Below, piece by piece: positions 1-45,862 of a stretch of DNA of 45,862 nucleotides (positions are counted from its first letter, which is position 1; each line of letters opens with the position of its first letter). A program made the translations under genes and the position numbers. Where the stretch lies: positions 1 through 45,862 of the forward strand of contig JANWIZ010000036.1 in the NCBI GenBank assembly GCA_025449635.1, given 5' to 3'. The stretch comes from Patescibacteria group bacterium. GTDB lineage: Bacteria > Patescibacteriota > Microgenomatia > Woykebacterales > RBG-16-39-9b. A model generated the notes under the pieces. It saw only the letters and a list, made by a program, of their open reading frames with translations. It searched no databases and was not told the origin of the DNA.

Positions 1-228
1 TTGATTATTATCTTCAAAATAAGTAAGTACTGCTTGTTCAAGTCTCTTTAGATCAGAGATTCTAATTTCATCTCTTTTTGCTTTTAAATAATTAAGCGGG
101 CTGTACTTTGAAAGTGAAAAATCTGGATTGTAGTAAGCGTAAACATTGAGTAGAGCAAAAATAACTGCACTAATGACAATTATGGAGATGAAGCCAATTC
201 CTTTTTGTTGTTGAGATGATTTAGTCAT
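1..228 (-). CDS. Pseudopilin-like membrane protein, C-terminally truncated by window edge
   Basis: My reverse-strand translation: MTKSSQQQKGIGFISIIVISAVIFALLNVYAYYNPDFSLSKYSPLNYLKAKRDEIRISDLKRLEQAVLTYFEDNNQ; N-terminal hydrophobic helix followed by a pilin-like 'R..DL..L..A...Y' segment; start overlaps the upstream pilin stop (ATGACTAA). Confidence 0.6.
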   Translation of the reverse strand, partial: MTKSSQQQKGIGFISIIVISAVIFALLNVYAYYNPDFSLSKYSPLNYLKAKRDEIRISDLKRLEQAVLTYFEDNNQ

Positions 229-733
229 TACAAACTACAAAGTCAGCGTTTGCACCATCAGCATAGGCGCCAGAAATAGTTGTAGCGCATTTACTAAGTG
301 CGTTTGTGTCATCAGTAGTTCTTGTATTTAACCGCGCTGTAATTTCATAATTCGCACTAGTACCATCAACAGTATAAGTATAGCTACCTGCAGTATCATT
401 AGGAACCTGCTTCATATAAGTACTATTATCATCACAGGTTGAAGCAGTAGAAGGATTATTATTTCCTAATGTAGCACCTAAAGGTAGGGAAGGAGGGTAT
501 ACTTTACAATCATTGTAATAAAGCTGCATTCCCGCTTTCATTTGGTTCAAATCAGATCTCATTTTACTATCTCTAGAATCTCCAATTATTCGAATCGGGT
601 TTATTGCAACTACTACAATAGTTACCAAAACTCCAATTATTGCTATAACGATTAGAAGTTCCACTAAGGTAAAGCCTCTTTGATGAATTAATTTTTCTTT
701 TGTTACAATTTCAGTTTTTTTAATGTTTTCCAT
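221..733 (-). CDS. Type IV prepilin-like protein
   Basis: RGFTLVELLIVIAIIGVLVTIVVVAINP prepilin peptidase site and N-terminal helix. Confidence 0.9.
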   Translation of the reverse strand: MENIKKTEIVTKEKLIHQRGFTLVELLIVIAIIGVLVTIVVVAINPIRIIGDSRDSKMRSDLNQMKAGMQLYYNDCKVYPPSLPLGATLGNNNPSTASTCDDNSTYMKQVPNDTAGSYTYTVDGTSANYEITARLNTRTTDDTNALSKCATTISGAYADGANADFVVCND

Positions 734-799
734 CTAGGTAAATTAATAAATACTAAATATTAATAATATTTATTAATCTGGGTGTTACCAAGACTCAAA

Positions 800-1255
800 C
801 TACGGACAATAAACAGTAGAGGCGGGTAAAGTACCAGCAGTTTCTGTAGTTGCTCCAGTCGAGTGTCTAAAGACATAATAGTTGGTCGCACTACCTTGTT
901 GTGCAGCACAAACATCTGTTGTCGGTGTGCTAGTATCAGCTACAACTGTAACGCCGGCAGGTACGTTTCCTTGTCCATTATTTGCTACATCAGTGTTATC
1001 GTCACACCAGCTAAGGTCAGTTGGGTTACCCAAAGCTCCAGAAAGAGCTCTAGTACCACAAGTACCAATCAACGTTCCAGTTGACCTTACATTAGCACGA
1101 GCTGCTCGATCTTGTCCGTCTCGAATACGTTGAAGTGGGTTAATTGCTACGACAACGATGACGACTAAAACAGCAATAATGGCGATTACAACCAAAAGTT
1201 CGATAAGTGTAAATCCTTTTTCACTTTTTAAGTGAGAGCGAAGTTTTTCGATCAT
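800..1255 (-). CDS. Type IV prepilin-like protein
   Basis: KGFTLIELLVVIAIIAVLVVIVVVAINPLQRIRD motif. Confidence 0.9.
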   Translation of the reverse strand: MIEKLRSHLKSEKGFTLIELLVVIAIIAVLVVIVVVAINPLQRIRDGQDRAARANVRSTGTLIGTCGTRALSGALGNPTDLSWCDDNTDVANNGQGNVPAGVTVVADTSTPTTDVCAAQQGSATNYYVFRHSTGATTETAGTLPASTVYCP

Positions 1256-1402
1256 CCGTTCTCACCCCCTCTCAAGTTGGATTTAGTTTCTAAACTAACT
1301 TTAAGAAATTGACTCTCTGAAAATGAAAAAAACACCAAATCTGAATTAACTGACGTTTGATGTTTAAAATTTATTTTTACTCGGGCAGAGTAGTTCATTA
1401 TA

Positions 1403-2251
1403 TTACAAACCTAGAGTTTTAAGATACAGCCCCAAGATCTTGTCTCCGCAAACTGCAGAGATAAAGGATCCGAAGGCTAGAGCGGGTCCGAACGGAATAG
1501 TCTGTCCGAAGCCTTTCTTACCTAGTAATATAAGCATAACAGCACTGATAGCGCCTGTCAAGAAACCTAGAACAACCGCAACAAGAGCTAGTGGCCAACC
1601 TAAAGAAAGTCCTATAAAAATGCTGAGTTTGAAGTCCCCACCGCCCATACCTCGACCTTTAGTGACAATAATTAAAACCAAGAAAAAAGCGGCAATACAA
1701 AAAGTAGCGAAAAGGTCAATAGTAAGAATGCGCATGACAGTAAACGCATTGTTGCTAGCAAAAATCGATACTAATACAAGATACAGAGAGGCGATTAAAA
1801 TTGACGGAAAAAGAATTTTGTCCGGAATTATACCTTTTTTGAAATCAAAAACAGTCAGAACTATCAGAACTGAAAAAAAGAAAAGCATATAAACAAAACG
1901 GAACCAAAACGCCAAACTACTTCCCACAAATGTCTGATAAAAATCACAAGAAAAAGAGATGAATGCTAAGGTAAAGGCGAGAGCTGTGATCAACTCAACA
2001 GTTGGGTATTGAAGAGAGATCTTGGAATGGCAATAGCGGCATTTTCCAGATAAAAAGAGATAACTGGCGATTGGGATCAGATCTAAAACACCAAGTTGAT
2101 GCTTACAATGAGGACAAAAAGATCGTCCCGACAAATTTTTACCAGATTCGAAACGATAAATAACTACATTAAGAAAAGAACCGACTGCAGCGCCAAAGGC
2201 GAAAAAAATTATTATTCCAAAAACCAAATAAACAACTGTTTCTGCAATCAT
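1403..2251 (-). CDS. pilD: Prepilin peptidase / N-methyltransferase
   Basis: GSFLNVVIYR, CPHCKHQLG...CRYCHSKIS zinc motif, GGGDFKL catalytic motif, multiple TM segments. Confidence 0.93.
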   Translation of the reverse strand: MIAETVVYLVFGIIIFFAFGAAVGSFLNVVIYRFESGKNLSGRSFCPHCKHQLGVLDLIPIASYLFLSGKCRYCHSKISLQYPTVELITALAFTLAFISFSCDFYQTFVGSSLAFWFRFVYMLFFFSVLIVLTVFDFKKGIIPDKILFPSILIASLYLVLVSIFASNNAFTVMRILTIDLFATFCIAAFFLVLIIVTKGRGMGGGDFKLSIFIGLSLGWPLALVAVVLGFLTGAISAVMLILLGKKGFGQTIPFGPALAFGSFISAVCGDKILGLYLKTLGL

Positions 2252-2257
2252 AGTTTT

Positions 2258-2848
2258 TTAGGGAACCAAACTTAGTTCTCCGATCTCATATCGATCAGCT
2301 AAACTACCCCCGTCACTTTTTGCTTCTTCAAGTCCAGTTTCACTTTCCATTTTGGCAGTTAGTTTGTACTTGCCATTTTCTCCTGGAGTGAATGTATAGA
2401 CAAAATCCTCTTTTTCGCTAGGAAAAAATCCATTAATTATTGGCAGTTTTTGCCTTATAGGAAAGGTTTCCTCGAGCGGATCTATCGGTAAAAGGTTTAG
2501 TGGAGTCCCAAAAAGCTTGGCGTTGATTGAGAGGTCAAGCGGCACCCAACCATGAGAATTGACAAAGCGCTTGTTTATCACCTTTACAGTTGCGTTTGTT
2601 AGTTTAATTTCGCGAAATGCAAAAACATCACTACCGATAGCACAATTTTGGCAAAGAGGGGGGAGTGCTTTGGCATTTTTGGTAATGTAAAAATCAATGG
2701 CCTTCTTTAATTGTCGAAGGTCTGCTACCCTTCGCTGATCCCGATGTTGTCGGTTTTTTTCAAGTGGATTATAGAGAAAAATGAAAGTAAGAATTACAAC
2801 TATAACTACTGCAATACCTGCTAAAACTTTAATTACCATTTTAGTCAC
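2258..2848 (-). CDS. Pseudopilin-like membrane protein without a canonical prepilin cleavage motif
   Basis: Single N-terminal TM then 'YNPLEKNRQHRDQRRVADLRQLKKAIDFYI', a pilin-like post-helix signature; in the pil operon. Confidence 0.6.
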   Translation of the reverse strand: MTKMVIKVLAGIAVVIVVILTFIFLYNPLEKNRQHRDQRRVADLRQLKKAIDFYITKNAKALPPLCQNCAIGSDVFAFREIKLTNATVKVINKRFVNSHGWVPLDLSINAKLFGTPLNLLPIDPLEETFPIRQKLPIINGFFPSEKEDFVYTFTPGENGKYKLTAKMESETGLEEAKSDGGSLADRYEIGELSLVP

Positions 2849-4047
2849 TAATTACCAAAGGCCGAAGTAATATTGTAAATTGGCAAGATGATCGAAATGA
2901 CAAGCAGCGCAACCATCACACCGAGCACAATCATAATAATTGGCTCTAGTGCTGAGGTCAGATTTTTCACCTGATGCTCGACTTCTAGCTCGAAATAATT
3001 TGAAACCTTATTCAGAACATCGTCGATCTTTCCAGTCTCTTCACCAACTGCAATCATTTGCGGGACAAGCACTGGAAAAGTATCGTCCTGTCCAATGGCT
3101 TTGGAAAGTTGCGCCCCTTTCTCAACCAAGGATATCGCCTTTTTTACGGCTAATCGGTGAGTCGCATTTGAGGCAACTTCCCCAGAAATTTTTAAACCCT
3201 CAAGTATCGGCACTCCAGCCGCAATCAGAGCAGCTAAAGTACGAGTAAACTCAGTGATCGAACTATCACGATTGAGTTTGCCAAAGATCGGCACCTTTAA
3301 CATCAAACGATCAACCACCAGCGCTCCGCTTTCGGTCTTACGATAACGACGTAGCAGTATGGAGGCGCCAATAAAAGCCAATATAATTAACCACCAAAAA
3401 CTACTAACAAATTTGCTAAGTGCAATCATAATCACCGTTGGTAAAGGTAAATCAATATTCATTTGAACATAAAGCTCGGACAATTTTGGTACGACAAAAA
3501 CCATGATCACACCAATAACTAAAGTCATAGCTATAAGAATAATTGCCGGATAGACAAAAGCTCCTTTGACTTTTGCCTGAAACTCACGATCTTTTTCAAG
3601 AGTATCAGCAAGCTTTGCCAGTACTTTATCAAGAGTTCCAGAAGATTCTCCCGCTTTGATAATGTTGATATAAGCAATCGAAAATTCATTAGGGTGTTTA
3701 GCTAGACAAGCCGCAAAAGTCTGTCCTCCTTGAATGTCATCAGCCAACTGTTTAAGGATCACTTTCAAACGATCATTCTCAGTTTGTTTTTCAAGTACAA
3801 CTAGAGACTCTGTTAACGGCAACCCTGAGGAGATCATAGTTGCTAACTGTCTAGTAAAATTAGCGATTGGCCCCAACCCAATGCCACCAAAATGAAAGGC
3901 AAATTCTTTCTTTTTATCTTCAATCTTGATAACTACATAACCACGATCATGTAGAATCGACGAGGCCTGACGGCTGTCAACCGCCTCAATAACACCCTTT
4001 TTGGTTTGCCCTTGGGCATCTTTGATAATGTAGTTAAACTGTTGCAT
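2848..4047 (-). CDS. pilC: Type IV pilus inner membrane platform protein
   Basis: Two repeated T2SSF domains, e.g. 'FTRQLATMISSGLPLTESL' and 'FTRTLAALIAAGVPILEGL'. Confidence 0.95.
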   Translation of the reverse strand: MQQFNYIIKDAQGQTKKGVIEAVDSRQASSILHDRGYVVIKIEDKKKEFAFHFGGIGLGPIANFTRQLATMISSGLPLTESLVVLEKQTENDRLKVILKQLADDIQGGQTFAACLAKHPNEFSIAYINIIKAGESSGTLDKVLAKLADTLEKDREFQAKVKGAFVYPAIILIAMTLVIGVIMVFVVPKLSELYVQMNIDLPLPTVIMIALSKFVSSFWWLIILAFIGASILLRRYRKTESGALVVDRLMLKVPIFGKLNRDSSITEFTRTLAALIAAGVPILEGLKISGEVASNATHRLAVKKAISLVEKGAQLSKAIGQDDTFPVLVPQMIAVGEETGKIDDVLNKVSNYFELEVEHQVKNLTSALEPIIMIVLGVMVALLVISIILPIYNITSAFGN

Positions 4048-4055
4048 TTATATTT

Positions 4056-5138
4056 TTAGCTTTTGGGCGCTCCTGAAGCTCCAATTCTTTTGACTTCACG
4101 CAATAAATCTTCTGATTTCATACTGTAGCTCAAAGCCGTGTCTAAACTAACCAAACCCTCTTTGACAAACTGCGCCAAACTAGACTCCAGAGTTTGCATA
4201 CCAACACCCGAAGAGGTCTGTATGATGTTGTCTAAAAGGTGGGTTTTTCCTTCACGAATTACATTACGAACCGCACCGTTGGCAAGCAGTACCTCAGTGG
4301 CGGGATAACGACCGCCTTTAATACCAGGTAAAAGTCGCTGGGAAACCACTGCCTCGAGCACATTTGACAACTGCATTTGAATCTGGGATTGTTGATTATC
4401 TGGGAACACACCGACAATACGATCAACTGATTGAGAAGCTGAATTGGTATGCAAAGTGGCAAAAACTAAATGTCCAGTTTCGGCAATTGTTAACACTGCT
4501 TCAATAGTTTCGTAGTCTCGCATTTCTCCAATCAAAACAACATCTGGATCTTCCCGCAAAACACTTCGCAAGGATATCTCCCATGAATGAGTATCCAAAT
4601 GCATTTCGCGCTGGGCGATTAGGGACTTACGAGAAGGGTAGACATATTCGATTGGATCCTCAACTGTAATAATATGAGCTGATTGATTCTCGTTTATTTC
4701 ATTAATGATCGAAGCAATAGTAGTCGATTTACCGTGACCAGTCGGTCCAGTAACCAAAATAAGACCTTGCTTAAGTTTAGAAAAATTAGCTAAAGCTTTT
4801 GGTAAATGTAGTTCTTCTATATGAGGAATTTTTGATGGTATCAACCGTAGTGCAGCTGAAACATAACCTTTTTGATAAAAAGCATTAACACGAAAACGGG
4901 CAATTTCTCCAAGCGCAAACGAAAAATCAATTTCTTTGTTCGTTACCAATAGTTCCTTTTGCTCTGGGGTAGTTAAAGAAAAAATTAATTTTTCAATAAA
5001 TTCCGGACTCGGATCTGGAGATTTTGTAATTGGTATCAACGAACCATTGATACGAAGAGTCGGATAAGTACCTACCATCAGATGTATATCGCTAGCACCC
5101 CGACGAAGTGCATCTTCCAAAATTTCTTGAATTTCCAT
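4056..5138 (-). CDS. pilT: Type IV pilus retraction ATPase
   Basis: Walker A GPTGHGKST, DPDVVLIGEMRDYETI, GHLVFATLHT. Confidence 0.95.
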   Translation of the reverse strand: MEIQEILEDALRRGASDIHLMVGTYPTLRINGSLIPITKSPDPSPEFIEKLIFSLTTPEQKELLVTNKEIDFSFALGEIARFRVNAFYQKGYVSAALRLIPSKIPHIEELHLPKALANFSKLKQGLILVTGPTGHGKSTTIASIINEINENQSAHIITVEDPIEYVYPSRKSLIAQREMHLDTHSWEISLRSVLREDPDVVLIGEMRDYETIEAVLTIAETGHLVFATLHTNSASQSVDRIVGVFPDNQQSQIQMQLSNVLEAVVSQRLLPGIKGGRYPATEVLLANGAVRNVIREGKTHLLDNIIQTSSGVGMQTLESSLAQFVKEGLVSLDTALSYSMKSEDLLREVKRIGASGAPKS

Positions 5139-5148
5139 GTTAGTAAAC

Positions 5149-5282
5149 TTCCTTAAAAATTATAATAATGTTTTTGTTTAGTAAAATATGACGCTTTAGC
5201 GGCATATATTGTTAAAATTTCCTTAAAACTAATAATAATTTTCTCTATTAAAATATCTCGCTTTAGCGGGATATAATTTCCA
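5149..5282. repeat. Two degenerate tandem units of about 70 bp, each with a CGCTTTAGCG hairpin
   Basis: Units start at 'ttcctta' 5149 and 5219; hairpins ATATGACGCTTTAGCGGCATAT (5186-5207) and ATATCTCGCTTTAGCGGGATAT (5253-5274). Confidence 0.7.
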
Positions 5283-5285
5283 GTT

Positions 5286-7058
5286 TTATGCATCCTGAGC
5301 AACCCGAATCACCTCTTCAATCGTAGTTAAACCCTCAAGAGCCTTTAAATATCCGTCTTGCTTCATCGAAATCATGCCATCGGAAATCGCTGTTTTTTCA
5401 ATTTCACTGCTCGGTGCTCTCTCAAGAATAGATTTTCCAACTTTTTCAGTAATATTTAGAACTTCAAAAACTCCAATTCTGCCCTTATAACCACTGTCGT
5501 TGCACTTATCACACCCCTTACCTTTGTAAAGCTTGAATTTCTTTGTTCCAGTAACTTCTTCCATATCTTTAGCTTCTTCGGCTGAAAGCCGCTTTTGAGT
5601 CGCCTCATTGGCCAAACTTCCAAGTACAGCTTTGATATTCTGGACAATCAAATCTGTCGGTTCAACCGCTTCTTTACAGTCAGAACAGATCTTTCTCACA
5701 ACTCTCTGGGCTACAATTGCGTTCATTGACGAGGCAAGTAAAAAGGTTTCTGCTCCCATATCCATCAGACGAGGCAGAGCCCCAGCAGAAGAGTTTGTAT
5801 GCAAAGTAGAAAAAACCAAATGTCCGGTCAAAGCTGCCTGAATCGCCAAACCAGCAGTTTCAGAGTCTCGAATTTCACCAACCATGATGATGTTTGGATC
5901 TTGTCGCAAAAAACTACGAAGTCCAGAGGCAAAAGTAAGCCCGGCAACTGGATTGATTTGAACCTGATTGACACCGGGAATTTGATATTCAACTGGATCC
6001 TCAAGGGTAACAATATTAACCTTGGATGAATTTATTTTCGAAAGTGCTCCAAAAAGCGTGGTTGTCTTACCAGAACCTGTTGGACCGGTAATCAAAACAA
6101 TTCCATTAGGGCGGGTAATATTTTCTTCAAAAATCTTTAACCCCATACCTCTCAATCCTAAGTCACCTAAAGTGGGGGCACTACCGGCTTTGGGAAGAAG
6201 ACGCATTACCACCTTTTCACCGTGTACTGTCGGTAGAGTCGAAATACGCAAATCAACTGCCTGATCACCAACTTTAAAACTAAAACGCCCGTCTTGAGGA
6301 ATTCGTTTTTCGTCAATTTTTAGATTTGAAAGAATTTTTATTCTGGAAATCAAGGCTTCATGAACTTTGGTTGGCAAAACCACGCGCTCTTGCAAGATAC
6401 CGTCAATTCGATAACGAACTCTAGTTTTTTCCTCTAATGGTTCGATGTGTATATCAGAGGCACGACCTTTAATCGCGTATTCGACTAGGGTTGCAACTAT
6501 CTTGGCGACCGGTGCTTCCTTGATAACTTCTTCGACTTTATCCAGATCTTTGAGTACTTCTTTAGCCTCAACTGGTTCAGTTTCCTGGACAGCGGCAGTC
6601 ACTGTTGTTGTCAAACTCTGTGAGTATTGATCGACAATTGCTTGATTGATCAAAGCCGGAGTTGAAATAAAGGTCCGAATTCGCTTTTCACTTTTTCTTT
6701 CAATAAATTCGACGACTTGCAAATCAAGAGGGTCGGACATGGCCACTGAAAGAACATCGTCTTTTCCGAGTTCAAAAGGAATCAGTACATACCGTCTCGC
6801 AACTGGTTCTGGGATCAGCGATAACACATCACTAGGGATTGGCTTTAAGTTGGGGTTATAAAAGTGAACCCCAATCATTTCACCTTTTGCAGCTACCAAG
6901 TCATCATTAGAAACAAAATTGTGTTCACGAATAATATCTTCAGGGGTTTTACCAGTATTTACAGACTCAAGTTTAACCAGGGAACGGTTTTCTGTAGTTA
7001 TTTTTTTCTGTTCGAAGAGAATGTCTTCGATACTTTTGTTGGTTACTTCCATGGGCAA
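5286..7058 (-). CDS. pilB: Type IV pilus assembly ATPase
   Basis: GspE/PilB N-terminal domain, Walker A GPTGSGKTTTLF, MVGEIRDSETA, CSDCKEA...CDKCNDSGYKGR zinc motif. Confidence 0.95.
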   Translation of the reverse strand: MPMEVTNKSIEDILFEQKKITTENRSLVKLESVNTGKTPEDIIREHNFVSNDDLVAAKGEMIGVHFYNPNLKPIPSDVLSLIPEPVARRYVLIPFELGKDDVLSVAMSDPLDLQVVEFIERKSEKRIRTFISTPALINQAIVDQYSQSLTTTVTAAVQETEPVEAKEVLKDLDKVEEVIKEAPVAKIVATLVEYAIKGRASDIHIEPLEEKTRVRYRIDGILQERVVLPTKVHEALISRIKILSNLKIDEKRIPQDGRFSFKVGDQAVDLRISTLPTVHGEKVVMRLLPKAGSAPTLGDLGLRGMGLKIFEENITRPNGIVLITGPTGSGKTTTLFGALSKINSSKVNIVTLEDPVEYQIPGVNQVQINPVAGLTFASGLRSFLRQDPNIIMVGEIRDSETAGLAIQAALTGHLVFSTLHTNSSAGALPRLMDMGAETFLLASSMNAIVAQRVVRKICSDCKEAVEPTDLIVQNIKAVLGSLANEATQKRLSAEEAKDMEEVTGTKKFKLYKGKGCDKCNDSGYKGRIGVFEVLNITEKVGKSILERAPSSEIEKTAISDGMISMKQDGYLKALEGLTTIEEVIRVAQDA

Positions 7059-7149
7059 GTTTTATTTCGTACTATTCAATATTAAATGAAATTCCCGCAT
7101 GCTGTCAATTGACTCACTGGGCTTTTTTGGTTTTAATGAAAGGAATAAA

Positions 7150-7776
7150 ATGGCACAAACTCTCTTACTTGTTGGCAAGAATAAAAAAGAATTAAAAATT
7201 AGTGCTGAAAAACTCTCTCTTGAGCAGTCCAGCACTTTCGATACACTTTTTTTTGACGCTTCTGAAAATAAGGGAATCGAAAGCACCAGAGAAATAATTA
7301 CTACTAGTTTTCGCAAACCCTTTAACTCTCGCATTCTAACACTAATAGTATTGGAAGCCGATAAGCTAACCGTCGAAGCACAAAATTCACTTCTAAAGCT
7401 GCTTGAGGAACCCCCAAACGAAACTCAAATTATTCTTACCACGAACAACCGAAACAGTTTAATACCAACTGTAGTTTCCCGCTGTTTGGAAATCGATTTA
7501 TTAAAATCCGAGGAACTATCAAGCCCGACAGCGTTTGAAGGTTTTCTGGAAAAGCCTTTTGGTGAACGTCTTGAAATTCTCGAGAAAAATCAGGTTGAAC
7601 AATACTTACTTTTCTTACAAAAGCTGCTTCATCAAAAAATATCTTTAAACGAATCAAGTCTTGAAAATAAAGCGAGCCAAATCACAAAACGGCTAAGAAT
7701 TGCCTTAAAACTTCATAAAGCCTCAAAAAGCTTTGCGAATAAAAAACTTATAGCGTTGCTTTTAGCACAAAGTTAG
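7150..7776 (+). CDS. DNA polymerase III delta-prime-like protein
   Basis: EADKLTVEAQNSLLKLLEEPPNETQIILTTNNRNSLIPTVVSRCLEI; start ATG 7150 follows 'gaaagga'. The ORF track start at 7099 lacks an evident RBS. Confidence 0.75.
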   Translation: MAQTLLLVGKNKKELKISAEKLSLEQSSTFDTLFFDASENKGIESTREIITTSFRKPFNSRILTLIVLEADKLTVEAQNSLLKLLEEPPNETQIILTTNNRNSLIPTVVSRCLEIDLLKSEELSSPTAFEGFLEKPFGERLEILEKNQVEQYLLFLQKLLHQKISLNESSLENKASQITKRLRIALKLHKASKSFANKKLIALLLAQS

Positions 7777-7794
7777 ATTTCAGCTTGCCAGTAA

Positions 7795-9882
<2,088 letters not shown>

Positions 9883-9894
9883 TTTTTAAATTTT

Positions 9895-12405
9895 ATGGAA
9901 GAACAAGAACAACAAGACGAACAAGTCGCAAACCAGGAAATAAATAATAATTCGATCGGAAAACTCAAAAACGTGCAAATAGTTGAGGAGATGAAAACTA
10001 GTTACCTCAACTATGCGATGAGTGTTATCGTTTCACGAGCACTTCCTGACGTTAGAGATGGTTTGAAACCAGTTCACCGCCGAATTCTTTACGCGATGAA
10101 CGAAATTGGCTTAACTCACAGTGCAAAGTATCGTAAGAGTGCAACTGTAGTCGGGGAGGTACTGGGTAAATACCACCCTCATGGTGATGGTCCAGTTTAT
10201 GACGCGATGGTACGCTTGGCCCAAGATTTTGCCATGCGTTATCCATTGGTTGACGGTCAAGGCAACTTTGGTAGTGTTGATGGGGACCCACCAGCTGCCA
10301 TGCGTTATACCGAAGCTCGTTTGGCTCAAATTTCCAATGAATTACTTGATGACATTGATAAAAATACCGTCCCCTGGGCTGACAATTTTGACGCAACCAG
10401 AAAAGAACCAATCGTCTTACCAGGAAAACTTCCCAATCTATTACTTTCTGGTGGTAGTGGAATTGCCGTTGGGATGGCAACAAACATCCCTCCTCACAAC
10501 CTCACTGAGATTTGTGATGGGATCATTCACCTAATTAATCAACCAGAAGCACCTCTTGAGGAGCTGATGGGTTTTATCAAGGGTCCAGATTTTCCAACTG
10601 GAGGAGCGATTTTTGATATTAGTGAAATAACTAATGCTTATGCGACTGGGAAGGGTAGGGTGGTGATGAGGGCAAAAGCTGAGATCGAAGAGGACAAAGC
10701 CAGCCGTTTTAAAATAATTGTTACGGAAATTCCATATCAGGTTAATAAATCTCAATTAATCTCTAGAATTGCCAATTTAGTCAAAGAAAAGAAACTCGAC
10801 GGTATTTCAGATCTTCGAGATGAATCAGATCGAACTGGTATGCGAATAATGATCGAGCTCAAGCGTGACGCCCGCCCACAAAACTTACTTAATCAACTTT
10901 TCAAACACACTAGTATGCAAATGGCTTTTAATGTCAATATGGTTGCCTTGGTTGACGGCACACCACAAATTTTAAACCTTAAACAAATTTTAACTGAATA
11001 TATTCGTCATCGCCAAGATGTCGTAACCAAACGAACCCAATTCGAACTTGATCAAGCCAAGGCACGAGCACATATTCTTGAGGGGCTCAAAATTGCACTT
11101 GATCATCTCGATGAGGTAATAAAAACGATCAGAGAGTCTGCTGATGCCGATACTGCCAAAACTAACCTGATGACCAGGTTCAAACTTAGTGATATTCAGT
11201 CTCAAGCTATTCTTGACATGCAGTTGCGCCGATTAGCAGCGCTAGAGCGAAAAAAGATTGAAGATGAGTACATTGAAGTTATGAAAACAATTGCTTATCT
11301 GGAAGATTTATTGGCTTCACCAAAGAAAATTTTGGCAGTTATCGAAACAGAGCTGAAAGAGCTTAAAAGCAAATACGGGGATGAGAGAAGAACCAGAGTC
11401 TATAAACAAGCGATTGGAGATTTTTCAGAGGAGGATTTGATTCCAGCAGAAAATGTCATCGTCACGGTTACAGAAACTGGTTATATAAAAAGAAGTCCAA
11501 CAGATACTTTCCGAACTCAACTGCGCGGGGGAAAGGGTGTAACTGGAGCAACTCTCAAAGAAGAAGATAGCATTTCTCAGTTATATTTAGCTAATACTCA
11601 TGACAACATGATGTTTTTCACAAACAAAGGTCGAGTATTTCAGATTAAGGTCTATGAACTACCAGAAGGATCCCGCCAAGCAAAGGGTCAAGCAATTATT
11701 AACTTAATAAATATCGAGCAGGGTGAGCTGGTTACCTCAATGTTTAATGTTCCTAAAAGCACTAAGTCAGGCTTTATCTTTATGGCAACGAAAAAAGGGA
11801 TCGTCAAAAAAACTGCCCTCGAAGGTTTTGCTAATATTCGTCGGTCTGGTATTATCGCGATCAATTTAAATAGTGGTGATAGCTTGCAGTTTGTTACCCT
11901 AACATCCGGAGACGAACATATAATTATGGCAACGAAAAAAGGTCAATCGATCCGCTTTCATGAGAAAAATGTTCGAGCTATGGGAAGAGCGACAGCCGGG
12001 GTGATGGGTATAAGACTCGGAAAAGATGATGAAATAATTTGCGCTTCAAAAGCACCGGAAAAAGGAGAGTTTTTGATAGTTACTGAGAAAGGCTTTGGCA
12101 AAAAAAGTAAGATCACAGACTGGCCGCTGCAGGGTCGTGCTGGTAGCGGAGTCAAAGCTGCTGAAGTCACAGCGAGAAACGGCAAAGTAATGGCTGCAAA
12201 AGTGATTGAACAAGACGATCAGGATATTTTAATAACCTCGAAAGGTGGTCAGGTCATAAAGCTCCCGATTAAGGATGTTCCATTACTCACACGTCAAACC
12301 CAAGGAGTTATTCTAATTCGACTGGCTAATAGTTCTGATGTTGTTTCTGCTGTAACAACATTTAAAAAAGAGATAAAGGCCGACGAAAAGAAAGCAAAAG
12401 AGTAA
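9895..12405 (+). CDS. gyrA: DNA gyrase subunit A
   Basis: [57 protein letters not shown]-terminal blades with a GyrA-box-like RGGKGVTG. Confidence 0.97.
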
Positions 12406-12411
12406 AAAAAG

Positions 12412-14691
12412 TTATTTTTTAGGTGACTTACGGAAGAACATTTTTCTACTTGAAGGTACACCAGGAGCAATTTCAGGTAATTTCTGTTCGAGTGAAACTG
12501 GAACAGAAAAACTAAACCTACTTCCTTTTCCAAGTTCAGATTCTACCCAAATTCTCCCTTTATGCATATCAACAATTGCTTTAGAAATGTAAAGTCCCAA
12601 TCCAGTACCTTTTGAGCCTTGTTCGAGTACTCCAGAAACTCGAAAGAACTTGGTAAACAATTTTGGTAAGGCTACACTTGGTATTCCCGGACCGGTATCG
12701 GCAACATGGGTAATAACTTCTTCTTTGTTAGATTCAAGACTGATTTCGACTGACCCGCCGGCAGGTGTGTAATTCAATGCATTGCTAACTAAGTTGGAAA
12801 CAACTTCGCTGATTCTAAATTTATCAACCAGAACAAAAGGTAGGGCAGATTTTGGCTTAACGTAAGTCAAAGTCACTTTACGCTCCTTTGCTTGCGGTAA
12901 AAAGTTACTAAAAGCTTCCTCTACAAGCGGCTCCCAAGGGGTGATTTGAGACTGAATTTGCAGAGAACCTCGCTCAATTCGAGAAACAGATAAAAGGTTC
13001 TCAACTAAAGCGGCTAATTGTGTACTTGAAATAAATGCTTTATCTAAGAACGAAACTAATTCTGGACTTAGTTGATCTTTGGTTTCTTCTTGTAAAACCG
13101 AAAGATAGCCTCGAATTGAAGTCAATGGGGTTCGAAGTTCATGAGCTGCCATCGAAACAAAATCCAACTTCATTTCCTCTAAGTCTTTTTCCTTAGAAAC
13201 ATCGTGCATTGTCACTATCGCCCCCAAATTTACACCCTCACTCTCGACTATATTGGCCGCAATAAGATTCACGTAAACAAGTTGCCCGTCGGATCTTTCT
13301 ATCTTGACCCCATTTCGGCTAAAAGTAACCATATCTTTTGACAATTGTTCTTTCGGAAAAAAGTATTCCATCAGAATTTTACCGTCATCATCATTTATGT
13401 TAAAGATTTCATCAGCCCTCTTTCCTAATACGTCACTTTCTCTAACATTGAAAATTTTCTCTGCTGCCTGATTAATAAAGGTAACAATCCCTTCTTTATC
13501 GACAACAAAAACACCCTCACTTACTCCAGAAAGTGTAATGCTTAATTTATTCCTTTCAGCGACGAGATTGTAAACCAATTTCTTCATTTCCCTCATATCA
13601 GCTGCCAGTAGGACAAAACCAACCAAAGAGCCAGATTCATCTTTGATTGGGGTTCCGGAAAGATTTACCGGGATTGTTTCTCCGGACTTTGAGGTAAATT
13701 CAAGTTCTAAACCATTAACGGCTTGCCCCGAACGAAGTTTTTCAACCAAATTCTTCTGAAAAGAAAGGGTAGTACTTTCACCCCTTAGTAAGGTTTCAAC
13801 GTTTCGATTGTAAAGTTCGTCATTTTTGAAACCAAACAAACGCTCTACAGTATCGTTAGTAAACTCAATTGTATTTCCTAAATTAAAAACAATTAAAGCT
13901 TCGTTCATTGTTCTGACTATATTTTCAAAGTGTGTTGCTGGATTAATGACGAACAATTTATACCGAAGAATTGAATAAGTTGCGAGTGCTCCCAAAACGC
14001 TAGTCAAAACAATTGCAAATCCGGGGATTCTAATATCATTAGTTAGACCTAGATTTATTATCGGTACAATAGCATCGGTTAGAGTCCCTCCTAATAAGGG
14101 GATCAAAAGTCCTACGATCAAAAACAACGTCTGCTTTTTGCGAATTTGGTCAGCCGTATGAAAATAAAACCTCACGAGAAAAACCAATGAGCTAATAAAA
14201 TAAAATTCTAGCCAAAGTATAAAAACTGGAAAAAATGATCCTAGATTTGAACTCCAACCCCAGGGAACTTTGTAGAAAGTGTCAATAGTATGAATTGAAA
14301 TAATATTTGTATTCCAAACGATGTAAAGGAAAATTATTGTCGGAGCATAGATTAAAAACTTTTTAATCAGACTGTCGACTAAGTACTCCTTACCCACAAA
14401 GGCCAAAGTAAAATTAAAAAAAGCAATCGACATAAAAACCCAACCAGGAGCTCCCACTGAAGACCAAAAATTGGCTCCCTCAGGATAAACGCTCAATCTA
14501 TTGAGAAATTCTCCAGTCCCCCATAAAACCAAGCAAAAAAGAAAAAAAGAAAACCAACGGTTAGCAGAATTTTGAATACCACGAGATAAAATCAAATAGA
14601 TCAAAAGTAAATTGCCAACTATACCAATCAATGAAAGAAGAGAATAAGGGTTAAATTGAAAACTAAGTACCTGAGCAGAAATAGGTATCAT
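12412..14691 (-). CDS. Membrane PAS-domain sensor histidine kinase
   Basis: N-terminal multi-TM region, PAS repeats, HELRTPLTSIRG H-box, VVSNLVSNALNYTPAGG N-box, DTGPGIP, GTGLGLYISK. Confidence 0.93.
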   Translation of the reverse strand: MIPISAQVLSFQFNPYSLLSLIGIVGNLLLIYLILSRGIQNSANRWFSFFLFCLVLWGTGEFLNRLSVYPEGANFWSSVGAPGWVFMSIAFFNFTLAFVGKEYLVDSLIKKFLIYAPTIIFLYIVWNTNIISIHTIDTFYKVPWGWSSNLGSFFPVFILWLEFYFISSLVFLVRFYFHTADQIRKKQTLFLIVGLLIPLLGGTLTDAIVPIINLGLTNDIRIPGFAIVLTSVLGALATYSILRYKLFVINPATHFENIVRTMNEALIVFNLGNTIEFTNDTVERLFGFKNDELYNRNVETLLRGESTTLSFQKNLVEKLRSGQAVNGLELEFTSKSGETIPVNLSGTPIKDESGSLVGFVLLAADMREMKKLVYNLVAERNKLSITLSGVSEGVFVVDKEGIVTFINQAAEKIFNVRESDVLGKRADEIFNINDDDGKILMEYFFPKEQLSKDMVTFSRNGVKIERSDGQLVYVNLIAANIVESEGVNLGAIVTMHDVSKEKDLEEMKLDFVSMAAHELRTPLTSIRGYLSVLQEETKDQLSPELVSFLDKAFISSTQLAALVENLLSVSRIERGSLQIQSQITPWEPLVEEAFSNFLPQAKERKVTLTYVKPKSALPFVLVDKFRISEVVSNLVSNALNYTPAGGSVEISLESNKEEVITHVADTGPGIPSVALPKLFTKFFRVSGVLEQGSKGTGLGLYISKAIVDMHKGRIWVESELGKGSRFSFSVPVSLEQKLPEIAPGVPSSRKMFFRKSPKK

Positions 14692-14771
14692 TTAAGAAAA
14701 CAAAATTAACAGTAAAAACTGTTTTTAATTAATCTAAGCATATTGGTTTTTTGGGTCAAGGTCAAGAATTA

Positions 14772-16004
14772 TTAGTCAGAGAAGGGCAATTTTTTGGCCA
14801 AACTTAAGGCTGAATTTTTGGCTTCACTTTGCACCTTTTCATCGGCGGGGTTTTTTAGAACTGCTGAAATCAATTTTGCGACTAATTTCGTTTCCTCGGT
14901 ACTAAAACCTCTAGTTGTCAAAGTAGGTGTGCCCAAACGAACTCCAGAAGAAATATAAGGTTTACGTTTATCCCTAGGGACAACCTCACGATTGACAATA
15001 ATATTAACGCTCTCAAGTAGTTTTTCCGCCTCTTTTCCAGTCAATCCTGCCTCACCAAAATCAATGTTAAGTAAATGATTATCAGTCCCCCCTGAAACCA
15101 ACCTAAAACCCTCATTTTCCAATTCTTTAGCTAGTGTTTTGGCATTGTCCAAGACACTCAGAGAGTAAGTCTTGAACTCTGGTTTACTAGCCTCAAGAAA
15201 GGCAACTGCTTTGGCAGCAATTATATTTTCAAGCGGACCACCCTGAATTCCCGGAAAAAGCATTTTATCGATGGTTTCACCAAATTCCTCTTTGCAAATA
15301 ATCAATCCGCCTCGAGGACCCCTGAGTGTTTTGTGAGTAGAGCTAGTAACGAAATGGGCGTAGGGGATGGGTGAAGGGATCACTCCGGCTGCTACAAGTC
15401 CAGCGATGTGAGCCATATCAACCAAAAGCAAAGCACCAACATTATCTGCAATTTCTCGAAAGACTTTATAATCGATTAATCGACTGTAGGCTGAAGCACC
15501 CGCAACGATTAGTTTTGGTTTCTCTCTTTTTGCTATTTTTTCAAGCTCATCATAGTCGAGTAGTTCGGTTTCAAGATTCACTCCGTACTGAGCGAAACGA
15601 AAGACTTTTCCAGAAATACTCATTGGAGATCCGTGGGAAAGATGTCCTCCCGCTTGTAAATTCATAGCAAGAGCAGTTTCCCCGGGCTCCATTACAGAAA
15701 AATATACTGCTAAGTTTGGATTGGTACCAGAGTAGGGCTGTACATTAACATGTTCAGCAGAGAAGAGTTTCTTGGCCCGATCAATTGCCAATTGCTCAAC
15801 CTCATCAACTAAACCAGTACCACCATAGTAACGTTTACGTGGGTAACCTTCAGCATACTTATTGGTTAAAGAGGAAGCAGTTGCTTCTCGAACTGCTCTA
15901 GAAACATGATTTTCTGAAGCAACAAGGTTTAGCGTTTCATTCTGTCTTAGCTCTTCGCGATCAATAATTTTGGAAAGTTCTTTATCTTGATCAGCTAAAT
16001 TCAT
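14772..16004 (-). CDS. glyA: Serine hydroxymethyltransferase
   Basis: LNLVASENHVSRAV, NKYAEGYPRKRYYGG, VTSSTHKTLRGPRGG. Confidence 0.97.
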   Translation of the reverse strand: MNLADQDKELSKIIDREELRQNETLNLVASENHVSRAVREATASSLTNKYAEGYPRKRYYGGTGLVDEVEQLAIDRAKKLFSAEHVNVQPYSGTNPNLAVYFSVMEPGETALAMNLQAGGHLSHGSPMSISGKVFRFAQYGVNLETELLDYDELEKIAKREKPKLIVAGASAYSRLIDYKVFREIADNVGALLLVDMAHIAGLVAAGVIPSPIPYAHFVTSSTHKTLRGPRGGLIICKEEFGETIDKMLFPGIQGGPLENIIAAKAVAFLEASKPEFKTYSLSVLDNAKTLAKELENEGFRLVSGGTDNHLLNIDFGEAGLTGKEAEKLLESVNIIVNREVVPRDKRKPYISSGVRLGTPTLTTRGFSTEETKLVAKLISAVLKNPADEKVQSEAKNSALSLAKKLPFSD

Positions 16005-16079
16005 AGTTTCCCCATGTTAATAGAAAGATAGGCTAATTTCAACTAATTAAGATCCTTATACCAGAGTGAGCGCAAAGCT

Positions 16080-17003
16080 TTATAAATCTTTATTTCCGCT
16101 GTGAAAAGCTTTATGAACATCTTTTAGATGCTTATTGGTTATATGGGTGTAAATCTGAGTTGTCGAAATATTGGCATGACCTAACATTTCCTGAACGCTA
16201 CGAATATCAGCTCCGTTAATTAACAAATCAGTTGCAAAAGAATGCCTTAAAGTGTGTGGGGAGGCCTTGATTGGGATCTGAGCTTTGCGAACATATTTGT
16301 CTAAAACCCTTTCGACCGATCGCACTGATAAACGCATTTTTTCTCCGTTTTTACTGGGATCCTCTTTACCTGAATACCGAATGAAAAGTGGGTTATAGCG
16401 ATCTTTTCGCTGCGAAAAGTAACGATCAATCCACTCTGCTGCTGTATCAGAGATAAAAACAACTCGTTCCTTTCCTCCTTTACCGACGATTCCAAACTCA
16501 CGCCTTTCAAGATTGATTTTGTCGCGGTTTATTTTCGTCAATTCACTCACTCGCAAACCAGTTGAAAATAAGGTTTCCAGTATTGCTTTATCTCGCAAAC
16601 CGTCAATCTTAGATATATCTGGAGCAGAAAGTAGGCGGGAAAGTTGATCGTTGTCCAAAACTTTAATCGGTCTGGGATCTTGATCTCCAAGTTCGATTTT
16701 CTCAGGAGCGAGGGTTTCGATGTCATTTTTAGCCAGATAACGCAAAAAAGCTCGCAATGCAATCACAAAGTAGTTTTGGGTAACTTTTTTCAAAGACAGG
16801 CCAGTTTTTTCATCAACATAACGCGCTAGGTAAACACGGTACTTTCTAACCAGATCTTGTTTTATTTCCTTGGGATCTATGTCACCAGCAAAACCCAAAA
16901 ATCGCTGTAGATAATGATGGTAGTTACGAATTGTCAGCTGCGAAGCGTTTTTCTCAACTTCGAGATGTTCGAGAAAATCAGTGATGAGTTTGGACAGAGT
17001 CAT
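16080..17003 (-). CDS. XerC/XerD-type tyrosine recombinase
   Basis: STGLRVSELTKI, HTLRHSFATDLL, LGHANISTTQIYTH. Confidence 0.94.
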   Translation of the reverse strand: MTLSKLITDFLEHLEVEKNASQLTIRNYHHYLQRFLGFAGDIDPKEIKQDLVRKYRVYLARYVDEKTGLSLKKVTQNYFVIALRAFLRYLAKNDIETLAPEKIELGDQDPRPIKVLDNDQLSRLLSAPDISKIDGLRDKAILETLFSTGLRVSELTKINRDKINLERREFGIVGKGGKERVVFISDTAAEWIDRYFSQRKDRYNPLFIRYSGKEDPSKNGEKMRLSVRSVERVLDKYVRKAQIPIKASPHTLRHSFATDLLINGADIRSVQEMLGHANISTTQIYTHITNKHLKDVHKAFHSGNKDL

Positions 17004-17071
17004 AGATAAATCTTAATTGAAACAAAGCTAAAAAGCAAATATTGTACGACGTGACATTATTTACAAAAGGG

Positions 17072-17108
17072 AAGATCGCGATGGTCACTGTTAGGTGGTC
17101 GCGATCTT
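17072..17108 (-). terminator. Strong hairpin at the end of the 17091 zinc-finger gene
   Basis: AAGATCGCGA...TCGCGATCTT perfect inverted repeat followed (minus strand) by CCCTTTTG. Confidence 0.6.
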
Positions 17109-17363
17109 TTGGGTTTTGCCGCAAACTGGACAAGTGTTGTAACCTTCTCCCTCTGGAAATGGTCCGCCACAGTCTGGGCAACGCTTTTCGGATGGGGGAG
17201 TCCAGGGCAACCGCTGGGTTTTAACCTTTGGTCTTACTGTCGACTCCACCTCACTGCAGTCGTGATCTTCGATGTGTTCCTTACAGAACCGTCGATCACA
17301 CTTGCTACAGTATTGATCAGAGCGGTAAGGAAGATCCTTATCGCACTTAGCACATTCGTACAA
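17091..17363 (-). CDS. AN1-like zinc finger plus C-terminal zinc ribbon protein
   Basis: CAKC-x11-CSKC-x4-C-x2-H-x3-H-x-C followed by CPDC-x12-CPVC; TTG start preceded by AAGGAG. Confidence 0.75.
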   Translation of the reverse strand: MYECAKCDKDLPYRSDQYCSKCDRRFCKEHIEDHDCSEVESTVRPKVKTQRLPWTPPSEKRCPDCGGPFPEGEGYNTCPVCGKTQKIATT

Positions 17364-17506
17364 TGGATAACTCCTTAACTACGCTCTATTTTTTATAGTA
17401 TAGCATATTTTAGCTTCAATTGCAACCCTATAGTCAATTAATTACTAATTTACTTGTACCTTACCTATATAATTAATCAGTACTTTAAAAAGGAGGCTAA
17501 TAGTCA

Positions 17507-18598
17507 ATGGCGAGAAAGTTGCGACTTTCTGTTTCTGGTATGAAGACTTATTTGACTTGTGCCCGTCGATACTTCTACTACCGACATCCAGATATTCCCA
17601 ATCATACAGATTACCCAAGACTTCTAGGCATTGCTGTTCACAAGCACATAGCTCAGCTTTATCGACCAACTAAAGATCCAAGACCGTTTTACTATCGCAG
17701 TGAGCAGTCTTACAGGGGAGCGTGGTTCAATCGCTGGAAAAGAGAATTGGACGAAGCAGTTGAAAGTGAGCGTCTGCTGGCTCGAACTACTGAGTTAGAT
17801 GATGAGTTTGGACGAATAGGGGCAATCTGCATCGATAAGTATTGGGAAACAAATATTACTCTGTCACGACCCTTGCAAGTCGAGCAAAGATTTGAACATT
17901 CTTTCAACCCAACTCTTAGCTTGATTGGTGTAATGGATCAAGTCCGTACAGTTCCAATAAAGTATATCGAAAAGCACCGACCGGAACTAATAACTAACGG
18001 CCAACTTCACCCTGACTATGACCCAGTTGCGATTGTTGATCTCAAAACCAATCAGTATGATTTTGATACAGAACGGCTAAAGGATCCAACCGAATCTGAA
18101 AAGATGCGGTCGCAATACAATCTTCACGAAGATTTGCAGGCAACGGCTTACACCTTTCTTTATCAACAAGCGACAGGGAAAAAACCGATCGGGTTTATCT
18201 GGTATCACCTACGAAGCGGTTCAACTTTTTTCACTTTTCGTGATGAAAGTGACTTTTTGAACTTGTTCTTGGTAATTGATCACGTGGTGGACAACCTGCA
18301 AGCTCAGTCTTTTCCAAAGAATTCGACTGACAACAACTGTTTCCACTGTGACTTTGTTCGTGAATGCTGGGAAAAGAATATTTTTCCAATCTCAGCGGCA
18401 GAAAAATTGTCAGGAGAACTTGTTGGCGCAGATTTTATTCCAAATCTTATCGAGGTTGATCCAGTTATACAGAAACGAATGAAACTCAAAATCCCCCGAA
18501 TAGTCCGCCCAGAACCTGAAACACCTAGCAGTAAAGTTTCAGTCTTACGTAACCTTCCCTGGAGAGAGGAAAGCAGTACTTTAGTAACAGCCGAGTAA
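17507..18598 (+). CDS. RecB-family PD-(D/E)XK nuclease with Cas4/AddB-like 4-Cys Fe-S signature
   Basis: TYLTCARRYFYYR, GIAVHKHI, GVMDQVR, AIVDLKTNQ, ATAYTFLY, C-terminal CFHCDFVREC; SD AAAAGGAGG. Confidence 0.8.
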   Translation: MARKLRLSVSGMKTYLTCARRYFYYRHPDIPNHTDYPRLLGIAVHKHIAQLYRPTKDPRPFYYRSEQSYRGAWFNRWKRELDEAVESERLLARTTELDDEFGRIGAICIDKYWETNITLSRPLQVEQRFEHSFNPTLSLIGVMDQVRTVPIKYIEKHRPELITNGQLHPDYDPVAIVDLKTNQYDFDTERLKDPTESEKMRSQYNLHEDLQATAYTFLYQQATGKKPIGFIWYHLRSGSTFFTFRDESDFLNLFLVIDHVVDNLQAQSFPKNSTDNNCFHCDFVRECWEKNIFPISAAEKLSGELVGADFIPNLIEVDPVIQKRMKLKIPRIVRPEPETPSSKVSVLRNLPWREESSTLVTAE

Positions 18599-18620
18599 AT
18601 AACATCCTCGGCTTTTTCTT
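18589..18620 (+). terminator. Rho-independent terminator of the nuclease gene
   Basis: AGCCGAG...CTCGGCT followed by TTTTCTTT. Confidence 0.85.
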
Positions 18621-18648
18621 TGCAAAAAAAGTACTCCGTTTGTATAAT
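18620..18648 (+). promoter_or_regulatory. Sigma70-type promoter giving a probably leaderless HD-domain mRNA
   Basis: TTGCAA (18620-18625) - 17 nt - TATAAT (18643-18648), ATG at 18659. Confidence 0.7.
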
Positions 18649-18658
18649 CGCTGCACCA

Positions 18659-19228
18659 ATGTCAATTTTTAATTATTTGCTCAACCGCAACCTTGCTCAT
18701 GTTCGCCGCTTTAACAATCGCCCGATGACATTCGGTGAGTCAGTTGCCGAACACTCCTACTACGTAGCTCACTTTGTCCAATTGATCTGCTTCCTTCTGG
18801 AAAAAAAGAAAATAAAAATAGATTCAAAAAAAACGATTGCTATGGCTTTGATTCACGACAGCGAGGAAGGTTTTTCTGGTGATATCCTCAACCCTTTTAA
18901 ACATTTTAATAAAAAAATCGCCGACGCTATTCACGAGGTTAACAAAGAAACAATTCATTTGATGTTTGAGGATTTACCAAAAGACATTTCCGGTAACTTT
19001 ATTGGCTTGTGGCAGGAAGAGCAAAAACGAGAATCGATTGAAAGCCAAGTAGTCAAAGTGGCTGATAGTTTGTCTTTGATTTCAAAATGTTATGAAGAAA
19101 TTGAAGTGGGCAACCATTTTTTTCATGAAATTTACAAAAGAGAGCTTAAAAATCTCAAGAATCTCGATTATTCGTGGTGGAAAAAAATAAAATCCCAAAT
19201 CCTTAACAAAGCAGAGACCGTAATTTAA
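18659..19228 (+). CDS. HD-domain hydrolase (YfbR-like 5'-deoxynucleotidase family)
   Basis: SVAEHSYYVAHF, ALIHDSEEGFSGD, VKVADSL; start moved from the ORF-track 18620 to 18659. Confidence 0.8.
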   Translation: MSIFNYLLNRNLAHVRRFNNRPMTFGESVAEHSYYVAHFVQLICFLLEKKKIKIDSKKTIAMALIHDSEEGFSGDILNPFKHFNKKIADAIHEVNKETIHLMFEDLPKDISGNFIGLWQEEQKRESIESQVVKVADSLSLISKCYEEIEVGNHFFHEIYKRELKNLKNLDYSWWKKIKSQILNKAETVI

Positions 19229-19284
19229 CCGAATAATTATTCACTATAACTAGATAATTTTTCTTTTTTTGAACCGCTTATAGG

Positions 19285-19313
19285 TTGACAAAATCCTCTT
19301 CTCGGAGTAATAT
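19285..19313 (+). promoter_or_regulatory. Consensus-like promoter of ncRNA candidate 1
   Basis: TTGACA (19285-19290) - 17 nt - TAATAT (19308-19313). Confidence 0.85.
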
Positions 19314-19318
19314 GCTCG

Positions 19319-19654
19319 AGCACGTTTGATCTCGCAGGCAAATGATCAACACTAACAACTGGACGGGGAAGTCCTGCACAGGGAGAGATCGACATGACGT
19401 GTGACGCTGGCGGTGGAAGTGGCTGACCAACGCGGGTGAAGGGAAGTGAAAGCTTTCACCGCCAGCACCTTATGCCGGACTGCGAGGAAGCGCGCGAAGA
19501 GCGACTGAGACATTATCCCCCTCATGTTCTCGCAGCCCGGCACCAACTTGATAATTTCAATTGGGGAGGGGTGTTAGCGGTAGAAGACCAAAGTCATGGA
19601 AAACTGGGAAAGCTCATGACGATGGAGTACTCTTCTACCGCTTTATTTTTTTTC
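19319..19654 (+). ncRNA. Structured non-coding RNA candidate 1 (about 330 nt)
   Basis: Consensus-like promoter; several long stems (TTGATC/GATCAA, GCTGGCGGTGGAAG/CTTTCACCGCCAGC, GCCGGACTGCGAG/CTCGCAGCCCGGC, AGCGGTAGAAGA/TCTTCTACCGCT); ends in hairpin + TTTATTTTTTTT; no convincing ORF. Confidence 0.8.
19576..19654 (+). terminator. Terminal hairpin/terminator of ncRNA candidate 1
   Basis: 12-bp perfect stem AGCGGTAGAAGA (19576-19587)/TCTTCTACCGCT (19631-19642) with inner GTCATG/CATGAC, then U-rich tract. Confidence 0.8.
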
Positions 19655-20820
19655 AAGCAGCATAAGAGACGCTGGAATTACAGCGCTTTTGCCAAAACGT
19701 GCTTTCAGTTGATCGATTCGTTTTTCCAAACCCAATCTTTTTTCCCGAACTTCGTCAAATAGTGACGGTTGCACTGTTTCTCCAAACTGAGTCAGGCCGA
19801 TGCCTACCAAACGCAGTGGGGTAGAGCTATCCCACAACTCTTTTAACAAGATTTCCCCAAGATCATAAATTTCCTTAGTGATGTTTGTCGGTGTTTCCAA
19901 AACCCGCTGTCGACTGACAAACCGAAAATCTTTATACCGAATTGTCACATGAACTGTCCGACCAAAATACCCATGTTCTCGAGCTTCTTGCCCAACACTT
20001 TCGGTAAGTTTTCGTAGCATCGCTAGGATGAAAGCCTCGTCCGGATTGTCTTTATAAAAAGTTTCACTACGAGAAATAGATTTCACCTCAACTCGAGGAC
20101 TAAACCAAACATTGTCCACACCATTGGCAGCTTCCCAAAGATTGATGGCAAACTTGCCCCAAGCTTTGATTTTTTCATAATCAACTCTTGCCAACTCTCC
20201 CAATGTTCTGACTCCAAGACGCTGAAAATACTCTTCCATCTTCCGTCCAATACCAGGTAAATCACGCAGCGGTAGGGGAGCGAGAAAAGCTTTTTCTGTT
20301 CCCACAGGCACGTAAGTAAAACCATCCGGCTTGCGGAAGTCACTAGCAACTTTGGCAGCCACTTTGGTCGCAGCCAAACCGATCGAAGCGGTAATACCAA
20401 TTTCATTTTTAATGTCAGAGCGAATTTTCTCAGCTACGATTTTTAAGTCTGGGTAAAGAATTTCAGTGTTAGAAAAATCCAAGAAGGCTTCGTCAATGCC
20501 AACTTGCTCAACTCTAGGTGCGTAACGAGCAGCAATCTCCATCACTGCCTCTGAAGCTTCGATATACTCCGCAAAGTGCCCTCCAACAACGACTGCAGAG
20601 GGACAAAGTCTCAAGGCTTGATAAACTGGCATTCCGCTTTTACAACCAAAAGCTCTGGCTTCATAAGAAGCAGTTGCGATCACACCTCGGGGAACATTTT
20701 TCCCTTGAGGATTGACTCCACCAACCAAAACTGGTTTACCTTTCAACGTTGGGTCAAGCTTGATTTCAACAGCTGCAAAAAAACAGTCCATATCCAAATG
20801 CATCCAAGAAGAACGTAACA
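19643..20820 (-). CDS. dinB: DNA polymerase IV (Y-family)
   Basis: WMHLDMDCFFAAVEIK, SYEARAFGCKSGMP, VEQVGIDEAFLDFS; C-terminal VQPSLF beta-clamp binding motif. The ORF track extends to 20866; MLRSSWMHLDMD is the more likely start. Confidence 0.93.
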
Positions 20821-20881
20821 TACTATATAATAGCCGAAAGTTAACCGAAGATGTCAATTGGGACAAACTGTATCAGAAAAG

Positions 20882-20917
20882 AAAAAACCCGAGGAACTTA
20901 CTAAGTCCATAACGGGT
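20882..20917 (-). terminator. Terminator of the 20936 desaturase-like gene
   Basis: Minus strand ACCCG...CGGGT followed by TTTTTT. Confidence 0.7.
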
Positions 20918-20935
20918 CTTTTGACAATCTCTCAA

Positions 20936-21985
20936 CTAACTATAAACTCCAGCGACATTCACATGCCTGACGATCTGGTGTCGAAGCAAAGACTTGATCC
21001 GATTAACCAATCCATTGCTTTGTGGAATTCGCTGATCAAAACCAAAACTCTCCAGTACTATTTCACCGACAAATCCGTTCTGACGCAAGAAGGTCAGTAC
21101 TGACCGCAGAATCTTTGGATTCATACCAGCCAAAGAATCACCACGAGCAGCAGCAAGATCAAGCATCAACCGACCGGTTTTGTTGACATCATTGGTCAGT
21201 TCATGCATGTAGCGCACTAGATCCCGAACCCAAGCTCGGTAATCAGCTCCCATCATCTGCCCAAGTTCACCACCGCGATGAGCCAAATCCGGAGCGACTT
21301 GGTGCTCAGGCATCTCAAACTTTGCAGTTGCGATCGCTACCTGCTCCAAAAGTTCAGGATTGTACTGGACCTGAATGGCTGTAAAACGGTTATACCAAAC
21401 GGTGTGTAAAGTTTCTCGCTTTCTGACTCGTACGATTCGATCAGCTGCCACTGGCGAGCTCGCTCGTACAGTCTTTGCAACCACTCCATGATAACCGTCA
21501 GTGACTCGTTCTTGAATCGTACCAAACCAAGTAACCCCAATCGGCGTCAAAACTCCACGATGTTCAAACTCTCTAGCCAGATCTTCGCGGGCAATTCTGA
21601 TCAAATCAGAAGGGTAGTAACCTAGATCCACCAAACTATCGAAATAGGGAAGGTTGTGGGTTTTTTCGTCCGGACTCCACACCTCAGCATTAAATCGTCC
21701 AAGCCAACCAACCCCAAATAGATCCGCGACCATCTGAAACTGATGATCGTAAGTTTCAGTTGCTGCTTCGGTACGGTAACCTAGCATGAGAGCATCGCGA
21801 AAGTCCTCGATACCCATCCCTTCAGGGAGACTACGACCTACTGCCGAAACATCCAAACCTTCACCAATCTCTCTGGTCAAATCAGGATGAACAAATTCCC
21901 CAGGATCCTTCAGAATCGACAAACTGTAGTCCTCAAGAGCCTTAATACCAGCTTCAGGAACAAAATAGTCCATTTTGAGAACCAA
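20936..21985 (-). CDS. Acyl-ACP desaturase-like diiron (ferritin-like) protein
   Basis: EVWSPDEKTHNLPYFDSL (ExxH), FGTIQERVTDGYH, RVRKRETLHTVWY (ExxH): spacing as in acyl-ACP desaturases; TTG start with SD AAGGAGG. Confidence 0.75.
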   Translation of the reverse strand: MVLKMDYFVPEAGIKALEDYSLSILKDPGEFVHPDLTREIGEGLDVSAVGRSLPEGMGIEDFRDALMLGYRTEAATETYDHQFQMVADLFGVGWLGRFNAEVWSPDEKTHNLPYFDSLVDLGYYPSDLIRIAREDLAREFEHRGVLTPIGVTWFGTIQERVTDGYHGVVAKTVRASSPVAADRIVRVRKRETLHTVWYNRFTAIQVQYNPELLEQVAIATAKFEMPEHQVAPDLAHRGGELGQMMGADYRAWVRDLVRYMHELTNDVNKTGRLMLDLAAARGDSLAGMNPKILRSVLTFLRQNGFVGEIVLESFGFDQRIPQSNGLVNRIKSLLRHQIVRHVNVAGVYS

Positions 21986-22011
21986 TTCTCACCTCCTTTT
22001 TTGATCTCTAC

Positions 22012-22029
22012 AGTAATTTTAGTATAACA
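22012..22029. promoter_or_regulatory. Divergent promoter with overlapping -10 elements (desaturase 1 / fabF-like)
   Basis: AGTATAACA 22021-22029: reverse strand reads TGTTATACT (extended -10), forward strand contains TATAAC (22023-22028). Confidence 0.6.
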
Positions 22030-22070
22030 TCTGAGAAGTAACCGCACCTTAAAATCCAAATGGAGGAAAA

Positions 22071-23327
22071 ATGAGAGTCGTCATCACTGGAATGGGAGCG
22101 ATCACTCCTGTCGGCAAAACGCCAAAAGAGATCTTTTCCGCAGTTGTGAACAAAAAATCTGGGATTCGTGAGGTAAAATCGTTTCCGCTTGATGAAAATC
22201 ACCTTTGCCGTGTTGCTGGTGAGGTAGATTTTAATCCAAGCTGGTTGGATCGCTTGATTCATCGAAAGGATCAGCGAAAAATCGCTCGAGCCTCGCAATT
22301 TCAAATGTATGCGATCGATCAAGCACTTATTGACGCCAAACTTCTTTACAAACATTTGACTCCAAAGCTGGCTCAGCGTATTGGCATTTGCGTTGGTGCC
22401 AGTATGATCGGGATGTCAGATGTTATTTATGAGGTTGGTCGTTACCGAGATTCTGGTGCAAGATTTATTTCTGCGGCTTTGATCCAAAAAATCATGCCGA
22501 ATGCCGCTGCTGCTCGACCTTCACTACACAGTCAGATTCATGGTCCGGTCTATACGACATCAGCTGCTTGTGCAACAAGTGCAATGAGTATGATCGATGC
22601 TTATAAAATGATTACAGATTTGGAATGTGACGTTGTAGTAACTGGTGGTTGTGAAGATGCGCTTGATCCAATTTCTTTGGCTTCTTTTGGCAATTTGACA
22701 GCGCTTTCAACCAGCTGGAACGATCAACCGCATAAAGCACTTCGTCCGTTTGACTCAAAACGAAATGGTTTTGTACCAGGCGAGGGGGGAGTTGCTTTTG
22801 TTTTTGAAGGTTTGGATCACGCTCTAGCCAGAAAGGCAAATATTTACGCAGAAGTCGTTGGCTACTGTCGCAATTCCGATGCTCACAACATCGTTCACCC
22901 GCACCCTGAAGGGACTTGGCAAGCACTATGCATGTCAACCGCTCTGGAAAGGGCAGGGGTAACACCGTCAAATCTGAGCTATATCAATGCTCACGGAACA
23001 GGTACTCCGGAAGGAGACCCGTCTGAGTGCCGGGCAATCGCTACTTGTCTTGGTAAAGATGTGAAAAAAGTTCCAGTTTCTTCCAGCAAAGGTGTTCTCA
23101 GCCATTTGATGAGTGCCTCAGCTGCAGCTGAACTGTTAATTTGTGTCGAAGCGATAATGCAAAATATTATCCCTCCAACTACCAATCTAGAAGTTATTGA
23201 CGCTGAATGCACTGATCTTCACCATGTCACCAAAGCTTTCAGATCTGAAGTGACTGCAGTGATGAATAATTCGTTTGGATTTGGTGGGGAAAATACTGCC
23301 ATGGTTGTGAAAAAATTTACAGAATAA
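22071..23327 (+). CDS. fabF: Beta-ketoacyl-ACP synthase II-like (FabF family)
   Basis: VVITGMGAITPVG, active-site TTSAACATSAMS, NAHGTGTPEGDPSE, KGVLSHLMSASAAAE, NNSFGFGGENTAMV: Cys-His-His residues present; SD TGGAGG. Confidence 0.92.
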   Translation: MRVVITGMGAITPVGKTPKEIFSAVVNKKSGIREVKSFPLDENHLCRVAGEVDFNPSWLDRLIHRKDQRKIARASQFQMYAIDQALIDAKLLYKHLTPKLAQRIGICVGASMIGMSDVIYEVGRYRDSGARFISAALIQKIMPNAAAARPSLHSQIHGPVYTTSAACATSAMSMIDAYKMITDLECDVVVTGGCEDALDPISLASFGNLTALSTSWNDQPHKALRPFDSKRNGFVPGEGGVAFVFEGLDHALARKANIYAEVVGYCRNSDAHNIVHPHPEGTWQALCMSTALERAGVTPSNLSYINAHGTGTPEGDPSECRAIATCLGKDVKKVPVSSSKGVLSHLMSASAAAELLICVEAIMQNIIPPTTNLEVIDAECTDLHHVTKAFRSEVTAVMNNSFGFGGENTAMVVKKFTE

Positions 23328-23334
23328 ATCTGTT

Positions 23335-23376
23335 AAAAGCCCGTTGGGATATCAATCCAATCAATGGGCTTTTTTT
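23335..23376 (+). terminator. Terminator of the fabF-like gene
   Basis: AAAAGCCC...GGGCTTTTTTT. Confidence 0.85.
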
Positions 23377-23441
23377 ATTACTTTTATAACTATTATGAGT
23401 CAACCTATTGCTTTTTTAATTCCTTTAGTAAATAATTTTTA

Positions 23442-23732
23442 TGTAATCCTGTGTGAAAGAGCGTGAAGAAAGGAGACCGCGCACTTTTCCGATATATAAA
23501 GGCGGCCAGACTCCATCATGACCCCCTCTAGTATCGTGATTCGCACAAAACAGAGCAGAGCTGGACAACACGGGCGCACATTCCCAACCGGATTTTGCCG
23601 CCCACACAGGATTGCACGACAACCAGAGCCCGGAGATAGACTGTCGATCCGCCGACAGGTGAAAACGCCGCACCCCCCGCAGATTTTTCACGAGAGTAAC
23701 GAGAGGAGCACTCTTTACTCTTTTTCTATTTT
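23442..23732 (+). ncRNA. Structured non-coding RNA candidate 2 (about 290 nt)
   Basis: 14-bp helix TGTAATCCTGTGTG (23442-23455)/CACACAGGATTGCA (23603-23616), GGCGGC/GCCGCC, ATCATGA/TCGTGAT, CTGTCG/CGACAG, GTGAAAA/TTTTCAC, AGAGTAA/TTACTCT + U-rich tail; GC-rich relative to flanks; weak promoter TTGCTT-17-AATAAT just upstream. Confidence 0.7.
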
Positions 23733-23750
23733 CGGGCAACTTTTTTGAAT

Positions 23751-23786
23751 AAAAAAACCGCCCTAGTAGAGAAAACTAACGCGGTT
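23751..23786 (-). terminator. Terminator of the 23813 desaturase-like gene
   Basis: Minus strand AACCGC...GCGGTT followed by TTTTTTT. Confidence 0.8.
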
Positions 23787-23812
23787 AAAACTTACCTCTC
23801 TAAAAACTTCAA

Positions 23813-24805
23813 TTAAGCAGCAACCAACTGGAAACTACCATCCGAAACCAACTGATAAACCTCAGCTCCTTCAGGTATTCCCTCCAAAGGCTTATTGGGT
23901 AGAACAACAACGGCATTCTCGGGAAGCTCTTGAACTGCAACTTCAGCTGCTCTGACCGCATTGCGATCTTTCAAACCCATACTCTGGATTGCTGGGCTAA
24001 GAACACTTCTACCCCAATCCATCAACGAGAAAACACCCGCCGAATAAACCGTTGCCTCGAATTGCTCCTTGTTGGGAAACCTAACTTCTGGCATACGATA
24101 CGTGGCGAAAGCCTGATTCATCGCTTCAATTGCAAGATCAGGTCGGTATCGTAGGTAAATGCGAAGAATTTCTCGAAAATTACTTTCGTGAGCACCTTCG
24201 TCACGTTCCACATACCAAACCATCATACTCAACACCAAAAGCAGAGGGTTTTTGGTTCTTTCATACTCTGCTTTGAGGAATTGGCGAAAGCGGTGATAGT
24301 TATGCTTGGTCTGACGCTCTTGGACAATACCATAAGCCGAAGCGTTATAAGGTGTCGCTGCGTGTCCGGTTTGGCGCTCAAACACCCACGTATCCTCAGA
24401 AGCCTCTTCCAAGAATTTGTCTACCTCTGCCTGTGTTGCCAATCCAGAGTCAACCAAACTATAACGAAAGGTCTGACCGTGCTTACGCTCTTCGACACCC
24501 CAACCAATTGTCGCTTCACGAATCGTAATACTGTCACCAGCACCTTGAATACCAGCGAAAACATAATCGTCAACAAACGACTCAACCCCAAGAAACCCAA
24601 AAAGCATTTCCCGAATTTCTGAAATAAGCTGAGCCGCTACTTCACGATACCGACGAAGTTCATCTCGCTCTTTAAGACGCTTCGGAAACCATGCACGAGC
24701 CACTACCGCTTTAGCAAAATAGGTATCGTATTGAGTACGAATAGCCTTCTGAATCGCGGTCTCTTTACCAACCAAAGTAATCGGATCGGTATTGAGATAA
24801 ACCAA
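23813..24805 (-). CDS. Acyl-ACP desaturase-like diiron protein
   Basis: GWGVEERKHGQTFRYSL (ExxH), YGIVQERQTKHNYHRF, WYVERDEGAHESNFREIL (ExxH); TTG start with SD AAGGAGG. Confidence 0.85.
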   Translation of the reverse strand: MVYLNTDPITLVGKETAIQKAIRTQYDTYFAKAVVARAWFPKRLKERDELRRYREVAAQLISEIREMLFGFLGVESFVDDYVFAGIQGAGDSITIREATIGWGVEERKHGQTFRYSLVDSGLATQAEVDKFLEEASEDTWVFERQTGHAATPYNASAYGIVQERQTKHNYHRFRQFLKAEYERTKNPLLLVLSMMVWYVERDEGAHESNFREILRIYLRYRPDLAIEAMNQAFATYRMPEVRFPNKEQFEATVYSAGVFSLMDWGRSVLSPAIQSMGLKDRNAVRAAEVAVQELPENAVVVLPNKPLEGIPEGAEVYQLVSDGSFQLVAA

Positions 24806-24886
24806 TAATCTTCCCTCCTTTTCTGTGATCTCAACTCTTGAGGGGAGTATAACATTTTTTGCTTCAGTTTTTTTGTTTTTCGGATA

Positions 24887-25672
24887 TTAAAGTTTCGAGG
24901 CACGCCAACCAGCAGTTTGGGCTTCTTGCTCAGTACAAAACCAACGTTCACCTTTACTTTCATCAATACTAGTTTTGTCGTAATAACTACCATTAGGAAT
25001 ATGGTAGATCTTTTCACCAGAACTGGAGATGTTTCCTTTGATTTTACAATCAGAATTTGAGTTTAGGGTGGTTAGAGAATAATTTGTACTTGACTGCACC
25101 TGACCAGAACCAAGACTACAACTGCCCCAAAGCCCTTTTTTACTGTTTCGGGCAGAGGTTTCAGCTGCTTTAAATTTGTCTTGATACTTTACATCTGGAG
25201 GGTAAGAAGCTGCTTTGCCAAAGCCCTCACTAACCAAGTATTCATTTACAAAAGTTTCGTCAACATAGACGTACCGAAGCAATCGTCCATATCGGTCAGT
25301 CTCAGAAACATCCTTCTCCAAACGGACTTTTTTACCTTCGACCAAGTCCTTGTTTTTATTTGAAGCTTCTTTTCCGTAACAGCCGACTGTCTGTCTGGGA
25401 TCTACAGTCTCTGGGGTATCAATACCGATATAGCGAACTTTTTGTCCACCCTCGATCTCGATGGTGTCGCCGTCAACAATTTTTGTAACTAAGATACCTT
25501 CTTGGGAATTACTTCCTGAATTAGAGGTGGTATTTTCTGATTGTTCTGTTTCTGTAGAATTATTGCCAGATTTATTAACAGTAATATTTTGAGAGGATAA
25601 CCCTTGTGAAAAAAGTACCAAAACAAGAAATACGGCAAACCCAAGTAGAGGATAGAAAAGTTTTTCTTTCAT
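24887..25672 (-). CDS. Secreted/membrane-anchored thermonuclease (SNase) with C-terminal Cys-containing domain
   Basis: N-terminal TM; VTKIVDGDTIEIEGGQKVRYIGIDTPE, SETDRYGRLLRYVYVDETFVNEYLV; C-term CKIKGNISSSGEKIYHIPNG...GERWFCTEQEAQTAGWRAS. Confidence 0.93.
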   Translation of the reverse strand: MKEKLFYPLLGFAVFLVLVLFSQGLSSQNITVNKSGNNSTETEQSENTTSNSGSNSQEGILVTKIVDGDTIEIEGGQKVRYIGIDTPETVDPRQTVGCYGKEASNKNKDLVEGKKVRLEKDVSETDRYGRLLRYVYVDETFVNEYLVSEGFGKAASYPPDVKYQDKFKAAETSARNSKKGLWGSCSLGSGQVQSSTNYSLTTLNSNSDCKIKGNISSSGEKIYHIPNGSYYDKTSIDESKGERWFCTEQEAQTAGWRASKL

Positions 25673-25706
25673 CTCTTCTAGATTAACTTAAATAAAAACT
25701 GAATAC

Positions 25707-25748
25707 AAAAAAGAAAAGGGAAGCTGTCAAAAAGTGACAAATTCCCTT
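25707..25748 (-). terminator. Terminator of the degV gene
   Basis: Minus strand AAGGGAA...TTCCCTT with inner TGTCA...TGACA, then TTCTTTTTT. Confidence 0.8.
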
Positions 25749-25749
25749 A

Positions 25750-26673
25750 TTAGTCATAAACGATAATCATCGCAACATACTTGGGACCAGTAATCGAAAG
25801 AAGAGCAATCGGCAGTACTTCTCTTTCAATTATCTCAGCCTGTGTGTGACCAAGCAACGATCCCACAATTGTACCGGTTTCAAACGAAGATTCTCGCTGA
25901 TATAGGTAAATCTTTTTAATACCTTTACCCATTTCGACCCTTTTCTCAACTTCCTTGCAAATCGCAGCTACCATTGGTTGAAAGGTACGAGAAATACCGA
26001 CAATTTTCTCTTTCCCCTCCATGAGCGTCAAAGCCAATTTGGGAGAGTGGTGCGTCCGACGAGCAAACCAGGCAGCCAAATTTCGAGCGTAGTGCTTCAG
26101 TGTTTCTCTCAGTTTGTGGGAGGCCAACTCTTCGATCCGACCGCTAGCTGTGATGTAGTCGATCTTATCAAGCGCCAGGAACAGTTCAACTTTACCTGCC
26201 AATCTCTCCATTCGATGAACGATGTGGTCAAAGATCTCACCTTGTTCAGCAAGTGCTGTTGCTTCCTGCGCCAAGTACTCGACACCAGCAGCGGTTGTAC
26301 CTGTATCGATTACTTCAACAACCACATCCGATTTTTCTTCTCTAAAAAGATTGACTGCTAGCATAGCAGAATTGTAAGTACCGCTTTTACTAGCTGGAAC
26401 AGTCAAAACCAAGAAACGATTGTAACCCTCATCTGTCATTTCCTGATAAACAGTCAAAAAATCAATCGGGGACGGTTGAGCAGTTCCCGGTGGCTTCTTG
26501 CAAGCACGTTGAATTTCGAGAAAATCTTCCGTTGAAATCTCATCCTGCTTAATCGAGATTGGATCAGGTTGATCAGTCTGATAAGTTACATAAAAAGGAA
26601 TGACTCGGTGGGCAAAAGGTGAATCCCGCAACAAACTGCCATCAGTGATTACGGCAATCCTTTCTTCGGTCAC
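25750..26673 (-). CDS. degV: DegV family (fatty-acid-binding) protein
   Basis: N-term IAVITDGSLL, PASKSGTYNSAMLA, VEVIDTGTTAAG, IDYITASGRI; GTG start, SD GAGGAG. Confidence 0.85.
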   Translation of the reverse strand: MTEERIAVITDGSLLRDSPFAHRVIPFYVTYQTDQPDPISIKQDEISTEDFLEIQRACKKPPGTAQPSPIDFLTVYQEMTDEGYNRFLVLTVPASKSGTYNSAMLAVNLFREEKSDVVVEVIDTGTTAAGVEYLAQEATALAEQGEIFDHIVHRMERLAGKVELFLALDKIDYITASGRIEELASHKLRETLKHYARNLAAWFARRTHHSPKLALTLMEGKEKIVGISRTFQPMVAAICKEVEKRVEMGKGIKKIYLYQRESSFETGTIVGSLLGHTQAEIIEREVLPIALLSITGPKYVAMIIVYD

Positions 26674-26704
26674 TTCTTTCTCCTCTCTAAGTTTGAAACC
26701 TGGC

Positions 26705-26711
26705 TATAATA
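26705..26711. promoter_or_regulatory. Divergent promoter with overlapping -10 boxes (degV / DUF192 gene)
   Basis: GCTATAATAGC palindrome: plus TATAAT 26705-26710, minus TGCTATTAT extended -10. Confidence 0.55.
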
Positions 26712-26718
26712 GCAAACT

Positions 26719-27240
26719 TTGCAACAGAAAGGCAAATTGTGGTTTAGTAAAAGAGTGAACAATGATTATTTAAAAGGTAGCTTTCTAGCATTTCTGGTTT
26801 TAAGCGCGACAGTTGGATTAGTCTATTTGTCTCAAAACTTTTCTGAAACGAAATCATTTTCAAAAGTAAATACAAACTCAGAAAGGAAACTTCAGATCGG
26901 GTATACGACTATAACTGTGGAGACAGCCGATTCGCCAGTCGAGCAAGCTAAGGGTTTGTCTGGTCGAGAAAGTTTAGGAGAAAACCGTGGAATGTACTTC
27001 GTTCTAGAAAAAAGAGGGTTAATCAGTTTTTGGATGAAAGAGATGAAATTTTCGATTGACATCATTTGGGTCGACAGAGATACGATAATCGGTTTTGTCG
27101 AAAACGCCCCGCTACCATCAGAAGAGGGTATCCCAACTTTCAAATCTCCTTCTCCAGTAACCCACGTACTTGAAGTCAACGCTGGTTTTGTACAACAACA
27201 CGATTTGGAAGTTGGTCAGGAAATTGTTGAGCTAAAATAA
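26719..27240 (+). CDS. Membrane-anchored DUF192 protein
   Basis: N-terminal TM; EQAKGLSGRESLGENRGMYFVLEKRGLISFWMKEMKFSIDIIWVD; exact start uncertain (TTG at 26719, 8 nt after -10). Confidence 0.85.
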   Translation: MQQKGKLWFSKRVNNDYLKGSFLAFLVLSATVGLVYLSQNFSETKSFSKVNTNSERKLQIGYTTITVETADSPVEQAKGLSGRESLGENRGMYFVLEKRGLISFWMKEMKFSIDIIWVDRDTIIGFVENAPLPSEEGIPTFKSPSPVTHVLEVNAGFVQQHDLEVGQEIVELK

Positions 27241-27246
27241 TTAAGT

Positions 27247-28221
27247 ATGAAAATTTTTGATAGTGTTTACGGTGAATTTGAAGTTAAGGAACCAGTTCTT
27301 GTTGAACTAATAAATTCTAAACCACTCCAGCGAATCAAGGGCGTTAACCAAGCTGGTACCCAACTAGTTCAAATTGAAAAAACTACAACCCGATACGATC
27401 ACTGTACTGGAGTAATGATCTTACTTGCCAAATTTGGGGCAAGTTTGGAAGAACAAATTGCAGGATTGTTACACGACGTACCACACACTGCCTTTTCCCA
27501 CGCAGCAGATTTTGTTTTTAAAGAAAATGAAAGTCAAACCTATCACGAAAGGTTTTTAAAGCAAATTGTTTTTGATTCAGAGATTCCAGCAATTCTAGAA
27601 AAATACGGTTTTGACCCTGAAAGAGTAACTGATGAACACAATTTTACCCTTCTAGAACAAGATATTCCCCAGCTGTGTGCTGATCGTATTGATTACTCAC
27701 TCCGGGATATAGCTACGGATAAGATTTTTTCCGAAAATGATATTAAACATATTCTTGATTCAATTACTGTCTTCGAAGGTAAATTTGCGATGAACGATAA
27801 AAAAATAGGCTATTTTTATGCCAAAGCTTTTATGAATCAGTGTCTTAACTCCTGGAACGCGCCAGTCACTCTGACAGCCTTTGAGCTTTTCGGACAACTT
27901 GTCCGTCAAGCAATAAAAATTAAAGTTTTGACTGAGCAAGACTTGTTCCAGACTGATGATGAGGTTCTGGAAAAATTGAAAACTTCAGAAAATAAAGAGG
28001 TTAAGAATTTACTCTCTAAACTGAATCCAAATCTTTCTGTGGTTCACGATGAAATAAATTTTGACTTTGACACTAGAGGGAAGGTGCGCTACATCGATCC
28101 CCCAATACTAAAAAACAAAATTGTCACACCTCTTTCCAAACTAAATCCCGCCTTTGAGCGGGATATAGTTACCTTTATTCAGTTAGCCAAGGCTGGCCAT
28201 AAAATTCGAGTTATTTCCTAG
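27247..28221 (+). CDS. HD-domain metal-dependent phosphohydrolase (COG1078/dNTPase-like)
   Basis: YDHCTGVMILL, GLLHDVPHTAFSHAADF, QLCADRIDYSLRD. Confidence 0.9.
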   Translation: MKIFDSVYGEFEVKEPVLVELINSKPLQRIKGVNQAGTQLVQIEKTTTRYDHCTGVMILLAKFGASLEEQIAGLLHDVPHTAFSHAADFVFKENESQTYHERFLKQIVFDSEIPAILEKYGFDPERVTDEHNFTLLEQDIPQLCADRIDYSLRDIATDKIFSENDIKHILDSITVFEGKFAMNDKKIGYFYAKAFMNQCLNSWNAPVTLTAFELFGQLVRQAIKIKVLTEQDLFQTDDEVLEKLKTSENKEVKNLLSKLNPNLSVVHDEINFDFDTRGKVRYIDPPILKNKIVTPLSKLNPAFERDIVTFIQLAKAGHKIRVIS

Positions 28222-28879
28222 ATACTGCTTGAAAGGCATATTTATTAACTGTATTCACTACTATCCCAATCAAAACCAACGCCAAAGCTAGAGCTAGATT
28301 CCCGATCAAACCAAGATAAGAATCGTTCCCGGTTTGTGGAAGCTTAGTTACCGAAGATAACACAGTTGGAGTTACTACAGTTGTAGTAGCTGCAACAACA
28401 GTGGGGGTACCACTTGGTTGATTTCTGGTAGGCTCGACTATTGGCTTATTTACATTTGGTTTACAATCGTTTTCCACTGGTTTATTTACAACTTTCTTTG
28501 GTTTGTGACCGCACCAACCTTCGTTGTCATCTTCAAAGTCATCGTCATTGCCACAACCATTGTTACCATCTTGATCGGCTTTATCGACACCACCAGTACT
28601 TCCCGGTTTGTCAGATTTACCGTAGTTTCGCTCTGGTCCTTTAGAGTTGTTATCTGGATCAGATTTAGATTTACCTTGAGTGAAAGAGAGTCCTTTTTCA
28701 ATACTGCGATCTTTTCCAGATGGGTGAGAGTTGTCACCTTCATCAGGCTTGTCGTAAACTATTGAGGACTTTATTGGTTTGGAATGCGAATAGTTACCGT
28801 AAGAGGCAAAAGCCACCTTTGGCAATAAAGCTAAATTAAAAAGAAGTATTAACCCTATAATAACAGTTTTCTTAATCAT
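28211..28879 (-). CDS. LPXTG-type surface protein with signal peptide
   Basis: Start MIKKTVIIGLILLFNLALLPKVAFA; C-terminal LPQTGNDSYLG + hydrophobic helix + basic tail; promoter TTGACA-17-TAGAAT 7 nt before the ATG supports the 28879 start over the ORF-track 28915. Confidence 0.8.
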   Translation of the reverse strand: MIKKTVIIGLILLFNLALLPKVAFASYGNYSHSKPIKSSIVYDKPDEGDNSHPSGKDRSIEKGLSFTQGKSKSDPDNNSKGPERNYGKSDKPGSTGGVDKADQDGNNGCGNDDDFEDDNEGWCGHKPKKVVNKPVENDCKPNVNKPIVEPTRNQPSGTPTVVAATTTVVTPTVLSSVTKLPQTGNDSYLGLIGNLALALALVLIGIVVNTVNKYAFQAVSRK

Positions 28880-28921
28880 GGTAGTTATTCTATCATATCT
28901 TATAGTATATGTCAATGTGAC

Positions 28922-28950
28922 TTGACTCTTGCATAATCTTAGGGTAAAAT
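28922..28950 (+). promoter_or_regulatory. Promoter of ncRNA candidate 3
   Basis: TTGACT (28922-28927) - 17 nt - TAAAAT (28945-28950). Confidence 0.8.
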
Positions 28951-28956
28951 GCTTTT

Positions 28957-29265
28957 CAGCTCAATTACCTTCGGGAGATTTTGAGATAGGCTCTTGGGCC
29001 TGCGAGAAAGGAAGATAATTGAGTTAGGGAAGACTCTGGTGTGGATGCCACAGAGAATAAAACTAGGAGTGAGACCTAGTCGGGGTTTGCCTTGATCCCC
29101 GTTAGAGCTTTCGTTCTCCAAGGACAGTGACTCATCTTTTGTGAAATAATGAGGAGATGAGTGGAGTATGTAAATCACACATACTTTGAGTCTGTTCTGC
29201 CAAAAACTTGCACGAAAAAGGGCTATCCCAACTCTGCAAGTCGTGTGTCTTCCCGAATTTTTTTT
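28957..29265 (+). ncRNA. Structured non-coding RNA candidate 3 (about 310 nt)
   Basis: CTCAATTAcCTTC/GAAGaTAATTGAG, ACTAGG/CCTAGT, CGGGG/CCCCG, CTCATCT/AGATGAG, GTATGT/ACATAC, ACTTGCA/TGCAAGT, long-range GGGAAGAC (29027-29034)/GTCTTCCC (29247-29254) followed by a T8 tract. Confidence 0.75.
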
Positions 29266-29360
29266 AAATCGTAGCAACCTCAAATTTTCGTATTTAAATA
29301 TAAGCTCCCTAGGTATATACTCAAACTACTATATAGAGAGATCAGGAAAGGAGGTTTTCC

Positions 29361-29954
29361 GTGTTCCCAGAAAGCGGGCTGGGTTTTGACTTTCTGGTAA
29401 ATCAACCGATTTACTTGCGGGGTAGAAGAATTGTTGGTCCTTTAGTCAACAGTTACTGGCCCGCAACTTTCGTGCACATGGAGTCAAGATTTTCGAAGTA
29501 TTTTCTTTTGCTTCCTTTGGCAGCTTTTTTGGGAATCGAATGGGCGATTGGGATCATGCTTGTTTATGGTATGGGCTACACTTTGTTTTATGAGTGGCTT
29601 AGCTCTCGTGGCAGAATCCCAGAACCAATGGAGACAAACAATCCCGCCAAAGGGTTTATGGTTGGTCTCCAGCAGTGGGGTTACTCAAAAGTAGTGAAGC
29701 GGTTGGGTCCAGGAAGTTCGAACCTCGTCAAAATACCGACAATTGCTTTTGGAGCCTTAACTTGTGGTGGTGTGGTCGCTGTGCACTACTATATAAAAGC
29801 TGCGGGTTATTCAGGAATTGGGGCGGTAGTTGGTAATATGGCTTGCAGACTTGCTGCCATTCCGGAAAAGTTTCTGTATCTTAGTGGTCTGTCAATTGCA
29901 ATCGGTCTGGTCAAACCACAAGCTTTGCAAATACTGAGCGAGATCTTCAGATGA
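29361..29954 (+). CDS. Membrane protein of unknown function
   Basis: Several hydrophobic segments; GTG start with strong SD AAAGGAGG; own promoter TTTAAA-17-TATACT (29293-29321). Confidence 0.7.
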   Translation: MFPESGLGFDFLVNQPIYLRGRRIVGPLVNSYWPATFVHMESRFSKYFLLLPLAAFLGIEWAIGIMLVYGMGYTLFYEWLSSRGRIPEPMETNNPAKGFMVGLQQWGYSKVVKRLGPGSSNLVKIPTIAFGALTCGGVVAVHYYIKAAGYSGIGAVVGNMACRLAAIPEKFLYLSGLSIAIGLVKPQALQILSEIFR

Positions 29955-30006
29955 CAAGGTGTCTTTTTGCTGCAAAGGCAACGAAGACCCCTTGTCTTAT
30001 TTTTTT
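29953..30006 (+). terminator. Terminator of the 29361 gene
   Basis: GACAAGGtGTCTT..TTGC..GCAA..AAGACcCCTTGTC then poly-T. Confidence 0.9.
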
Positions 30007-30125
30007 TCAATAACTCCAAACTATTTACCCTATAGAAATTATTTGTTATAATCTCACCCTAAAAGTAGCAAAGGAGGATTTTACAACTTAATAAAAACGG
30101 ACTAGTTCAAACAAGGAGAAGATCA

Positions 30126-30413
30126 GTGGAAATTTCAACTCTAAACACCCAAGAGGGAGACCGAAAGGTCACTCTCGACACCCGGAGCGTGAACGGTCGC
30201 AACACCGCCAAAGAAATGATCGAGAGTAAGCTCAAAGAGGGTGCAGCGCTCTTCATCAAGATCAACGGCGATGACTTTCGAGTCAAAGGCTACGACCCGA
30301 AGAAAGACGAGCTGATTGTGCGTCGCAACACAATAGTTGCTCGACAGCAAACGTTCCGTTACCCGGGTCACGAAGCGAAACTCACGATCGTTCCTCCCCG
30401 CGCCGGCGGCTAG
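30126..30413 (+). CDS. Small hypothetical protein
   Basis: 95-aa ORF, GTG start with GGAGA upstream, promoter-like TATAAT near 30050; codon usage GC-richer than neighbours. Confidence 0.6.
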   Translation: MEISTLNTQEGDRKVTLDTRSVNGRNTAKEMIESKLKEGAALFIKINGDDFRVKGYDPKKDELIVRRNTIVARQQTFRYPGHEAKLTIVPPRAGG

Positions 30414-30415
30414 CA

Positions 30416-31246
30416 ATGCCTCCAAAAACACTCAATCTGGAAGCTCCTGGGACAGAGTTGCTTAAAGAAGCTCTCCAAGGTCCCAACGGGTATGGAGTAC
30501 CAAAGTATTTGAGAGGCTATCCTTTAGTTGGTCGGTCAGCTGGTGTTTTAAACGAGGTGTTTGAAATTAACGATCACCCCAAATCAGACTCAGTTTTCCC
30601 AGCACTTTCTGAACTTGAGTTTCGGGACAAGTTTCTTGGTCTAGCAATCTGGTCGATGAGCTGGGAATTTTGGGATAGGTTTTTCCCAAGATTTTTTGCA
30701 GCTCTAAGAAATGAAGAGTTGGGTTGGAGATACGTTAATACTTGGCATCCGAAAAAGGGGGTTAAAATCACTGTCTACCAGACAAGTGAGGGTGAGTACT
30801 TTCACATCCCTCTTCGAACATATGATGATCCTTACTCGCTGCTAATACGTACAAATAAGGTTTTGGTCCGAACTGGCAATGTAACTGCGGAGAAGAAGGC
30901 TAGGAAAAATCTGCTGTCTCATCTCAACAGACGACAAAGAAAAGAGCTGATTCTTACTGGTTGCTTTGTTGAGGTTGGCAAGAACCGAACCAACTACAGA
31001 ATTAGGTTTAACCGACCGACCATTGCCTTCCGCGAAACAAAAGGTAAGGAGGGTTTGCGGTACGAAGAGTTCGTAGGTAGCTATTGCCTCCACTCTCTTG
31101 GTTATTATTACGGTACTTTCGCTGGAGTTATGGCACCATCCGATGAAATGCTAGCTCATCTACTAATGATCCGTGCGGACGAGATTGACTTCTTGAAGGA
31201 AGCGAATAAGCATGGGCTGGAGGATCCCTTGGGAGGAGTGTCTTAA
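30416..31246 (+). CDS. Hypothetical protein, coupled to 30126 ORF
   Basis: 276-aa ORF starting 2 nt after the upstream stop codon; C-terminal 'MLAHLLMIRADEIDFLKEANKHG'. Confidence 0.7.
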   Translation: MPPKTLNLEAPGTELLKEALQGPNGYGVPKYLRGYPLVGRSAGVLNEVFEINDHPKSDSVFPALSELEFRDKFLGLAIWSMSWEFWDRFFPRFFAALRNEELGWRYVNTWHPKKGVKITVYQTSEGEYFHIPLRTYDDPYSLLIRTNKVLVRTGNVTAEKKARKNLLSHLNRRQRKELILTGCFVEVGKNRTNYRIRFNRPTIAFRETKGKEGLRYEEFVGSYCLHSLGYYYGTFAGVMAPSDEMLAHLLMIRADEIDFLKEANKHGLEDPLGGVS

Positions 31247-31247
31247 A

Positions 31248-31274
31248 AGCAGAACACAAATGTTCTGCTTTTTT
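31248..31274 (+). terminator. Terminator of the 30126-31246 operon
   Basis: AGCAGAAC/GTTCTGCT then TTTTTC. Confidence 0.9.
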
Positions 31275-31342
31275 CTTTTCTCTAAAACTTTACTACGCTT
31301 TGCTTGTAATTTTTTTATTGAATCTTTAGAATTAACTTTCTC

Positions 31343-32002
31343 ATGATAAAAGTTGAGAGTGTTTCTAAGATTTACAAAACAGGGGATAGCGAATTCAAGG
31401 CTTTGGATAATGTTTCGGTCGAGATCAAAAAAGGTGAATTCGTGGCTATTCTTGGACCTTCAGGTAGTGGTAAATCCACTTTGATGCATCTCATTGGCGG
31501 TCTCGATAAACCAACAAAAGGTACAATTGAGGTTGACGGTCAAATTTTAAACAATCTAAATGACAAGCAATTGGCTACTTACCGCAATCAAAAAATTGGT
31601 TTTGTCTTCCAATTTTTTAACCTTCTACAAGGAACTAATACCCTTACCAATGTGACATTGCCGTTAGTTTATTCAAAAAAGAAATTCAACCGCAAAACTA
31701 AAGCTGTTGAGATCTTAAAAGAAGTTGGCCTTGAGCACAAACTAAAAAATCGACCCAATCAACTTTCCGGTGGCGAGCAACAAAGAGTCTCGATTGCCAG
31801 AGCTTTGGTAAACGATCCAGATATCATTTTAGCTGATGAACCAACTGGAAATCTTGATTCTAAAACTGGTCTACAGATTTTTGAACTACTTAACCAACTA
31901 AATGCAAACGGTAAAACTATTATACTTGTCACTCATGACAATTCACTTGCCGAAAAGGCTAAAAGAATTATTCGTGTAAAAGATGGTGGTATTGAGGTTT
32001 AG
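31343..32002 (+). CDS. ABC transporter ATPase (MacB/LolD type)
   Basis: GPSGSGKSTLMHLIGGLDKPT, QLSGGEQQRVSIARALVNDPDIILADEPTGNLD. Confidence 0.96.
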   Translation: MIKVESVSKIYKTGDSEFKALDNVSVEIKKGEFVAILGPSGSGKSTLMHLIGGLDKPTKGTIEVDGQILNNLNDKQLATYRNQKIGFVFQFFNLLQGTNTLTNVTLPLVYSKKKFNRKTKAVEILKEVGLEHKLKNRPNQLSGGEQQRVSIARALVNDPDIILADEPTGNLDSKTGLQIFELLNQLNANGKTIILVTHDNSLAEKAKRIIRVKDGGIEV

Positions 32003-32004
32003 AT

Positions 32005-33228
32005 ATGGGAATTTTACTAGATAGCATCAAGATGGCTTTTTCTTCCCTACTTGCTAAAAAGGCGAGGAGTTTTCTCTCGATGCTAGGAATAGTCATTGGA
32101 ATTCTGACAATCTCCAGTTTACTTTCACTGGCATTTGGAGTGCGGTCTGAAGTAGAAAAGACCATCACAGATCTAGGTACTAATCTTGTAGCAGTGACGC
32201 CAGGAAAACAACTTAGCGAAGAAGGTGGTGCTAACTTAGCAGCTCAATTTGGTCAAAGTACTCTAACTGAAGAGGATTTTCTGGCAATCAAGGCAGAGGT
32301 TATTGATGCAAAAAAGATTTCTGTGGCTCTGCTTTTAACAGGCACGACTAGAGTAGGCGGTACAGTTTCAAACTCCGCGTCTATTTTGGCTGGTTCCCCA
32401 GGGTTCGAGGAAATCTTCAACCTGAGTCTCGATCGGGGTCGACAATTGAACCAAGACGATGAGGACACCAACGCTAGGGTCGTTGTCATTGGTCCAAAAA
32501 CTGCACAAAAATTGTTTCCCGATCAAAACCCTCTTGGTAAAATTTTGGAAATAAGATCGACTGAATTCACTGTAGTTGGACTTTTTAAGAAAATAGAAAC
32601 CGCTTCAAATATTGGAGGTCCTGACTTCAATGATGTCGTTATGATGCCCATCCACACTGGCTGGGAAATTACCAATACCAAATCAGTTTTTCGAATTGCA
32701 ATGCAAGCTCCAGATGCGGAGTCAGTTGAGAGAATAAAAAAAGAGGTCAAAGATGTCTTACTTAGAACCCACAAGGGAGAGGAAGATTTTTCAGTTCTAA
32801 CACAGAAAGATCTGCTCAAGGTCACTGGGGGAGTCTTGGATATTATGACCGCTTTATTAGGAGCACTTGCAGCGATTTCACTTTTGGTAGGTGGGATTGG
32901 GATCATGAATATTATGTTAGTTTCGGTAAGTGAAAGGACTAGAGAAATTGGTATCAGAAAAGCAGTTGGAGCAACACAAGGAGCGATATTACTGCAATTT
33001 TTGATTGAAAGTATGATCTTAACTTTGCTTGGTGGTTTAGTCGCGATTAGTTTTTTTACCTTTGCTATTAGTTTAATTCCAGCCGATTCGCCAATACCTA
33101 TCAAACTTAATTGGGGAGTACTGACGCTATCACTAATCTTTTCAGCGTTAGTTGGAATAATCTTTGGTCTGATCCCTGCAATTGGAGCAGCTCGTAAACA
33201 TCCAATCGATGCTCTTCGTTACGAATAA
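32005..33228 (+). CDS. ABC transporter permease (MacB/FtsX family)
   Basis: MacB periplasmic core and FtsX domain: VGGIGIMNIMLVSVSERTREIGIRKAVGAT. Confidence 0.95.
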   Translation: MGILLDSIKMAFSSLLAKKARSFLSMLGIVIGILTISSLLSLAFGVRSEVEKTITDLGTNLVAVTPGKQLSEEGGANLAAQFGQSTLTEEDFLAIKAEVIDAKKISVALLLTGTTRVGGTVSNSASILAGSPGFEEIFNLSLDRGRQLNQDDEDTNARVVVIGPKTAQKLFPDQNPLGKILEIRSTEFTVVGLFKKIETASNIGGPDFNDVVMMPIHTGWEITNTKSVFRIAMQAPDAESVERIKKEVKDVLLRTHKGEEDFSVLTQKDLLKVTGGVLDIMTALLGALAAISLLVGGIGIMNIMLVSVSERTREIGIRKAVGATQGAILLQFLIESMILTLLGGLVAISFFTFAISLIPADSPIPIKLNWGVLTLSLIFSALVGIIFGLIPAIGAARKHPIDALRYE

Positions 33229-33318
33229 ACACGTTTTTTAACAACACTACTTGACAGCAGTTCAAAAAAAGCTTCACAATAACAACATTATTAAATCTCC
33301 TGAAAGGAGAGCTGCCAA

Positions 33319-34017
33319 ATGAACACTTTTTCCCCAGTAGAAGCAATTAAATACGGTTGGACCACTTTTAAAACCAATCCAAGTTTTTTAATTAAATTAT
33401 TTCTGATAGTTTTTGCTCTGGAAATCGGTTTGAGTATGTTATCTCCAAAAAGCACCGCTTCAAATTGGCCTTTGGTAATGCTTATATCTATTCCGACAAC
33501 CATTGTTTCGATGATTATTTCGCTTGGAATGATTAATACGCTATTAAAGTTTGTAGCTACTGGAAAAGCAAGTTTCTCGGATTTATTTTCTGAGTTTACA
33601 AATTTTAAACTAGTTATTAACTATATTATTGGGTCAATTATAGTTGGACTGATTGTGATTGGGGGATTAATATTATTGATAATTCCAGGTCTTTATTTCG
33701 CAATTAGGCTCAATCTATTTGTTTACTATATTGTAGATAAGAACTTAGGTTATATGGAAGCTGTAAAAGCTAGCTGGAGTGCTACTAAGGGAAATGTCTT
33801 GAACCTAATGATTTTTGGAACCTTAAGCTTGGGGGTAATATTGCTAGGTCTTTTAGCACTTATAGTTGGCTTGCTTGTAGCCATTCCAGTAATTTCCCTT
33901 GCCGGAATTTATGTTTACAAGAAAATTTCTCAACAAGGAACTCAAGCGGCTGCTCCTGCAGAATCAACACCAATTCCTCAACCAACAGTTGAGCAACCTG
34001 TAACACCAGCTGTATAA
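33319..34017 (+). CDS. Multi-pass membrane protein, YciC/DUF975-like
   Basis: Six-TM-like hydrophobic pattern; IPGLYFAIRLNLFVYYIVDKNLGYMEAVKASWSATKGN. Confidence 0.65.
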   Translation: MNTFSPVEAIKYGWTTFKTNPSFLIKLFLIVFALEIGLSMLSPKSTASNWPLVMLISIPTTIVSMIISLGMINTLLKFVATGKASFSDLFSEFTNFKLVINYIIGSIIVGLIVIGGLILLIIPGLYFAIRLNLFVYYIVDKNLGYMEAVKASWSATKGNVLNLMIFGTLSLGVILLGLLALIVGLLVAIPVISLAGIYVYKKISQQGTQAAAPAESTPIPQPTVEQPVTPAV

Positions 34018-34074
34018 GTCTATGACATAAATGCTCTATTTACTTTAATAAAAAACTTTCTATAATCATTTCAA

Positions 34075-34944
34075 ATGGCAATATTTCTTTCGATAATAGT
34101 TCTGATTTTTGGCGGACTTTTGGGGTTATTTTTTGCTGAATCCTCCCCATACCTGGCTTTTACAATTTGGGGGATAACTGTTTTTATTTCGATTTATGTC
34201 GCTTACGCTGTCAGGATTGCTAATCAGTGGGAAAAGCACGTGGTACTGCGAATGGGTCGTTACAGTGGTTTGAGAGGACCCGGACTTTTCTTTATTATTC
34301 CAATTTTAGACAGAGTTACTTACGTTCTTGATCTTCGTACTCAAGTCTCTACTTTTGATGCTAAGCAGACTCTTACCAAAGATAATGTACCAGTTGATGT
34401 TGATGCAATTTTGTTTTGGAGAGTCATTGACGCTGAGAAAGCTGCTCTTGAAGTAACCGATTACTGGCTAGCGGTTACTCAAGCGGCACAAACTGGCCTG
34501 CGGGATATCATTGGTCAAACCGAACTTTCCCAAATGTTGGCCGGCCGAGATGCAATTGGTACTAGTTTAAAAAGTTTGATAGATGGGCGAACAGATGGCT
34601 GGGGAGTCGATGTATCAAGTGTTGAGATCAAAGATGTGATTATCCCAGCAAACTTGCAAGACGCGATGTCCCGTCAGGCTCAAGCAGAAAGAGAACGTCA
34701 AGCTCGAGTGATTCTAGGAGATTCGGAAAATCAAATCGCTGACAAATTTGCCCAAGCAGCAAAAAAGTACGAGGGCAATCCAGCGGCAATGCACCTTCGC
34801 GGTATGAATATGCTCTATGAAGGGATGAAGGATAAGGGTTCTTTGATAATTGTGCCTTCTAGTGCAGTTGAATCAATGAATCTTGGCACTATTGCCGGAT
34901 TAGCAGCGATAAATAAAGAAAATAATCGGGACGAGAAAAAATAA
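34075..34944 (+). CDS. SPFH/stomatin (slipin-like) protein
   Basis: QWEKHVVLRMGRYSGLRGPGLFFIIPILDRV, VDVDAILFWRV, RQAQAERERQARVI. Confidence 0.95.
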   Translation: MAIFLSIIVLIFGGLLGLFFAESSPYLAFTIWGITVFISIYVAYAVRIANQWEKHVVLRMGRYSGLRGPGLFFIIPILDRVTYVLDLRTQVSTFDAKQTLTKDNVPVDVDAILFWRVIDAEKAALEVTDYWLAVTQAAQTGLRDIIGQTELSQMLAGRDAIGTSLKSLIDGRTDGWGVDVSSVEIKDVIIPANLQDAMSRQAQAERERQARVILGDSENQIADKFAQAAKKYEGNPAAMHLRGMNMLYEGMKDKGSLIIVPSSAVESMNLGTIAGLAAINKENNRDEKK

Positions 34945-34949
34945 CTAAT

Positions 34950-35360
34950 CTACTCCAAACCAAATTCTTTGAGATCGATTTTCATTGGGCCATCAGTAAA
35001 GAATTTTCCAATTGACTCAAGTACCTGAGAGGGGAGGAAACGAGCTTTGAGAAGATATCCTTGGGCGCCAATCTCAACTGCCTGTTTGATGATAGAACCT
35101 TGTCCTAGATTGGTAAGTAAATACACTGGGGTATTTTTATAAGGCTCCGGGCTAGCTCTTAACTCTCGTAAAACATCAATACCAGTTTTTTTGGGAAGCA
35201 TGATATCGAGTAAAATCAAATCAAATTGCTCTGAAGTTGCTTTGTCGATCCCAATTTGACCGTCTTCAGCCAAAACAATCTCATAATCACCTTTCCTGAG
35301 TTCTCGAGAATAAATATCTCGAACAAAAACATCATCTTCAACCAAAAGTATTTTTTTCAT
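34950..35360 (-). CDS. Response regulator receiver protein
   Basis: KKILLVEDDVFVRDIYSRELR, DLILLDIMLPKKTGIDVL. Confidence 0.94.
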   Translation of the reverse strand: MKKILLVEDDVFVRDIYSRELRKGDYEIVLAEDGQIGIDKATSEQFDLILLDIMLPKKTGIDVLRELRASPEPYKNTPVYLLTNLGQGSIIKQAVEIGAQGYLLKARFLPSQVLESIGKFFTDGPMKIDLKEFGLE

Positions 35361-35419
35361 AGATTAAGTTTGTAATACCTTTTTCATTATGACAATGACT
35401 ATCAATCTTGTCTAGGTGT

Positions 35420-35959
35420 TCACTTTTTCTTTTTTGAAGTTGCTTTTTTATCCTTCTGACCAAAGCGAGAAAAATTCGATACTGTTGTTATTGATCCGGC
35501 AGGAATGATATGGATAGTCCCGTCTTCTTCTTTTAACCAAATTGTTCTCAAAGTCAACTTAGTAACAATTCCTTTCTTTCCAGAAATTTCAATCTCATCA
35601 CCCTCGTCAAACTGATCCTCAACCAAAAGAAAAAAACCAGTAATTATATCTTTTACTAGTGTTTGCGCTCCAAAACCGATTGCCAAACCAACAACTCCTG
35701 CGGAAGCAATGATAGGAGTAATATTGACACCAACTGTTGCCAAAGACTCAAAAATCGCAAACCCTACAATCAAAGTCGAACCAAGCGTACGCACAATTGA
35801 ACTTAGAGTTCGGAGCCGCCTTCCACTGGGGCTACCTGAAGAAATTCCCCTTACAATCGAGCTCGCCAAAAGTTGAAATACTACCCAAATTGCAACTGCC
35901 AAAACAAAAATATAAATCAAACGCAAAGTATTGTGATCCAAAAGAGCTGAGTAAATCAT
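35420..35959 (-). CDS. Small-conductance mechanosensitive channel (MscS family)
   Basis: ASAGVVGLAIGFGAQTLVKDIITGFFLLVEDQFDEGDEIEI. Confidence 0.93.
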   Translation of the reverse strand: MIYSALLDHNTLRLIYIFVLAVAIWVVFQLLASSIVRGISSGSPSGRRLRTLSSIVRTLGSTLIVGFAIFESLATVGVNITPIIASAGVVGLAIGFGAQTLVKDIITGFFLLVEDQFDEGDEIEISGKKGIVTKLTLRTIWLKEEDGTIHIIPAGSITTVSNFSRFGQKDKKATSKKKK

Positions 35960-36026
35960 ATTAAAATGATAACAAGATTTTTAATAATTTGCACACAAGT
36001 AAGCAGTGTTGCTATAGTTTCAAATA

Positions 36027-36635
36027 ATGGATACTGCTCAAACGATTGATCTAGGTGATATAAAACCACAAACGAAGCAGAATGGTAAAAAAACTAATAA
36101 ATTTGTAATTAGTTTTGTACTTTTATTGTTACTAATTTTCTTTTCTGGTTTTGCTTTTGGAACTGGATATTTGTGGGGGAAATTTCAATCATTCTCTGGC
36201 ACTAAAAACGTGAAATTAGAATCAACGACCCCTGCTAAAAACATGTTGCAAAATGTTTACGAGGATAAGTCAAATAAATTTAAACTTTCTTATCCATATG
36301 GATGGAACGCGACTAAACGAAGTTCAGGAATACCTGGTGTTGTGTTTTTTAAGAATAAGTCTTCGGTTGAGGTTTGGTTATCGGTTGATCAGCCAGTTAC
36401 CTTTAGTTCCGAACAAAAATCTGCAATTGTAGTAACTAACAGTTTAAGCTTGAAAATCGAGGAGCAAACTGCGAAAATGACTGAGTATATATACACAGCC
36501 GGAAACTACTTTTCAATCATTAAATTTTCTGATAAGGATACTAGTCGACCGTTAGTTACCATATGGCTAAAAGCGGAGGACCAGAAGACTTACTTTCAAA
36601 CAAAGGAGATTGCCCAATCTTTTATTTTTAACTAG
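36027..36635 (+). CDS. Single-pass membrane-anchored hypothetical protein
   Basis: N-terminal TM then 'FKLSYPYGWNATKRSSG'-type extracellular domain. Confidence 0.6.
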   Translation: MDTAQTIDLGDIKPQTKQNGKKTNKFVISFVLLLLLIFFSGFAFGTGYLWGKFQSFSGTKNVKLESTTPAKNMLQNVYEDKSNKFKLSYPYGWNATKRSSGIPGVVFFKNKSSVEVWLSVDQPVTFSSEQKSAIVVTNSLSLKIEEQTAKMTEYIYTAGNYFSIIKFSDKDTSRPLVTIWLKAEDQKTYFQTKEIAQSFIFN

Positions 36636-36637
36636 CG

Positions 36638-37501
36638 ATGAAAAATCGATATAAGGTAGCTGCCTTATTTTTTTCAATTGTTTTTTTAGTTTTCCTACCT
36701 CACAGTAACTTATTAAATGAAGTCGAGGAGGCTCTTTCCGAACAGACAATTCTTCAGAAAAAAACCGAATCTAAAAAACTTGAATTGCCGAAAAAGAAAG
36801 ACCATAGCCAAGAAAAAGCCGCCTTGTTGGTAGAATTAGACTCCAATCTGAAAATACACCAAAATTTTGCTGTATCTATTTACGATATAAACAATCAGGA
36901 ATCGTTTGGTTTAAATGAAACTAATTCGTTTCACTCAGCATCAGTAATGAAAATTCTGGTAGCGACTGCTGCTTTGGAGGAAGTCGAGAAGGGTAAGATA
37001 AATCTAAATTCAAAACTAGGTAACGGAACTTTTCAGTATCAATTACAACAAATGATCAATCAAAGTAACAATAATTCTTGGGATTATTTTAACAATCTTC
37101 TTGGGTTTAAAAGAGAACAAGAAACTGCCGATCGACTTAACCTGACTGGAGCAAATGTTTTTCAAAACCACATGACCACAAAAGGAGTAACTGAACTATT
37201 ATTTAAGCTATATAATGGTGATGTCCTATCTAGAAAGCACCGGGATTTACTTTTTTCTTATATGCAAAAAACGGAAACTGAGAATCGTATTTCACCGGCA
37301 ATTCCTGCAGATGTTACTTTTTACCACAAAACCGGGAGCTATGGTGGAGGCTTTCATGATGCAGCAATAATAATTCACCCAAAAAACCCCTTTATTCTAG
37401 TTATTTTCACCAACGATATTACTGGGGTACCTGAATCTCAAAGATTTGCAGCCATGCAAAAAGCCGCCAGTGCTGCTTACAATTACTTTAGTTCCATTTA
37501 A
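36638..37501 (+). CDS. Class A beta-lactamase-fold serine hydrolase
   Basis: SASVMK (SxxK), QSNNNSWD (SDN-like), YHKTGSYGGG (KTG). Confidence 0.85.
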   Translation: MKNRYKVAALFFSIVFLVFLPHSNLLNEVEEALSEQTILQKKTESKKLELPKKKDHSQEKAALLVELDSNLKIHQNFAVSIYDINNQESFGLNETNSFHSASVMKILVATAALEEVEKGKINLNSKLGNGTFQYQLQQMINQSNNNSWDYFNNLLGFKREQETADRLNLTGANVFQNHMTTKGVTELLFKLYNGDVLSRKHRDLLFSYMQKTETENRISPAIPADVTFYHKTGSYGGGFHDAAIIIHPKNPFILVIFTNDITGVPESQRFAAMQKAASAAYNYFSSI

Positions 37502-37532
37502 CAATAAATTGTGCTAATCTAGCAAAAAAATC

Positions 37533-38108
37533 ATGTCTGATAAATCAAAAATTTACACTCGTACTGGCGATAAGGGCGAAACCTCACTTTTTGGAGGCGA
37601 ACGAGTAGCGAAAACTCATCAACGAATCATTGCCATAGGTTCGGTTGATGAGTTAAATGCTGCCCTTGGAACTGTTGCTGCTTTAACAAAATCAAAAAAA
37701 ATCAGAGTAGAACTTGAAAAAATACAGAGTGACTTGTTTTCGCTTGGCTCCGAACTTGCAAATACTGGCGGTAAAACCTCAATCGATTTAATAAAAACAC
37801 AGTCTCTGGAACGAAGTATTGATTATATGGACAAACAACTTAAACCGCTGGTGAATTTTATACTACCCGGCGGAAGTCCAGACGCAAGCCAAGCTCAACT
37901 AGCCAGAAGTATATCTCGACGAGCTGAAAGAGAGGTTCTTAAACTTAATGAAAGAGAAAAGGTTAACGCGGAAACCACCAAATATCTAAATCGTCTTTCC
38001 GACTTCTTATTTGTTTTAGCTAGATATCTAAATAAAAAATCTAAATTTCAAGAAGTCGTCTGGAAAGGAAGTATCTCAAAAGTTTTGACAGACAAAAAGA
38101 AAGTGTGA
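37533..38108 (+). CDS. Cob(I)alamin adenosyltransferase, PduO type
   Basis: IYTRTGDKGETSLFGGERVAKTH, AIGSVDELNAALG, FILPGGSPDASQAQLARSISRRAER. Confidence 0.93.
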   Translation: MSDKSKIYTRTGDKGETSLFGGERVAKTHQRIIAIGSVDELNAALGTVAALTKSKKIRVELEKIQSDLFSLGSELANTGGKTSIDLIKTQSLERSIDYMDKQLKPLVNFILPGGSPDASQAQLARSISRRAEREVLKLNEREKVNAETTKYLNRLSDFLFVLARYLNKKSKFQEVVWKGSISKVLTDKKKV

Positions 38109-38129
38109 GAAAATTAGACTGATATTCAA

Positions 38130-39347
38130 ATGGATAATCAAAACTCCCTGCCTAAACAAAATAATGCTCCAATCGAAAATTCCCTAAAACAATCTTCGAT
38201 ACAACCTCAACCACCTAGACCAAACCCTACGATTTCAAACGATACCCAAATTTTTATCCATCCTGATCATGAATCCGGAACTCTGACCGTCCCTCAACAA
38301 ACGAATTCAAAAACACCGAAGAAAAAAGTTGATCTGATGTTAGTGCTTTTATCAATCGTTAGTGGTTCCTTAATCATTATTGGAAGTGCGATTTTTTTTA
38401 TTTTGATCCCAAGATCGCAAAATGTCACTTTCGCGACTTCAATCAAAGACACAGTTAGTTCTTCTAGTGACAAAACCGATAAAGTAAATTCATCACTGGA
38501 GGTTCTTTACAAAGCAATTACAAAACAGGAAGAAGATATAACTTTATCACAGTACCAAGATTTAAATGTGTTACCAACGGCTGAAAATAGTTTGACTAGT
38601 ATTTTTAATGCCGCCTCAAATTTAGCCAAACGTACAAAAGATAATCTCGATCAAAAAGAAAATGTAAAAAGCTTTGCAGTTCCAGCTGGAGATCCAAATG
38701 AAGAGGCCAGACAACATCGAGAGCTCGCCCAAAGTATCTCAGACAAATCTTCAGATGCCAACGAAATAAACCAAGAATTATCTGATTTAGTCAGCAAACC
38801 AGTTCAAATTGGCGTAAAGGAATTAAAATTTGAAACTACCGAATTGATAAAAACAACCACTAAGTATATTGAACAAGCGACCTACACCGCAGACTATTAC
38901 ATTGCCTTAAACGAAGCATCGATCGAGCTAGTTACACTTGCATCTTCACTTAACTCCGCCAAAGATATTGATAATGCAATTTCCAAATTGGCGAGTTTGA
39001 AAACTAGATTTGCTGAATACGAAAAAGCAAAGCTTCCCGAAAAAATTGAAGATTACAACAACGATATCGTAGAGATTTTGGATCTACTTTTGGTCTTTTA
39101 TCAAGATGTAAAAGCTGGAAAACTGGATACGGAAGAAAAAATAGTTAAATCTTACACAGTTTTTATGACTGATTTACAAGGTGTTGCTGCTAGATCAACC
39201 CACGACCAAATTAGCTTTTGGCAAAATAATGATGCGTTAAAATCATTTAGCAAACTTTCGAGCAAGCAAACTGAGGTTCAAAAGCAAGCGGAGAAAGTTA
39301 AAGATGCAAACAATTTCTTCTTATTAGAATGGGCTGGTGTGTCATAA
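38130..39347 (+). CDS. Membrane-anchored helical hypothetical protein
   Basis: Pro/Gln-rich N-terminus, one TM, long helical extracellular region. Confidence 0.6.
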   Translation: MDNQNSLPKQNNAPIENSLKQSSIQPQPPRPNPTISNDTQIFIHPDHESGTLTVPQQTNSKTPKKKVDLMLVLLSIVSGSLIIIGSAIFFILIPRSQNVTFATSIKDTVSSSSDKTDKVNSSLEVLYKAITKQEEDITLSQYQDLNVLPTAENSLTSIFNAASNLAKRTKDNLDQKENVKSFAVPAGDPNEEARQHRELAQSISDKSSDANEINQELSDLVSKPVQIGVKELKFETTELIKTTTKYIEQATYTADYYIALNEASIELVTLASSLNSAKDIDNAISKLASLKTRFAEYEKAKLPEKIEDYNNDIVEILDLLLVFYQDVKAGKLDTEEKIVKSYTVFMTDLQGVAARSTHDQISFWQNNDALKSFSKLSSKQTEVQKQAEKVKDANNFFLLEWAGVS

Positions 39348-39370
39348 CTCACTAGCAATACTCAAAGCAT

Positions 39371-39961
39371 ATGTCAAATTTTAAAATTTGCGTCAGTGGT
39401 GCTGCGGTCGGTGACTGTATAAACGAAGAAACTATCGAAAAATCCGAGCAGGTGGGTAAGGCCATTGCCAAAAGCGGTTCTATACTCGTCACTGGAGCAA
39501 CTACAGGTATACCATTTTATGCTGCGCGAGGTGTGAAAAAGCTTGATGGTATGAGTATTGGCTTTTCTCCTGCAGCAACGTATCAAGATCATGTTAAACG
39601 GTATCAACTCCCAACTCGGTATATGGATCTAATTGTTTATACTGGTTTTGGTTATGCTGGAAGAAATTTGATATTAACTCGCAGTGCTGATGCAGTCATC
39701 GTGATCTGCGGTAGAATCGGAACCTTAAATGAGTTTACTGTTGCGTTCGAGGACAAAAAGCCCTTAGGAGTTCTTGTGGGCAGCGGTGGAATTGCCGACG
39801 AAATAAAAGAGATAACTGAAATTGCCCATAAACACGAATGCTCTGTATTGTACGAGGAAGATCCTGAAAAACTCGTCAAAGAGTTACTTCGAGATTTGGA
39901 AAAAATGCGAACTAGTGATAATGCAAGCTCTGCCGTGACAAAACTTTCAAAAACAGACTAA
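39371..39961 (+). CDS. SLOG/LOG-family Rossmann protein
   Basis: VSGAAVGDC, ILVTGATTGIPFYAARG, GRIGTLNEFTVAFEDKKPLGVLVG. Confidence 0.75.
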   Translation: MSNFKICVSGAAVGDCINEETIEKSEQVGKAIAKSGSILVTGATTGIPFYAARGVKKLDGMSIGFSPAATYQDHVKRYQLPTRYMDLIVYTGFGYAGRNLILTRSADAVIVICGRIGTLNEFTVAFEDKKPLGVLVGSGGIADEIKEITEIAHKHECSVLYEEDPEKLVKELLRDLEKMRTSDNASSAVTKLSKTD

Positions 39962-39993
39962 ACCTTTGCTAAATTAGTATGGAAATTAATTAA

Positions 39994-40063
39994 GCAGCCC
40001 ACCTTGCTTGTCCAGATGTTTCTAGAAACGAACCTGTGAGGTTCGCTGCATTGAGTGAGCTGC
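39994..40063 (+). other. Small structured intergenic element (possible three-way junction)
   Basis: GCAGC (39994) with GCTGC (40059), enclosing GTTTCTAGAAAC and CGAACCtgtgaGGTTCG hairpins. Confidence 0.35.
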
Positions 40064-40158
40064 GTATCTTATATATAAATCGTTTTAGTTTTTGTAGTCA
40101 ACAACCAAGCAAGTTAGTTTTATTGACAAGCTCAAATCTTTAGCTTAGAGTGAAATTG

Positions 40159-41151
40159 ATGGAAGTAGAAACGAATCAAGAAACTAGTGTAGAACCAAGC
40201 TCTCAAACACTAGATAGTAAAAAATCTCGACCCCTTTGGGCTAAAATTTCTTTTTTTGCTATAGTTTTTTTAATCCTGACAACAATTGGATTCCTTGGTT
40301 ACATGCTTTTGGGTAAAGAAACTACTAAGACTCCTACTAATAATTCTACCGAAAAAACTGCTTCATCTTCAGCAACACTCTCAAAAAGATGCGGGGAGGA
40401 ACAAGAATTTACCAGTAATGCTCAAGGATATAGTGTTTGTTTCACTAGTAGCTGGCTAAAAAAACAACTTAAGATTTCTGATATTGCCGTTGGTTTTGAT
40501 AAAACGAAAGTCGATGAAAGTTTCCCTGGAACAATCTCAATAAGAATTTCAGATAAATCTGAGAACCTCAGCATTCAAGACATCATCAGCAACTCTTTGA
40601 AATACGAATATTCAAAAACAACTCTTGACTCCACCAGAGGTACAAGAATAGTGTGGGAAAGAACAAGTGAGGATTCCTTAAGCTCATTTCCAAAATCTGT
40701 AGATGTGGTAATTCCAAAATACGAACGAACTTATACTATTAGTCTAATCTCCAACGAAACTGATTACTCAGCAAACTTGGAGTTGTTTGAAAATTTCCTT
40801 AATAATTTTAAATTCCAAGAAAAAGAGCCGGAACTACCCTGGTCAGAATCACGAAATATCTTAGTTTATTATCCTTGGCCCAACGATACAATTAAGAATC
40901 CAATCGACTTGGAAGGGGTAGCGATAGCTTTTGAAGGTACAGTAAGTATCAGAATCAAGGATAGTAAAGGAAAGTCTCTAATAGAAACTACAGTTCAAGC
41001 AGAATCTGGTACTGAACGGTCCGTCTTTAAAGGACAGGTAAGTTTTGATAAATCAGAGAGTAATAAAGGCTTTGTTGAAATTTTTACGCTGTCCCCAAAA
41101 GACGGGCAGGAACAGGACAAAGTCACAATTCCTGTTAATTTCCAAAAGTAA
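40159..41151 (+). CDS. Membrane-anchored hypothetical protein with Gmad2-like C-terminal domain
   Basis: N-terminal TM; C-terminal 'NILVYYPWPNDTIKNPIDLEGVAIAFEGTVSIRIKDSKGKSL'; promoter TTGACA-17-TAGAGT 7 nt before ATG 40159. Confidence 0.7.
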   Translation: MEVETNQETSVEPSSQTLDSKKSRPLWAKISFFAIVFLILTTIGFLGYMLLGKETTKTPTNNSTEKTASSSATLSKRCGEEQEFTSNAQGYSVCFTSSWLKKQLKISDIAVGFDKTKVDESFPGTISIRISDKSENLSIQDIISNSLKYEYSKTTLDSTRGTRIVWERTSEDSLSSFPKSVDVVIPKYERTYTISLISNETDYSANLELFENFLNNFKFQEKEPELPWSESRNILVYYPWPNDTIKNPIDLEGVAIAFEGTVSIRIKDSKGKSLIETTVQAESGTERSVFKGQVSFDKSESNKGFVEIFTLSPKDGQEQDKVTIPVNFQK

Positions 41152-41229
41152 ATCGGCCACAAGGCAGTGTAACTAAGCGCCCTTATTGTTGTTATATAGC
41201 TTCAGTACTGCTTCTCTGTGAGTTTTGGT

Positions 41230-41925
41230 TCAACGACTAGAATATTTTTTAATGGTCCTTACGAATTTATCCTTCAAACTATCTCTACGTTGAAAAGCGA
41301 AAATTAAGGCAGGAATCCCTACCAAAACACCGACCGGAACAACGATCAATGCGGGATTTATTTCGCGTAAAAAACTTGAGGAATAAAAATAAAAGATATT
41401 AATAGCAGTCCAAGGAATCATGCTTACTATCAAAAACCTCCAAAACTTTAAACCCGCCAACCCCGAAGCATAGCTAACCGCATCGATTCCAACCGCAGTC
41501 AGGGGTAGTAAAAAACGTAAACCAAAAATCCAATTCAAGTTGATCCTCCTACTTAAATCCTCAATTCTCTCAACCTCTTTCTTAGCGAGAATCTTTTGTA
41601 AAAATCGATCAAGAAACTTCCGCCCAATCAGGTAATTTGCAGTTAGCGCTACTAGGTGGGCTACAAAGGTTGCGCTCACCGACACTACTGGCGGAAAGAG
41701 TAAAGCGGCCAAACTCACAACCAATAAATCAGATATTGGGTTGAACGGAACTGTTAACCCAAAAAAAAGTAAAAAAGAATAGGCGATTGGAGCAGCAGGT
41801 CCAAAATAATCAACCAAATTTCTAATGGTTTCAAAATCAATGTTAAATATTTGTTGAAGCAAAATACTTCCAAAGAAAGATATCAGAAAAACCAAAGAAA
41901 TCTTAATCACAGTTTTTTGATCCAT
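41230..41925 (-). CDS. VTT/DedA-type (SNARE-associated/TVP38-like) membrane protein
   Basis: GLTVPFNPISDLLVVSLAALLFPPVVSVSATFVAHLVALTANYLIGRKFLDRF. Confidence 0.75.
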   Translation of the reverse strand: MDQKTVIKISLVFLISFFGSILLQQIFNIDFETIRNLVDYFGPAAPIAYSFLLFFGLTVPFNPISDLLVVSLAALLFPPVVSVSATFVAHLVALTANYLIGRKFLDRFLQKILAKKEVERIEDLSRRINLNWIFGLRFLLPLTAVGIDAVSYASGLAGLKFWRFLIVSMIPWTAINIFYFYSSSFLREINPALIVVPVGVLVGIPALIFAFQRRDSLKDKFVRTIKKYSSR

Positions 41926-41998
41926 ATGCCGTTAATAGTAGCATAATAATTTGCTGGGGCTTCTAAATAAACTTTTTTACATTTAAAATATATAGTGT

Positions 41999-43987
41999 AT
42001 GTATTCAAAGCTCTCTGATTATGGATTGATTGGAAATTGTCGCAGCAGTGCCCTTGTTTCAAAATGGGGGAGTATTGACTGGGCTTGTTTACCTGACTTA
42101 GATTCTGATGCGTATTTTTGCAAACTTTTAGATGATAAAAAAGGAGGTTTTTTTGACATACACCCTCTTGGTTTTTACCAAAGTTCACAAAAATATAAAG
42201 AAAGAACGAACATTCTCAAAACCGATTTTTTTAACCACACAGGCAGGTTAATTCTGACAGACTACATGCCAATTTCACGTTCAATTGAAGCATTTGGTGA
42301 TATACCAGAATTCGGTCCGAAATTTTGTCGGCGAATCAAAGCAAAAAGTGGGAGCCATAGAGTTAGACTCGAAATCAAAATTACCCCAGCGTTCGCAGAG
42401 GAAGAGATTAGAATCGAAAAACAAGAGGATAATGTAAAGTTTGTATCTTCAAAAACTGTATTTACCCTGATAGGCAATACTTCTGACCTTATTATAGACA
42501 AAAATTTGTTGAGTTGTGAATTTGTTTTGAACGAAGGAGAGGAAAAGTATTTTTTCTTAACATTTGATAACACTCATGACATTCAGAACGACTATTCACT
42601 CGAGGAACTTAAAAAAACCTATGCAGAAACATTGTCTTTTTGGCTGTGGTGGTCTGGTCTATCAAAATATAACGGTGTATTCCAAGAAGAAGTTATACGA
42701 TCAGCATTAGTTCTCAAACTACTTACTTTCGCACCAACTGGAGCTGTTGTAGCCGCACCAACCACTAGTTTACCAGAAAAAATTGGTGGGGAATTAAACT
42801 GGGACTATCGTTATGTTTGGTTAAGAGATGCTTCTTTTACTATGTATGCTTTTCTTGGATTGGGTTACCTTAAAGAAGCTGTTGATTTTATGAATTGGCT
42901 TACTTCAGTTTGCCTAAAAAACAAAGATAAAATTCAAATTATGTATGGAATTCGTGGGGAAAGTACGCTTGAAGAAAAGGAAATAAATCATTTATCTGGT
43001 TATGAAAATTCCAAACCAATCAGAAAAGGAAACGAGGCTTATAAACAAACTCAGCTTGATATTTTTGGGGAAGTACTTGATTGTATTCTTTTGTTTGTTA
43101 ATTCTGGAGGAGAGGCGAGCAAGGAGTTAAAGGAATTGATTGTTATTTTGGTGGAGGTTTGCCTAAGGAATTGGCAAGATAAGGATGCTGGAATCTGGGA
43201 GCCAAGGCATGGTTATCAACACCATATATATTCTAAAGTTATGTGCTGGGTGGCTCTTGATCGTGGCTTACGGTTGGCAAAAAAACTTAATCTACCTTTA
43301 GATCAGATTGGTTTAGAAAATGAAATGGAAAAAATTAAAACAGATGTTTTGGCCAAAGGTTACAACGAAAAATTAGGCGCTTTTGTCGAATATTACGGAA
43401 GCCAAACTGTAGACAGTAGCAACCTTAACATACCTCTAGTTGGTTTTTTACCTGCCAGTGATCCAAAGGTTCTTTCAACTCTAAACATAACTCTTTCACA
43501 ACTCACAAAGGACTGGTTTGTTTATCGCACAAATGATCAAACAGATAAATTGAAAGAAGGTGAAGGCGCTTTTTTCCTGTCTATTTTTTGGCTGATAGAT
43601 ACTTTGTCAATACTTGGCCGTACAAAAGAAGCCAAGATTTGGCTTGAAAAGTTAATTTATTTTTCTACACCGTTGGGATTGTACGCTGAAGAATTCAACC
43701 CCAAAACCAAAGAACATCTAGGGAATTTTCCTCAAGCATTTACACATTTGGGTCTGATAAACAGCGCGCTAAATTTGAATAAATCAATCAAAAACGGTCC
43801 TGAAAGAATTTTTACCAACTCATCAGAAAGACTTTTTCAAGCCAGAGAAGCTCTTGGGAATAGTGTAAAACACACTTTCGAACTATTAATCCCTTTAGTG
43901 ATTAGAAAATTCTTCAGTAATCGAGCTTTGCGACAAACCCAAAAGCATTCTATTTTGGGAAAGGTTTTTCAAAGAGACAAGCTTTAA
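41999..43987 (+). CDS. Glycoside hydrolase family 15 (glucoamylase/trehalase-like)
   Basis: DYGLIGNCRSSALVSKWGSIDWACLPDLDSDAYF, LNWDYRYVWLRDASFTMYAFLGLGY, DAGIWEPRHGYQHHIYSKVMCWVALDRG. Confidence 0.95.
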   Translation: MYSKLSDYGLIGNCRSSALVSKWGSIDWACLPDLDSDAYFCKLLDDKKGGFFDIHPLGFYQSSQKYKERTNILKTDFFNHTGRLILTDYMPISRSIEAFGDIPEFGPKFCRRIKAKSGSHRVRLEIKITPAFAEEEIRIEKQEDNVKFVSSKTVFTLIGNTSDLIIDKNLLSCEFVLNEGEEKYFFLTFDNTHDIQNDYSLEELKKTYAETLSFWLWWSGLSKYNGVFQEEVIRSALVLKLLTFAPTGAVVAAPTTSLPEKIGGELNWDYRYVWLRDASFTMYAFLGLGYLKEAVDFMNWLTSVCLKNKDKIQIMYGIRGESTLEEKEINHLSGYENSKPIRKGNEAYKQTQLDIFGEVLDCILLFVNSGGEASKELKELIVILVEVCLRNWQDKDAGIWEPRHGYQHHIYSKVMCWVALDRGLRLAKKLNLPLDQIGLENEMEKIKTDVLAKGYNEKLGAFVEYYGSQTVDSSNLNIPLVGFLPASDPKVLSTLNITLSQLTKDWFVYRTNDQTDKLKEGEGAFFLSIFWLIDTLSILGRTKEAKIWLEKLIYFSTPLGLYAEEFNPKTKEHLGNFPQAFTHLGLINSALNLNKSIKNGPERIFTNSSERLFQAREALGNSVKHTFELLIPLVIRKFFSNRALRQTQKHSILGKVFQRDKL

Positions 43988-44054
43988 ATTACCTGATTGT
44001 TTTTTTCCTTATTTTGTTCTAAATTTAAACAGCTGTTTCAGGAGGCAGTAGTTT

Positions 44055-44447
44055 ATGATCAAATCATTAGAATCCGTTTTACTTTCTAGCGAGAATGCCA
44101 AAGCTCTGGCTGAATTTTACCAAGACAAAGTCGGAATAAAAATAAAAGAGGAATATGAAATGGGGGAAGACTCAAGTGCATTTGAAATGGATGCAGGCGA
44201 CGGTAGTAGCTTTATGATCAACGATCATTCCGAGGTCAAAGGTAAATCAAGTCAACCACAAAGATACATGTTAAATTTTGAAGTTAAAAATATCGATGAA
44301 GCGGTAAAAACAGTTGAAGGTAACGGTGTTTCAAAAATTACTGATAAATATCATGTGGAGGGGTATGGTTACATTGCAACATTTGAGGACTTAGACGGTA
44401 ACTACTTTCAATTGGTTCAAGTTAAAGATGATGAAGACGATGATTAA
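44055..44447 (+). CDS. VOC/glyoxalase superfamily protein
   Basis: LAEFYQDKVGIKI...GYGYIATFEDLDGNYFQLVQ; SD AGGAGG. Confidence 0.88.
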   Translation: MIKSLESVLLSSENAKALAEFYQDKVGIKIKEEYEMGEDSSAFEMDAGDGSSFMINDHSEVKGKSSQPQRYMLNFEVKNIDEAVKTVEGNGVSKITDKYHVEGYGYIATFEDLDGNYFQLVQVKDDEDDD

Positions 44448-44459
44448 ATTTTTAGTCCA

Positions 44460-44819
44460 ATGAAATTACTAGCAAGTTGGTTAATCAACGCACTAGCTCT
44501 TTATGTAACTGATTTTATTATTAGTGGCATTTCCTTTGAGAATTGGCAAACATTATTTGTCGCTGCTTTAGTTATTGGAATAATTAATACCTTAATCAAA
44601 CCAGTTGCACTATTGATCACTTTACCGATAACAATACTGACTCTCGGAATCTTTGCTCTGATTGTAAACACAGCAATGCTGGCTCTGGCTGCACAAATAG
44701 TTCCTGGATTTAACATAGCTGGTTTTTGGTCAGCCTTTTTTGGAGCAATTGTTTTAGCAATTGTAAGTACCTTTCTACAGTCAATGATTAAGGAACACCC
44801 TAGTCAAACAAGTCTTTGA
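44460..44819 (+). CDS. Phage-holin-4-like (YvlD family) membrane protein
   Basis: LLASWLINALALYVTDFII...ALVIGIINTLIKPVALLITLPITILTLGIFALIVN. Confidence 0.88.
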   Translation: MKLLASWLINALALYVTDFIISGISFENWQTLFVAALVIGIINTLIKPVALLITLPITILTLGIFALIVNTAMLALAAQIVPGFNIAGFWSAFFGAIVLAIVSTFLQSMIKEHPSQTSL

Positions 44820-44820
44820 C

Positions 44821-45474
44821 GTGAACCAATTTTTAGAAAACAACAAAACCCTTTTTCGCTATATTTCTTTAATTTTTTTTATTTTGATTATATTACTTCC
44901 AGGTTTGGTGTTCTTTCAAACTCGTGGAGGAGTCAGTTTTCTGGAAAAAACTAGTCTTAAGTCTGCAATTGCATTAATTTTCCCACTTTTTGGTCTTTAT
45001 GGCTTCACCCTTATTTGGTTTCAAATCATGATTGGATCGAATATCAGATATTTAACTAAAATTTGGCCCAAAATATTTCTTTTTCACCGAACTGAGGGTA
45101 TTATTGCTTTTTTGTTTGTTTTGGTTCATATCAGCTTTATCCTTATCACTTATAGCTTTGAAAAGTTTTTGGAAGCAAGATTCTTACCTGAAAATTTAAG
45201 AATTTTTGGAATCTTGGGAAACTTTGCCTTTTATCTTCTCGTTCTATCAACCACAGCAGCTCTTTTCCGACAAAAGAAACTGTTAAGAAAGTATTGGCGT
45301 TTTATTCATTATTTTAATTATGTTGTTTTTTTCTTGGTTTTGATTCACTCATTAAATTTGGGATCTGACACGCAGTCTGGAGCATTAAAATACTTATGGT
45401 ATTTCTTTGCCACCACAGTTGTGATCTCTTTAATAAATAAATTTTCTAAACGATTTAGTCTGTCTTCAAACTAA
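44821..45474 (+). CDS. Ferric-reductase-like transmembrane protein
   Basis: IFLFHRTEGIIAFLFVLVHISFIL, LRKYWRFIHYFNYVVFFLVLIHSLNLG (paired heme-ligand-like histidines). Confidence 0.8.
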   Translation: MNQFLENNKTLFRYISLIFFILIILLPGLVFFQTRGGVSFLEKTSLKSAIALIFPLFGLYGFTLIWFQIMIGSNIRYLTKIWPKIFLFHRTEGIIAFLFVLVHISFILITYSFEKFLEARFLPENLRIFGILGNFAFYLLVLSTTAALFRQKKLLRKYWRFIHYFNYVVFFLVLIHSLNLGSDTQSGALKYLWYFFATTVVISLINKFSKRFSLSSN

Positions 45475-45862
45475 AGACTTGGTGATTTTAAAAAGTATAA
45501 ATAAGAAGCTAATTGCCCAAGACGATCAGTAATTAAAAGTACTCCCAAACAAATCAGAAAAACCCCAGCAATATAGTTAAAATATTTCAAATAGATACTT
45601 ACTTTTCGTAGCCAACTTGATATTTTGGAAATAAAAAGCGCGAAAAAAAGAAAAGGAACTGCCAAACCGAAACCATAAGCCATCAGATAAATACCGCCAG
45701 TAAAAGCAGTAGCACTAGACCCAGCTAACAAAAGTATAGCCGCTAAAATTGGTCCAACGCAGGGTGTCCAGCCAGCCGCAAAGGCGGCCCCGACTAAAAA
45801 TGATTTAGTTAAATTGAAACCAGACCCACTAGAAATATTCAATTTGAAAGTCCTTTGTAAAA
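45471..45862 (-). CDS. CcdA/DsbD-like cytochrome c biogenesis membrane protein, truncated by window edge
   Basis: VGAAFAAGWTPCVGPILAAILLLAGSSATAFTGGIYLMAYGFGLAVPFLFFAL; reading frame stays open to the window end. Confidence 0.85.
   Translation of the reverse strand, partial: LQRTFKLNISSGSGFNLTKSFLVGAAFAAGWTPCVGPILAAILLLAGSSATAFTGGIYLMAYGFGLAVPFLFFALFISKISSWLRKVSIYLKYFNYIAGVFLICLGVLLITDRLGQLASYLYFLKSPSL

Follow-up and report, generated by a model that had tools for sequence, protein, structure and literature searches.

The stretch of DNA analysed here (the window, 45,862 nt) raises the question of what occupies the 414 non-coding bases that separate the gene for a YfbR-like HD nucleotidase on the + strand from dinB on the - strand. 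The source genome (G000), from an uncultured, ultra-small bacterium, is 0.76 Mb in size and 83% complete. The preliminary description proposed a self-contained unit running from promoter to terminator in this interval, and both ends are indeed present around a strongly folded, non-coding stretch. Read along the window, the promoter is followed by a series of strong hairpins, a perfect 12-bp stem and a U-tract. The features of the locus are:

18620-19228, + strand: gene for a YfbR-like HD-domain 5'-nucleotidase (Pfam PF12917, 1.2e-34), upstream of the RNA
19285-19313, + strand: sigma-70-type promoter TTGACA-17-TAATAT (TTGACA at 19285-19290, TAATAT at 19308-19313)
19320-19652, + strand: predicted structured non-coding RNA (fold z -4.06, codon score, high G+C)
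19320-19402, + strand: 5' domain, stem CACGTTTGATCTC / GAGATCGA..ACGTGTG around AAGTCCTGC
19406-19466, + strand: hairpin GCTGGCGGTGGAAG ... CTTTCACCGCCAGC, from fold and pair probabilities
19472-19542, + strand: hairpin TGCCGGACTGCGAGG ... TTCTCGCAGCCCGGCA, from fold and pair probabilities
19576-19654, + strand: terminator-like perfect 12-bp stem, AGCGGTAGAAGA (19576-19587) / TCTTCTACCGCT (19631-19642), then the U-tract TTTATTTTTTTT
19643-20866, - strand: dinB, Y-family DNA polymerase IV (Pfam IMS 1.2e-49, IMS_C 8.2e-26), which converges on the RNA and anchors the conserved slot

The promoter sequence noted earlier was found again at 19285-19313. Sites of the form TTGACA-N17-TANNNT occur four times on both strands of the 45.9 kb, the one at 19285 included, and looser promoter-like sites, again including this one, occur seven times in 2.3 kb against 3.1 expected, so that the motif taken alone is modest evidence for a promoter. 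The predicted ends of the RNA were placed approximately 6-8 nt past the -10 box and within the U-tract, giving a length of about 335 nt. The strand was assigned from the promoter and the U-tract, since the reverse strand folds equally strongly (z = -4.25), as expected for hairpins. The stem at 19576-19642 is absent from the list of a terminator scan for short loops because its 43-nt apical part contains a hairpin of its own. The U-tract after this stem extends over the stop codon of dinB (19643-19645).

Folding of the predicted 338-nt transcript gave -126.8 kcal/mol (z = -4.06), a value that none of 100 shuffles reached, and the main helices had mean pair probabilities of 0.83-0.97. The strong stems reported from reading the sequence, including the perfect terminal stem with its U-rich tail, were thereby borne out. 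The G+C content was 0.57 over positions 19300-19499, as compared to 0.395 for the whole window, and the intergenic region that holds the RNA had the highest G+C content and the lowest energy per base among the ten intergenic regions of at least 120 nt in the window. Structured RNAs can be found as G+C-rich intergenic regions in A+T-rich genomes (PMC8632094). Codon scores for the frames in the RNA region ranged from -0.16 to -0.37, below those of all 21 genes (+0.01 to +0.33), and a Pfam search of the ORFs in this region gave no match, in agreement with the earlier view that no frame here is convincingly coding.

Equivalent loci in relatives were located by protein searches with both neighbours, dinB and the HD gene. 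The dinB orthologs were 64-72% identical to the window's dinB in protein comparison. The comparison of the slot comprised four sequences, of which one (L081) is cut by an N gap, and the collection contained one genome of the window's genus. The RNAs in the slots of relatives are:

L056:4871-5275, + strand: slot RNA of Candidatus Woykebacteria bacterium GWB1_45_5 (G002, also L080; same family as G000), about 415 nt, z -4.5
L058:about 5160-4174, - strand: slot RNA candidate of G004, about 1000 nt, z -11.1, by far the longest RNA in any of the slots
L081:6642-6225, - strand: slot RNA on contig MEZF01000089.1, at least 418 nt up to the N gap, z -6.0

All three slots are G+C-rich, non-coding, strongly folded and convergent with dinB, and their promoters read TTGACA-17-TA(A/T)A(A/T)T. 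Overlap between U-tract and dinB stop is seen in G000, G002 and G004; the corresponding part of L081 is the N gap. Searches of two of these RNAs, from G002 and G004, against Rfam gave no match, and the three RNAs recognised here are, as far as tested, absent from that database. The L081 contig is filed under a Bathyarchaeota genome (RBG_13_52_12) and carries a dinB of Woykebacteria type (68% identical) together with the HD gene; it is probably misbinned.

The RNAs of G002 and G004 are identical at 23 of 25 nt (E 2e-6) inside a 21-pair hairpin. All 21 pairs are kept in both sequences, four of them with two-sided compensatory changes, and pairing dropped from 100% to 57% or less when the partner strand was slid; a shuffle control gave 29/500 and has little power with two sequences. 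Judged by these sequences, the two RNAs are homologous. A covariance model of their 5' hairpin module (R1) was built, in which a GAAAGNNGAGA leader precedes a GTCCTG...CGGGAC helix; in both RNAs the leader possibly pairs with the tail. In L081, R1 gave a match on the expected strand and in the expected position (15.3 bits; E 0.0018 for a search of 466 bases, filters off). The sequence evidence that L081 carries the module is moderate, because a search over 30 kb with default filters did not list it. An 8-mer common to G002 and L081 (GGTTCGAT, T-loop-like) was dropped, as it is expected by chance. Across the 374 genomes of the class, R1 was found only in G002 and G004, plus a weak match in G006 at an unrelated-looking place. 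The latter (G006:C19, L076 30-860; 26.8 bits) is not beside dinB and lies upstream of an ORF of 55 aa that has a strong RBS; the G+C-rich stretch that follows contains repeated AAGGAGGTGA, the anti-SD complement.

The window's RNA resembles those of G002, G004 and L081 in its position and orientation relative to dinB, promoter, G+C richness and strong fold: it converges on the dinB 3' end, is preceded by TTGACA-17-TANNNT and runs with its U-tract over the dinB stop. In contrast to them, it does not carry the R1 module with GAAAGNNGAGA; the best scores of R1 were 2.9 bits or less and misplaced. It is also the shortest of the slot RNAs and is without the leader-tail pairing that is possible in G002 and G004. 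A second covariance model (R2), made from the two central hairpins of the window's RNA, found only that RNA in 40 genomes and gave no significant match in the relatives' slots. Words common to the window's RNA and the other slot RNAs were at chance level; AAGTCCTGC in the 5' domain is a 9-mer that it has in common with the G002 RNA. The stretch GCUGGCGGUG..CACCGCCAGC sits at a place comparable to that of the long P3 helix of the relatives, which starts near CC(C)A(G/C)YGGUG; the similarity is not significant, and the hairpin at 19406-19466 is a possible counterpart of P3. When the 3' ends were anchored on the U-tract, the similarity of G000 to G002 and to G004 was marginal (p about 0.01 each), and the 3'-end stems CUACCGC/GCGGUAG and CUGCCGG/CCGGCAG are two compensatory changes apart. 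Since the defining R1 module was tested and not found, we do not assign the window's RNA to the family formed by the RNAs of G002, G004 and L081. Homologs with covarying stems, which the preliminary description suggested collecting, were thus found only among the same-slot RNAs of relatives; for the window's RNA itself, neither BLAST over the 374 genomes of the class nor the model of its own hairpins in 40 genomes gave a convincing one, and the best class-wide BLAST matches (L019, L020), read individually, look like chance.

In the dinB tree, G000 groups with G004 (100/99), apart from G001 and the pair of G002 and L081, which suggests that the slot was probably already filled by an RNA in the common ancestor of G000 and G004, before the two parted. 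Descent from this ancestral slot RNA is the simplest and most likely reading of the sequences. We therefore favour, with a probability of roughly 0.6, the explanation that 19320-19652 is a stand-alone, orphan, trans-acting ncRNA, the heavily diverged occupant of a lineage-specific locus convergent with dinB. It would descend from an RNA gene convergent with dinB in an ancestor of Woykebacteria type and would have been diverged or rebuilt beyond sequence recognition. Occupancy of the slot by an RNA is not universal among the relatives, which weighs against this explanation: the place next to dinB is taken by xerD in G001 and by a 119-aa ORF in G006, and a protein search found no dinB match in G003 and G005.

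The silence of R1 on the window's RNA, the restriction of R2 to that RNA and the chance level of shared words would also be expected if a genus-specific ncRNA had replaced the family RNA or arisen anew in the slot, without descent from the RNAs of G002, G004 and L081. We consider such an unrelated origin unlikely, as the slot, orientation, promoter type and overlap with the dinB stop are identical, the family RNA is kept in the sister genome G004, and the 3' end shows weak similarity to those of G002 and G004.

The main functional rival to a trans-acting RNA is control of dinB in cis, whereby convergent transcripts from the consensus-like promoter would read past an imperfect terminator and, through collision or antisense pairing, reduce dinB expression. 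Such control explains why the U-tract and the dinB stop overlap tail to tail in G000, G002 and G004, but not the fold: neither antisense pairing nor collision would require an extensive, covarying multi-hairpin fold or structure of up to 1000 nt. Moreover, the RNA ends in a strong stem with a U-tract, and only about 12 nt are complementary to dinB. This makes cis control of dinB rather improbable.

We also considered a diverged housekeeping RNA (SRP RNA, tmRNA, RNase P RNA or 6S) that escapes the Rfam models. The Rfam search proposed with the preliminary description was carried out, and no covariance model matched the window's RNA at the gathering threshold or plausibly at E<=10; OLE, ROOL, GOLLD and the other Rfam 15 families were among those without a match. 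RNase P RNA (RF00010) was rejected on this basis and because a canonical copy with normal motifs lies at G000:C39:9266-9642, as the first reading of the locus, which had judged it unlike RNase P, would lead one to expect; the short look-alike stretches, such as GGAAGTCC, are incidental. Neither the covariance model of tmRNA (RF00023) nor its tRNA-like domain was recovered in the window's RNA. For SRP RNA (RF00169/RF01854) there was no covariance-model match, and the tip motif GGAAGG..AGCAG is absent here as in the other three slot RNAs (G002, G004 and L081). The 6S RNA has a fold that differs from the several hairpins seen here, which counts against this identity.

What speaks for a housekeeping RNA is that SRP RNA and, in G000, tmRNA were not detected elsewhere. 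RF00169 gave no match in any of the 10 genomes of the order and RF01854 none in the 40 genomes of the class (G000-G039), with control genomes positive and several of the searched class genomes complete; in this class SRP RNA is either lost or too diverged for the models. The relatives without a slot RNA are, however, likewise without SRP matches. No tmRNA was found in G000 (best 26.4 bits, tRNA-sized), whereas in 8 of the 10 order genomes a tmRNA scored above the cut-off and lay away from the dinB locus; that of G000 may just be missing from the 83%-complete assembly. A housekeeping identity is therefore largely refuted and, in our estimate, very improbable. Phage or plasmid origin was rejected as well, as BLAST of phages and plasmids gave no match. 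Pattern scans of viral contigs gave no matches for the window's RNA and three for the G002/G004 hairpin, none of which was confirmed by the covariance model.

An mRNA encoding a small protein or a leader peptide is likewise very improbable: a 108-codon frame (19436-19762, GTG at 19436) is open, but it has a codon score of -0.14, as compared to +0.01 to +0.33 for genes, is without a Pfam match and crosses the terminator into antisense dinB.

Under the preferred reading, that of a diverged, stand-alone RNA, the promoter and the U-tract would define a transcript of its own, which would probably be made constitutively and be stable. The multi-hairpin RNA would then act in trans as a folded molecule, alone or as a scaffold for protein. 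We infer trans action because the hairpins are stable, coding signal is absent and long folded RNAs occupy the same locus in other genera. The RNA would serve neither for coding nor for control of a downstream gene, only the tail of dinB lying downstream in cis; this fits the earlier remark that a riboswitch is unlikely where the RNA converges on dinB. More tentatively, at somewhat below even odds, the Woykebacteria RNAs that converge on dinB constitute a novel class of large, structured RNAs with a conserved 5' hairpin module and a body of about 335-1000 nt, of which the window's RNA would be the most reduced and fastest-evolving.

Like OLE, ROOL, GOLLD and the raiA motif RNAs (PMC12286853), the window's RNA is a predicted free-standing, highly structured bacterial RNA. 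It differs from them in having no Rfam match and a distribution known within one family-level lineage only. ROOL and GOLLD, the latter described as of unknown function (PMC12286853), occur in phages or tRNA islands; of such a context there is no sign here, the locus being chromosomal, beside dinB.

Two other places in the window deserve mention. A second G+C-rich, apparently non-coding stretch lies at 23440-23740 (intergenic z -5.95 on the + strand) and had no Rfam match at the gathering threshold. A probable small gene with G+C above its surroundings is located at 30119-30412 (GTG start, about 95 codons, VEISTLNTQEGDRKVTLDTRSVNGRN...).

Our literature searches returned no account of CPR (Patescibacteria) bacteria having structured RNAs of their own. 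The tail-to-tail dinB locus is a clean reference point from which to gather homologs and to track how fast a large RNA can change. That a long folded RNA is retained next to dinB in several genera, in genomes of about 1 Mb or smaller, suggests selection for a function which these cells need.
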